From: an uncultured Dehalococcoidia bacterium
Lineage (GTDB): Bacteria; Chloroflexota; Dehalococcoidia; Lucifugimonadales; Australimonadaceae
DNA length: 46,908 bases
Reading direction: 5' to 3'
Assembly (NCBI GenBank): GCA_937901475.1
Contig: CALGTL010000018.1
Span: 1-46,908, forward strand
Each line of letters starts with the position of its first letter. Positions within the stretch are counted from its first letter, which is position 1. Made by a program: the position numbers and the translations under genes. Under the pieces are notes generated by a model. The model saw nothing but the letters and a program-made list of their open reading frames with translations. It did not search any database and was not told the origin of the DNA. Of this stretch, positions 1 through 46,908 are shown piece after piece.

Positions 1-1222
<1,222 letters not shown>

Positions 1223-1239
1223 TCAGTGAATATTGGTAC

Positions 1240-1533
1240 TTACTTGACCTTCGCCAGGATGTCTCGCTCGGTGAGAACCAGAAGCTCTTCCCCGTCTTCG
1301 GTGAACTCTGTACCGGCGAACTTCGAGTAGACGACGGTGTCGCCCACTTGGAGATCCATCTCGATGCGATTACCTTCGTCAGTCGTGCGACCAGGGCCTA
1401 CTGCGACGACTGTGCCCTCTTGGGGGCGCTCCTTCGCGGTATCAGGAACATACAGTCCACTCTTTGTCTGGGATTCCTGTTCGGTTGCCTTTACGACGAC
1501 CCGGTCACCCAATGGTTGAAGCGTTCGTGCCAC
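1240..1533 (-). CDS. groES: Co-chaperonin GroES
   Basis: GroES caps the GroEL ring. The 97-residue product has the family length and the conserved start RTLQPLGDRVVVKATEQE, the mobile-loop region SGLYVPDTAKERPQEG, and the VVAVGPG and VGDTVVYSKFAGTEF blocks. A GTG start at 1533 is chosen because AGGAGG lies seven bases upstream and the family begins here. A longer open frame reaching 1620 would add an unconserved stretch and would run across the presumed leader. It is the first gene of the groES-groEL operon, with a consensus promoter and CIRCE-like inverted repeat about 100 bases upstream, so HrcA-type heat-shock repression is likely. Confidence 0.96.
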   Translation of the reverse strand: MARTLQPLGDRVVVKATEQESQTKSGLYVPDTAKERPQEGTVVAVGPGRTTDEGNRIEMDLQVGDTVVYSKFAGTEFTEDGEELLVLTERDILAKVK

Positions 1534-1635
1534 GTTCTTTCCTCCTCTTACTTTCCGTTCTACTTTTGCGGTGCCAGTACCATTTTCCAATGCTGAAATA
1601 GAGTCAGCCGATACTGGCAATCATGCGCCATCATT

Positions 1636-1664
1636 GCTAGCAGTCCAGATGCTCGACTGCTAAC
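1636..1664 (-). promoter_or_regulatory. CIRCE-like operator of groESL (probable HrcA site)
   Basis: On the minus strand TTAGCAGTC, nine bases and GACTGCTAG form an inverted repeat with the exact CIRCE geometry (TTAGCACTC-N9-GAGTGCTAA). Each arm differs from consensus by a compensating C/G swap at position 7, and one arm also has G for the last A. It sits directly after the expected transcription start of groES. Confidence 0.85.
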
Positions 1665-1671
1665 TTAACAA

Positions 1672-1700
1672 ATATTAGGAGGCTCGCATAGAGGTGTCAA
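1672..1700 (-). promoter_or_regulatory. Sigma-70 promoter of groESL
   Basis: On the minus strand TTGACA (1700-1695) is followed after exactly 17 bases by TAATAT (1677-1672). This is a near-perfect vegetative promoter. The start site would fall at about 1665, at the edge of the CIRCE-like operator. Confidence 0.85.
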
Positions 1701-1741
1701 GGAAGGCTATGGCAATGCCGCACCCCTCCGCCAATCAATCC

Positions 1742-1770
1742 TTGACACCCCATTGGGGGCCATGTGAAAT
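1742..1770 (+). promoter_or_regulatory. Candidate promoter of the crotonase/acyl-CoA ligase operon
   Basis: TTGACA (1742-1747), a 17-base spacer and TGAAAT (1765-1770, four of six matches) point toward the first crotonase gene. The -35 is part of an 11-bp inverted repeat with the divergent groESL -35 (1693-1703 and 1739-1749). Confidence 0.5.
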
Positions 1771-1840
1771 GCCGTTGTCCGGCATGTGAAAGATAGCCAG
1801 CCACTCACGAACGGCAGCGCAGGCTAGACGGGAGGAACTC

Positions 1841-2569
1841 ATGCCCTCGATAACCGTGACGGTGCAAACCCATATCGCAACCATCACACTCGATAGCGAA
1901 TCTCAGCATAACGTGCTCGATGCAGCGCTCCGAGCAGAGTTCGCGTTGGCGATCCAAAAGGTCGACGATGATCACGACATACGTATAGTCGTAGTGACGG
2001 GGGCCAACGGGGTGTTCGCCAGGGGCATCGATCATATGCCTGGTTCACTCGGTCCCCAAGGCGCCGCGAGCGCTATCGCGTCGCTGCGCAAGCCAACGGT
2101 TGCGTGGATAGATGGTGAATGCTTGGATATGGGTTTAGAGCTTGCGCTCGCGTGCGACGTCCGTTTCGCCAGTAACACGTCGACGTTCGGTCTATGCGGG
2201 GTGAAGCAGGGGGCTCTGCCATGGGATGGAGGTACACAGCGCTTATCCCGTGCAGTGGGCCGAGGGCAGGCACTACGTTTGCTCTTGACCGGTGAGGTGA
2301 TCTTGGCTGACGAGGCGTTGCGCATAAAACTCATTGAGGGGGTTGGCGAATCGCTCATCGTAGCCGATTGGATTGCTCGGGCGGCGGCTGGTGCGCCGAT
2401 AGCAGCCGCGTATGCTAAGGAGGCGACGATGGCTGCTGGTGACTTGCCGCTCGCGCAGGGGCTGCGTCTAGAGGCCGACCTGAGCGTGCTTCTCCAATCA
2501 ACCGCTGACCGCGCGGAAGGCTTGGAGGCGTTCACCGCAAAGCGGAAGCGCCAGTTCGAGGGCCGATGA
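1841..2569 (+). CDS. Enoyl-CoA hydratase/isomerase (crotonase) family protein, one catalytic Glu missing
   Basis: The 242-residue protein has the crotonase fold, whose members hydrate, isomerise or cleave acyl-CoA thioesters in the cytosol. The oxyanion-hole and CoA region is seen as AWIDGECLDMGLELALACDVRFA (about 88-110, quoted in part) and GGTQRL follows near 130. Of the two glutamates used by true hydratases, the first is kept (E100), while the position of the second holds glycine (G120, in FGLCGVKQG where the family has FGxPE). It may therefore be an isomerase, another crotonase activity, or an inactive partner. The ATG has GGGAGGA six bases upstream. Its stop overlaps the start of a second crotonase (ATGA), so the two are translationally coupled, with an acyl-CoA ligase next. 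Confidence 0.85.
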   Translation: MPSITVTVQTHIATITLDSESQHNVLDAALRAEFALAIQKVDDDHDIRIVVVTGANGVFARGIDHMPGSLGPQGAASAIASLRKPTVAWIDGECLDMGLELALACDVRFASNTSTFGLCGVKQGALPWDGGTQRLSRAVGRGQALRLLLTGEVILADEALRIKLIEGVGESLIVADWIARAAAGAPIAAAYAKEATMAAGDLPLAQGLRLEADLSVLLQSTADRAEGLEAFTAKRKRQFEGR

Positions 2570-3303
2570 GTACCGACTCGATAGATATCGAAGAGCCTAC
2601 AGTTAAATACGAGAGGCGCGATGGCGGTATAGCCGTGCTGACTCTGAATCGGCCCGGCGCCCTAAATGCTTTCAATGTTCAGATGCGCGACGAGGTGTTC
2701 GAGGCTCTCATGGCTGTGCGTGACGACGATGAGGTACGCGGGGTTTTGGTGCGCGGCGCGGGCGATCGTGCGTTCTGCGCGGGCGCGGACCTGAGCGAAT
2801 TCGGTAGCACTCCATCGCAGGCGATTGCACGGTCAATTCGGTGGGAGCGAGACGTTTGGGGCCTTTGGCTCTCTCTCAACAAACCAATTGTTGCTGCAAT
2901 TCAAGGGTATTGTCTCGGTTCAGGCATCGAGATAGCGGCTGCTTGCGATGTGCGCATCGCTGCAGACACGGCAGTGTTCGGGATGCCTGAGGTTGGTCTG
3001 GGTTTCATCCCAGCAGCGGGCGGCACTCAATTACTGCCTCAGCTACTCGGTCAGGGCCGTACGCTCGAACTTCTACTGACGGGCCATCGGTTCACTGCGA
3101 AAGAAGCTTTGCACTATGGCCTGGTGTCGGAGGTTGTAAGTCACGGTATGCTTGAGGGGAGAGCCATGGATGCTCTGCGCACCATACTCCAGGCGCCCAG
3201 TAGCGCACTCGCTGCCGCCAAGCGAGTAGTGTCGGAAGGACTTGATCTACCATTGGCTGAGGCCATGGCATTGGAGCGCAGGGTCGGAACTACACTCGCT
3301 TAG
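2566..3303 (+). CDS. Enoyl-CoA hydratase (crotonase family), catalytic residues intact
   Basis: This 245-residue crotonase probably hydrates an enoyl-CoA in degradation of a fatty, branched or aromatic acid; the substrate cannot be read from sequence. The oxyanion motif DRAFCAGADLSEF lies at about 67-79. Both catalytic glutamates are present: E122 in GSGIEIAAACD and E142 in FGMPEVGLGFIP. GGTQLLPQLLG follows. The ATG overlaps the stop of the preceding crotonase by four bases. The downstream ligase starts 38 bases later. A ligase followed by hydratase activity is the normal opening of a beta-oxidation-type route, which the three-gene operon fits. Confidence 0.9.
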   Translation: MSTDSIDIEEPTVKYERRDGGIAVLTLNRPGALNAFNVQMRDEVFEALMAVRDDDEVRGVLVRGAGDRAFCAGADLSEFGSTPSQAIARSIRWERDVWGLWLSLNKPIVAAIQGYCLGSGIEIAAACDVRIAADTAVFGMPEVGLGFIPAAGGTQLLPQLLGQGRTLELLLTGHRFTAKEALHYGLVSEVVSHGMLEGRAMDALRTILQAPSSALAAAKRVVSEGLDLPLAEAMALERRVGTTLA

Positions 3304-3341
3304 CTTTTATTATCCGGCTGACGCCTCGGAGGCTCCACGAC

Positions 3342-4907
3342 TTGCATACCCATGACATCCTAAGCATCGCTTCTGCCATCGTGCCTGAGCGCACAGCTAT
3401 CACGTTCGACGATACCGTCATGACGTTCGCAGAATTGGCCTCGCGTGCCAATCGATTGGCGAATGCGCTCGCCGCGAGGGGTGTTCAGTCGGGTGACCGC
3501 GTTGCCGTAATCGACGTCAATACGCCTCGTCACCTAGAACTCTACTTCGCGGCAGCGCGGCTCGACGCTATCTATGTGCCATTGAATTTCAGGGATCGTG
3601 CCGAGGAGCTTCGATTTCCACTGGAACACACAGCGCCCAAAGTGGTGATGGTGGGCCCGCGTTACGTGCCTCTGATTGAAGAGTTAAGGCCTAACCTCGT
3701 TTCGACGAATCTCCTGCTGGTGTCGGAAGGCCCAGCTCCAGAAGGCTGGATTACCTACAACGATATTCTGGAATCGGGAGATGAGGATGAGTTACGGTTC
3801 CCTGAGGCTGATTCAGAGAGCACGGCCGTACTATTGTTCACGGCAGGCACAACAGGTAGGCCGAAAGCCGTGATGCTGAGCCATTTGTCGTTCACGGAGT
3901 TCATGTTGACCAACGTGGAACCACCTGATCCGGACTTGGAAGAGCGCACGATATTGAGCTTGCCGATGCACCACATCGCAGGCCTCCAAGCAGCATTGGC
4001 TTCGGTTTTCGGCGGACGATCTATCGTTATGCAGCGTCAGTTCGAAGCCGCCGATTGGATGAATCTAATCGCGCACCACAAGGTGAGTCGGGCGTTAATG
4101 GTTCCGACGATGCTGAAACAAGTGTTGGACCATGCAGAGTTCGAAAGTCACGATCTAAATAGCATCCGGGTAATTACATACGGTGGTGCGTCAATGCCGC
4201 CGAACTTGATAGAACGAGCGATATCCGCTCTGCCTGGAGTTCAGTTCATCAACGCTTTTGGTCAGACGGAGACTGGGTCCACTATTGCTATGGTGCCACC
4301 CGAAGATCACGTCCTAGAGGGCGTTCCGGAGTTAGTAGCGAAGCGCCGGAAGCATCTATCGAGCATTGGTAAGCCACTTGATGGTGTTGAGGTGCGTATT
4401 GTCGACGAGAACGGCATGGACGCAGGGCTAGACACGACAGGCGAAATCGTGGCGCGCGGCCCCAGGCTGATGAAGGGATACTGGGGGCAGGCGGACGCGA
4501 CGGCGGAGACAATCCGTAATGGTTGGCTGTACACCGGCGACCTAGGCTATATCGATGACGATGGCTACGTGTACCTCGAAGGACGCGCCAAAGACTTCAT
4601 CAAACGTGGTGGGGAGATGGTGGCACCGGAGGAGGTCGAGAACGTGATCCATGCCTACCATGGAGTCTCGGAGTGTGCCGTAATCGGATTGCCTGATGAG
4701 ATGTGGGGCGAACGCGTGGTAGCGGTGGTGGTCGCCGAGCCAGGAGCGACAATCACGGAGGAGTCAGTGAAGGCCCTTTGCCATGAGCATCTAGCAGGAT
4801 TCAAGCGACCCCAACAAGTGATTGTAGTAGACGTGCTTCCGAGAAATGCACTGGGGAAGGTGCTCAAGCGGGAGCTGAGGGATCGCTATCGGGCAACCGG
4901 AAGCTAG
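3342..4907 (+). CDS. AMP-forming acyl-CoA synthetase (acyl-CoA ligase)
   Basis: The 521-residue enzyme belongs to the ANL superfamily, which activates carboxylic acids to acyl-adenylates and then CoA thioesters. Visible motifs are the phosphate loop LLFTAGTTGRPKAVMLSH (about 164-181), INAFGQTETG, the hinge region GWLYTGDLGYIDDDGY, and the C-terminal RNALGK with the adenylation lysine (K506). The TTG start at 3342 has GGAGG nine bases upstream and places the family's N-terminal region correctly; the next ATG would remove conserved sequence. It closes the operon begun by the two crotonases. Its stop overlaps that of convergent nuoA within CTAG. Substrate is unknown; a medium-chain or aryl acid is possible. 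Confidence 0.9.
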   Translation: MHTHDILSIASAIVPERTAITFDDTVMTFAELASRANRLANALAARGVQSGDRVAVIDVNTPRHLELYFAAARLDAIYVPLNFRDRAEELRFPLEHTAPKVVMVGPRYVPLIEELRPNLVSTNLLLVSEGPAPEGWITYNDILESGDEDELRFPEADSESTAVLLFTAGTTGRPKAVMLSHLSFTEFMLTNVEPPDPDLEERTILSLPMHHIAGLQAALASVFGGRSIVMQRQFEAADWMNLIAHHKVSRALMVPTMLKQVLDHAEFESHDLNSIRVITYGGASMPPNLIERAISALPGVQFINAFGQTETGSTIAMVPPEDHVLEGVPELVAKRRKHLSSIGKPLDGVEVRIVDENGMDAGLDTTGEIVARGPRLMKGYWGQADATAETIRNGWLYTGDLGYIDDDGYVYLEGRAKDFIKRGGEMVAPEEVENVIHAYHGVSECAVIGLPDEMWGERVVAVVVAEPGATITEESVKALCHEHLAGFKRPQQVIVVDVLPRNALGKVLKRELRDRYRATGS

Positions 4908-5341
4908 GCGGCGAGAGGTGCGGGGGGGGCTTCTTGCGCAAGCTGTTGCGAGGGTAAGGATTCGTCCCACTCCATGCCGCCGCGCTTCCACTCGTAGGCC
5001 CAGCCGATAACCATAACAACCATGAAAAATAGGACAGCAAAGAAAGCTCCCCATCCGAGAGCACCGGCTTGGGTTGCCCACGGGAAAAGGAAGACAATTT
5101 CAACGTCGAAAAGCAGGAACAGCAATGCATAGCGGTAATACCGGACGTTAAAACGCTCCCAGTTACCTCCTACGGTTTCCATGCCGCATTCATACGGGTC
5201 ATATTTGACGGGGTTGGGACGAAACGGGCGCGCGTTTATCTTGGTACCAAGGAATGAAATCAATAGCACGACAACCGGTACCGCAATCGCGACACCGGTC
5301 ATCATGAAGATGAAGCCGTATTGCCTTAGATAATTGTCCAT
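4904..5341 (-). CDS. nuoA: NADH-quinone oxidoreductase subunit A (orphan nuoA)
   Basis: NuoA is a small proton-channel-side membrane subunit of respiratory complex I. The 145-residue protein has three predicted helices (about 8-31, 71-89 and 97-117), the signature KYDPYECGMETVG (46-58) and the buried acidic residues of LLFDVEIVFLFPW. In most genomes nuoA heads a nuoABCD operon. Here nothing else of complex I follows: the next sequence downstream is the oppositely oriented ligase, with overlapping stop codons. The remaining nuo genes must lie elsewhere. The ATG at 5341 is the natural start. The subunit looks intact and functional. Confidence 0.95.
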   Translation of the reverse strand: MDNYLRQYGFIFMMTGVAIAVPVVVLLISFLGTKINARPFRPNPVKYDPYECGMETVGGNWERFNVRYYRYALLFLLFDVEIVFLFPWATQAGALGWGAFFAVLFFMVVMVIGWAYEWKRGGMEWDESLPSQQLAQEAPPAPLAA

Positions 5342-5528
5342 GGAAGCGCACTTTAGATGCTACGTTCAAGGGTGGGCGAGGTCAACGCTAACTTAATACC
5401 GCTCAAGCATGAATCCCTCATTCTTGCCGCCAAAGTTATGTGGCTGATAAACTTAGCCCCTGTGTTTGTTTTTATCCCGACGACCGGTAGTTTCCGGGCG
5501 GGTACTTTCCTAACGGGGGTCTGCTTGA

Positions 5529-5903
5529 TTGGAAGCTCTTGGTCGGCATGTGTTGCTGGAACTCCGCGACTGTAACGCGGTTAAATTAGACGATCTGCCC
5601 TTCCTGCGTCACACAATGTTGAACGCTGCGGAAGAGACCGGGGCAACAATCATCGGCGAAATATTCCACCAATTTGCGCCGCAGGGTGTCACCGGGGTGG
5701 TCGCAATCGCTGAGTCTCATCTTTGCATCCACACGTGGCCCGAATTTGGGTACGCAGCGGTGGATATATTCACTTGCGGTGCCGCTTTCGATCCTACTGA
5801 GGCAGCTCACTTAATCGTAGCTGCTATTGAGTCGAAAGATTCCGAGATTACTGAGATTATCCGAGGCCAACTGCCCGTTCCCTCCCCCGTAACGGGCGGC
5901 TAG
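5529..5903 (+). CDS. speD: S-adenosylmethionine decarboxylase proenzyme (SpeD)
   Basis: SpeD decarboxylates SAM to supply the aminopropyl donor for polyamine synthesis, using a pyruvoyl group made by self-cleavage. The 124-residue proenzyme is of the short bacterial class (about 120-130 residues). All key residues are visible: the cleavage pair E62-S63 and H68 in AESHLCIHTWPE, and C83 in FTCG, with the same numbering as the well-studied Thermotoga enzyme. The TTG start at 5529 gives the family N-terminus (MEALGRHVLLEL) and has GGGGGT about eight bases upstream. An aminopropyltransferase gene starts 14 bases downstream, forming a two-gene polyamine operon. Confidence 0.95.
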   Translation: MEALGRHVLLELRDCNAVKLDDLPFLRHTMLNAAEETGATIIGEIFHQFAPQGVTGVVAIAESHLCIHTWPEFGYAAVDIFTCGAAFDPTEAAHLIVAAIESKDSEITEIIRGQLPVPSPVTGG

Positions 5904-5917
5904 TCAGCACTCCTGCT

Positions 5918-6865
5918 ATGGCAGAACAGCCACCGATTAATTCCTCTTCTGGCCAGAATTTCTGGCACATGGAGTACATGGAGGCTGGATTAATCCAAGG
6001 CTCTCGGATCGCCCGCGTAATCTTCGATGGCCAATCGGCTTTTCAGTCCGCGCAGATCATTGACACGGAACCATTCGGTCGCACGTTGGTTCTTGACGGT
6101 AAGGTGCAGTCGTCAGAAGCCGATGAGTGGGTATACCACGAAGCCCTCGTTCAGCCGGCGATGATGGCTCACGCCGCGCCAAGGCGAGTGTTTATCGCCG
6201 GCGGTGGAGAGGGAGCAACCGCAAGAGAAGTGCTACGCCACAAAGATGTGACTGAGTGCGTGATGGTGGACCTGGACGAGGAGGTCGTGCAGCTTTGTAA
6301 AGAGCACATGCCTAATCACCATCAAGGGGCTTTTAACGACCCTCGGCTAACATTGTTGTTCTCAGATGCAGTCGCATACCTACGTGAGAACTCTGAGTTG
6401 TTCGATATTTTAATTATTGATGTGCCTGATCCTCTTGAAGGAGGGCCCGCATACCTGCTCTACACGCAAGAGTTCTACGCTCTTGCCATGACTCGGTTAG
6501 CGCCGGGCGGAATCATCGTGACGCAAGCAGGGCCCTGTGGGCCGACGAACGTTACAGAGGTTTTCTCAGCAATCAACACAACGATGAGCCTCGTCTTGGG
6601 GGACACATCACCATACCGGGTCTACATTCCAAGCTTCGGCACCATGTGGGGATTCATCGCTGCAGGATTGCCCGAGTCACCTTCTGTGGAGGGACTCATG
6701 GTCTCTCAAGTCGACGAACGGGCGGCAACTCGCTTAAACACGCCGTTAAAATATTACGACGGGGTAGCCCATCAGGGAATGTTGGGCCTTCCAAAGTACC
6801 TACGAGCAGCTCTGGATGCAGAGCTCCGTGTCATAACTAATGCAGCTCCTCTCTACGCTATTTAG
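5918..6865 (+). CDS. speE: Spermidine/thermospermine-synthase family aminopropyltransferase (ACL5-like)
   Basis: This cytosolic enzyme transfers an aminopropyl group from decarboxylated SAM to an amine. The 315-residue protein shows the SAM-binding FIAGGGEGATAREVLRH (about 92-108), VMVDLDEEVVQLCK (116-128) and the catalytic DVPDPLEGGPAYLLYT (168-183). The EGGPxYxLYT context, followed by VTQAGPCG and PSFGTMWGF, resembles plant ACL5-type thermospermine synthases more than typical bacterial SpeE, where the motif is usually close to DSTDP. The product could be thermospermine, spermidine or aminopropylagmatine. It directly follows speD. No clear ribosome binding site precedes the ATG, so it may depend on coupling with speD. 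Confidence 0.9.
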   Translation: MAEQPPINSSSGQNFWHMEYMEAGLIQGSRIARVIFDGQSAFQSAQIIDTEPFGRTLVLDGKVQSSEADEWVYHEALVQPAMMAHAAPRRVFIAGGGEGATAREVLRHKDVTECVMVDLDEEVVQLCKEHMPNHHQGAFNDPRLTLLFSDAVAYLRENSELFDILIIDVPDPLEGGPAYLLYTQEFYALAMTRLAPGGIIVTQAGPCGPTNVTEVFSAINTTMSLVLGDTSPYRVYIPSFGTMWGFIAAGLPESPSVEGLMVSQVDERAATRLNTPLKYYDGVAHQGMLGLPKYLRAALDAELRVITNAAPLYAI

Positions 6866-7009
6866 TCCCTTCTGAGAACCTCGCTTTACAAGTAGACCCG
6901 TGTTTCCCTTAAGCAGCTCATATGCAGTTGTCTAATTGAGCGCAGATCAAGGGCAGTCTATATTCAAAGGACACGTTTTTATCGAACGCCTTTATCGAGA
7001 GGAATGGCT

Positions 7010-7981
7010 ATGAACTGGATAGATATCGTGATTGTGATACTAGTACTAGGCCTTGGTTTCATGGGCTGGCGTAACGGAATTATCAAAGTGCTCTTCGCTT
7101 TAATTGGCGGGATCGTTGGCCTAGTGTTGGCAGGCCAGTTGTGGGGCAAGGTTGCTGAACTACTTCCAATCGACAACGAGAGCATCGCAAAAATCACAGC
7201 CTTCGTAGCCATCCTTGCCGCCATCTTGATTATCTCTATGATTGCGGCCAAGGTCGTGAAGACGATGCTTCATGTATTGCTCCTTGGGTGGGTCGACAGT
7301 CTTGCGGGTGGAGTCGTTGGCTTGCTACTGGGCGGCATAGCCGCTACTGCGGTGGTCTCCGCAGCGGGCATCGTGCCATCAACTGCGGTCCAGGCGACAG
7401 TGAACGAGTCAGTACTCGCAACGCCTCTGGTTCAGAATATGGGAGTCGTCTACACCTTTTTGCCTGCAGAATTCGACAAGGTAAAAGACCTAGTCAGCAG
7501 CGGTAAAGACCTTTTGGATCAGAGCTCGAATTTTCTGGAAAATAGCGGGAAGATACAGGATATCTTCTCCGAAAGAACGGATCTCCTAGAAGCAGCAGGG
7601 GGGTTTGAGGACCTAATCACGCAAGCACAGAGCCTCGCAGGTGCTCAGGGTAGCGGCGCAGTCATCGGGTTCAACGGGTTAGTGGAGTTCGGTGGGTCTC
7701 CTTTACGAGCTGTCTTTGAAGACACCGGCGGAGGTATGCTTGGCCCGTTGAGTACCTCCGTGCTGCCCGTAGGTGTTGCTGTGTTGGCAGTCTATGGTTT
7801 GACCGAGGACACTGCCTACACGGCTACCTATTACGTGGACGGTAATGACAACGGCAAGTGTGACGATGATAATGCGGCCGATGTGAAGGGCCGGATTGCT
7901 CTCGCTTCTGGCGCAACTGAGGCGAGTGTCACCTACGCTGAAGACAGTGGCTCAGGAAAAGAACTCTGCGCTGTCTTTTAA
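7010..7981 (+). CDS. CvpA-family membrane protein with extra C-terminal extracytoplasmic domain
   Basis: The first 160 or so residues match the CvpA family (colicin V production; envelope stress): a start NWIDIVIVILVLGLGFMGWRNG, four hydrophobic helices and the conserved GWVDSLAGGVVGLLLGG segment. Beyond this the protein continues for about 160 residues with a helical stretch and a final part (about 255-323) rich in Gly, Asp and Thr, including YVDGNDNGKCDDDN, which resembles a calcium-binding loop, and a Cys near the C-terminus. Typical CvpA proteins lack this. The second ATG (7010) is preferred over 7004 because GAGAGGA lies six bases before it but only touches the first. A 25-bp perfect hairpin follows the stop. 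Confidence 0.75.
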   Translation: MNWIDIVIVILVLGLGFMGWRNGIIKVLFALIGGIVGLVLAGQLWGKVAELLPIDNESIAKITAFVAILAAILIISMIAAKVVKTMLHVLLLGWVDSLAGGVVGLLLGGIAATAVVSAAGIVPSTAVQATVNESVLATPLVQNMGVVYTFLPAEFDKVKDLVSSGKDLLDQSSNFLENSGKIQDIFSERTDLLEAAGGFEDLITQAQSLAGAQGSGAVIGFNGLVEFGGSPLRAVFEDTGGGMLGPLSTSVLPVGVAVLAVYGLTEDTAYTATYYVDGNDNGKCDDDNAADVKGRIALASGATEASVTYAEDSGSGKELCAVF

Positions 7982-7989
7982 AAGCTATC

Positions 7990-8048
7990 CAGTTTGTGGG
8001 ATTGGTGCGTAGCGGACTAATCGCGCTACGCACCAATCCCACAAACTG
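7990..8048. repeat. Perfect 25-bp inverted repeat (long hairpin) after the cvpA-like gene
   Basis: The arm 7990-8014 is the exact reverse complement of 8024-8048, with a nine-base loop. It starts eight bases after the cvpA-like stop. No T-run follows in either direction, so it is not a standard intrinsic terminator, although it may end or protect transcripts. Confidence 0.95.
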
Positions 8049-8146
8049 TACTCCCTCGGCTGGTTGCAGCAAGCGCGCTCTCTATCTACCATTCGTCACC
8101 AGAGGATTGCCTCAAGTAGCATGGAACGGCAGGCAGGAGGTGAGCG

Positions 8147-8677
8147 CTGAGCGAATCCGTCCTTGTTCTCAACCATAACTACGAGCCGCTGAATGTTTGT
8201 GGCATTCGGCGGGCTATTGTCTTGCTGCTTCGCGAGAAAGCACAGCCTCTTGATCTAAGCAACGTCGTGATTCATGCACCCACTGATGATTTTTTTGTCC
8301 CGTCAGTAATCCGATTGATGCACATGGTGAAGCGGCCGGTATTCTCCCGACGTTTATCAAGAAATGAGGTTTTCTGGCGCGATGGATTCCAATGTCAGTA
8401 TTGCGGGAAGCAAGTACGAGAACTAACGCTGGATCACGTGCAGCCGCGGGTGAAGAATGGTCCACATACATGGGAGAACGTGGTCACTGCTTGTGGAGCT
8501 TGCAATCATCGCAAAGCGGGCAGGTCGCCTCAAGAGGCAGGTATGCGCTTACTGACAAAGCCCACCGCTCCGAAGGCCAATCCCTACTACTACTTGATGC
8601 ATCGCCAGCTGCCTGAAGAATGGAGTATCTACCTACCGTGGAAGCAGCTCGGTCAAAAGGCGATGGCTCTCGCCTAA
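8147..8677 (+). CDS. HNH endonuclease, apparent CTG start
   Basis: The protein (176 residues from CTG) is a small HNH nuclease of the kind common in Actinobacteria and Chloroflexota chromosomes; such proteins are predicted DNA-cleaving enzymes of unknown role. It has the N-terminal LVLNHNYEPLNVCGIRRAI block, then the zinc-bound HNH module: CQYCGKQ, LTLDHVQPR with the catalytic His, WENVVTACGACNHRKAG. An in-frame TGA at 8141 limits the start. No ATG, GTG or TTG lies before the conserved LNHNYEPLN block. A CTG at 8147 has a perfect AGGAGG six bases upstream. A TTG at 8222 would cut off the conserved first 25 residues. It stands alone between the hairpin and the convergent holB. Confidence 0.85.
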   Translation: MSESVLVLNHNYEPLNVCGIRRAIVLLLREKAQPLDLSNVVIHAPTDDFFVPSVIRLMHMVKRPVFSRRLSRNEVFWRDGFQCQYCGKQVRELTLDHVQPRVKNGPHTWENVVTACGACNHRKAGRSPQEAGMRLLTKPTAPKANPYYYLMHRQLPEEWSIYLPWKQLGQKAMALA

Positions 8678-8982
8678 GACATTCATTAATGAGCAGATGC
8701 CTAAGGAAGTTGAGAGGCTTCTTGGGTTTTACGCCCTCGCTCGTCGCTCGGTCACGCTAAGCAAGAATGTACGGTAGTGTTGAGTACATTCTCTCCGAGC
8801 TAATCAAATACCGCTTTATTTCTAGACTCTAACTCCATAATTCTTTGGTCGGGAAAATAGACGCAATAGCTGTGCCATGTTCTCATCTGCATTCCCGTGG
8901 GAATTACCCGTGTGATGATATGCAAACCCGATGTAGATAACCGGGGGTTATTGAAATCTCAAGAAGAGTCTTGTAAAGGCAG
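8678..8982. other. Intergenic region between convergent HNH and holB genes
   Basis: I see no gene, tRNA or clear terminator in these 305 bases. The only structure is a 9-bp inverted repeat, AGAATGTAC at 8764-8772 and GTACATTCT at 8784-8792, separated by 11 bases, which could be a weak hairpin or a protein-binding site. Confidence 0.6.
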
Positions 8983-10011
8983 CTAGGGGGTGCTTACGCT
9001 TGGTGCCTCGAGCATCATTACATCGAGAGCAAGACGAGGATTAGCATTGCGATCCAACGCCTCAATTGACTCATTAACGAGATGCAACCAATGCACGGTA
9101 CCCGCTAGCGTTAGGCCCGCCGCATGACGCTGGATTGTGTCGCGCCAACTCACGTTGACGATGGAGTCGGCCTGGCCCTGTTGCACTAGCAGCACATCAC
9201 GGAGCCAGCGCAGCCAAAGGTAGAGTTCTTCTCGGCCCGCAACGCGGTCACGCTGGAAGCGCCGGGCGAGTTGATCAGCGTAGCCAAATCGATCCTCAAG
9301 TCCTTCTTCGACCACTTCAGCGATACGTTCGAGGCTTTGGTGCACACCAGCTAGAAGCGCCGGCTCGCGGGATGCCTCAATCGCCCATCCCAAGCAGCCA
9401 CGGGAGAGTCTGGCAACTATTTCAGCCTGTTCGGCGCTCATGCCGTAATCGGCTTGCAGTATTTGCGTGACCTGCCTCGTGGGCAGAGGGCGGAGGTCAA
9501 TATGTTGGCAACGCGACGTGATTGTTGGAAGAATGCTCTCTTGGCTGGGGGCGAGCAATAGCAGGTGCACATCAGGAGGTGGCTCCTCCAGCACCTTCAA
9601 GAGAGCATTCGCTGCGTCATTGGTCATAGTATCGGCGCCATCAAAAATAAACAGGCGCGTCCGGCCTTCGTAAGGGCGTAGGTGTGCCGAGGCGATTACT
9701 TCGCGCACGGAGTCGATGCCGATAACGGTTTTAGGGCCTTCAGTCGCCTCAGCGTCGACTCGAATCACTCGCACGTCAGCGTGGGTACCAGCAGCAATAC
9801 GTGTACATGCCGTACACACTCCACAAGGCTGATTAAGCGGAGCCAGGCAGTTGACGGCCTGCGCTATCTGCATGGCTAGCGTTAGCTTGCCAACGTGGGC
9901 GGGCCCTGTTAGCAGGTAGGCATGATGCAGCCGAGCATCGCGAAGTGCCGACTCAAAGGCTTTGACTGCCGCATCATGGCCCTGCAGGCGCAATACCACT
10001 CTAGATAACAT
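8983..10011 (-). CDS. holB: DNA polymerase III subunit delta' (clamp loader)
   Basis: Delta' is the stator of the clamp-loader complex that places the sliding clamp on DNA. The 342-residue protein has the AAA+ fold: a Walker-A-like GPAHVGKLT (36-44), four zinc cysteines (C55 and CGVCTAC at 63-69), IFDGADTMTNDAANALLKVLEEPP and the trans-acting SRC motif (TSRCQHIDL). The ATG at 10011 lies inside the end of lysA, overlapping by 11 bases, which suggests translational coupling. The ribosome binding site is poor (AGG right before ATG). Possible confusion with DnaX is excluded by length, by the linked true dnaX at 33375, and by the modified Walker A. Confidence 0.93.
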   Translation of the reverse strand: MLSRVVLRLQGHDAAVKAFESALRDARLHHAYLLTGPAHVGKLTLAMQIAQAVNCLAPLNQPCGVCTACTRIAAGTHADVRVIRVDAEATEGPKTVIGIDSVREVIASAHLRPYEGRTRLFIFDGADTMTNDAANALLKVLEEPPPDVHLLLLAPSQESILPTITSRCQHIDLRPLPTRQVTQILQADYGMSAEQAEIVARLSRGCLGWAIEASREPALLAGVHQSLERIAEVVEEGLEDRFGYADQLARRFQRDRVAGREELYLWLRWLRDVLLVQQGQADSIVNVSWRDTIQRHAAGLTLAGTVHWLHLVNESIEALDRNANPRLALDVMMLEAPSVSTP

Positions 10012-11317
10012 CCTGCGACATCAGGTCTGCGTAAGTCTCACGACGGCGAATCAGTGTGGCTTTACCCTCAGCAACCATGACAATCGCAGGGCGACCGTTG
10101 GCGTTGTAGGTGCTGGCCATCGAAGGTGCGTAGGCCCCCGACGCGGGTATGGCGATGATATTGCCTGCGGTTACAGTAGCGATTCGGGCGTCGTGGACGA
10201 GGACGTCTCCAGATTCGCAGTACTTACCCGCAATGGTAACGGTGACATCCGGCTCAACCGTTGCGCGATCGGCGGTGACCGCGACGTACTTTGACCCGTA
10301 GAGCGCCGGCCGGATGTTATCGCCCATGCCTCCGTCAACGGAGACATAAGTACGAACCCCTGGGACATTCTTGATAGCACCCACGGTGTAAATAGCCACA
10401 CCCGCAGGCCCCGTTATAGAGCGACCAGGCTCGATGATGAGCTTAGGCTCAGGCATGTTGTATCGCGCGCAGCCATCTTTCAGGGCCTTGACGATGACTT
10501 CGGCATAGGCCGAGGGGGCAGGAGGCTCGTCGGCTTCGGTGTAGGCTATGGCAAAACCACCGCCTGGCGAGAAATCTTGCATATCCAGGCCTAATTCACG
10601 CATCTCGGAAGCGAAGGTAAGCACACGACCGACGGCTTCTTCATAAGGCTCAAGCTCGAAAATGGGAGAGCCCAGGTGAAAGTGGATACCCTTAAGGTCC
10701 AAGTGCTCCGCAGCGAGGGCGAGCTGAACTGCCTCTGCCGCCTGTCCTGTCTCAATCGGGAATCCAAATTTGGAATCCAAAACACCGGTAGTCGTCAGCA
10801 GGTGGGTGTGAGGGTCGATGCTAGGCGAAACGCGAACCAGCACGGTTTGCTTTCGCCCTGCTTCACCTGAAAGTTTATTCAACAAGTCAAGTTCGTAGAA
10901 ACTATCGATAACCACTTGCCCGATGCCCCATTCCACTGCGTCGCGAAGCTCTTGTGGGGTCTTGTTGTTGCCATGGAAATAGACATCGGCTGCCGGTACA
11001 TTAGCAGCACGCAGTACCGCGAGCTCTCCACCAGACACAATGTCGAAGCCCAGTCCTTGATTTGAGAGCATTCGGGCAAGGCCAACGTTGATGAAAGCTT
11101 TGCTAGCGTAGAGCACCTTAGAGTCGGGGTGGCGCGACTGAAATGCAGTCTTAAACGCTTCTGCTTGAGCCTTGAGAGTGGCCTCATCATAGACGTAGAG
11201 GGGCGTGCCGAACTCGGCGGCTAGGTCGACGAGATCGCAGCCGCCGATAACCAAATGGTCAAGATCGTTGACCTCGGTTGAGACAGGAAATACTTTGGCT
11301 TTAGGGACAGTTGTCAT
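10001..11317 (-). CDS. lysA: Diaminopimelate decarboxylase
   Basis: LysA makes L-lysine from meso-diaminopimelate with PLP. The 438-residue protein is of family length for fold-type III decarboxylases. PLP-binding K73 is in LYASKAF, GIHFHLGS and SPGGGFAI bind the phosphate, EPGRSITGPAG follows, and KYCESGDVL holds the substrate-contact Cys-Glu. The usual GAYGxSM loop reads GAYAPSMAS. The ATG at 11317 has GGAG about nine bases upstream. It heads a two-gene unit with holB, which overlaps its 3' end. Presence of LysA is consistent with de novo lysine synthesis. Confidence 0.95.
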   Translation of the reverse strand: MTTVPKAKVFPVSTEVNDLDHLVIGGCDLVDLAAEFGTPLYVYDEATLKAQAEAFKTAFQSRHPDSKVLYASKAFINVGLARMLSNQGLGFDIVSGGELAVLRAANVPAADVYFHGNNKTPQELRDAVEWGIGQVVIDSFYELDLLNKLSGEAGRKQTVLVRVSPSIDPHTHLLTTTGVLDSKFGFPIETGQAAEAVQLALAAEHLDLKGIHFHLGSPIFELEPYEEAVGRVLTFASEMRELGLDMQDFSPGGGFAIAYTEADEPPAPSAYAEVIVKALKDGCARYNMPEPKLIIEPGRSITGPAGVAIYTVGAIKNVPGVRTYVSVDGGMGDNIRPALYGSKYVAVTADRATVEPDVTVTIAGKYCESGDVLVHDARIATVTAGNIIAIPASGAYAPSMASTYNANGRPAIVMVAEGKATLIRRRETYADLMSQDVI

Positions 11318-11388
11318 ACAAACACTCCAACAATGATGTACAGAGGATATCTCTGGCTGGACGACCGCGCGAGGCTAATGGGCCGATT

Positions 11389-12219
11389 CTAGGAAACGGT
11401 GGTATAGCGGTCGCCGTCTGCACGCGCCACACCGTCTTCGATGAGCTTGTTGATGCCTGTCCGCAGTTGCGCCTCAGCAAGCTCCCACCGTACCTCCGGC
11501 AATCCGCTGTAAATGGATTCCCGTATCTCGTGGACAGTGTGCAATCCATTTCCCAGCATACGAAGCAGCTCTCGCTCGCGATTCTCGCGGTGGCGCACCA
11601 GTTGATCTAGGCGTTTCGCGGGGTCAGTAACGGGATCACCATGGCCTGGATAGATGGTCTTGGGGCCAATCTGCTGGAACAATGACAGCGTGCTTGCGTA
11701 GTCGCGGAGGTTTCCTTCCTCAGGGCGCAAGATTGTTGTCGAGACTCCCATCACGCTGTCCGTGGCGAAGAGCGCCCCACGTTCAGGGACGTAGAGTGCC
11801 AAGCAACCAGGAGTGTGGCCTGGCCCATGGTGAATCTCGATGGTCAGGCCTCCAATGTCGCGTACCTCACCGCCGCTCACCTCGCTAGCTATAAATGCGC
11901 GACCTTGGAGGCGGTCACGCTCGATGACTTCTCGGTCGAGCGGATGGCAAGTCAACTTGGCACCAGTGGACTCATGGATATAGGCTGCGCCGCCTCCGTG
12001 GTCGGCATGACGGTGGGTGATAATCAACTCGGACAAGGGAGGAGCGTTCAGCGATTCGATGTATGCCATTCGCTGGCGGTGATCGTCTTGATTGTCCCAT
12101 CCCGCGTCAATCAAGATAGAGGCATTGTTGCCGACGAGCAGGAAAGCGTTAGGCGGGGGAAATCCCGAGAATGGCTCACGGCCAATAGCAAGTTGGTGGA
12201 TACCAGGTTCAAGCTGCAT
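11389..12219 (-). CDS. MBL-fold metallohydrolase with C-terminal winged helix (LACTB2-like)
   Basis: The 276-residue protein is a metallo-beta-lactamase-fold hydrolase. The metal motif THRHADH is at about 68-74, and further ligands appear in HGPGHTPGCLALY, ATDSVMG and YPGHGDP. A C-terminal region beginning RHRENRERELLRML looks like the winged-helix domain of LACTB2-type proteins, some of which are ribonucleases or thioester hydrolases; the substrate here is unknown. The ATG at 12219 is chosen, with AGGAG 11 bases upstream; in-frame TTGs upstream lie too close to or before the ribosome site. It stands between lysA and prmC on the same strand with about 70-bp and 250-bp gaps, so is probably a separate unit. 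Confidence 0.82.
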   Translation of the reverse strand: MQLEPGIHQLAIGREPFSGFPPPNAFLLVGNNASILIDAGWDNQDDHRQRMAYIESLNAPPLSELIITHRHADHGGGAAYIHESTGAKLTCHPLDREVIERDRLQGRAFIASEVSGGEVRDIGGLTIEIHHGPGHTPGCLALYVPERGALFATDSVMGVSTTILRPEEGNLRDYASTLSLFQQIGPKTIYPGHGDPVTDPAKRLDQLVRHRENRERELLRMLGNGLHTVHEIRESIYSGLPEVRWELAEAQLRTGINKLIEDGVARADGDRYTTVS

Positions 12220-12472
12220 GAAGAGCAAATCTCCTAAAGTGGGTAGCAAATAATTCTAGGCCCGAGAACGATTATGCGTCGTCCACCGAACGACAGTTAG
12301 GCCTAATCCATAGCTTGAGGTCTAGTTAGCTAAGAACGGTCGCAATGAGGACAGGTTGCCAATGTAGTGCTCATAGGGATGTATCGCAAATAGTGGGGAA
12401 CGCTCACCATCGATGTCCGGTTAGACGACGCGCAGCCCAATGAGGCGATCAGACTCAATCGCTACTAAGCGT

Positions 12473-13327
12473 TTAGGCTGGCATCTCTACAACAAGCACG
12501 CGATCGCGCCGCGTAAGATCTTGGATGATACGGATTGTCGCGCGAGGCATGACTCCGAGAGCGAATGCGCTGGCTCTCGCAATCTGTCGAGGATCCATCT
12601 CCATGAGCAACACTCCTGAGGGATTGAGAAACGGGGGCACCGCGACGAGGAAGCGACGAATAAGATCAAGACCATCGTCCCCGCCGTCGAGAGCTTCACG
12701 TGGCTCATACAGGCGTATCTCCGGATCCAAAGTGGGAATCTCACTCGACTCCACGTAGGGGAGGTTAGAGGTGATGATATCTACAGGCCTAGGAAGAGGC
12801 GCCAAAAGGTCACCTTCGAGGATTGCCACTCGCTCCGCTAGCCCAAGGCGCTCAGTATTACGATGCGCCAGGTGTAGAGCGGCTGGGTAGAGATCCGTTG
12901 CATAAACGCGCGCAGAGGGCAGGTTCGCCGCAATGGCAAGCCCTATTGCACCGGTACCACAGCCGATATCTGCGATGGTGATGTCCAAGGGGAAATCAGC
13001 GGCGATACGAAGGGCTTCCTCTACCAGTACCTCTGTGTCTGGGCGTGGGATCAAAGCGCCCACGCCCACGAGCAGGTCGATGTTATAGAACTCTCGATGG
13101 CCAAGAAGGTATGCGGTGGGCTCGTGTCGCAAGCGCCTTTGAATCAATTTCTCAGCACTCTGCGTTTCAGCATCTGACGGAGAATCAGCCATTCGGGCGT
13201 ACAACTCAGCCCGATCAACCTCGAGAGTGGTCATCCAGACAAGATCGGCTTCGATGCGGGAATCGCCAATCCCGCCGACGGCAAATCGGCGCTCCGTCTT
13301 GCGTAGGAACTGCCCAAGGGATTCCAC
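12473..13327 (-). CDS. prmC: Peptide chain release factor N5-glutamine methyltransferase
   Basis: PrmC methylates the glutamine of the GGQ motif in release factors, which speeds peptide release. The 284-residue protein has an N-terminal helical domain and a SAM-binding Rossmann domain with ADIGCGTGAIGLAIA (about 119-133) and a substrate motif SNLPYV (187-192), where most homologues have NPPY. GLDLIRRFL and LLMEMDPRQ follow. It starts with GTG at 13327, three bases after the prfA stop. The pairing with its own substrate's gene confirms the function. Confidence 0.93.
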   Translation of the reverse strand: MESLGQFLRKTERRFAVGGIGDSRIEADLVWMTTLEVDRAELYARMADSPSDAETQSAEKLIQRRLRHEPTAYLLGHREFYNIDLLVGVGALIPRPDTEVLVEEALRIAADFPLDITIADIGCGTGAIGLAIAANLPSARVYATDLYPAALHLAHRNTERLGLAERVAILEGDLLAPLPRPVDIITSNLPYVESSEIPTLDPEIRLYEPREALDGGDDGLDLIRRFLVAVPPFLNPSGVLLMEMDPRQIARASAFALGVMPRATIRIIQDLTRRDRVLVVEMPA

Positions 13328-13330
13328 TCG

Positions 13331-14407
13331 CTAGGCGCCATCGCCCTCTTGGAGAAGGCGCGCTTGCTCGTCTTCGAGCAATGCCTCAACGATGTCATCG
13401 AGGCGTCCTTGCCCTCCAAGAATCTCGGGCAAGCCGTGCACAGTGAGATTCACACGATGGTCGGTCAATCGGTCTTGAGGGAAGTTGTAGGTCCGAATCT
13501 TCTCGGAGCGCTCACCGCTACCCACTTGTGACTTTCGGGTTGCCGCGGTCGCTTCAAACTGCTCCCGCAAGTGCATCTCAAGCAGTCGTGACCTTAGCAC
13601 CGTCATCGCCTTGGTCTTGTTTTTAAGCTGCGAGCGTTCATCCTGGCAAACGGCCATGGTTCCGGTGGGAATATGAACAATACGAACTGCCGTAGCAACT
13701 TTGTTAACATTCTGTCCACCTGCGCCGCCGGAGTGGAATATGTCAATCCGGAGTTCATTGGCAGGAACATCGAAGTCTGATTCCTCTGCCTCGGGCAGCA
13801 CCACAACGGTAGCCGTTGAGGTGTGGATCCGTCCTTGTGTCTCCGTGACGGGAACGCGTTGCACACGATGAACGCCTCCTTCATGTTTCATGAAGCGGAA
13901 TGCGTCGGGGCCTACGACTTCGAAAACAATCTCCTTAAAGCCGCCCTGCTCGCTACCATTCGCATCCATGATTTCGACCGCGAGGCCGTGGCGCTGAGCG
14001 TACCGAGCGTACATTCGGTAAAGATCAGCCGCGAAAAGGCCTGCCTCATCGCCACCGGTTCCTGCTCTAAGTTCGATAATGGCGTTCTTGTTATCGTTGG
14101 GATCTTTGGGCAAGAGTGCAGTGTGGAGTTGGGTTTCAAGTTCGGCCAGACGGGCTGCAAGAGCAGGGATTTCATCTTTGGCCATAGCCGCCATCTCAGC
14201 ATCATCCTCGTTGGCGAGGGAGCGAGTGTCCGCTAATTCCTGTTGCGTCGCTTTGAGATCCTGATAGGCCTCGACTACAGACTGTAGGCCCGCTCGCTCT
14301 TTAGCCAACTTGCTTAACTGAGCATGGTCGCCAGAAATTTCGGGGTCCGCGAGGAGTTCGTCAATTTCCGCAAATCGAAAGGCTAGTTTTTCAAGCTTTT
14401 CAAGCAT
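13331..14407 (-). CDS. prfA: Peptide chain release factor 1 (RF1)
   Basis: RF1 reads UAA and UAG stop codons and triggers peptide release. The 358-residue protein is full length. The codon-recognition tripeptide is PVT (about 186-188, in RVPVTETQGRIHTS), which marks RF1 rather than RF2, and the catalytic GGQ is at 230-232 in SGGAGGQNVNK. RxGSGERSEKIRTYNFPQ near the C-terminus is also typical. The ATG at 14407 has a weak AGGA about eight bases upstream. It is co-transcribed with prmC, whose product modifies it. A terminator-like hairpin in its leader (14422-14447) may attenuate transcription. Confidence 0.96.
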   Translation of the reverse strand: MLEKLEKLAFRFAEIDELLADPEISGDHAQLSKLAKERAGLQSVVEAYQDLKATQQELADTRSLANEDDAEMAAMAKDEIPALAARLAELETQLHTALLPKDPNDNKNAIIELRAGTGGDEAGLFAADLYRMYARYAQRHGLAVEIMDANGSEQGGFKEIVFEVVGPDAFRFMKHEGGVHRVQRVPVTETQGRIHTSTATVVVLPEAEESDFDVPANELRIDIFHSGGAGGQNVNKVATAVRIVHIPTGTMAVCQDERSQLKNKTKAMTVLRSRLLEMHLREQFEATAATRKSQVGSGERSEKIRTYNFPQDRLTDHRVNLTVHGLPEILGGQGRLDDIVEALLEDEQARLLQEGDGA

Positions 14408-14421
14408 CTCATTGTCCTATC

Positions 14422-14447
14422 AAAACAAGACCCCCGCGTTGCGGAGG
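14422..14447 (-). terminator. Terminator-like hairpin in the prfA leader (possible attenuator)
   Basis: On the minus strand CCTCCGC-AAC-GCGGGGG pairs into a seven-pair stem with one G-T wobble. It is followed by TCTTGTTTT, the form of an intrinsic terminator. It lies 15-40 bases before the prfA ATG and just after the presumed promoter, so it would act on prfA itself. Confidence 0.6.
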
Positions 14448-14458
14448 CTCTAAGAAAA

Positions 14459-14467
14459 AGTATAGCA
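14459..14467 (-). promoter_or_regulatory. Candidate extended -10 promoter of prfA-prmC
   Basis: On the minus strand TGCTATACT is an extended -10 element (TGN plus TATACT). No good -35 is visible, as is common with extended -10 promoters. A short inverted repeat CACTG-TCC-CAGTG overlaps its upstream side. Confidence 0.45.
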
Positions 14468-14612
14468 CTGGGACAGTGATTTCCCTTTAGAGGTAACAAT
14501 TGTTTGTGCAAGAATGCGAGCAACCGGACCTGAGACCACTGCCTTTGCATTCTGCCCTCGTTGTAAACTGATTAATATATTAGATATTGTCCGCTGGAAT
14601 GGTTATCTCCGT

Positions 14613-15797
14613 ATGAATATTGGTCGACTGTCACTTCTAGGTCCCGCCATCGTTGTTTTGATTGCGCTGGTGGCAGCGTGCAATTCAGAAGCCCCGCCCG
14701 TAAATTCTGTTGTGCTACCGCCGACTCCTACGAATACGGCGATTCCGCCAACTGCCACCCCGACAGCAACACCGACACCAGCACCCACGGCGACTCCTAC
14801 GCCGACCCCGACAGCAACACCGACACCAGCACCCACGGCGACTCCTACGCCCACGGCGACTCCTACGCCGACTCCGACTCCGTCCATCGCCGATGGCATA
14901 AAGATTGGTGAGAAGGCGTTAGTCAAACTTACAGCAGGAGCGAGCCAGTGGTCCGGAGTCATGATTTCCCCGTCCGGGCGAATCGTGACATCGTCACTAA
15001 ACTTAGGCACAGCCCCGCTTGTTACGTTCCGTACATTTGATGGTGCTACTGGGAACGCGTGGGTTGTTGGCCGCGACGACAATCTTGACCTCGCGGTTCT
15101 TGAAGCCATAAACCCTGGGCAGCAATTCGCGTTCGCGGAAGTCTCTAGCCTAGATTTCCCGACCCGGTCAGAAAATCTAGCGCTCATGCACATCAAGGCG
15201 GGCGACTTTGCTGTCCAAAAGTTCAACTCCGGGATCGTCGGCTCCCGCCAGGATTCAATCACCGGTATCACCTACCTCCAGCTACAAGGGTTCTCAGTGG
15301 GCGACGAAGCTGGCGGAGCCGTGTTTGATGCACAGGGCCATCTACGCGGTCTGCGCATGGACTCCGACAGGATGATCCGCTTAGGGATCGGTCGAATCGG
15401 CGAGGCGTGGGCGATGGACTCGTTTGCCCTAGCGACCGCGATGATTCCCCGTCTCCAAGCTGGCGTTTCGATTATCAATACAACTGCGGGGCAATGCGTT
15501 GACCTGGGTTCGCCACCCCCCATCCCGGCGATCTACAAGGGAGATATAACTGTGGGAGGAGTCCCGGGGCCTCTCGGCGTTCGGCTTTACGCGCGAGCCA
15601 TCAAGACATCGACAAGCGAAGCCCTCTGGTTCTCGCAGCCGTTAGCCGTAGAAGGCCGGTATTTCCTGACAATAAGCATCTGCGATCCAAGTTTCGCAAA
15701 CGGCCCTGTAGATTTTTGGCTCAATTCCAGCCCCGCGCCAGCGCTAACCAATTACTCGGTGGGTAAAACTCTCATCAATGATTTAGTTTTCCCCTAA
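14613..15797 (+). CDS. Lipoprotein with Thr/Pro linker and degenerate trypsin-like domain
   Basis: The 394-residue product has a lipoprotein signal peptide (hydrophobic to about residue 21, lipobox LVAAC), then a Thr/Pro/Ala-repeat spacer of about 60 residues likely to stand it off the membrane. A domain with HtrA/trypsin-like order follows: SGVMISPSGRIVTSSLNLG, DDNLDLAVLEA and GDEAGGAVFD. Compared with active proteases the Asp is kept, but the His position reads Leu and the nucleophile Ser reads Ala, so it is probably a non-catalytic binding protein. The last 110 residues are unrecognised. I chose the ATG at 14613 because it begins the signal peptide; frames opening upstream add a hydrophilic stretch in front of it. 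No clear ribosome site is present. Confidence 0.75.
   Translation: MNIGRLSLLGPAIVVLIALVAACNSEAPPVNSVVLPPTPTNTAIPPTATPTATPTPAPTATPTPTPTATPTPAPTATPTPTATPTPTPTPSIADGIKIGEKALVKLTAGASQWSGVMISPSGRIVTSSLNLGTAPLVTFRTFDGATGNAWVVGRDDNLDLAVLEAINPGQQFAFAEVSSLDFPTRSENLALMHIKAGDFAVQKFNSGIVGSRQDSITGITYLQLQGFSVGDEAGGAVFDAQGHLRGLRMDSDRMIRLGIGRIGEAWAMDSFALATAMIPRLQAGVSIINTTAGQCVDLGSPPPIPAIYKGDITVGGVPGPLGVRLYARAIKTSTSEALWFSQPLAVEGRYFLTISICDPSFANGPVDFWLNSSPAPALTNYSVGKTLINDLVFP
14758..14853 (+). repeat. 48-bp tandem duplication coding the Thr/Pro linker
   Basis: 14758-14805 and 14806-14853 are two 48-bp copies with a single mismatch (at the penultimate base), encoding 16-residue TPTATPTPAPTATPTP-type units. A shorter partial repeat continues to about 14880. 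In-frame length change by slippage is likely between strains. Confidence 0.9.
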
Positions 15798-15824
15798 CTC
15801 CGTGATCTGGATTGAGTTCGTACG

Positions 15825-17072
15825 CTAGTTTGAAAGTGATTCGAGGAGCCTCGTCTGGGGCTCCTCTTTCTGTTCAGCTGTTTCCATGTCACGCACCGTT
15901 GCGACCCCGTTCTCAAGTTCCTTGGGGCCTAGGAGGATGACCGTGCGAGCTCCTATCGACGACGCGTAACGCATCTGGGCCTTCATGCTGCGCTCCGGTG
16001 CAAGGACGGCAGCCACGTCGGCTGCACGCAACTCGGTGGCAATGCCAGCAGCTTTAGCCTTGGCCTTTGTCCCGCTGTAAGCAATGACGATTGGCGCTGG
16101 GGGCACGATGCCGGCGGTCGCTCCCTGCTCACGTAGATTGAGAATTAGTCGTTCGATGCCCGCAGCAAAACCGATACCAGGGGTGGGCTTGCCGCCAAGC
16201 TGTTCAATCAATCCATCGTAGCGGCCACCCGCACAGACGGCACTCTGCGCACCTTCACGGTCGGGGTGTACTTCAAAAACAGTGCGTGTGTAGTAATCGA
16301 GCCCCCGCACCAGCTTATTATCAATCACATAAGGCACTTGGAGGTCGTTGAGGTAGGCTAAAAGCTCATCCCAATGGGCCTGCGCTTCGCCACCAAGAAA
16401 GTCGGTACTCTTGGGAGCATCATACATAAATGACTCGGCCGAAAGCTCTTTGGAGTCCAATAGCCGTAGGGGGCTGGTGTCGAATCGGCGACGGTCGTCT
16501 TTTCCTAGGTGAGAAATGTGGGGCCTAAAGTGCTCCTGTAGAGCCTCTATGAATCGAGGGCGGTCAGCTGCGTCTCCGATGTTGTTCAGCAGCAATTTCA
16601 TACCACCGAGACCAAGCCGACGCATGGTGTCCATGGCAAGCTGAATGACTTCAAGATCAACCGCTGCGTTGGTGTCACCAATGGCCTCTACACCGAATTG
16701 GTGGAACTGTCGAAAGCGCCCAGCTTGAGGCCGGTCGTAACGAAACATCGGGCACAGGTAGAAAAGGCGTACCGGTTGCGCCTGGTTGTGCATACTGCTT
16801 TCGAGGTAGGCTCGGCTGACGGCCGCTGTGCCTTCGGGGCGAAGCGTGATATTGGTGCCACCACGGTCGTCAAAGCTGTACATCTCTTTCTGGACGATGT
16901 CGGTTTCCTCGCCGACAGTCCGCAGAAAGAGGCCTGTCTCCTCGAAAATCGGAGTATCGATGCGCCGGTACCCATGTACATAGGCCGCTTGAGTAACCGC
17001 GGCAGCCGTGAAGCTCCATAGCGGTTGGTCTTCGGGCAGGATGTCAGCTGTGCCCCGTGGCGCCTGGTACAT
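15825..17072 (-). CDS. hisS: Histidyl-tRNA synthetase
   Basis: HisS charges tRNA-His. The 415-residue protein is a class II synthetase of normal length, starting YQAPRGTADILPED. Motif 2 is seen as FRYDRPQAGRFRQFHQFGVEAIG (split here as FRYDRPQAGRFRQ and HQFGVEAIG). The histidine-binding LVRGLDYYTRTVFEV and CAGGRYDGLIEQLGG blocks and motif 3 (GIGFAAGIERL) are present, followed by an anticodon-binding domain. The ATG at 17072 has AAAGG about ten bases upstream and a TATAAT 30 bases upstream. Its last codons contain a terminator hairpin that works on the opposite strand. No T-box leader is visible. Confidence 0.96.
   Translation of the reverse strand: MYQAPRGTADILPEDQPLWSFTAAAVTQAAYVHGYRRIDTPIFEETGLFLRTVGEETDIVQKEMYSFDDRGGTNITLRPEGTAAVSRAYLESSMHNQAQPVRLFYLCPMFRYDRPQAGRFRQFHQFGVEAIGDTNAAVDLEVIQLAMDTMRRLGLGGMKLLLNNIGDAADRPRFIEALQEHFRPHISHLGKDDRRRFDTSPLRLLDSKELSAESFMYDAPKSTDFLGGEAQAHWDELLAYLNDLQVPYVIDNKLVRGLDYYTRTVFEVHPDREGAQSAVCAGGRYDGLIEQLGGKPTPGIGFAAGIERLILNLREQGATAGIVPPAPIVIAYSGTKAKAKAAGIATELRAADVAAVLAPERSMKAQMRYASSIGARTVILLGPKELENGVATVRDMETAEQKEEPQTRLLESLSN
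15843..15875 (+). terminator. Intrinsic terminator for the lipoprotein gene, inside hisS coding sequence
   Basis: GAGGAGCC (15843-15850) and GGCTCCTC (15859-15866) form a perfect 8-bp stem with an 8-base loop, followed by TTTCTGTTC. It lies 46 bases after the lipoprotein stop, within the last codons of convergent hisS. Confidence 0.7.
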
Positions 17073-17102
17073 ATGAGCACAACCTTTCAGTAATTTGATT
17101 TC

Positions 17103-17108
17103 ATTATA
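17103..17108 (-). promoter_or_regulatory. -10 element of hisS
   Basis: On the minus strand TATAAT lies 30 bases before the hisS ATG, giving a leader of about 24 bases with the AAAGG ribosome site. A matching -35 is not evident. Confidence 0.5.
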
Positions 17109-17178
17109 CGGGCGAGCCAGTGAGAGTCTGGCGAGAGTACTTACCGGCGGGCGGCGAGTGCCTCCTATCGCTTTGTAT

Positions 17179-17269
17179 TGATAGACCTAAAGAACGCTAG
17201 CGTTACGCAGCTTGTTAAGCGCAACGAACTTCGTTGACGTGTCGTTATGACCATAGTGGAGGTCTATCA
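17179..17269. other. Multi-branched inverted-repeat structure between hisS and rel
   Basis: TGATAGACCT (17179-17188) pairs exactly with AGGTCTATCA (17260-17269). Inside lie three further self-complementary segments in a row: the palindrome AACGCTAGCGTT (17193-17204), GCTT-GTT-AAGC (17210-17220) and CAACGAA-C-TTCGTTG (17222-17236). It could be a structured RNA or a cluster of operators in this 435-bp divergent region. About 60 bases further on, GGCGA/TCGCC at 17330-17347 followed by TTTT is terminator-like on the plus strand. No tRNA features and no gene are seen in the rest of 17073-17507. Confidence 0.55.
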
Positions 17270-17495
17270 CCGATATTATCCTCGCCCGCAGTTTGGACAA
17301 TATAGTTCAGGTTATGAGCTGCCCGAATGGCGATTAAGATGTCGCCTTTTGCCTAAAGTTCCCAGCCTCGCGATGTGAGGATTAGCATTGTGAATCGCTA
17401 TGCATATCTCGTTTTCGAGCCTCTATTTAGACCGTAGTGACCAACCCTGCGTCGAAATCTGCTCCCTAGCAACGTGAGTATGAAGACCAGAAGCT

Positions 17496-17501
17496 TATAA
17501 T
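17496..17501 (+). promoter_or_regulatory. -10 element directly before rel (possible leaderless start)
   Basis: A perfect TATAAT ends six bases before the ATG of rel, which would put the transcription start at the A of ATG. CGAGG also lies just before the ATG. No good -35 is seen. Confidence 0.5.
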
Positions 17502-17507
17502 ACGAGG

Positions 17508-19730
17508 ATGCAGGCACTGCTCAATAAGGTACGTGCGTATCTGCCTCAAGATAGAGTGCAGTTAGTGGAAGCCGCCCTAGAATATGCACGCACTCTCCAC
17601 GAGGGCCAGATGCGCGAGTCTGGCGAGCCCTACATCGCCCATCCCGTCAGCGCTGCAAACTACCTAGCCGATTTATCGCTCGATGGTACGACCATTGCTG
17701 CGGCACTGCTCCATGATGTTGTTGAAGACTGTGGTGTATCAATCGAGGATCTCCGCAACCGTTTCGGTGAGGAGGTCGCGCGCCTGGTAGACGGCGTCAC
17801 GAAGCTCACTAACTTAGATCTTCTAGGCGTTGACGATAACGGAGGGCTGCCAACGCCCGTTGACGACGAGCAGGCTGAAAGCCTTCGCAAGATGCTGGTG
17901 GCGATGGCCGAAGACATCCGCGTCGTACTCATCAAACTCGCGGACCGCCTACACAACATGCAAACGCTGGGAGCACTACCGGCCCATCGACGCATGGCAA
18001 TTGCACAGGAAACATTAGATATCTACGCTCCTCTTGCTCACCGCCTCGGGATGGGTGAAATTAAATGGCAATTAGAAGACCTAGCCTTCAGGCACCTCGA
18101 GCCGGAACAGTACAAGGCTATCTCTAAGCTGCTATCCACCAAACGCAAAGAGCGTGAGGCATATATTGAACAAGTAACGGAGGTACTGAAGCGAGAATTG
18201 GCGCGCGCCAATTTCAACGCAGAGGTTACCGGTCGACCAAAGCATATCTATTCGATCTATAACAAAGCGCAGTCGTATGCCGCCCAGGGCAAGCAGCTCG
18301 GCGATATATACGACCTGTTCGCGGTTCGTGTACTGGTGCCCAGTGTGCAAGATTGCTACGGGGTATTAGGGGTGGTGCACTCACTCTGGCGACCACTATC
18401 TGGTCAATTCGACGACTATATCGCGAATCCTAAAGAAAACGCATATCAGTCACTCCACACTTCGGTGCGGTCCATCGGAGGCCTGCCAGTTGAAGTGCAG
18501 GTACGGACGTACCAAATGCACCGCATCTCTGAGTACGGAGTGGCATCCCATTGGAGTTACAAAGAGGGCGGGGGTGCAGGCAGAGACCTCAAGTTCGAAG
18601 AACGAATGACGTGGGTCCGTCAATTGCTGGAGTGGCAACGGGATGTCTCAGGCACAGAAGAGTTCCTAGAGAACGTCCGGACTGATATCTTCCGTGACCA
18701 AGTCTTCGTTTACACACCGAAGAATGCCATAAAAGAGCTACCTGCCGGCGCAACTCCAATCGATTTCGCGTACCGGATTCACACAGAACTCGGTCACCGT
18801 TGCATTGGCGCCAAGATCAACAGCAAGCTCGTAGGCCTAAACACGCAACTCAAAAATGGTGACAACGTCGAGATCCTCACGAGCCGAGTCGCGCGCGGGC
18901 CAAGCCTAGATTGGCTAAACCCGCATCTGGGTTACGTCAAAACTTCCACCGCTCGGCAATCAATCCGCTCATGGTTCCGTCGCGAGGAGCGCGGGGAGAA
19001 TGTGCAACGAGGGCGCGATTTACTCCGTCGTGAGCTCAGGCGCTTGAATGACCCGACCAGTGAATCCGAAATTGCGAAGATGTTCGGGTATGCATCTGAG
19101 GGCGACTTGCTCGCTGCTGTGGGTAGCGGCATGGTCTCGATGGCCCAGGTTGCAGGCCGGCTCACGGCTCGAGCTGACAATGGGAGTGACTCCACCAAAG
19201 TCGATAACGCTTCTCTCGCCGGATCGACTGCAGGGATTACCGTGATTGGAGTAGGGGATCTACTTACCCGGATGGGAGAGTGCTGTCACCCCTTGCCCGG
19301 TGACGCTATCACTGGCTATGTCACGCGATCCCGAGGTGTCACTGTCCACCGAACAGATTGCCCCAATCTGAAGAGTCTTGAGGTATCCCATGAATCCGGC
19401 GACAGGATGGTGCCGGTTTCATGGGGCCAGAGCAGGAATTATTACCCGGTGCGTTTGAAGGTCGAAGCCTTTGATCGCATGGGGTTACTACACGACATCA
19501 CAGGGGCAACCTCGATTGAACGTGTGAACATAAGAGGTTCACAGACCGACGTCCACAACGATCGGACGGTAACGGTTCACGTGACGGTAGAGGTGCAGGG
19601 TCTTGAGCAGCTTAGCCGCCTGTACTCTCGGATTGAGGGCGTCCGAGGCGTGCACTCGGTAACGCGGACGATCCAATCGGTCGCACCTGCCCCCTCGATA
19701 ACTAGCCAAGCAGCTAGAATGAAGGCATAA
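17508..19730 (+). CDS. rel: Bifunctional (p)ppGpp synthetase/hydrolase, RelA/SpoT family
   Basis: This cytosolic enzyme makes and degrades (p)ppGpp, the stringent-response alarmone. The 740-residue protein has the full long-RSH layout. The HD hydrolase domain has H44 and the HDxxED site intact (H69-D74, LLHDVVEDCG). The synthetase domain includes RPKHIYSIYNKA and NAYQSLHTSV (about 311-320). A TGS domain begins at DQVFVYTPKNAIKELPAGAT (about 395). A helical and zinc-finger region with GECCHPLPGD is near 590, and an ACT domain is at the C-terminus (LLHDITGATS). With both catalytic domains intact it is probably the main bifunctional Rel. rpsT follows 73 bases downstream. Confidence 0.96.
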   Translation: MQALLNKVRAYLPQDRVQLVEAALEYARTLHEGQMRESGEPYIAHPVSAANYLADLSLDGTTIAAALLHDVVEDCGVSIEDLRNRFGEEVARLVDGVTKLTNLDLLGVDDNGGLPTPVDDEQAESLRKMLVAMAEDIRVVLIKLADRLHNMQTLGALPAHRRMAIAQETLDIYAPLAHRLGMGEIKWQLEDLAFRHLEPEQYKAISKLLSTKRKEREAYIEQVTEVLKRELARANFNAEVTGRPKHIYSIYNKAQSYAAQGKQLGDIYDLFAVRVLVPSVQDCYGVLGVVHSLWRPLSGQFDDYIANPKENAYQSLHTSVRSIGGLPVEVQVRTYQMHRISEYGVASHWSYKEGGGAGRDLKFEERMTWVRQLLEWQRDVSGTEEFLENVRTDIFRDQVFVYTPKNAIKELPAGATPIDFAYRIHTELGHRCIGAKINSKLVGLNTQLKNGDNVEILTSRVARGPSLDWLNPHLGYVKTSTARQSIRSWFRREERGENVQRGRDLLRRELRRLNDPTSESEIAKMFGYASEGDLLAAVGSGMVSMAQVAGRLTARADNGSDSTKVDNASLAGSTAGITVIGVGDLLTRMGECCHPLPGDAITGYVTRSRGVTVHRTDCPNLKSLEVSHESGDRMVPVSWGQSRNYYPVRLKVEAFDRMGLLHDITGATSIERVNIRGSQTDVHNDRTVTVHVTVEVQGLEQLSRLYSRIEGVRGVHSVTRTIQSVAPAPSITSQAARMKA

Positions 19731-19803
19731 TGCCAGGGTTATAAATGTAATATTTTCGGTGTGCCAAGAGCTACACCCCTCGTAGAACCGCAGGAGGGAT
19801 CCT

Positions 19804-20061
19804 TTGCCAGCAGAGAAGTCAGCCCGAGTCCAAGAGCGCCGCCGTGTCATTAACCGCCTGGTGCGTACGCGCACTCGAACTGCCGTCAAGCACGCTGTCG
19901 CGGCAATTACTAATGAGCCGGCCGAGGTTGCAACAACAACCGTGGCTAGCGCTATGAGCGCCCTGGATCGAGCCGCGACCAAAGGCATCATCCACAAGAA
20001 CAATGCTTCTCGCCGTAAGTCTCGGCTGGCTAAGCGCCTCAACACTGCAAACCCCAAGTAG
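19804..20061 (+). CDS. rpsT: 30S ribosomal protein S20
   Basis: S20 binds 16S rRNA early in 30S assembly. The 85-residue basic helical protein has the family pattern (KSARVQERRRVINRLVRTR, AVKHAV, and the C-terminal IIHKNNASRRKSRLAKRL). The start is TTG at 19804, with a strong AGGAGG six bases upstream; use of a weak start codon is common for S20 and may help autoregulation. An upstream AT-rich stretch (TATAAATGTAATAT, about 19741-19754) could contain its promoter. A strong intrinsic terminator follows the stop. Confidence 0.96.
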   Translation: MPAEKSARVQERRRVINRLVRTRTRTAVKHAVAAITNEPAEVATTTVASAMSALDRAATKGIIHKNNASRRKSRLAKRLNTANPK

Positions 20062-20083
20062 CCACGCTCGTGATATAAATAAT

Positions 20084-20113
20084 AGGCCGGGTATATGCCC
20101 GGCCTTTTATTTT
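20084..20113 (+). terminator. Intrinsic terminator after rpsT
   Basis: AGGCCGGG (20084-20091), a six-base loop and CCCGGCCT (20098-20105) form a GC-rich 8-bp stem followed by TTTATTTT. This is a classic Rho-independent terminator. Confidence 0.95.
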
Positions 20114-20207
20114 GCCTTCTTTTCCCAATCCTCACCTTTTCGTGAACCTGTTTAAATCTGTGACAACTGCCTGTTGACGGGTAGAGACAGTCGATTTAGT
20201 CTCAATA

Positions 20208-20219
20208 GAACATTTGTTC
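20208..20219 (+). promoter_or_regulatory. SOS box (LexA operator) of lexA
   Basis: GAACATTTGTTC is a perfect match to the GAAC-N4-GTTC core of Gram-positive-type SOS boxes. It lies just downstream of a TTGACG (20174-20179) and weak TTTAGT promoter and just before the ribosome site of lexA, the right position for autorepression. Confidence 0.85.
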
Positions 20220-20233
20220 CCCGGAGGAATGTC

Positions 20234-20881
20234 ATCACGGCACTGAATGTACGTCAGCAAGAAATTCTAGATTTTGTACACGAGTATCACCTCGACCGCA
20301 GCTATATGCCCTCGGTTCGGGAGATACAGGCAGCGTGTGATATCAGTTCAACGTCGGTGGTCGACTACAATTTGCGGATTCTTGAGCGCCAGGGCTTCGT
20401 TCGGCGCTCTCCTGACATCTCACGTGGGCTGGAACTAGTGGGAACCGAAGAGAAGGGGCCTCAGATTGAGACCTTCCAAATCCCGGTTCTTGGTTCGATT
20501 GCTGCAGGTGAGCCAATACCTGTTCCCGAAGCCGAAGGCTGGCGCTCAGAAGGGTCAGAAACCATTACCCTACCACCAGAGCTCGCCACTCGTAACCCAG
20601 AAGAACTTTTCGCTTTGCGTGTGAAGGGCTACTCGATGATTGATGCGCTTATCACCGACGGTGACTTGGTCGTGCTGACACCCACTTCACAGGCGCGTAA
20701 CGGCGATATGATTGCTGCCTGGTTGCCCATTGAAGAGACCGCGACACTTAAGCGTTTCTTCCTTGAAGGTGATCAAGTGCGATTGCAACCCGAAAATAAG
20801 CAAATGGACCCAATCATCGTGCCCGCTGAGAGCGTCCAAGTACACGGCCGGGTCGTCGGCGTTATCCGGCGGATGAATTAA
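20234..20881 (+). CDS. lexA: LexA repressor, non-canonical start codon
   Basis: LexA represses SOS genes and cleaves itself when RecA is activated. The N-terminal winged helix (RQQEILDFVHEY, YMPSVREIQAACDISSTSVVDY split by position) and the S24 autopeptidase domain are complete: the cleavage pair Ala-Gly in SIAAGEPIP, nucleophile Ser in VKGYSMIDALITDGD, and general-base Lys in ATLKRFF. No ATG, GTG or TTG lies in frame between the SOS box and the DNA-binding domain. GGAGG (20223-20227) is six bases before an ATC at 20234, which would give MTALNVRQQEIL, the expected family N-terminus (215 residues). CTG at 20243 is the alternative. A TTG at 20174 falls in the promoter -35, so I reject it. Identity is secure; the start is not. 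Confidence 0.9.
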   Translation: MTALNVRQQEILDFVHEYHLDRSYMPSVREIQAACDISSTSVVDYNLRILERQGFVRRSPDISRGLELVGTEEKGPQIETFQIPVLGSIAAGEPIPVPEAEGWRSEGSETITLPPELATRNPEELFALRVKGYSMIDALITDGDLVVLTPTSQARNGDMIAAWLPIEETATLKRFFLEGDQVRLQPENKQMDPIIVPAESVQVHGRVVGVIRRMN

Positions 20882-20925
20882 GCCCTTCCTTCCCTTTCAT
20901 AAGGCTCACTTGCCGAGCGGTGACG

Positions 20926-20931
20926 TATCAT
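20926..20931 (+). promoter_or_regulatory. -10-like element directly before the GNAT gene
   Basis: TATCAT ends exactly six bases before the ATG at 20938, the same spacing as in rel. No clear ribosome site or -35 is visible, so leaderless transcription is possible. Confidence 0.35.
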
Positions 20932-20937
20932 CGTGGT

Positions 20938-21393
20938 ATGTTCAACGTTCGCCTCGCCCAAGCCTCAGAAATCTCAGTCATCGTCGCTTTCCAGCTCAGC
21001 ATGGCTGAGGAAAGCGAAGGGGTTATGCTGGATCGCGAAACCCTCACGGCAGGAGTTAATGCGGTCTTCCAAGGTAACGCGCGCGCGGGGTATTGGGTCG
21101 TCGAACAGCAGGGGGATATCAAGGGCATGGCAATGACGGTGCCCGAGTGGAGTGATTGGCGCAACGGGACGGTGGTTTGGATTCACTCGGTCTATGTAGT
21201 ACCCGAAGCTCGCCGCAAAGGTGCTTTCCGCGCGATCTACGACCACCTCCTCCAAACGGTAGAGGCCAGCGACGAGCTGAAGGGTTTGCGGTTATATGTG
21301 GATAAGACAAACCAAGGCGCTCAGCGAGTTTACGAGGCCATCGGTATGACGCGCGAGCACTATCACCTGTACGAATGGCTGAAGCCAGAGTAG
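20938..21393 (+). CDS. GNAT-family N-acetyltransferase
   Basis: The 151-residue protein is a GCN5-related acetyltransferase, which moves an acetyl group from acetyl-CoA to an amine on a small molecule or protein; the substrate is unknown. The central strand and CoA-binding loop are seen as WIHSVYVVPEARRKGAFRAIYDHLL (about 80-104), followed by GLRLYVDKTNQGAQRVYEAIGM and a C-terminal YHLYEW typical of the family. The ATG at 20938 is preferred to an in-frame GTG at 20920. It is convergent with the small metal-ribbon gene, with four bases between their stops. Confidence 0.85.
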   Translation: MFNVRLAQASEISVIVAFQLSMAEESEGVMLDRETLTAGVNAVFQGNARAGYWVVEQQGDIKGMAMTVPEWSDWRNGTVVWIHSVYVVPEARRKGAFRAIYDHLLQTVEASDELKGLRLYVDKTNQGAQRVYEAIGMTREHYHLYEWLKPE

Positions 21394-21397
21394 GGCA

Positions 21398-21649
21398 TTA
21401 ATCAGATGAAGGTAGGGTTTTGGCGGCAAGAATAGGCATCGGGGCCCCGTCGCAATAGGCCACACCAGTGCCAGCTTTAGTACAAAGCAGGGTCGCTTCA
21501 CAGGTAAGGCACTGGTAGCGCTTGCCCAATTGATTAGGCCCGTCGTCTCCTACGTCTCCGCAAGAGAGATCACCTGAACCCGCCTTAGTGACCATGTACT
21601 GCACTCCATTGTCACTGCACTCGAAGCGCTTCCCCATCACTGACGGCAC
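21398..21649 (-). CDS. Small duplicated cysteine-ribbon protein (desulfoferrodoxin N-domain-like)
   Basis: The 83-residue protein contains two copies of one small module: VMGKRFECSDNGVQYMVTKAGSGDLSCG and LGKRYQCLTCEATLLCTKAGTGVAYCDGAPM (given in parts). The GKRYxC...LCTKAG...C.GxPM pattern resembles the iron-binding desulforedoxin-like N-domain of desulfoferrodoxins and small stand-alone relatives. The second copy keeps CxxC plus later cysteines, while the first has lost most of them, so only the second probably binds metal. The GTG at 21649 has GAGG six bases upstream. Function is unknown; electron transfer or metal binding is a guess. Confidence 0.65.
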   Translation of the reverse strand: MPSVMGKRFECSDNGVQYMVTKAGSGDLSCGDVGDDGPNQLGKRYQCLTCEATLLCTKAGTGVAYCDGAPMPILAAKTLPSSD

Positions 21650-21794
21650 GATTCACCTCTCCATGGCGGCCTTAGTGGCTGGCCAGTTCATGATAGCAAA
21701 GCCTTCGCCCTTTTCGAGCAGCAGGGCAGTCAGGGTTGCAGCAGCCCACACACGCCCCTATCCTCGCGCCGACCAATCATCGGAGAGCGTACGT

Positions 21795-22985
21795 ATGCCA
21801 ATAGCCTCGCAGATAAAAAAATACATGGCGGACAGCTCCTGGATCCGCCGTATGTTCGAACTCGGTATAGCAATGAAACGAGAAAGGGGAGATAACAACG
21901 TTTTCGACTTGTCATTGGGGAACCCTGTGATGGAGCCTCCCCCAGAGTTCATAGCCGAAATGCGACGCCTCTTAGACGACCTGCCCGCAGGGTCGCATCG
22001 CTACATGCCGAACGCTGGTTACACGGACACCAGAGCGGCGGTAGCGTCCGCGCTTGCCGAGGAAACCGGCCTTGCCTACGAGGCGGAGCATGTGATGATG
22101 ACAGTGGGCGCAGGGGGTGGAATCAACGCCGTTCTGCATGCGCTATGTGAGCCAGGCGATGAGGTGGTCATATTCGCGCCCTTCTTCGCAGAGTACCTAT
22201 TCTACGCACTAAATCACGGAGCGACGTGCGTTACCGTGGGTTGCGATGTGGAGTTCACTCCGTCTCTCGTAGAGCTAGAGTCGAAAATCACGTCACGAAC
22301 CAAAGTGGTGATGATCAATTCCCCTAACAACCCATCCGGGCGAGTGTACACAGCCGAGTTCATCCGTAATCTTGGTTTACTGCTCCAGCGCAAGGGTAAG
22401 GAGTTGGGCACTGAAATCTACCTGCTCAGCGATGAACCCTACCGTAAAATTATTTTCGACAATCAGCTATATCCGTTTCCCCAACGGACCTATGACAAAA
22501 CAATCACAGTGACCTCCCACTCGAAAGACCTAGCGCTACCAGGAGAGCGCATCGGCTACGTGGCGGTACACCCAGGCTATGAAGCTTCGGAGGAGTTAAT
22601 GGATGCGTTCGTTTTCTGCAATCGTGTGCTGGGTTTCGTGAACGCGCCCGCGATGATGCAACACGCAGTCCGAGCGCTGCAACACGTGACGGTAGACGTT
22701 AGCGACTACGAAAGAAAGCGTGATTACCTCTATCAAGTACTGACAGAGGCGGGGTATCGAGTGTTTAAACCAGAAGGGGCTTTCTATATGTTTCCCCAGT
22801 CACCAGTAGGCGACGAGATGGTGCTTGTCGAAGCACTACAGCGACACGGAGTGCTCGTTGTGCCGGGCCGAGGGTTCGGGATGCCGGGGTATTTCCGCAT
22901 TTCTTACTGTGTGGAGCAACATGTCTTAGAGGGTGCCGCACCAGGGTTCCAGGCGGCAGCCAAAGAGTTGAGATCAAAAAGTTAA
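21795..22985 (+). CDS. PLP-dependent aminotransferase, class I/II
   Basis: The 396-residue enzyme is a fold-type I aminotransferase. Seen motifs are VGAGGGINAVLHALCEPGDEV, the PLP-contact NSPNNPSGRVY, LLSDEPYRKIIFD, and the Schiff-base lysine in SHSKDLALPGERIGY. The arginine that binds the substrate carboxylate is likely in YFRISYC. Substrate could be aspartate, alanine or an aromatic amino acid; sequence alone does not decide. The ATG at 21795 is chosen: GGAGAG lies seven bases upstream and the family start (IASQIKKYMADSSWIRRMFE) begins there. A longer frame from 21588 would overlap the divergent cysteine-ribbon gene. Confidence 0.9.
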   Translation: MPIASQIKKYMADSSWIRRMFELGIAMKRERGDNNVFDLSLGNPVMEPPPEFIAEMRRLLDDLPAGSHRYMPNAGYTDTRAAVASALAEETGLAYEAEHVMMTVGAGGGINAVLHALCEPGDEVVIFAPFFAEYLFYALNHGATCVTVGCDVEFTPSLVELESKITSRTKVVMINSPNNPSGRVYTAEFIRNLGLLLQRKGKELGTEIYLLSDEPYRKIIFDNQLYPFPQRTYDKTITVTSHSKDLALPGERIGYVAVHPGYEASEELMDAFVFCNRVLGFVNAPAMMQHAVRALQHVTVDVSDYERKRDYLYQVLTEAGYRVFKPEGAFYMFPQSPVGDEMVLVEALQRHGVLVVPGRGFGMPGYFRISYCVEQHVLEGAAPGFQAAAKELRSKS

Positions 22986-23102
22986 CCGGTGCGAGACATA
23001 CAATTACCCGATAACATGCAGCAAGCTGAGGCAGCCTGCGCCGCGTCGTTATTGAAAGGCGCAACTGTTTGATCTTGTCAGAGCGAAGCGCAGGAGGAAA
23101 TC

Positions 23103-24005
23103 ATGTTCCAGCCAACACAATTTGGCAGAGATAACCAACTCAGGGCTCGTATGCTCATCACGATGCTTGGACTCGGCCTTCTGTATGGCGTGTTCATGTG
23201 GGTTGCGTGGCAATTGAACCCGATGTACCTAACCATTGCCGTCGTGATGGTGGTGATTCAGTTCTCGCTATCAGACAAGATGGTCCTTGCATCCATGCGC
23301 GCGAAAGTGGTTAGCTCCACTGACGCGCCAAAGCTGCACCAGATGGTTGACGACTTGTGTATGAAGGCGGGCATTCCCAAACCAAAAGTGGCCATCTCCG
23401 ACATGGCCACTCCGAACGCTTTTGCTACCGGGCGTAGCCAGAAACATGCTGCCGTCGCGGTGACTACTGGACTTCTAAATCTCTTAAATGACGACGAACT
23501 AGAGGCCGTCCTCGCCCATGAAATTAGCCACATCAAAACGAAGGATGTCGTCGTAATGACCTATGCATCGTTTTTCCTGATTGTTGCGGCTACTCTATCT
23601 TCGTTCCTAATGTTTTCCGCAATATTCGGAGGCATGGGGCGTAGCAGGAACAACAGCAGCGCAGGAAGCATAATTCTCGTTGCCCTGCTCGTGACGTTCA
23701 TCGTGAGAATCGTCGGGAGCATGCTGGTAGCCACTCTCTCCCGGTACCGTGAGTTCTCGGCCGACCGCGGGGCGGCAGCATTGACACTGAAGCCGATGGC
23801 TCTTGCCTCGGCCTTACAACGGCTACAGGACTCTCTCGTTATCACGCCGAAGCAAGACTTGCGCAAGGTTGAAAGCATGAACGCCTTTTTCATATTGTCG
23901 GCGGTAGGACCTGGGTTGGCAGAGCTTTTCGCATCTCACCCTTCTACAACGAAGCGAATCCAACGTCTTCAGCAATACGACCAGCAAATGGCTTTCTTAA
24001 GGTAA
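23103..24005 (+). CDS. htpX: Membrane zinc metalloprotease HtpX
   Basis: HtpX degrades misfolded membrane proteins at the inner membrane. The 300-residue M48-family protein has two N-terminal helices (about 17-35 and 41-57), the zinc motif HEISH (139-143), two more helices after it, and the third ligand region YREFSADRGAAAL. SHPSTTKRIQRL marks the conserved C-terminus. AGGAGG sits about five bases before the ATG. The next gene, a PspAB homologue, starts eight bases after its stop, so the two form an envelope-stress operon. Confidence 0.95.
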   Translation: MFQPTQFGRDNQLRARMLITMLGLGLLYGVFMWVAWQLNPMYLTIAVVMVVIQFSLSDKMVLASMRAKVVSSTDAPKLHQMVDDLCMKAGIPKPKVAISDMATPNAFATGRSQKHAAVAVTTGLLNLLNDDELEAVLAHEISHIKTKDVVVMTYASFFLIVAATLSSFLMFSAIFGGMGRSRNNSSAGSIILVALLVTFIVRIVGSMLVATLSRYREFSADRGAAALTLKPMALASALQRLQDSLVITPKQDLRKVESMNAFFILSAVGPGLAELFASHPSTTKRIQRLQQYDQQMAFLR

Positions 24006-24012
24006 ATTCATC

Positions 24013-24597
24013 TTGTGCTTATTCACATTTAAACGAGCTCCGAAGCATTCCACTTGGCCAGAGGCGATGGAAGCAATGGGTCGCAATAGCGAGCGTTTCG
24101 AACAGCAGCTCGACACTGTCACGACGGGAGAAGTCGCAGTGCTCGTGCGACCCACAGAAGACCAATCGCACACGCAAACCAAGGCAGAATTAGAGCGAGC
24201 CCTCACGGGCATGGACCGCGCACGTTACCACTTCGATGTAACTGTCGATGAGATGGGCCACGGTTGGGTAATCCTCAAGGGCGAACACTTGCCAGAACTT
24301 TCGCAAGGAGTCGCATCTATGGGCGACATTTTCGCGGAGGCAGGCTTGGGCGAGCGAGTGGTTGCAGCGGTGTTCCCTTTCCGCTGGCACGATTCAACCG
24401 CTCAGCAAGACCGCCGAATCTACTGGTTATACCAGCCTAGGATTCGGGGCTTCACTCCATTCGTCCCTGATGGTGACCTGAGTCACGAACGCCGCCACCA
24501 CGACCTAGAGGTCAGAATGGAGGCTGCTATTCGGCGTGATCTCCCAACGGAGCGAAAGACTTCGGAGTGGTTTCCGATTTGGGGTATGCCGGTCTAA
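24013..24597 (+). CDS. pspAB: PspA-associated protein PspAB homologue
   Basis: The 194-residue protein has no transmembrane segment. Its C-terminal part (LEVRMEAAIRRDL, then SEWFPIWGMPV) and the central YWLYQPRIRGFTPFVP closely resemble actinobacterial PspAB proteins (which end WFPVWGAP), known from phage-shock/PspA loci and often found beside htpX. Here too it directly follows htpX. Its biochemical role is unknown; membrane-stress response is inferred. The start is TTG at 24013, with AAGG ten bases upstream across the htpX stop. Its stop overlaps that of the convergent small membrane protein. Confidence 0.72.
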   Translation: MCLFTFKRAPKHSTWPEAMEAMGRNSERFEQQLDTVTTGEVAVLVRPTEDQSHTQTKAELERALTGMDRARYHFDVTVDEMGHGWVILKGEHLPELSQGVASMGDIFAEAGLGERVVAAVFPFRWHDSTAQQDRRIYWLYQPRIRGFTPFVPDGDLSHERRHHDLEVRMEAAIRRDLPTERKTSEWFPIWGMPV

Positions 24598-24788
24598 CCA
24601 AGGTCTTGAGGACGATTACGGATGAGTACTTGGTAAGCCCAGACAAGCAAGGCTATATCGAATGCCCCGAGCAATAGCAGTCCTATCCACAGGTTCAGAT
24701 TTAGAATTAGAACGAGCGCTATAACAACTAGTGCTATAACGGCCAGGCCTCCTAGCAGCAACGCACCTATACGAGTCGTACGATCCAT
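24594..24788 (-). CDS. Small two-helix membrane protein
   Basis: I do not recognise this 64-residue protein. It has two hydrophobic helices (about 7-29 and 32-54) and a short polar tail. AGGGGA lies about six bases before the ATG at 24788, which supports a real gene. It shares overlapping stop codons (CTAA) with pspAB and is divergent from copA, so a membrane-stress or copper context is possible but unproven. Confidence 0.6.
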   Translation of the reverse strand: MDRTTRIGALLLGGLAVIALVVIALVLILNLNLWIGLLLLGAFDIALLVWAYQVLIRNRPQDLG

Positions 24789-24865
24789 TCAATTCCCCTG
24801 AGCACTTGACTCGCACCAGTATAAATGCCGACGGTTAACTACGATCTGAATTATCACTCTGAATG

Positions 24866-24936
24866 CTCGCTGATCACTTGCGGTCCGGCGTGATGAAAAA
24901 GGGGGAAAAGGATGCGAAGGCCAAGTGATCAGCGAG
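24866..24936. repeat. 15-bp perfect inverted repeat flanking the copA ribosome site and start codon
   Basis: CTCGCTGATCACTTG (24866-24880) and CAAGTGATCAGCGAG (24922-24936) are exact reverse complements, 41 bases apart. The copA ribosome site and ATG (24912) lie between them, and the right arm covers codons 4-9. It could be a paired operator (each arm contains TGATCA) or an mRNA hairpin presenting the start. Confidence 0.85.
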
Positions 24937-27494
24937 TTACTAGATCCCTACGAAGCCGCGAACCGGTAATCGTGACAATCGGCACTGAGCAATCCAAACC
25001 GAAAGGAGAGGAAAAGCGGAACAACATTATCTTGCCCATTGAGGGAATGACTTGCGCAGCTTGCGTATCCACAGTCACTAGCGCGATTGAGCATGTGCCA
25101 GGTGTGCGCCAAGTCATGGTCAATCTCGCGACCGAAACGGCATCCGTTCAATACGACCCATCGGAGGCCAACGCGATTGAACTGACCAAAGCGGTCACTA
25201 GTTCCGGCTATAGCACCGCAACAGAGACCGCTACCGTTGCGGTCAACGGGCTGACTGATGCAAGTACTGCTAGGCTCATCGAGGCAGCGCTCAGCGAGCT
25301 TACAGGCGTACTTGATGTGACGGCAAATCCCGCAACCGAGCAAGCGCAAGTCACTTTCATACCTGGTGCCGTTGCGCCTTCGAATCTCCGTAACGCTCTT
25401 AATTTAGCAGGCTACAAGTCAGGAGAGATTGCTAGCGCTGATGCTCTAGCGTTAGCAATGGATCGCCTAGCACGCAGCGCAGAGATACGGACTCTCCGGC
25501 GCAAGGTCATCGTCAGTGCCGTCGCAAGCTCCCTCATCATGGTGCTCATGTTCGTCCCTGCCATCGGCCGTCAAATTGGAATGACCGGGGTCAACATCGC
25601 CGCGCTCGCACTTGCCACTCCCGTCCAGTTCTGGTCTGGATGGCAGTTCTACACGAGTGCAATTGCAGCGGGTCGGCACCGAGCATCCAATATGAATACC
25701 CTTATCGCGCTTGGCACGAGCGTGGCTTATGGATACAGCCTGCTCGTAACTATATTCGGGGGTCTAGTAGAGGGCGAAGAGCCCACTTATTTCGACACCT
25801 CCGCGATGATTATCGGTATCATCCTCATCGGTCGTCTTTTGGAGGCACACGCTAAAAGCAACGCGTCAGAGGCGATACGCGGGCTTATGGCGATGCAACC
25901 ACGCACGGCGCACGTTCTTCGCGGACGCGAGGTTGTCGATGTGCCCGTCACCGACGTAGTACCAGGTGATCAAGTAATCATCCGCCCAGGCGAGCGAGTT
26001 GTGGTAGATGGGGAGGTGGTCGATGGTGTGTCATCAATCGACGAATCCATGCTCAGCGGCGAGAGCCTTCCCGTGGAAAAGCATATCGGCGGGGTAGTAT
26101 TCGGCGGCACTCTCAACCAGACGGGCAGCCTGACAGTCCGCGCAACGAAGGTTGGTAACGCGACCACGTTGGCCCAAATTGTGCGTATGGTTCAAGAATC
26201 TCAGGGTTCCAAGGCACCCATCCAGCGCCTTGCGGATACAGTGGCCTCGTACTTCGTTCCGGTTGTGTTAGTGATAGCCGCGCTGACGTTCATTCTCTGG
26301 AGTGCCATGGGGCCTCATCCCTCATTCAACCTTGCGATGCTCAACGCGGTCGCAGTGCTCATTATCGCTTGTCCGTGCGCTCTCGGCCTGGCGACGCCAA
26401 CAGCAGTTATGGTCGGCACGAGCGCAGGTGCGCACCGAGGAATTCTGGTGCGCGGGGCCCAAGCGTTAGAGCAGGCTCACAAGTTAAACATTGTCGTATT
26501 CGATAAGACGGGAACGCTCACTTTAGGGGAGCCGCAGGTAAGCGATATTTTCACAATCGGCGAGTCCGAAGAAGAGATCCTACGCATTGCGGCAGCGGTC
26601 GAGCAGTTCAGTGAACATCCACTCGGAGCGGCCATCGTAGCCAGCGGTAAAGAACGCGGGGTCACTCTGCCAAAGGCCACAGACTTCCAGTCAGTGCCAG
26701 GCTTGGGCGTCCGCGCTCAGGTGGATGGAGAGTCAATCACCGTCGGCAGTATGAAGCTTGCAGCGCAGGCCCATGTTGAGATGACTGGCCCTGCCGAAAG
26801 TGCCGCAAGAGCACTAGCATCACAAGGCAAAACTCCAGTGATTGTCCTACGTGGATTGGCGCTCGTCGGTGTGCTCGCGGTCGCTGATAAGGTCCGTGCC
26901 GAGTCAAGAGAAGCAGTTTCCCAATTACAGGCACTTGGCATCGAGGTGGTCATGCTCACAGGCGATGGTAAAGCGACCGCTAGAGCCATCGCATCAGACT
27001 TACGCATAGACCACGTGATTGCGGAGGTTATGCCGTCACAAAAAGCGGAAGCTATTATCCAATTGCAGGGAAAAGGCAAGCGCGTAGCCATGGTTGGCGA
27101 CGGAGTCAACGACGCCCCAGCACTCGCTGTTGCTGACGTTGGTATTGCCATCGGCACGGGCGCTGATCTAGCTCTGGAAACGGCTGACCTGGCCCTCATG
27201 CACGCGGATGTTCGTGGGGTGGCGACGTCTATTGCGCTCTCCAAAGCGACGATGCGCGTAATCCGGCAAAATCTGATGTGGTCCTTCGGTTACAACGCGA
27301 TGCTCATACCAGTCGCAGCCGGAGGTCTTTATTTGGTTTTCGGTCAGAATGGTGTGCCCGAATCGCTCAGATGGGCTCTTGGTGACAGCGGGTTTTTGAA
27401 CCCGCTGCTAGCGGCGGTAGCAATGGCGATGAGTTCGGTGTCGGTTGTTAGCAATAGTTTGCGGCTGCGCCGGTGGGGCAAGCAGGCCACATAG
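24912..27494 (+). CDS. copA: Copper-exporting P1B-type ATPase
   Basis: This membrane ATPase exports Cu(I). The 860-residue protein has an N-terminal metal-binding domain with GMTCAACV (45-52). A second heavy-metal-domain fold has lost its CxxC ([12 protein letters not shown]). Eight membrane segments are expected, with the transport motif CPC at 487-489. The phosphorylation site DKTGT begins at D531, followed by SEHPLG and GDGVND at 729-734. CPC with HP and the C-terminal [11 protein letters not shown] and [15 protein letters not shown] identify a Cu(I) pump. AGGGGG is six bases before the ATG at 24912, though GTG at 24972 cannot be excluded. A YHS-domain gene follows 58 bases later. The start lies inside an inverted repeat. 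Confidence 0.94.
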
Positions 27495-27552
27495 AAAGCA
27501 TAAGCGAGGACAGAGGATCGCGATTCCAGATAAGTACGGATAAGGAGTATCG

Positions 27553-27810
27553 ATGACGCAGTTGGACATAATATTCGGTAAAGCAGGAGACACCGCAATC
27601 GACCCGGTTTGCAAGATGACGGTACCGAGGGTCAACCCTAACGGCGGCACGGCGGATCATGAGGGTGAGACATATTATTTCTGTGGTCCTGGCTGTCGAG
27701 TGGCCTTCGTCACGCGGCCGGCCACGTTCCTCGCAAATGACGCAGCTGAAATGGGTCACATGGATGACAAAGAGTGCGCCGATCACGCAGGCCCAGACAC
27801 GTCAGTCTGA
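27553..27810 (+). CDS. YHS-domain metal-binding protein
   Basis: The 85-residue protein is essentially one YHS domain: DPVCKMTV (about 17-24), then HEGETYYFCGPGCRVAF and PATFL. YHS domains occur alone or on copper ATPases and are thought to bind metal. A polar, His-rich tail (MGHMDDKECADHAG) could also bind metal. AAGGAG lies five bases before the ATG. It sits directly behind copA and is probably co-transcribed, acting as a small cytosolic copper carrier or sensor, by inference. Confidence 0.85.
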   Translation: MTQLDIIFGKAGDTAIDPVCKMTVPRVNPNGGTADHEGETYYFCGPGCRVAFVTRPATFLANDAAEMGHMDDKECADHAGPDTSV

Positions 27811-27934
27811 TTCCTGTGAGAACCACAACATAAAAAGAGCGACGGCCGCTGACAGGGAGTATACGAGCCCTATTTCCTGCTTCTGCAGTACCGATTGCCA
27901 TGAGAAGGTGAGAACCGAGGCAGGGAAACGGATG
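27809..27934 (+). pseudogene. Relic of a second YHS domain in the +1 frame
   Basis: Just after the YHS stop, the +1 frame reads DSCENHNIKRATAADREY, then SCFCSTDCHEKVRTEAGKRM. FCSTDCHEK is a strong YHS signature (compare FCGPGC in the intact gene), and the spacing to the upstream Cys fits the domain. The usual aromatic run before FC is degraded, and no start or ribosome site of its own is visible. It is best read as the frameshifted remains of a tandem YHS protein. Confidence 0.55.
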
Positions 27935-28061
27935 GTCAGCGTCAGCGTTAATTGGCACTCGACCCACCAACGCCGGAGTGATGACGGACGTCACTGATGA
28001 ATTATGAATACCTGCAATGCTGACATAGTAGGCTGGTGCTGCTTGGTTTGCTCCTCTAGCG

Positions 28062-29840
28062 CTACCTGGCAGCCTGGCGACCATCCATGCGGGCTATCCG
28101 GATATCGATTACGGCGGCCTGGCCGGCATGAACACGCTCTAGCCCGCGCCTGATGGCATCTTCAATTTCAGCTGGGTCTTCGACTGTTTCTCCGTACCCG
28201 CGACATGCCTGAACGAGAACCGCGTAGTCGGGTGATGGGTCGATAGACGTTCCGAGGAAGTCGTTGTTGGTCTTACCCACCCCACCCGGGTAAGCGCGGG
28301 CCCAGCTGTTGACTGTGGCCATGTGCTGAGAGTTGTTGTAGATGATGGTCAAAAACGGAGTGTTGTACTTCTCCGCTGCCCAGAACGCTGACGTTGGACG
28401 AGCGAACACGAACGAGCCATCGCCCTCTAGCGCAATCACATCGCGGTCAGGATTAGCCAGTTTCGCGCCAACCGAGGCACCGAGCCCCCAGCCCAGGCTC
28501 GATCCACCCGCCGTGAATACGGAGCCTGGCACTTTACGGTCCGACATCGCAATCCACGGCCAACCACCGGACATCCCTTCATTCATGACAATGGCATCTT
28601 CCGGAATAACCTGCTCTAGGCAGTAGGCAGCCCAGAGTGGGTGAATCGGGCGGTCTTCCTTGTGCAGGATGGCTGCTTGCTTGAGGCGTGCACGCTCCTT
28701 GATGGTGTTGGCCGTATAGGCCTCGACCCGCTTAGACGCGCGGGCTTTATCGTCACTACTCAGCCGCGCTTTCAGAGCTACAAGTAGCGCAGGTAGGGCC
28801 ACTTTCGACGACGCGTGCATCATTAAATCAGCGGGGTAAGACCACATGGGGATAGAGTCTTTGGTCGGGTCAATGTCTATCCAGGCGACCTTCGCAGCAG
28901 GTTCCAGCGTTTCTTGGTCAGGTATCCATGGGTTATCGTGATCAATGACAAGGATGACATCGGCCTCTTTAACGCTGGGGGCATCACACGTCTGGGCGTT
29001 GAGCGGGTGCTGAGTCGGGAAATTAAGGCGTGTGCCGATGGCCCCCTGCACCGGCGCACCGGTGATTTCAGCTATCTCCGTGAGAACAGGCACTGTCTCT
29101 TTGTAGCGGCCCGAAGAGCCCGTGATGATCAGTGGTTTCTCTGCGCCAGCAAGCCAGTCTGCCAGCAATGTAATCGAGCCAGGATCGGCTGCTGGTGCGA
29201 TAGGTTGACCATGACGCCCAGCAGACGGCAATTGCAATTCAGTCATCTCTTGGATGAGTAGCTCGCGAGGCAGCGTCATGTATACGGGGCCAGCGGGCTC
29301 TGCTTGAGCGACCTGGTGTGCCTTCTGCATCACCCAATTGAGGCTCTCCAAGCTGCGAAGCTCGTAGTCCCATTTTGTGAAGTTACGCACAATTCCACCT
29401 TGATCAGACTGCTCTTGAATCCAATGGATGTTCATGTCTTTTCCACCAGCGGTGCCACCGCCAATCGTGGACGGCGCACGCCCGGCAAAAACCATAATGG
29501 CCGCATGGTCACGCTGCGCATCGTGCCAGGCACCGCCGATATTGATAGTGCCAGCATCCACGTGTACAAGCACCGCTTGCGCGCGCCCGGTGCTCTGGTA
29601 ATAGCCATGGGCCGCAAACATCGCCGTCGTCTCATCAATGCACAGAATGACCTTAGGAACGGTGCGCTCCTGTTCCATCATGCGTTGAGTGGCTTCTAGG
29701 ATGGGGAACACGTCGGTGCCTGAATTGAGGAAAATGTACTCAACACCGTTGTTGTTGAGCATTTCAACGAACGCTTCAGCTCCATCTTCGACTGGAATCG
29801 ATAGTAACCTGCGCTCTGTTCTCACGTTCATGATTGCCAT
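28062..29840 (-). CDS. Thiamine pyrophosphate enzyme, acetolactate synthase-like
   Basis: The 592-residue cytosolic protein has the three-domain layout of TPP-dependent decarboxylases and carboligases. The N-terminal Pyr domain has the catalytic Glu (E70 in LCIDETTAMFAAHGYY). A central domain is near 200-340. The PP domain has the TPP-Mg motif GDGS at 473-476 with NN at 502-503, exactly the GDG-x26-NN form. It lacks the features of a true biosynthetic IlvB in context (no ilvN or ilvC). The ATG at 29840 has GGAG seven bases upstream. It is the last gene of a cassette with two SDRs and two DinB proteins. A 2-oxoacid decarboxylase or carboligase of a catabolic route is inferred; the substrate is unknown. 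Confidence 0.85.
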   Translation of the reverse strand: MAIMNVRTERRLLSIPVEDGAEAFVEMLNNNGVEYIFLNSGTDVFPILEATQRMMEQERTVPKVILCIDETTAMFAAHGYYQSTGRAQAVLVHVDAGTINIGGAWHDAQRDHAAIMVFAGRAPSTIGGGTAGGKDMNIHWIQEQSDQGGIVRNFTKWDYELRSLESLNWVMQKAHQVAQAEPAGPVYMTLPRELLIQEMTELQLPSAGRHGQPIAPAADPGSITLLADWLAGAEKPLIITGSSGRYKETVPVLTEIAEITGAPVQGAIGTRLNFPTQHPLNAQTCDAPSVKEADVILVIDHDNPWIPDQETLEPAAKVAWIDIDPTKDSIPMWSYPADLMMHASSKVALPALLVALKARLSSDDKARASKRVEAYTANTIKERARLKQAAILHKEDRPIHPLWAAYCLEQVIPEDAIVMNEGMSGGWPWIAMSDRKVPGSVFTAGGSSLGWGLGASVGAKLANPDRDVIALEGDGSFVFARPTSAFWAAEKYNTPFLTIIYNNSQHMATVNSWARAYPGGVGKTNNDFLGTSIDPSPDYAVLVQACRGYGETVEDPAEIEDAIRRGLERVHAGQAAVIDIRIARMDGRQAAR

Positions 29841-29957
29841 CTTTAGTCTCCCTTTGCTTCAGTTCCGGGTTGACTACCTACTGTTCCCTATCGGTCGGGT
29901 CGGTAGATTCGTGCGAGGTGCGTCATAAAGTGGGGGCAAGGATTGCCGGACCATGGC

Positions 29958-30030
29958 GCGTTCGTGAGCGGACAGACGCTCCCTGCTACTCGCCGCCGGT
30001 GACAGGGAGCGTCTGTCCGCTCACGAACGC
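29958..30030. repeat. Perfect 28-bp inverted repeat around an SDR stop codon
   Basis: The arm 29958-29985 is the exact reverse complement of 30003-30030, with a 17-base loop. On the minus strand the first arm encodes the last residues of the SDR before the loop, the loop ends with the stop codon, and the second arm lies immediately after it. No T-run follows, so it is not a typical terminator. Confidence 0.95.
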
Positions 30031-30771
30031 TGCTGCGTCGGATGCAAAAAATACGGCGACTCCGCCGATATCACTCGCATTACCCACACGACCTACAGGT
30101 ATGCGATCTAGGGCCGTTGCCATTTCAGGGCGCACCGTCCCCGCTGGACGCGGAGTGTCTATGGTGCCAGGTGCTATGCAATTAACGCGCACCTCCGGGC
30201 CCCATTGTGCTGCCATCCGAGCAGTGAGCGCATGCACGGCAGCTTTCGCTGCTCCGTAGGTGGCGAGATCGCCCGGCCCTTTCTGCACGTGTAGGCCCGC
30301 ACTCGACCCCGTGTTGATGATTGCACCAGCGCCAATCTTCTTCATGTACGGAACCACGGCCTTGGCACAAAGGAATGCTGTCTTCACATTTGCATCAAAC
30401 GCTGTCATGAAATCCTGCTCATCGAGTTCCAAAAGCGGGGCGCGGCTGAACTGAGGCATCTCCGGGTTGCGGCTATAGGTGCCACCGGCAACGTTGACGA
30501 GCACATCAATTCGGCCAAAACGATCCAGCGTTTGCTCAACCATCGTATCTACGTCGGCAGCCTTCGCGACGTTAGCGGCTACGCCGAGCGTTTGCGCACC
30601 AAGTGCCTCAATCTCAGCCACGGCGGGCGCAATGCTCTCTGCGGGCACACCCACAATGACGATGTTTGCGCCAACCTCGGCGAATGCACGCGCGCAGCCC
30701 ATCCCGATGCCGCCACTGCCTCCTGTGATAATGACGGTGCGGCCTTCCAGTGAGAATCTTGAGAAGTCCAT
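29986..30771 (-). CDS. Short-chain dehydrogenase/reductase (SDR)
   Basis: The 261-residue NAD(P)-dependent oxidoreductase has the cofactor loop TGGSGGIG (16-23), NVAGG, the active-site Ser in NTGSSAG and the YxxxK pair in ATYGAAKAAVHAL, then VNCIAPGTIDTPR and a C-terminal GQTLPVTGGE. It is about 40% alike by eye to the next gene upstream, so both probably arose by duplication and may act on related alcohols or ketones. The gap to the upstream SDR is 30 bases. Its last codons lie in a perfect 28-bp inverted repeat. Confidence 0.9.
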   Translation of the reverse strand: MDFSRFSLEGRTVIITGGSGGIGMGCARAFAEVGANIVIVGVPAESIAPAVAEIEALGAQTLGVAANVAKAADVDTMVEQTLDRFGRIDVLVNVAGGTYSRNPEMPQFSRAPLLELDEQDFMTAFDANVKTAFLCAKAVVPYMKKIGAGAIINTGSSAGLHVQKGPGDLATYGAAKAAVHALTARMAAQWGPEVRVNCIAPGTIDTPRPAGTVRPEMATALDRIPVGRVGNASDIGGVAVFFASDAAAFVSGQTLPVTGGE

Positions 30772-30801
30772 GGTTACTCCTTCTTAGTAGTCGAGTTCAT
30801 C

Positions 30802-31602
30802 CTAGTTTCCGCCATTGAGATCTAGGTATGAAGCATTGAAGAACGCGCCTGCATCGGACGCGATATAGATAGCTGCTGCCGCAATGTCCTCTGGCGTACC
30901 AAAGCGACCAATCTGGATCTCTGCCAGCGATTTAGCACGTCGCTCAGGCGTCTCCGTTCGCACGCGCCGCGGCGTGAGGAAATGGCCAGCATTAATGCAG
31001 TTCACACGGACGTTAGGCTCCCACTCTTTCGCCATATTGCGCGTCAGGTGCATGACGGCGGCCTTGGACATGTTGTAAACGCTCATCACTGGTTCAGGCG
31101 GGCGGTAGTCGCGCGCGCCTATGGATGACATGTTGATGACCACTCCCTTGCCACGCTCTAGCATGTGCGGGACGATTTCGTGACAGCAAACGAATACGGA
31201 CGCAACGTTGATGTTGAATGCCTCCATGAAATCGGCCTTTTCCAGATCTAGCAATCGACCCCGGCTGAACGTGGGGCCCTGGGAGCCACCAACAACGTTC
31301 ATCAGAATATCGATCTTGCCGAACCGCTCCAGCGCAGCATCACGCATACGTGCAACGGATTCGATGTCAGTAACGTCAGTAGAGAAGCCAAGCACCTGGC
31401 CCCCCTTGGTCTCAATCTCCGCGACAACACTGTCAATCTTCTCCTGAGTTCTCGCGGCAATCACGACACTGGCACCGGCGTCGACGAAGCCATGAGCAAT
31501 CATGCGTCCGATACCATCACTGCCGCCTGTGACGACCGCAACTCGCCCTTTGAGTGAAAAGAGGTCTAATGAAAATTGCGGGACTTCGTTCTGCGTTGTC
31601 AT
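30802..31602 (-). CDS. Short-chain dehydrogenase/reductase (SDR)
   Basis: The 266-residue oxidoreductase has TGGSDGIG (25-32), NVVGGSQGP, the active-site Ser in NMSSIGA, the catalytic YNMSKAAV, VNCINAGHFLTPRR and the terminal SYLDLNGGN. The adenine-loop residues AARTQEK near 50 suggest NADP may be preferred, but this is tentative. It is the third gene of the minus-strand cassette; a DinB-family gene ends 13 bases upstream and the second SDR follows. Substrate is unknown. Confidence 0.9.
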   Translation of the reverse strand: MTTQNEVPQFSLDLFSLKGRVAVVTGGSDGIGRMIAHGFVDAGASVVIAARTQEKIDSVVAEIETKGGQVLGFSTDVTDIESVARMRDAALERFGKIDILMNVVGGSQGPTFSRGRLLDLEKADFMEAFNINVASVFVCCHEIVPHMLERGKGVVINMSSIGARDYRPPEPVMSVYNMSKAAVMHLTRNMAKEWEPNVRVNCINAGHFLTPRRVRTETPERRAKSLAEIQIGRFGTPEDIAAAAIYIASDAGAFFNASYLDLNGGN

Positions 31603-31615
31603 TTATATCCTCCCT

Positions 31616-32131
31616 CTAATACCAGCCGTGCCCACGAATCAATCCACGTAGGTACGCGATTTGCCCAACATGCTGAATGTTGTCATTGAGGATTACCGCG
31701 AGCCGCGATGTAATCGGTTGCGCAGGTCTACCAGGAATAGTGGACTGCACCAAGCGCCCCATGTCTTCTTCAGGAAGGGCCTCAACAATCTCTAGGCTCT
31801 TCTCAGCGACCGCGTCAAAGTAGCCCACCAAAGTCTCATAATCCTTCGGGTCAAATAGATGAACTTCCTCTGGTGCGAATCGAGGGACTTCTCCATCCAT
31901 ACCGAAACGGGCTCCCCAGTCACCGGTTTCCCAGATCGGTGTATCCCCAACGATGCTCGCAGAGATGTTGTCCCGGGTGCGGGTCAGGTGCCACACCAAC
32001 CAGCCGATAGGGTTGCTCTCTTGGCCGGCCGGTTGTTTCTTCAATTCCTCAGTACTCAGATCGTCCAGCGCCCGATGCAGGTCGGCGTCAGATCGGCGAA
32101 TAGCATCAGCGTAAAGAGTTGTCGTGCTCAT
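31616..32131 (-). CDS. DinB-family protein (DUF664-like), first of a pair with its paralogue
   Basis: The 171-residue protein is a four-helix-bundle DinB/YfiT-like protein. Such proteins bind one metal through three histidines, and some are thiol-dependent S-transferases or isomerases. Visible candidates are H48 in IGWLVWHLTRTRD and H154 in NDNIQHVGQIAYLRG. It resembles the adjacent 175-residue protein along its whole length. It lies 13 bases upstream of an SDR in the same transcript, so a role in the cassette's pathway, not DNA damage, is likely. Confidence 0.85.
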   Translation of the reverse strand: MSTTTLYADAIRRSDADLHRALDDLSTEELKKQPAGQESNPIGWLVWHLTRTRDNISASIVGDTPIWETGDWGARFGMDGEVPRFAPEEVHLFDPKDYETLVGYFDAVAEKSLEIVEALPEEDMGRLVQSTIPGRPAQPITSRLAVILNDNIQHVGQIAYLRGLIRGHGWY

Positions 32132-32179
32132 GAAGCTCCTATCGTTCTTTTCCTAAGCGTATCTCGGCCCCTGGCGCCT

Positions 32180-32707
32180 CTAAACACTCATCCACCCGAA
32201 GCCTTCGAGGAGGCCGCGCGCGTACATCACTTGCCCCGCATGTTGCGTGTTGTCAGACATGATGCTCACTAAACGAACGCCTACGGTTGGCAACGGGCTG
32301 TATTGTGGCTCATTAATCTCAGCTTCGAGGTCCTCTGGGGACACCGTTGCAAGGTACCGCGTAGATTGTTCGAGCACGGCATCTGCATACCCGAGTGAGA
32401 GGGCACCGGAATCGACTTTGAGCGCCGCCACCTGCTCTAGCGTGTGGCCGGTGCCGGTCTCATGCTCGTCCTTAGCCATGCCGAACTTCTCATGCCAGCC
32501 ATCGGAAACCCACAATTGTGAAGTCTTAAGAAGATCCGAGATGTGGTGATCTTGAACACGACAAAGGTGCCATGCAAGCCAGGCCATCGAATTTGATTCA
32601 GGCGCCGGCTGCTTATTGAGCAGATCAACAGGGACTCCTTCTATCGCCCGGTGCAAGATGCGGTTCACCCTGCCCAACGAATCCGCTACCACCTCTGCTC
32701 CATTCAT
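32180..32707 (-). CDS. DinB-family protein, first gene of the cassette
   Basis: The 175-residue paralogue has the same framework: H47 in MAWLAWHLCRVQDHHISDLL and H156 in SDNTQHAGQVMYARGLLEGFGW. The extra HH after the first motif is not in its neighbour. It starts the five-gene minus-strand cassette, 48 bases before the second DinB gene. It is divergent from ybeY; no clear promoter could be assigned in the 130-bp gap. A metal-dependent transferase or isomerase using a low-molecular-weight thiol is possible from family knowledge. Confidence 0.85.
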   Translation of the reverse strand: MNGAEVVADSLGRVNRILHRAIEGVPVDLLNKQPAPESNSMAWLAWHLCRVQDHHISDLLKTSQLWVSDGWHEKFGMAKDEHETGTGHTLEQVAALKVDSGALSLGYADAVLEQSTRYLATVSPEDLEAEINEPQYSPLPTVGVRLVSIMSDNTQHAGQVMYARGLLEGFGWMSV

Positions 32708-32837
32708 GCCTGTCTCCTGTTCGCATGACCCTATGTTTCACGCGCAGCTTCTAATCTAGGGGCGGTATCGCACCATTCCTGCCAGCCGGCGCCATGATAG
32801 CGCACCCCCTCATGCTATGATGCCGGAAGGTGGCTCT

Positions 32838-33371
32838 ATGCTTACAGGCCCGCAGAAACGCTCAATCGATATTCGCTTGTTCCCTGCTTACCGGGGCTTG
32901 GTAAAGACGCCCTTCGTAAGGCGTGCAGCCACGGCTGCGCTGAAAGTCGCTTACCCTCAAGGAGACCGAAGCGTGAGCATTGTGATTGCTGACGACAAAA
33001 CACTACATGATCTGAACTTACGCTACCGAGGCTTTGATGAGCCCACGGATGTTCTATCATTCGGTGACGAAAGCGATGCGTCTTTAGCTGAAGCAAACGC
33101 TAATGAAGTCCCTCCATTCCCTAGTATGCCTGGCGAATCTCTATCGCTTGGAGAGATTGTGCTGTCGTACCCCTTGGCTGTACGCCAGGCGAGCGAGCAC
33201 AATGTTCCGGTTGATGAAGAGGTCGCGTTGCTTATCGTCCACGGCGTCCTGCACTTATTAGGGCATGACCATGCCAACCCGGACGAGGAGGCAATCATGA
33301 AGGCGTTTGAGACTCAAGCCCTGTCTGTCCTTTTCCCGAAGCAGACCGGATCCGCCGCAGGAGGCGCGTAG
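32838..33371 (+). CDS. ybeY: Endoribonuclease YbeY (rRNA maturation factor)
   Basis: YbeY is a zinc-dependent RNase needed for 16S rRNA 3'-end processing and ribosome quality control. The 177-residue protein has the signature HGVLHLLGHDH with the three zinc histidines, and the family's LNLRYRGFDEPTDVLSF and SLGEIVLSYP. It is slightly longer than usual because of an Ala/Asn/Glu-rich insert before FPSMPGESLS. The ATG at 32838 has GGAAGG seven bases upstream; the ATG pair at 32817 has none. dnaX begins three bases after its stop. Confidence 0.92.
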   Translation: MLTGPQKRSIDIRLFPAYRGLVKTPFVRRAATAALKVAYPQGDRSVSIVIADDKTLHDLNLRYRGFDEPTDVLSFGDESDASLAEANANEVPPFPSMPGESLSLGEIVLSYPLAVRQASEHNVPVDEEVALLIVHGVLHLLGHDHANPDEEAIMKAFETQALSVLFPKQTGSAAGGA

Positions 33372-33374
33372 TAG

Positions 33375-35540
33375 ATGAGTGGCGAGGTGCTTTACCGCAA
33401 GTGGCGACCCCCACGCTTCGCCGACATCGTCGGCCAAGGGCCTATAACGCAAACACTTACCCAGGCAATCGCCACGGGGCGGACTGCGCACGCGTACCTT
33501 CTTTGCGGTCCACGAGGCACCGGTAAGACTTCTACTGCGCGCGTATTAGCAAAAGCTCTTAACTGTACGATGCGCCCGCCCGCATTCGGCGACCCTTGCG
33601 GGAGTTGCGATGCCTGTCGTGCTATCGAGCAAGGGAATTATGTGGATCTCATTGAGATCGACGCGGCGAGTAATCGGGGCATTGACGAAATGCGGGACCT
33701 GCGGGAGAAGGTACGGTTTTTGCCCACGCAGGGTAAGTACAAGGTCTACATCATTGATGAAGCCCACGCGCTAACTAATGACGCCTTCAATGCATTCCTT
33801 AAAACGTTAGAAGAGCCGCCGCCACATAGTGTATTCGTCCTCGCTACGACCGAACCGCACCGCCTGCCTGCCACCATTATCTCGAGGTGCCAGAGGTACG
33901 ACTTCCGCCGTATCTCCCCAGCCGACGTGGCCGAGCGGCTTACAGAAATCGCTACATCAGAAAACGTAGACGTTTCACCAGAAGTGCTGCGCGTGGTATC
34001 CAGAGCTGCCAGTGGCAGCCTTCGCGACGCGACCAACATGCTAGACCAGCTCATCACGTCATTCGGAGCGAAAATCAATATCGAGCAGGTGCGAGAACTA
34101 CTTGGGACTGGTGGCGAAGAACGCGCCATCGCTTTGGTTAAACACTTGCTGAGCAGCAACACCGCTGCAGCGTTGGAGTTGATTAACACTGTCGCTTCAG
34201 AAGGTCAGGACCTTCGTCCTCTCCATCGTATGACCGTTGATTTCCTGCGCGCCGCTCTCCTTATGAAGTCTGGGGTGAAGGACTCGCTCGAGCTTGCTAA
34301 AGAAGCGCAAACAGAACTGTCATTCGCAGCGACGAACACCACTATGGAGCACCTCCTACGAGCCTTGCGCCTGTTTGGCCAAGTGTCGCTCAAATTCGAT
34401 CAACCCTCACCTTTGCCATTAGAGCTCGCGACCGTTGAATTGAGCCTCGCCCCGCAGCCTTTGGTCGTAGCACCAGCAGTCCCTGCGGCTAAGGCCTCAA
34501 CTGCAGCAACACCCGCTTATCGACAGCCAGTGCAGAAGTCCGCACAGCAACCGGCATATGTGCCACAACAGCAACCGCGCCCGCCGCAAGCACCTGTTCA
34601 GCAACCGCAGCAAGCGTATGCCAATAGACCTGCTGAACAGGCCTCGGCTAGCCCAGTAATAGATGCCAATGCTCCGCTCGAGGAACGAGTAGGAGCGGCC
34701 TGGCCGGGCATCCTTCGAGCACTAGGTCGCGTACCGCGCCGCCGTTTCGACGTGGCCGCCCTGCTTCGTAGCTCCACCAAACGACAGGTTGTTGGAACAG
34801 AATTGGTTGTTCGGTTCACGCATACCTCCAACAGCGAGCGGCTTCAAGACGAGCTCGAAGACCCTCGGTGCAGGCTTGAAGTTGAGCGGATTCTTGAAGA
34901 ATCCCTAGGCGGGAAATACACGCTAAAAGTGGAGACCGACAGCAGCCGCAGCACTGCCAACCTCAACGCCGACCAGCCAGGGCACCTTGTCCGTGCTGCC
35001 ATGAACCTAGGGGGGCAGGTCATTCAAAAGGCAGTTCAGTCACCTGAGGCTCCTACACCCACAGTACCTATTGCTGAAACATCCATTCCCGCGGTGAAGG
35101 CTACTGTCGCAGAAGAAGCTACTCCAAATGTCGACGCAGTACCCGTTGGCAACGAAGCACCTATCGAGCCCAGCCTTGAAGCTGCATCCGCTATCGATGC
35201 CGCTACTGCCGAACTTGAAGGTGAAGAGGATTCTGTCGTGTCACCGTTTGAAGCGCAGGCAATGACACACGCCGCTCCACTTGGGGTCGAAACACCGGTG
35301 GCACAAGAGGCTACGACCATCGTCGACGAAGTGCCGGTGGATCCTATGGTCGCTCCCGAAGCAGCGGTTTCCGTAAGCAGCGAAATACCTGCCATGGCCC
35401 GGAATCTCTTCAACGAGATGCAGGAAATACCAAGCCTGCCTTTGGAGAATGAGAGCGAGAGCGAGTCGGTGCCGGCATTACCCAGTAACCAGGTCCCTGC
35501 GGATTATTTTCCCGGGCCAGATGAAGAGGAGATAACCTGA
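33375..35540 (+). CDS. dnaX: DNA polymerase III subunits gamma/tau
   Basis: DnaX is the ATP-driven motor of the clamp loader. The 721-residue protein has the Walker A GPRGTGKT (45-52), four zinc cysteines (C64 and CGSCDAC at 75-81), IIDEAHALTNDAFNAFLKTLEEPPP, and the sensor SRC in IISRCQRYDF. After about 360 a Gln/Pro-rich linker leads to a conserved C-terminal domain and an acidic tail. No A-rich slippery site for a shortened gamma form is evident. It is the second gene of ybeY-dnaX-ybaB-recR, and its stop overlaps the start of ybaB by one base (TGATG). Confidence 0.95.
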   Translation: MSGEVLYRKWRPPRFADIVGQGPITQTLTQAIATGRTAHAYLLCGPRGTGKTSTARVLAKALNCTMRPPAFGDPCGSCDACRAIEQGNYVDLIEIDAASNRGIDEMRDLREKVRFLPTQGKYKVYIIDEAHALTNDAFNAFLKTLEEPPPHSVFVLATTEPHRLPATIISRCQRYDFRRISPADVAERLTEIATSENVDVSPEVLRVVSRAASGSLRDATNMLDQLITSFGAKINIEQVRELLGTGGEERAIALVKHLLSSNTAAALELINTVASEGQDLRPLHRMTVDFLRAALLMKSGVKDSLELAKEAQTELSFAATNTTMEHLLRALRLFGQVSLKFDQPSPLPLELATVELSLAPQPLVVAPAVPAAKASTAATPAYRQPVQKSAQQPAYVPQQQPRPPQAPVQQPQQAYANRPAEQASASPVIDANAPLEERVGAAWPGILRALGRVPRRRFDVAALLRSSTKRQVVGTELVVRFTHTSNSERLQDELEDPRCRLEVERILEESLGGKYTLKVETDSSRSTANLNADQPGHLVRAAMNLGGQVIQKAVQSPEAPTPTVPIAETSIPAVKATVAEEATPNVDAVPVGNEAPIEPSLEAASAIDAATAELEGEEDSVVSPFEAQAMTHAAPLGVETPVAQEATTIVDEVPVDPMVAPEAAVSVSSEIPAMARNLFNEMQEIPSLPLENESESESVPALPSNQVPADYFPGPDEEEIT

Positions 35541-35842
35541 TGAACAAGAATTTCATAAAGCAGGCCCAGCAGATGCAAGTTAGGCTAGCTCAGGCCCAAG
35601 AAGAACTCGAGACCATGACCGTGGAGGCCTCCTCTGGAGGAGGCGCCGTGAAGTGTGTTGCCTCTGGTAAACAGACTATCGAGTCCATCACCATCGACCC
35701 TGGAGCGGTGGACCCTGAAGATGTTGAAATTCTACAGGACATGATTCTTGCGGCAATCAATGAAGCGTTGGCCAAGTCCCAGGAGATGGTTCAAGGAAAG
35801 ATCGGCGCTATCACCGGCGGCATGAAGCTCCCGGGGATGTAG
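35540..35842 (+). CDS. ybaB: YbaB/EbfC nucleoid-associated protein
   Basis: YbaB/EbfC is a small dimeric DNA-binding protein. The 100-residue protein has the family order: N-terminal helix KQAQQMQVRLAQAQEELETM, the strand VEASSGGGAVKCVASGKQTIESI, and C-terminal helices ending in Gly/Met. It overlaps dnaX by one base and is followed by recR after four bases, which is the standard dnaX-ybaB-recR arrangement and strongly supports the call. Confidence 0.93.
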   Translation: MNKNFIKQAQQMQVRLAQAQEELETMTVEASSGGGAVKCVASGKQTIESITIDPGAVDPEDVEILQDMILAAINEALAKSQEMVQGKIGAITGGMKLPGM

Positions 35843-35846
35843 CCGC

Positions 35847-36473
35847 TTGACCTCCTACGGATACGACGGTAGCCATCCGTCGCTAGCACCACCTGTCGCA
35901 CGGCTTATCGAGCAACTGAATAAGTTACCCGGGATTGGGCCCAAAAGTGCCCAGCGCCTCGCCTACTACGTGATTCGCATGCCAGCCGCAGATGCTACTG
36001 CGCTAGCAACCGCCATCGGCACCGTTAAGGACTCGATCACGTTCTGCTCGCTTTGTCAGAACATCACCGAATCTAACCCCTGCGGCGTCTGCGGGAACCC
36101 GGGACGCGACCGCACTCGCATCTGTGTGGTACAGGAACCATTGGACGTATTGGCGCTAGAGCGGACGGGTGCATTCAAAGGCCTCTACCATGTTCTCCAT
36201 GGCATCATCGATCCGATGAACAATGTTGGCCCAGAAGACCTGCGTATCCGTGAGTTGCTCACTCGACTCAGCGATGGCTCCGTTCAAGAGGTGGTAGTCG
36301 CTACAAACCCGACAATCGAAGGTGAAGCGACGGCCATGTACATCAGGCAAATCGTCTCGGCACTGGGCCCGAAGGTCACAAGGCTTGCACGCGGCCTGCC
36401 GGTCGGCGGGGACCTCGAATACGCCGACGATCTGACGCTTACGCGTGCATTCGAAGGCCGCTCCGACTTCTAG
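35847..36473 (+). CDS. recR: Recombination mediator protein RecR
   Basis: RecR works with RecF/RecO to load RecA on gapped DNA. The 208-residue protein has the helix-hairpin-helix LPGIGPKSAQRLAYYV, a four-cysteine zinc finger (CSLCQNITESNPCGVCG), and the Toprim region VVQEPLDVLALERTG with GEATAMYI. The start is TTG at 35847, four bases after ybaB. Its N-terminal extension before HPSLAPPVARLIEQL is short. The stop overlaps that of the convergent MFS gene within CTAG. Confidence 0.94.
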   Translation: MTSYGYDGSHPSLAPPVARLIEQLNKLPGIGPKSAQRLAYYVIRMPAADATALATAIGTVKDSITFCSLCQNITESNPCGVCGNPGRDRTRICVVQEPLDVLALERTGAFKGLYHVLHGIIDPMNNVGPEDLRIRELLTRLSDGSVQEVVVATNPTIEGEATAMYIRQIVSALGPKVTRLARGLPVGGDLEYADDLTLTRAFEGRSDF

Positions 36474-37705
36474 GCGCGTGGCTCACGGATCAGCAAAGGC
36501 AGCGCTGTCGTAGCAGCCGTGATGGCGACGATAACCCAGAGGCCCCCGTCCAGCCCTCCGGTGGCATCGCGCACGACGCCCATCATGAGCGGTCCTGTGA
36601 ATCCACCGATTTCGGCGATCGCAAAGAACACACCAGCCGCCAAGCCCACTCGCTTCGCTCCCACACCAGGCGTTTCCATAAGTACGAGCGTGAGTACCTG
36701 CATCGCAGGCAGCCGTATAGCAGTGCCAAGCAGCACCATAGCGATTAGTGCAGAGCCGGTGAAGTACACGAGCCCTATTGTCGATAGTGTGCCTCCCATC
36801 AACATCACGACCAGCCAGATTGATCGCAGGCCCATCTGCGCCAACGATGGCACTGCGAAGTTGGAGATCATACCAACAGCGATACCTGCAGCGACCCAGC
36901 GACCCGAAGCCGCAAGTGACATCCCTGTTTCCTGGAGGACAGTCGGGAGCCAGGCTCCTAGGGCGTGATTCATAAAGAAAACTACAAACCCGAGCACCAG
37001 CACCACCTGAACGTTGCGAATCTTGAGTAGGGACATAATCCCCTTATCAGCAGGAGAGTGAAACATTCCATCGCTCAAGTTAGCGCCAGCTCGATGGGCA
37101 GCAGGAGCTGGCGGTGCGTCTTTGCCGAACATCAGCCACAGCACGATGACTACAAGTGTGATCAAACCATAAACAATCGAGATCCCGCGCCAAGACCCCG
37201 TCAGGGCAATGACGAAGCTTGCCGCTGTCGCCAGCGCAAATACCGATCCTATGTCACGTCCTACAACGTACGTACCTGTCGCTGGGCCGCGCTCGTTGCC
37301 GGAGAACCATTGGGCGACCACTTTAGGCATGCCAATGGAAATAATCGGGCCTCCCGCACCGAACAATGCGACGGCCAGCAGCAACGTGGTGAAATTGGTA
37401 GCCAGGCCGCGTAGCAGCAACGACAGCAAAATGAGGCCCAGACCCAACGCTATAGCGCGGCGCGCTCCCCAGCGGTCCACTAGCGACCCGAGCGGCGATG
37501 CGGTTCCGATGAAAACGAGTTGCCACACACCGAGAACAAGCCCCATCTGCGCGGAGGTCATCTCCAAGTCTTCAATGATAGGGTCAACCAGCGGCGGTAT
37601 GGACGCTACCGCCAGCCCGAAGCAGCCATACGCCATAGCAGCCAGCGCCAACATGCGCCAACGCATGGGGTCCTTGGTAATCGGGTCTGACTGCGGGGTC
37701 TGCAT
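36470..37705 (-). CDS. Major facilitator superfamily transporter
   Basis: This 411-residue membrane protein has about 12 hydrophobic segments and MFS loop motifs such as LGSLVDRWGARRAIALG between helices 2 and 3. It resembles nitrate/oxalate-type or general small-molecule permeases, but the substrate cannot be assigned. The ATG at 37705 is chosen; an in-frame GTG at 37714 is an alternative and no good ribosome site precedes either. It is a single gene divergent from ffh and convergent with recR. Confidence 0.82.
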   Translation of the reverse strand: MQTPQSDPITKDPMRWRMLALAAMAYGCFGLAVASIPPLVDPIIEDLEMTSAQMGLVLGVWQLVFIGTASPLGSLVDRWGARRAIALGLGLILLSLLLRGLATNFTTLLLAVALFGAGGPIISIGMPKVVAQWFSGNERGPATGTYVVGRDIGSVFALATAASFVIALTGSWRGISIVYGLITLVVIVLWLMFGKDAPPAPAAHRAGANLSDGMFHSPADKGIMSLLKIRNVQVVLVLGFVVFFMNHALGAWLPTVLQETGMSLAASGRWVAAGIAVGMISNFAVPSLAQMGLRSIWLVVMLMGGTLSTIGLVYFTGSALIAMVLLGTAIRLPAMQVLTLVLMETPGVGAKRVGLAAGVFFAIAEIGGFTGPLMMGVVRDATGGLDGGLWVIVAITAATTALPLLIREPRA

Positions 37706-37788
37706 AGGGAGCACAGCCTACGGAAAGGTCCACGGCATGGTAGCAGGCTCTCAATAATATCCATCTTTTATATCGGGGAGGCTTCCCC

Positions 37789-39168
37789 TTGGCCGAGGCT
37801 AATCAACCGGGTAACCTTAAAGAGATGTTTGACAACCTTACAGACAAGCTCACAGGCGTCTTCGCGAAGCTCGGCAGCAAGGGCCGTATCACTGAGGAAG
37901 ATATCGACGCTGCCCTGCGGGAGGTGCGACTCGCGCTGCTGGAGGCAGATGTCAACTTCAAGGTGGCTCGCGAGTTTGTAGCGACCATCCGAGAACAGGC
38001 TATTGGCGGTGACGTGCTTAAGGGTATTTCACCAGGCCAAGCCGTGATCAAGATCGTTCATGACCAATTAGTCGAACTGCTAGGCAATGGCCACAACACC
38101 CTAAAGCCTCAGAATGCGCCGCCCAACGTTATTATGCTCGTTGGCCTACAAGGCTCTGGTAAAACCACCACGGCGGCCAAGCTCGCTCTGCACCTACGTC
38201 GCCAGGAGCAGCGCGCCTTGCTAATCGCAGCAGACATGAGGCGCCCTGCTGCCATGGATCAGTTGGAGGCCTTGGGTAAGCAGCTAGATGTGCCCGTTTA
38301 TCGTGAGAACGCTGGCCCTGACGACGCTCCAAAGGTTGCCGAAAACGGCATTCGCCGAGCCCGCGAAATGGGAGTGATGTGGGCCATCGTCGACACGGGC
38401 GGTCGCCTGCATGTCGACGATGACCTCATGAGTGAACTCGACGACATCAAGAGTCGTATCAACCCTTTAGAAGTCTTGTTAGTCGTGGATGCCATGACTG
38501 GTCAAGATGCTGTAAATGCGGCTGATGCGTTCAATAAACGTACAGGCCTAACGGGTTTGATTCTCTCTAAGCTCGACGGTGACGCACGGGGCGGAGCGGC
38601 ACTCTCCGCAACTCATGTCACGGGTGTCCCTATCAAATTTGCAGGAACGGGAGAGAAGGCAGACGCCCTTGAGGTTTTTCACCCGGACCGTATGGCTTCA
38701 CGTATTCTTGGCATGGGTGACGTCGTCACGCTGGTGGAGCGAGCGCAGGAGCAATTCACTGAAGAGCAGGCTGTTGAACTTGAGCGCAAGATGCGCAAGG
38801 CGCAGTTCGATCTAGACGATTTCCTGACCCAGTTACGCCAAATTCAAAAGATGGGGTCTATCGCGTCCATCATGGAAATGATTCCTGGTGCCCGCGCTTT
38901 GCGCGGTAAATTGCCAGCAGAGATGGATGACAAAAAAATGAAGCGCATGGAGGCGATGATTTCCTCCATGACCATGTGGGAGCGTCAGCACCCTGAGCGG
39001 ATCAACGGTAGCCGTCGCAAGCGTATCGCCAGCGGTTCAGGCACAACACCAGCTGATTTAAATCAACTTCTAGCTCAGTTCAAGCAGATGCAGAAGATGA
39101 TGAAGCAGTTCACCTCAGGGAAAATGAACAAACGCGGCCTCGCAGGGATGGGATTGCCTAGGATGTAG
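37789..39168 (+). CDS. ffh: Signal recognition particle protein Ffh
   Basis: Ffh binds SRP RNA and signal sequences and delivers nascent membrane proteins to FtsY. The 459-residue protein has the N domain, the G domain with VGLQGSGKTTTAAKLA (118-133), SKLDGDARGGAAL and a G3 motif reading DTGGRL where most have DTAGRL. The Met-rich M domain (MEMIPGARALRG, then MKRMEAMISSMT) closes it. The TTG start at 37789 has GGGGAGG seven bases upstream. It is a single-gene unit here, with the glycosylase gene convergent 12 bases after its stop. Confidence 0.95.
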   Translation: MAEANQPGNLKEMFDNLTDKLTGVFAKLGSKGRITEEDIDAALREVRLALLEADVNFKVAREFVATIREQAIGGDVLKGISPGQAVIKIVHDQLVELLGNGHNTLKPQNAPPNVIMLVGLQGSGKTTTAAKLALHLRRQEQRALLIAADMRRPAAMDQLEALGKQLDVPVYRENAGPDDAPKVAENGIRRAREMGVMWAIVDTGGRLHVDDDLMSELDDIKSRINPLEVLLVVDAMTGQDAVNAADAFNKRTGLTGLILSKLDGDARGGAALSATHVTGVPIKFAGTGEKADALEVFHPDRMASRILGMGDVVTLVERAQEQFTEEQAVELERKMRKAQFDLDDFLTQLRQIQKMGSIASIMEMIPGARALRGKLPAEMDDKKMKRMEAMISSMTMWERQHPERINGSRRKRIASGSGTTPADLNQLLAQFKQMQKMMKQFTSGKMNKRGLAGMGLPRM

Positions 39169-39180
39169 GCACTAGCAGAC

Positions 39181-40119
39181 TTAGCTAGGCCCTTGCGTAG
39201 CCTGGTTACTTTGCGTCAGCCGTCGCTGCCGCAGGTACGAAAAGAGGTAGGTGGTGGCCAATCCTCGATAGGGGGACCAGCGTTCCTCACCAAAGGTCGC
39301 AAGCTGCGCCTCAGTGATGATCGCTCCATCAAAGTAGAGTTCTGACACTACACGACGAAGAGCCAAATCCCCGGCGGGTAGCACATCTAATCTACCCAGT
39401 GCTCGCATCAGCATCCATTCAGCCGACCAGCGCCCAATGCCTCGCACCTTGATTAGCTCAGCAATGACTTCTTCGTTATCCATGCCCACGAATCGCTCGC
39501 GTTCCAGTTCACCCTCCAGCGTACGACGGGCCGTGTCTTGGATGTATTCAACCTTACGTGAACTTAGCTTTAGGGCACGGAGTTGATCGGAAGTTGCGTT
39601 ACTGAAGCTCTCAGGTCGAGGGAAGGCATATAACATATGGCCTTCCGCTACAACCTGGGTACCATAGGCTTCCACTATTCCCTCACGAATCACTCGCGCA
39701 ACGTTCGCCGATATTTGCTGGCCGATAATCGCAACGACCAGTGCCTCAAACACGGTCTCCGAGCGGGCGGGCCAAAGGCCATGCAGGCGCCCGACAGCCT
39801 TATATAGCACGGGGTCGTGGTCTAACATCGAGTAGAAGCCCGTGAGGTCTACATCGAGTGCCAAGAGGTGGGATACCGCCTCACTCGCGAAGGCCAGTTC
39901 AGGCTCGCCTCCTGCAGATAGCAATCGCACTTCAAGCTGCGCATCATCTGTGGGTTTCATACCAGCGACGATGACATCGTTGCCACGACGCAGCGCACGG
40001 TAGTACGTACCATCAGCGTACAGGTCTGCGCCCGAACGCCCCCGAAAGTGCGTCTGGTGCCCCATCGTCAAATGAAAATCGAACGGGGCCGGCAAAGGCA
40101 ATTTCTCGGAAAAGATCAT
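39181..40119 (-). CDS. DNA-3-methyladenine glycosylase (AlkA-type, HhH-GPD family)
   Basis: This base-excision repair enzyme removes alkylated bases. The 312-residue protein has the HhH-GPD core: VVAIIGQQISANVA, the hairpin KVRGIGRWSAEWMLMRALG and the catalytic Asp in LPAGDLALRR. An N-terminal domain of about 120 residues resembles that of AlkA/OGG-type enzymes; lack of the conserved lysine before the hairpin's end argues for a monofunctional AlkA type, though this was judged by eye. It starts one base after the stop of the MFS gene, so the two are co-transcribed. Confidence 0.86.
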   Translation of the reverse strand: MIFSEKLPLPAPFDFHLTMGHQTHFRGRSGADLYADGTYYRALRRGNDVIVAGMKPTDDAQLEVRLLSAGGEPELAFASEAVSHLLALDVDLTGFYSMLDHDPVLYKAVGRLHGLWPARSETVFEALVVAIIGQQISANVARVIREGIVEAYGTQVVAEGHMLYAFPRPESFSNATSDQLRALKLSSRKVEYIQDTARRTLEGELERERFVGMDNEEVIAELIKVRGIGRWSAEWMLMRALGRLDVLPAGDLALRRVVSELYFDGAIITEAQLATFGEERWSPYRGLATTYLFSYLRQRRLTQSNQATQGPS

Positions 40120-40120
40120 C

Positions 40121-41449
40121 TCAGCCTTTGTAAGTCGCGACGCTGCGCACCGTACTCATAACGATAACCAACGTAAGAATGCCCACAACCGAGCCAATCA
40201 GAAGCGAAGTAGGAGCAGACACAACGGCAGCCATAGCTCCCAACATAAGCTGTCCCATAGAAGGGCCCCCACGGTTCGAAAGCTGTAGGACAGCGGTAGC
40301 GCGGCCTCGTATCTCGTCAGACACGGCCCCCTGCAGAATCGTAGAGCGCATGATGGCACCCACTCCATCAAGCCCGCCAACCGCAGCCAAAGCGAGCAGT
40401 GAAATCCAATATGTGGTCGACGAAGCGAAAATGGCGATAGCGGCCATATATGCTACATATGTCCCGACCACAATTATGCCTTTATGCCTAACGTCACCAG
40501 CAATCAGTAGTATCGCGGACCCAATGAGGAATCCCGCAGCGGGTGCCGATAGCATGATTCCGAAACCAAATTCCCCCGCATTCAGTATGTCTTCAGCAAA
40601 TATGGGAATCAGTCCACGATGATGTGTAAACAGCATCGCTACGACGTCCAGAAGCATCATAGCGAGAAACACGTGAGTCCCCAAGACGAAGCGGAAACCC
40701 TCGAGCATGGAACTGACAGACATCCCTCGACGCCGCGCCTCTGGATCCGGGGGCATGGGTTTCAGAAGAAACAGGACCCCTACCGTGGGGATAAACACGA
40801 GCGCAACAGTTGCATACGTCCAGCCAGGGCCTACTAGGCCGATAAGCAACCCTCCGAGTGCGGGGCCAAATAACATCGAGCCGTGACGAGCTGCCTGGTT
40901 CAACGTAATGGCATTCATCAAGTGAGAACGGGGCACGAGGCTGGGTAACATGGCCATCCGAGCAGGCCCTTCAAAGGTATTTACGGCAGCGGTCACAAGC
41001 GTGGTCGCATAGATGTGCCAGACTTCGATACGCCCGCCGAGTGCGAGCCCTGCCAGTACGATCGCTAGTAGAAAGTTGCTCGCCTGCGTGAGGATCAGGA
41101 GCTTGCGACGATCGACCATATCCGCAACCGATCCACCGATGAACACGAGAATTAACATGGGAGCAAACTGAAATACGCCCAGCAGGCCCAAGCTAAGCGG
41201 GGACTTCGTAATATCGTAGATGAGCCACAGGTTGGTCGCCTGACGCATCTGAAAGCCTACAAAGCCCACCATAAAACTAACTAGCACGATGCGAAATTCG
41301 TAAAGCCCTAATGAGCCGAGGGGGGACACTTTCAAGTCGAGGGGTCTGTCTTCAGGCAAATTTGACAACCTATTAGGCGTTTCAGCCAATTCAGATCTCG
41401 CTCTCGGCTTGTTTATAAGTTCTTGCCTAGACACCCCATCGACAGGCAT
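40121..41449 (-). CDS. MFS transporter (DHA3/drug-exporter-like)
   Basis: This membrane protein of about 442 residues has 12 expected helices, and FIGGSVADMVDRRKLLILTQ matches the loop 2-3 signature of DHA3-type exporters (EntS/macrolide efflux relatives). A hydrophilic stretch of about 45 residues precedes the first helix. The start is uncertain: ATG at 41449 is used here, GTG at 41434 is possible, and an open frame reaches 41563; no good ribosome site is seen. Its stop is one base before the glycosylase start. Substrate is unknown. Confidence 0.8.
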   Translation of the reverse strand: MPVDGVSRQELINKPRARSELAETPNRLSNLPEDRPLDLKVSPLGSLGLYEFRIVLVSFMVGFVGFQMRQATNLWLIYDITKSPLSLGLLGVFQFAPMLILVFIGGSVADMVDRRKLLILTQASNFLLAIVLAGLALGGRIEVWHIYATTLVTAAVNTFEGPARMAMLPSLVPRSHLMNAITLNQAARHGSMLFGPALGGLLIGLVGPGWTYATVALVFIPTVGVLFLLKPMPPDPEARRRGMSVSSMLEGFRFVLGTHVFLAMMLLDVVAMLFTHHRGLIPIFAEDILNAGEFGFGIMLSAPAAGFLIGSAILLIAGDVRHKGIIVVGTYVAYMAAIAIFASSTTYWISLLALAAVGGLDGVGAIMRSTILQGAVSDEIRGRATAVLQLSNRGGPSMGQLMLGAMAAVVSAPTSLLIGSVVGILTLVIVMSTVRSVATYKG

Positions 41450-41646
41450 ACAGGCAGTTCGCAATAAACATCGAAGACTCCATGGCTCAGCAATCTGATG
41501 TCGATGGGGAAGGGGATATTGAGTCTCAGTATACCTCTGGTAAGTAGCCAGGCCGAACCACACATGCCTGCTACGCTCTTGGTTGCTAGGTGCGAGTTAA
41601 ATGCGAACCCGGAGTCGCGAAATAAATTTAGCAGGAAGCATTTACT

Positions 41647-41688
41647 ACAAAGAGAGAGCACTTGGGAATTCAGGTGCTCTCTCTTTGT
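41647..41688 (-). terminator. Terminator hairpin after rpoD
   Basis: ACAAAGAGAGAGCAC (41647-41661) and GTGCTCTCTCTTTGT (41674-41688) are a perfect 15-bp inverted repeat with a 12-base loop, 19 bases after the rpoD stop. The T-rich end of the stem (TTTGTAGT on the minus strand) fits an intrinsic terminator. The rest of the gap to the MFS gene shows no gene. Confidence 0.8.
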
Positions 41689-41706
41689 TCCTTGAGCGTG
41701 GGTAGC

Positions 41707-43221
41707 TTATTCGAGGAAATCGCGTAACTTACGTGAGCGACTAGGGTGTCTCAGCTTGCGAAGTGCCTTCGCTTCAATTTGGCGGATGCGCTCCCGCGTT
41801 ACACCGAAATCCTTACCGACCTCTTCCAGCGTGCGGCTCCGCCCGTCTTCCAGCCCGAATCGCAGCTGCAACACGCGTCGCTCACGGTCACTCAGCGTGT
41901 CTAGGACGTCCTCGACTTGCTCGCGCAGAAGTTGAAACGTCGCGGCATCGGCTGGGGCAGGTGCCCCTTTGTCTTCGATAAAGTCTCCCAGGTGGGAGTC
42001 TTCTTCCTCTCCGATGGGTGTTTCCAGTGACACCGGTTCCTGGGAGAGTTTCATAATCTCCCGCACCCGTTCTGCAGTAATTTCCATACCTACGGCAATC
42101 TCCTGCGTCGTAGGCTCACGTCCATACTCTTGAACGAGCCGGCGGCTTACCCGCATCAGCTTGTTGATGGTCTCAACCATGTGCACAGGAATCCTGATTG
42201 TCCGTGCCTGGTCTGCAATGGCTCGTGTGATCGCTTGGCGAATCCACCATGTCGCGTAGGTTGAGAATTTGTAGCCCTTGCGGTAATCGAATTTCTCTAC
42301 CGCGCGGATTAAACCAATATTGCCCTCTTGAATAAGATCGAGGAGCGACATGCCTCGGCCGATGTATTTCTTCGCTACGCTTACCACTAACCGAAGGTTC
42401 GCTTCCGCCAAATGTTGCTGCGCATCATCTCCCGCGCGCCGCACAGCGCTGAAATGTCGCCTTAGATTGAACTCATTTGAGTCCAGCTTCTGGAGCATGT
42501 CAGCGTCTTCAAGAATCTCCGAGAGATTCGTGACGTGGACATCCTCACCGATCATATCTAGTGTTCCCTCAGGCAACACGTGGCTATTCAGCGATAGTTC
42601 GACGATAAGCTTGCCCACATCGGCGGGCTCCATGTTCCATTTCGCCCCGAACTCTTCGAGCATCTCCACGTTGGACTCACCGTCGACCGCCTTCCGGATT
42701 TTCTCGTTGGTCAGTAGCATTTTAAGAGTCAAACGGTCTTCAATAGCCAAGTATGCACTGATCGCCTCAAGCAGGTCGACCTGGCCTTCTAGGCGTTTGA
42801 GAAGCATTTTGACGATATCGGCAGAGGTTACGGGGCGTTCGCTGGCACCAGTGATTTCTTTCTCAGCCAAGCTGACATGCTTACCTGATTGGAATTCCTG
42901 CGCCAAGCGGCGTTCATCGGCTGCGGTTAGCAACGTGACACGGCCAATCTCTCGCAGGTACATGCGAACCGGGTCATCAATTAGCTCTGAGCTGTCAGGG
43001 TCATCAGCAGGAGTTTCCTCCGCTTCGGTTCCTTTCTTAGCGAGCGCCGCAGTACCGTCTTTGGTTGAGGACTCATCCTTCGCCTCTTCCGCCACAACGG
43101 CCTGAACGGCTTCTGCAACCGCAGCATCAAGCAAAGCTGTCGATGCGCCACCGCTTTCGGGTGAAGCTTCGGCGGTAGCTTGTTCGATTGTCTCGTCTTG
43201 GGAACTCGGGTTTTGCTGCAA
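41707..43221 (-). CDS. rpoD: RNA polymerase primary sigma factor (sigma-70/SigA)
   Basis: This is the housekeeping sigma factor. The 504-residue protein has region 1.2 ([17 protein letters not shown], about 82-98), regions 2.1-2.4 ([17 protein letters not shown] and [17 protein letters not shown]), region 3 and region 4.2 ([21 protein letters not shown]). Before 1.2 lies an Ala/Glu-rich disordered stretch. Between 1.2 and 2.1 is a non-conserved region of about 150 residues, as in many primary sigmas. The TTG at 43221 has GAGGAG five bases upstream. dnaG ends 27 bases upstream, the classic dnaG-rpoD order. Confidence 0.96.
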
Positions 43222-43248
43222 GTCAGCTCCTCGTTCGCTAAAGGGTGC

Positions 43249-45102
43249 CTAAGGTGCACCCGTCCCGCTGACAAATAGATCTCGTAGCCGCGAATTTACC
43301 TCAAGCGCCTGCCGGTCCACAGCATTCTTGTACTCAGAGTCGACAGGGGAGACATCTACGCCCAGTGCCATTTCTTCCTGTGCCTTCAGCTCCCGGAGGT
43401 ACCGCTCTTCCATACGGCGCAAACAAGCCTCCCAATCGGCTACTCTTTGCCTCTGGTCTGAGGGTGGCAAGACCTTCGCAATCAATGCATAAAGATGCTC
43501 CCCAGCCATATCATCCAGCAACGAATATGTGCCCTCAATGGTACCAGCCGATTGAATCGCGCTCAATAAAGCTCGATTCTCCGGCCGGCGCACCTGCTCC
43601 AGTGGCAATTCAGCAACGCGTGCGAGTATCTCCGGGTACTGCACAATCAGCGCGAGGACGTACTCATCGAGTACGTCGTGGTCGGCCTTCCGAAATACCG
43701 ACTCGGCCTCCTCTTTAGCTCTCTGCCGCCTTGCCTTTTGCTGCGCTTGCTGTTGCAGGGGTCTGGCCTGTGATTGCGTTCGCTCGAAGCTCGCTTGCAA
43801 TTGCCCAACAGACACCGACAACAAATCGGCAAGCTTCGCGAGGTATTTTTCCTGATCCAAGAAATTGGACATCGCATAGATCACTGGCATCAACGAAGCC
43901 ACAGCCTCCGTCTTCCCCTCTGCTGTAGAGATGTCCAGACGGCTAGTTTCCGCCCTCATCAGGAAGTCCACTACCGGCACTGCATTCGCGATCAGCTCTC
44001 GCCACTTGGAACTATCCGTACGGATCATTTCATCCGGGTCTTTACCTTCCGCTATCAACGCGATCCGCAGCGCGTCCATATCAGACGACCGTAGCTTGAT
44101 ATCTGCTCGACCACGCCCCTTCGATGCCTGTGCTGCACCCCCCAGTATTTGCCACGACGTACGCAAACTCCGAAGCATTGCCTCCTGGCCCGCGGCATCC
44201 GCGTCTAGCGCCAGTACAACTCGGGGGGCGCGCGCACTGAGGAGCTTGACCTGCTCCTCAGTCAACGCAGTTCCCATAGAGGCGACCACGTTCTGGTAGC
44301 CGCGCTCATGCGCCGTTATGACATCCATGTAGCCTTCGACCACGACAGCTACACCTTCACGAGCGATGGCATCACGGGCGCGGTCGAGGCCGTACAACAT
44401 CCGGCCTTTGTCAAACAATTCGGTCTGCGGAGTATTCAGGTACTTAGGGTTCGTGCCATCTAAGGAACGACCAGCGAACCCTATCACCTGCCCATCGCCG
44501 TCTCGCAACACGAAAGTGAGGCGGCCACGGATGAAGTCTCGGATCTCTCCAGACTCGAAGCGAGAGGCAACGCCGGCGGCGACCGCTTGGTCTTCTGTAT
44601 AGCCAAGGGCGATGAGGTGCTTGAGTAGATCGTCTCCTGTGCTGGGAGCATAGCCGATACCGAACCGGGCCACCGCCTCCTCACTAAGTTCACGCTGCCC
44701 AACATAAGCTCTCGCCAAAGCGCCCTTGTCGGCTTGCAGGGCCTCACGATAGAAACGAAGCGTTGCCTCATTCACTGCGAACAAGGGGTTACGTGGGCGA
44801 TCCTCGCGCTGCGTGCGCTCAGGCAGGACAACTCCCGCGCGCTCTGCCAATCTCTTCAAAGCATCCGGGAATTCTATGCCTTCGATCTTCTGGGTGAAAT
44901 TAAAGACATCTCCTCCTTCGGCACACGCGCCGAAGCAGCGCCAGGTTTGTCTCTCAGGGAACACCACAAACGAGGGGGTGTTCTCTTGGTGAAATGGGCA
45001 ACGCGCATGGTAATTGCGACCGGAGCGTTTCAAATCGGGGACGTAATCGGCGACCACATCGACTATGTCGATGCGAGCCTTGATGTCGTCAGTTGCTGCC
45101 AT
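43249..45102 (-). CDS. dnaG: DNA primase DnaG
   Basis: DnaG makes RNA primers for replication. The 617-residue protein has the N-terminal zinc-binding domain (CPFHQENTPSF, then CFGACAEGGDVF), the catalytic core with FAGRSLDGTNPKYLN, the Toprim EGYMDVITAHERG and VLALDADAAGQ, and a C-terminal helicase-binding region after a Gln/Arg-rich linker (about 460-485). The ATG at 45102 has CGGAG five bases upstream and gives the normal start AATDDIKARIDIVDVV; a longer frame to 45171 is rejected. It precedes rpoD and is likely co-transcribed with it. Confidence 0.95.
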   Translation of the reverse strand: MAATDDIKARIDIVDVVADYVPDLKRSGRNYHARCPFHQENTPSFVVFPERQTWRCFGACAEGGDVFNFTQKIEGIEFPDALKRLAERAGVVLPERTQREDRPRNPLFAVNEATLRFYREALQADKGALARAYVGQRELSEEAVARFGIGYAPSTGDDLLKHLIALGYTEDQAVAAGVASRFESGEIRDFIRGRLTFVLRDGDGQVIGFAGRSLDGTNPKYLNTPQTELFDKGRMLYGLDRARDAIAREGVAVVVEGYMDVITAHERGYQNVVASMGTALTEEQVKLLSARAPRVVLALDADAAGQEAMLRSLRTSWQILGGAAQASKGRGRADIKLRSSDMDALRIALIAEGKDPDEMIRTDSSKWRELIANAVPVVDFLMRAETSRLDISTAEGKTEAVASLMPVIYAMSNFLDQEKYLAKLADLLSVSVGQLQASFERTQSQARPLQQQAQQKARRQRAKEEAESVFRKADHDVLDEYVLALIVQYPEILARVAELPLEQVRRPENRALLSAIQSAGTIEGTYSLLDDMAGEHLYALIAKVLPPSDQRQRVADWEACLRRMEERYLRELKAQEEMALGVDVSPVDSEYKNAVDRQALEVNSRLRDLFVSGTGAP

Positions 45103-45647
45103 CAGATCTCCGTTGCCCAGGTTAAGCCATGGCTCAACTTGATTCTGTCTTGCTGCACCCCGAATAGCCAAGATGCGTGATATTCAATTTCGCTCTGTTT
45201 GTGTATTGACTCGCGCCTCTCAAATGGCACCGATCACCCGAAGTTCGCTGTAGGTCTAGGGGCATAATCCTTCTAATTCGACTATGATCGGCTCGGTTAC
45301 ATCGTTGAATTGGATCTGGCTGTTGCTCCTGGCAACCTAATACCCGGCCTGTGCACCCTGAGCAATTTGCCTGGACGCGAAATGATTGTGACAGCGAAGA
45401 ACAAGAAATTGCCTACATGCGGCGATTATTCTGCCCGAAAGCTGGCATTCCAGAAGGCGCTACCACCGATTCCGTTCAATGTTCCTTGGGTTCTTGCCGG
45501 GCACCAAAGCTCAATCTTGCTGAGCTCGGCGTGATCCAATCATCCAAGCGAGGCAATCGCTTGCGGGTATGCCCGTAAGCGCAGGAGTCACCATCAGCAG
45601 GAAAGCATCGCGACATCATTCGAGAATCTCCTGCGCTAGGCGGCACT
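45103..45647. other. Spacer between dgt and dnaG, with inverted repeats and no clear gene
   Basis: No secure gene or tRNA is visible in these 545 bases. A 10-bp inverted repeat (AGCGCAGGAG at 45578-45587, CTCCTGCGCT at 45628-45637) lies 11 bases after the dgt stop, next to a nine-pair hairpin (45559-45580, TATG loop). A plus-strand frame at 45351-45578 (75 residues, GTG start, five cysteines, no ribosome site) ends in that hairpin; I cannot assign it. The dnaG promoter should lie within the first 100 bases. Confidence 0.5.
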
Positions 45648-46763
45648 CTACACCCTTCCAATGAATACGCTACTCGCGATGCCAGGGCAGAGCCCTTCAG
45701 CGGTGTGCAGCGCGAATTGGTCCGTCATCCCCGCGATGTAGTCCAACGCCACGAGGTCGACAGAGTCGTTGCGACAAAAATAATGCTCAGGAATTTCTCC
45801 TGGGGTTTTCAAGAAATGGCCATAGAGGAACTCGACTATCACCCGAGCGTTCTTGCCTTCTGGTCCATCGCCTGCGGGCACGTAGACGTTGTCGAACATA
45901 AACTCACGCAGCTGAGTTACAACCGCCATGACCTGCGGACTCATGCTCAGGCGAGGTCGCCGGCCCTCCAGTGCCAGCGAATCGTAGCCCGCGCAGGCCC
46001 AGGAAGATGTCACGATGTCGTTAACCATGGAATCGAGTCTCTGTGAGTGGCGCGTGCCCAGCACTTCACGAGCGTCCGAAGGCAAATCGGACTCGCCCAG
46101 CACGCCAGCACGGATTGCATCGCCGATGTCATGAGCCAAATAAGCGATTGCGTCGGACACGCGTACCACCTGAGCCTCTAGGGTGAGTTCATCAAGCTCG
46201 TCCGCGTTCAAAAAGTCTCCCCGTGGTTTCGAGTGGCGCAGGATAGCTTGGCGTGTTTCATGCGTGAGATTGAGACCTGCACCTTCTTTCTCTAGCACAT
46301 CGACCGTTCGCAAGCTCTGTTCGTTGTGCCGGAATCCGCCAGGATGCAGTGTATCCAGCACTTGCTCACCGATGTGGCCAAACGGGGTATGCCCTACGTC
46401 GTGGCCAAGTGCGGCGGCTTCTGCGAGGTCTTCATTCAGTCGCAGAGATCGAGCGATGGTGCGTGCAATCTGGGTAACCTCAAGGGTATGCGTCAAGCGC
46501 GTCACAAAGTGGTCTCCAATGGGGGCTACAAAAACTTGCGTTTTATGTTTCAGCCTACGAAAAGCGTTCGTGTGGATGACGCGATCACGATCACGCTGGA
46601 ACTCGGTTCGCAACGAGTCGCGGGGCTCGGCTATCAGACGGCCCTTGGTATGGGAGCTAAGGCTGGCCAAGGGGGAAAGCCGTTCTGCTTCCCATTGTTC
46701 TTGGCGCTCGCGGACAAAGCCCGATTCAGCAGGGCCCGAGCCTAGGGTTTCAAGTATATCCAT
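45648..46763 (-). CDS. dgt: Deoxyguanosinetriphosphate triphosphohydrolase (dGTPase)-like protein
   Basis: Dgt-type HD hydrolases cleave dNTPs to nucleosides and triphosphate and so tune dNTP pools. The 371-residue protein has the family start RTEFQRDRDRVIHTNAFRRL, KHKTQVF, and the metal motif H...HD: RLTHTLEVTQIARTIAR and LGHDVGHTPFGHIGE, with FRHNEQSLR and a later Asp in VVRVSDAIAYLAHDI. Length matches the short bacterial class (about 330-420). It is upstream of dnaG on the same strand but separated by 545 bases with hairpins. TAGAAT lies exactly six bases before the ATG at 46763 and no ribosome site is seen, so a leaderless start is possible. Confidence 0.92.
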   Translation of the reverse strand: MDILETLGSGPAESGFVRERQEQWEAERLSPLASLSSHTKGRLIAEPRDSLRTEFQRDRDRVIHTNAFRRLKHKTQVFVAPIGDHFVTRLTHTLEVTQIARTIARSLRLNEDLAEAAALGHDVGHTPFGHIGEQVLDTLHPGGFRHNEQSLRTVDVLEKEGAGLNLTHETRQAILRHSKPRGDFLNADELDELTLEAQVVRVSDAIAYLAHDIGDAIRAGVLGESDLPSDAREVLGTRHSQRLDSMVNDIVTSSWACAGYDSLALEGRRPRLSMSPQVMAVVTQLREFMFDNVYVPAGDGPEGKNARVIVEFLYGHFLKTPGEIPEHYFCRNDSVDLVALDYIAGMTDQFALHTAEGLCPGIASSVFIGRV

Positions 46764-46769
46764 GGTTCA

Positions 46770-46775
46770 ATTCTA
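46770..46775 (-). promoter_or_regulatory. -10-like element directly before dgt
   Basis: On the minus strand TAGAAT ends six bases before the dgt ATG, the same geometry as before rel and the GNAT gene. No -35 is obvious. Confidence 0.35.
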
Positions 46776-46868
46776 CCAGTGGCCCGTAGCTAACTGACTC
46801 ATTTTCAGTTCACTGGAGGTCGCGAGAGATTTCTCCGACTAAACCGTTCCTACGAAAGGGGTCCATTG

Positions 46869-46908
46869 ATGGCTGACCGTCAGAAAGTTTTTGATGCCGA
46901 TACACATT
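46869..46908 (+). CDS. N-terminus of a gene running off the window, possibly amidohydrolase
   Basis: Only 13 codons are visible (MADRQKVFDADTH). The ATG has AAAGGGG about eight bases upstream. A DADxH sequence this close to the N-terminus is typical of TIM-barrel amidohydrolase-family metal enzymes (PF04909 type), where it forms the first metal ligands. The call is tentative because almost all of the gene lies outside. It is divergent from dgt. Confidence 0.45.
   Translation, partial: MADRQKVFDADTH

Follow-up and report, generated by a model that had tools for sequence, protein, structure and literature searches.

The window analysed here is a 46,908-nucleotide stretch of DNA from an uncultured Dehalococcoidia bacterium. 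At positions 28062-32707 it carries five intact open reading frames, all on the minus strand, separated in transcription order by gaps of 48, 13, 30 and 145 bases. The features of the locus and of its upstream flank are as follows.

32180..32707, minus strand: DinB2, a DinB/STL-superfamily, MST-like metalloprotein of 175 aa (PF12867, PF04978); first gene of the core operon, with orthologues across the family
31616..32131, minus strand: DinB1, a second DinB/MST-like protein of 171 aa (PF12867, 2e-16); a paralogue of DinB2, absent from some genera
30802..31602, minus strand: SDR1, a classical short-chain dehydrogenase of 266 aa (PF13561/PF00106); the best-conserved core member
29986..30771, minus strand: SDR2, a second SDR of 261 aa that shares 43-44% identity with SDR1; genus g4 has lost it, and in genome G006 it is relocated
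29958..30030, no strand assigned: a perfect 28+28-bp inverted repeat (loop of 17 nt) that covers the stop codon of SDR2 and lies between core operon and ThDP gene
28062..29840, minus strand: a ThDP-dependent enzyme of 592 aa, of the NF006203/PRK08327 group (PF02776, PF00205, PF02775)
32817..35540, plus strand: ybeY and dnaX, divergent; a flank outside the operon that forms a conserved upstream border in the family

This inventory confirms the initial annotation of the locus, which had described five same-strand genes with gaps of 13-145 bases, and its family labels agree with our scans (DinB_2/MST twice, adh_short twice, and TPP_enzyme N, M and C). Family annotation of the five-gene set matched no known pathway. 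All five orthologue pairs shared with a sister species (a Chloroflexi MAG, isolate casp40-mb.130, here L009, the same contig as G007) are under purifying selection, with dN/dS values of 0.03-0.12 that are only approximate, synonymous sites being close to saturation. No consensus promoter was found upstream of DinB2 or of the ThDP gene on their own strand, nor an intrinsic terminator immediately 3' of SDR2; the Rfam scan of the window returned zero matches, and the DinB-SDR unit includes no regulator gene. Elsewhere in the window, a pair of enoyl-CoA hydratase-like genes with an acyl-CoA synthetase gene behind them (1841-4907, plus strand) likely forms an acyl-CoA catabolic unit.

Both DinB proteins resemble M. 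tuberculosis MST (Rv0443-type; PDB 8f5v, 8fx9) in fold and length. Against the 8f5v structure, phmmer gave E values of 8e-30 for DinB2 and 6e-18 for DinB1, and the predicted model of DinB1 (pLDDT 92) had 8f5v, which contains mycothiol and Zn, as its best structural match (TM 0.81). Six residues (H48, D150, H154, N40, G156 and Q157 in DinB1 numbering) are invariant in 25 of 25 DinB sequences, and H48, D150 and H154 align with 8f5v. In MST the metal ligands are two His and one Asp, and Asn, Asp, Gly and Gln contact mycothiol (review, PMC10950700). The bacillithiol transferases BstA-H, which belong to the same DinB/STL superfamily, instead have three conserved metal-binding His (PMC5815605), one of which is replaced by Asp in all 25 of our DinB sequences. 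The invariant residues fit the His-Asp-His metal site and the mycothiol contacts of MST, rather than the three-His Bst site, and the earlier proposal that the DinBs bind metal is borne out by a residue signature that points to a site of the thiol-transferase type. Unlike the MST equivalog itself (NCBIfam NF047843, cut-off 170 bits), DinB2 falls short of the threshold by 0.2 bits (169.8) and DinB1 by 54 bits (116.3); also unlike MST, these DinBs are tandem paralogues within an SDR operon. DinB relatives are frequent in the order (at E 1e-25 they turn up in 96 of the 250 genomes), and tandem DinB arrays are found as well, with four genes in G013 and three in G145, a member of another family (L145:2064-4220; L154:5887-7949).

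Both SDRs match the adh_short profile and, in translation, carry the Ser-Tyr-xxx-Lys set (YNMSK in SDR1 and YGAAK in SDR2, with Ser upstream). The nearest solved structures for each are 7-alpha-hydroxysteroid dehydrogenases, and SDR homology is a poor predictor of substrate. Between the window and the sister species, identity is 95% for SDR1, 90% for the ThDP enzyme and 67% for SDR2 (29986-30771 versus L009:4481-5269). The divergence of SDR2 is distributed over the entire gene, which suggests gene replacement or fast evolution.

To place the locus in its lineage, 16 genomes (seven genera) of the family and 250 genomes of the order were searched, and the loci were compared by tblastn. In the order-wide search at E 1e-65, SDR1 orthologues were restricted to the family, where they occur in 13 genomes of four genera, and in all 13 SDR1 is the next gene downstream of a DinB gene (in G004 across a contig break). 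Four genomes (G001, G002, G003, G005) share the order DinB2-DinB1-SDR1-SDR2-recO, and G004 has the identical order split over two contigs. G014 and G015 have DinB2-SDR1-SDR2-recO, G009, G010 and G011 have DinB-DinB2-DinB1-SDR1-recO, and the genus of the window has DinB2-DinB1-SDR1-SDR2 followed by the ThDP gene. The four-gene arrangement is thus full in two genera and reduced in two further ones. It mostly lies between the divergent ybeY-dnaX pair, common to all loci whose contig extends that far, and recO, which follows the operon in most family genomes, often after only 2-42 bases. Neither the window's genus nor G006 retains this recO linkage. G006 is a single-contig genome in which DinB2 and SDR1, with a 4-base overlap, lie away from both ybeY and recO, and SDR2 occupies a third site.

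Because core gene order is retained between genera at about 49-75% protein identity, the four-gene association goes far beyond chance, and the DinB1-SDR1 gap of 0-2 bases in two genera is typical of an operon. We regard DinB2-DinB1-SDR1-SDR2 as a conserved operon inherited within the family, whose co-transcription we infer. DinB1 and DinB2 form separate orthologous clades, as do SDR1 and SDR2, and their sequences mark each pair as old paralogues that are inherited separately. The proposal that the pairs might be heterodimers finds no support in an obligate form, since each paired paralogue is dispensable in some genomes: DinB1 is missing beside DinB2-SDR1 in G006, G014 and G015, and SDR2 is missing in G009-G011 where SDR1 is present.

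The ThDP enzyme stands apart. The protein (in most searches minus its first Met, 28062-29837) matches NF006203 over its full length (residues 17-583) at 612.8 bits, above the curated cut-off of 456, and falls well short of the acetolactate synthase large subunit model TIGR00118 (157.8 versus 538 bits). It retains the catalytic Glu, a benzoylformate-decarboxylase-like His and the GDG...NN motif. The PRK08327/NF006203 family is itself without an assigned reaction, and its relatives elsewhere occupy other neighbourhoods. Across family and order, a close relative (90% identity, dN/dS 0.04) occurs only in the sister species, and the gene lies at the core locus only in the window's genus. In G012 and G141, homologues with 64% identity occupy short contigs and have neither a DinB nor an SDR gene beside them, while relatives with 45-50% identity elsewhere in the order have other neighbours and no core. 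Plasmid-borne homologues from Thermomicrobium and Aneurinibacillus were considered and set aside, their neighbourhoods being unrelated.

The window's species and its sister differ in what separates SDR2 from the ThDP gene. In the window, the right arm of the inverted repeat is a reverse copy of SDR2 coding sequence, and the surrounding RNA (29930-30050) folds at -78.9 kcal/mol (z -10). Lacking a T-run, the hairpin does not conform to a textbook terminator. It could act as a terminator of some other type or stabilise the mRNA, or it could stem from a fold-back duplication or from an error of assembly. The sister species lacks the repeat and has instead a PF04909 amidohydrolase gene (L009:5282-6328; solved relatives of its product include DitZ and PtmU3) between SDR2 and the ThDP gene, with radical-SAM and methyltransferase genes after the latter. 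As the amidohydrolase gene fills the interval with gaps of only 12 and 40 bases, the core and the ThDP gene may well share a transcript in that species. In the window, about 120 bases lie beyond the repeat, the last 49 of which align with the sister's ThDP leader, including the last codon of the amidohydrolase. No coding remnant of the amidohydrolase was found in the 145-base gap (106 of 300 shuffles score equally well), so that the gene may have been lost in the window's species or gained in its sister. That the window is partly mis-assembled here, and that the true order could include the amidohydrolase, is a reading to which we give little credence. The perfect repeat does sit precisely at the junction, the amidohydrolase is missing, and the contrast in identity between SDR2 and SDR1 arises within a draft genome of 208 contigs; yet the window's genome has no amidohydrolase orthologue anywhere (best match 35%), the SDR2 divergence is gene-wide rather than local, and the ThDP leader is homologous to that of the sister.

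Taken together, the locus very probably comprises two side-by-side units, a four-gene core inherited within the family and, following it in the window's genus alone, a ThDP gene. The initial annotation had proposed a single cassette in which DinB and SDR steps provide the ThDP enzyme with a keto acid. Conservation of the neighbourhood in relatives, on which that proposal hinged, holds for the core and fails for the ThDP gene. In its favour, the ThDP gene directly follows SDR2 in one genome of the genus and SDR2 plus the amidohydrolase in the other, and the enzyme is well conserved between the two. However, wherever the core occurs in other genera it does so without this ThDP gene at the locus, the order holds ThDP relatives without the core, and in the window the 145-base gap with its large hairpin sets the ThDP gene apart. 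We thus consider a single five-gene pathway improbable. The supply of keto acid by the SDRs likewise goes unsupported, as most family genomes have the SDRs but no ThDP orthologue at the locus. The ThDP gene is best taken as a genus-level neighbour, and its product probably works independently of the core, on a 2-oxo acid or ketol.

If the core DinBs are thiol transferases, the question arises of which thiol they use. The 16 family genomes were searched for MshC, BshC, GCS2 and EgtD. Unlike the setting of MST, no family genome has an MshC match above cut-off (0/16), and the sub-cut-off matches in 14 of the 16 are at the level of CysRS in control genomes. BshC is also absent (0/16, with positive controls recovered), which again separates these DinBs from the Bst transferases, and so is a GCS2-type ligase (0/16). 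EgtD, for ergothioneine, occurs in eight of the 16 genomes, the sister species included, and is absent from the window's genome (97% complete) and from G006, G009, G014 and G015, all of which have the core or the DinB2-SDR1 pair. The core therefore tracks none of the thiols tested and, as no known thiol pathway was detected in the family, thiol use by the DinBs is itself hypothetical.

For the core, we tentatively propose an SDR redox step coupled to metal-dependent thiol transfer by the DinBs, with reaction and thiol use inferred, and reaction and substrate drawn from distant homology. The substrate of the SDRs would be a small compound, perhaps alicyclic or aromatic, in which they oxidise (or reduce) a hydroxyl or carbonyl group. 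A divalent metal bound by the DinBs would activate a low-molecular-weight thiol, which these proteins might then join to the activated compound or release from it. Because either copy can be lost, the two SDRs, like the two DinBs, would probably serve different stereoisomers or different substrates, and the initial annotation may be right about two parallel substrates. The explanation as a whole, two-unit anatomy plus mechanism, we put at a probability of about 0.4.

A described parallel is the Lig beta-aryl-ether pathway, where the enantioselective SDRs LigD/L are followed by the thiol transferases LigE/F/G (PMC4609964, PMC4858972). The likeness, of paired SDRs and paired thiol-transferase-like enzymes, is one of architecture only, an analogy and not membership: the core transferases would have the DinB fold rather than the GST fold that uses glutathione, and the GCS2-type ligase was not found. 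That the core might be a glutathione-free counterpart of Lig, employing an unnoticed Chloroflexota thiol in the degradation or detoxification of recalcitrant organic matter, is a speculation by analogy with a slim chance of being right. Within the phylum, SAR202 Chloroflexota show an SDR expansion, with many members resembling hydroxysteroid dehydrogenases (PMC5395668); our SDRs share the phylum and that resemblance, and DinB goes unmentioned in that study.

Two other explanations of the core are live rivals to redox-coupled thiol transfer. The DinBs could conjugate a thiol to reactive compounds while the SDRs reduce reactive carbonyls, a defence against electrophiles and stress that protects the cell and its DNA. 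Bacillithiol transferases of the DinB superfamily are indeed active on a model electrophile, although no growth defect was found in B. subtilis mutants lacking them under stressors (PMC5815605). The run of the operon into recO in most family genomes would suit protection of DNA, but neither G006 nor the window's genus keeps that link and the unit encodes no regulator, and we judge such a role unlikely overall. Alternatively, the DinB and SDR genes could be functionally unrelated and merely held together by slow rearrangement between dnaX and recO, a view favoured by the conservation of the neighbouring recR-ybaB-dnaX-ybeY block and of recO. Such passive synteny seems to us rather improbable, for the overlapping DinB2-SDR1 pair of G006 persists away from ybeY and recO, and SDR1 lies behind a DinB gene in every one of its 13 genomes (in G004 as judged from contig ends).

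In support of the initial annotation, which had called the gene set undescribed, a literature search found neither such a cassette nor such a DinB cluster in Chloroflexi, and found no work joining Chloroflexota with both thiol names (mycothiol and bacillithiol), most subscription papers lying outside its scope. The parts themselves are known families; what is new is the coupling of DinB and SDR genes, present without a detected thiol pathway. The unit for testing is thereby corrected to four genes rather than five. MST-type transferases are understood with mycothiol, whereas here they occur in tandem, in a dehydrogenase operon, in a family without detected mycothiol or bacillithiol synthesis, so that the identity of the thiol, or any thiol use, becomes a direct and testable question in this uncultured lineage.
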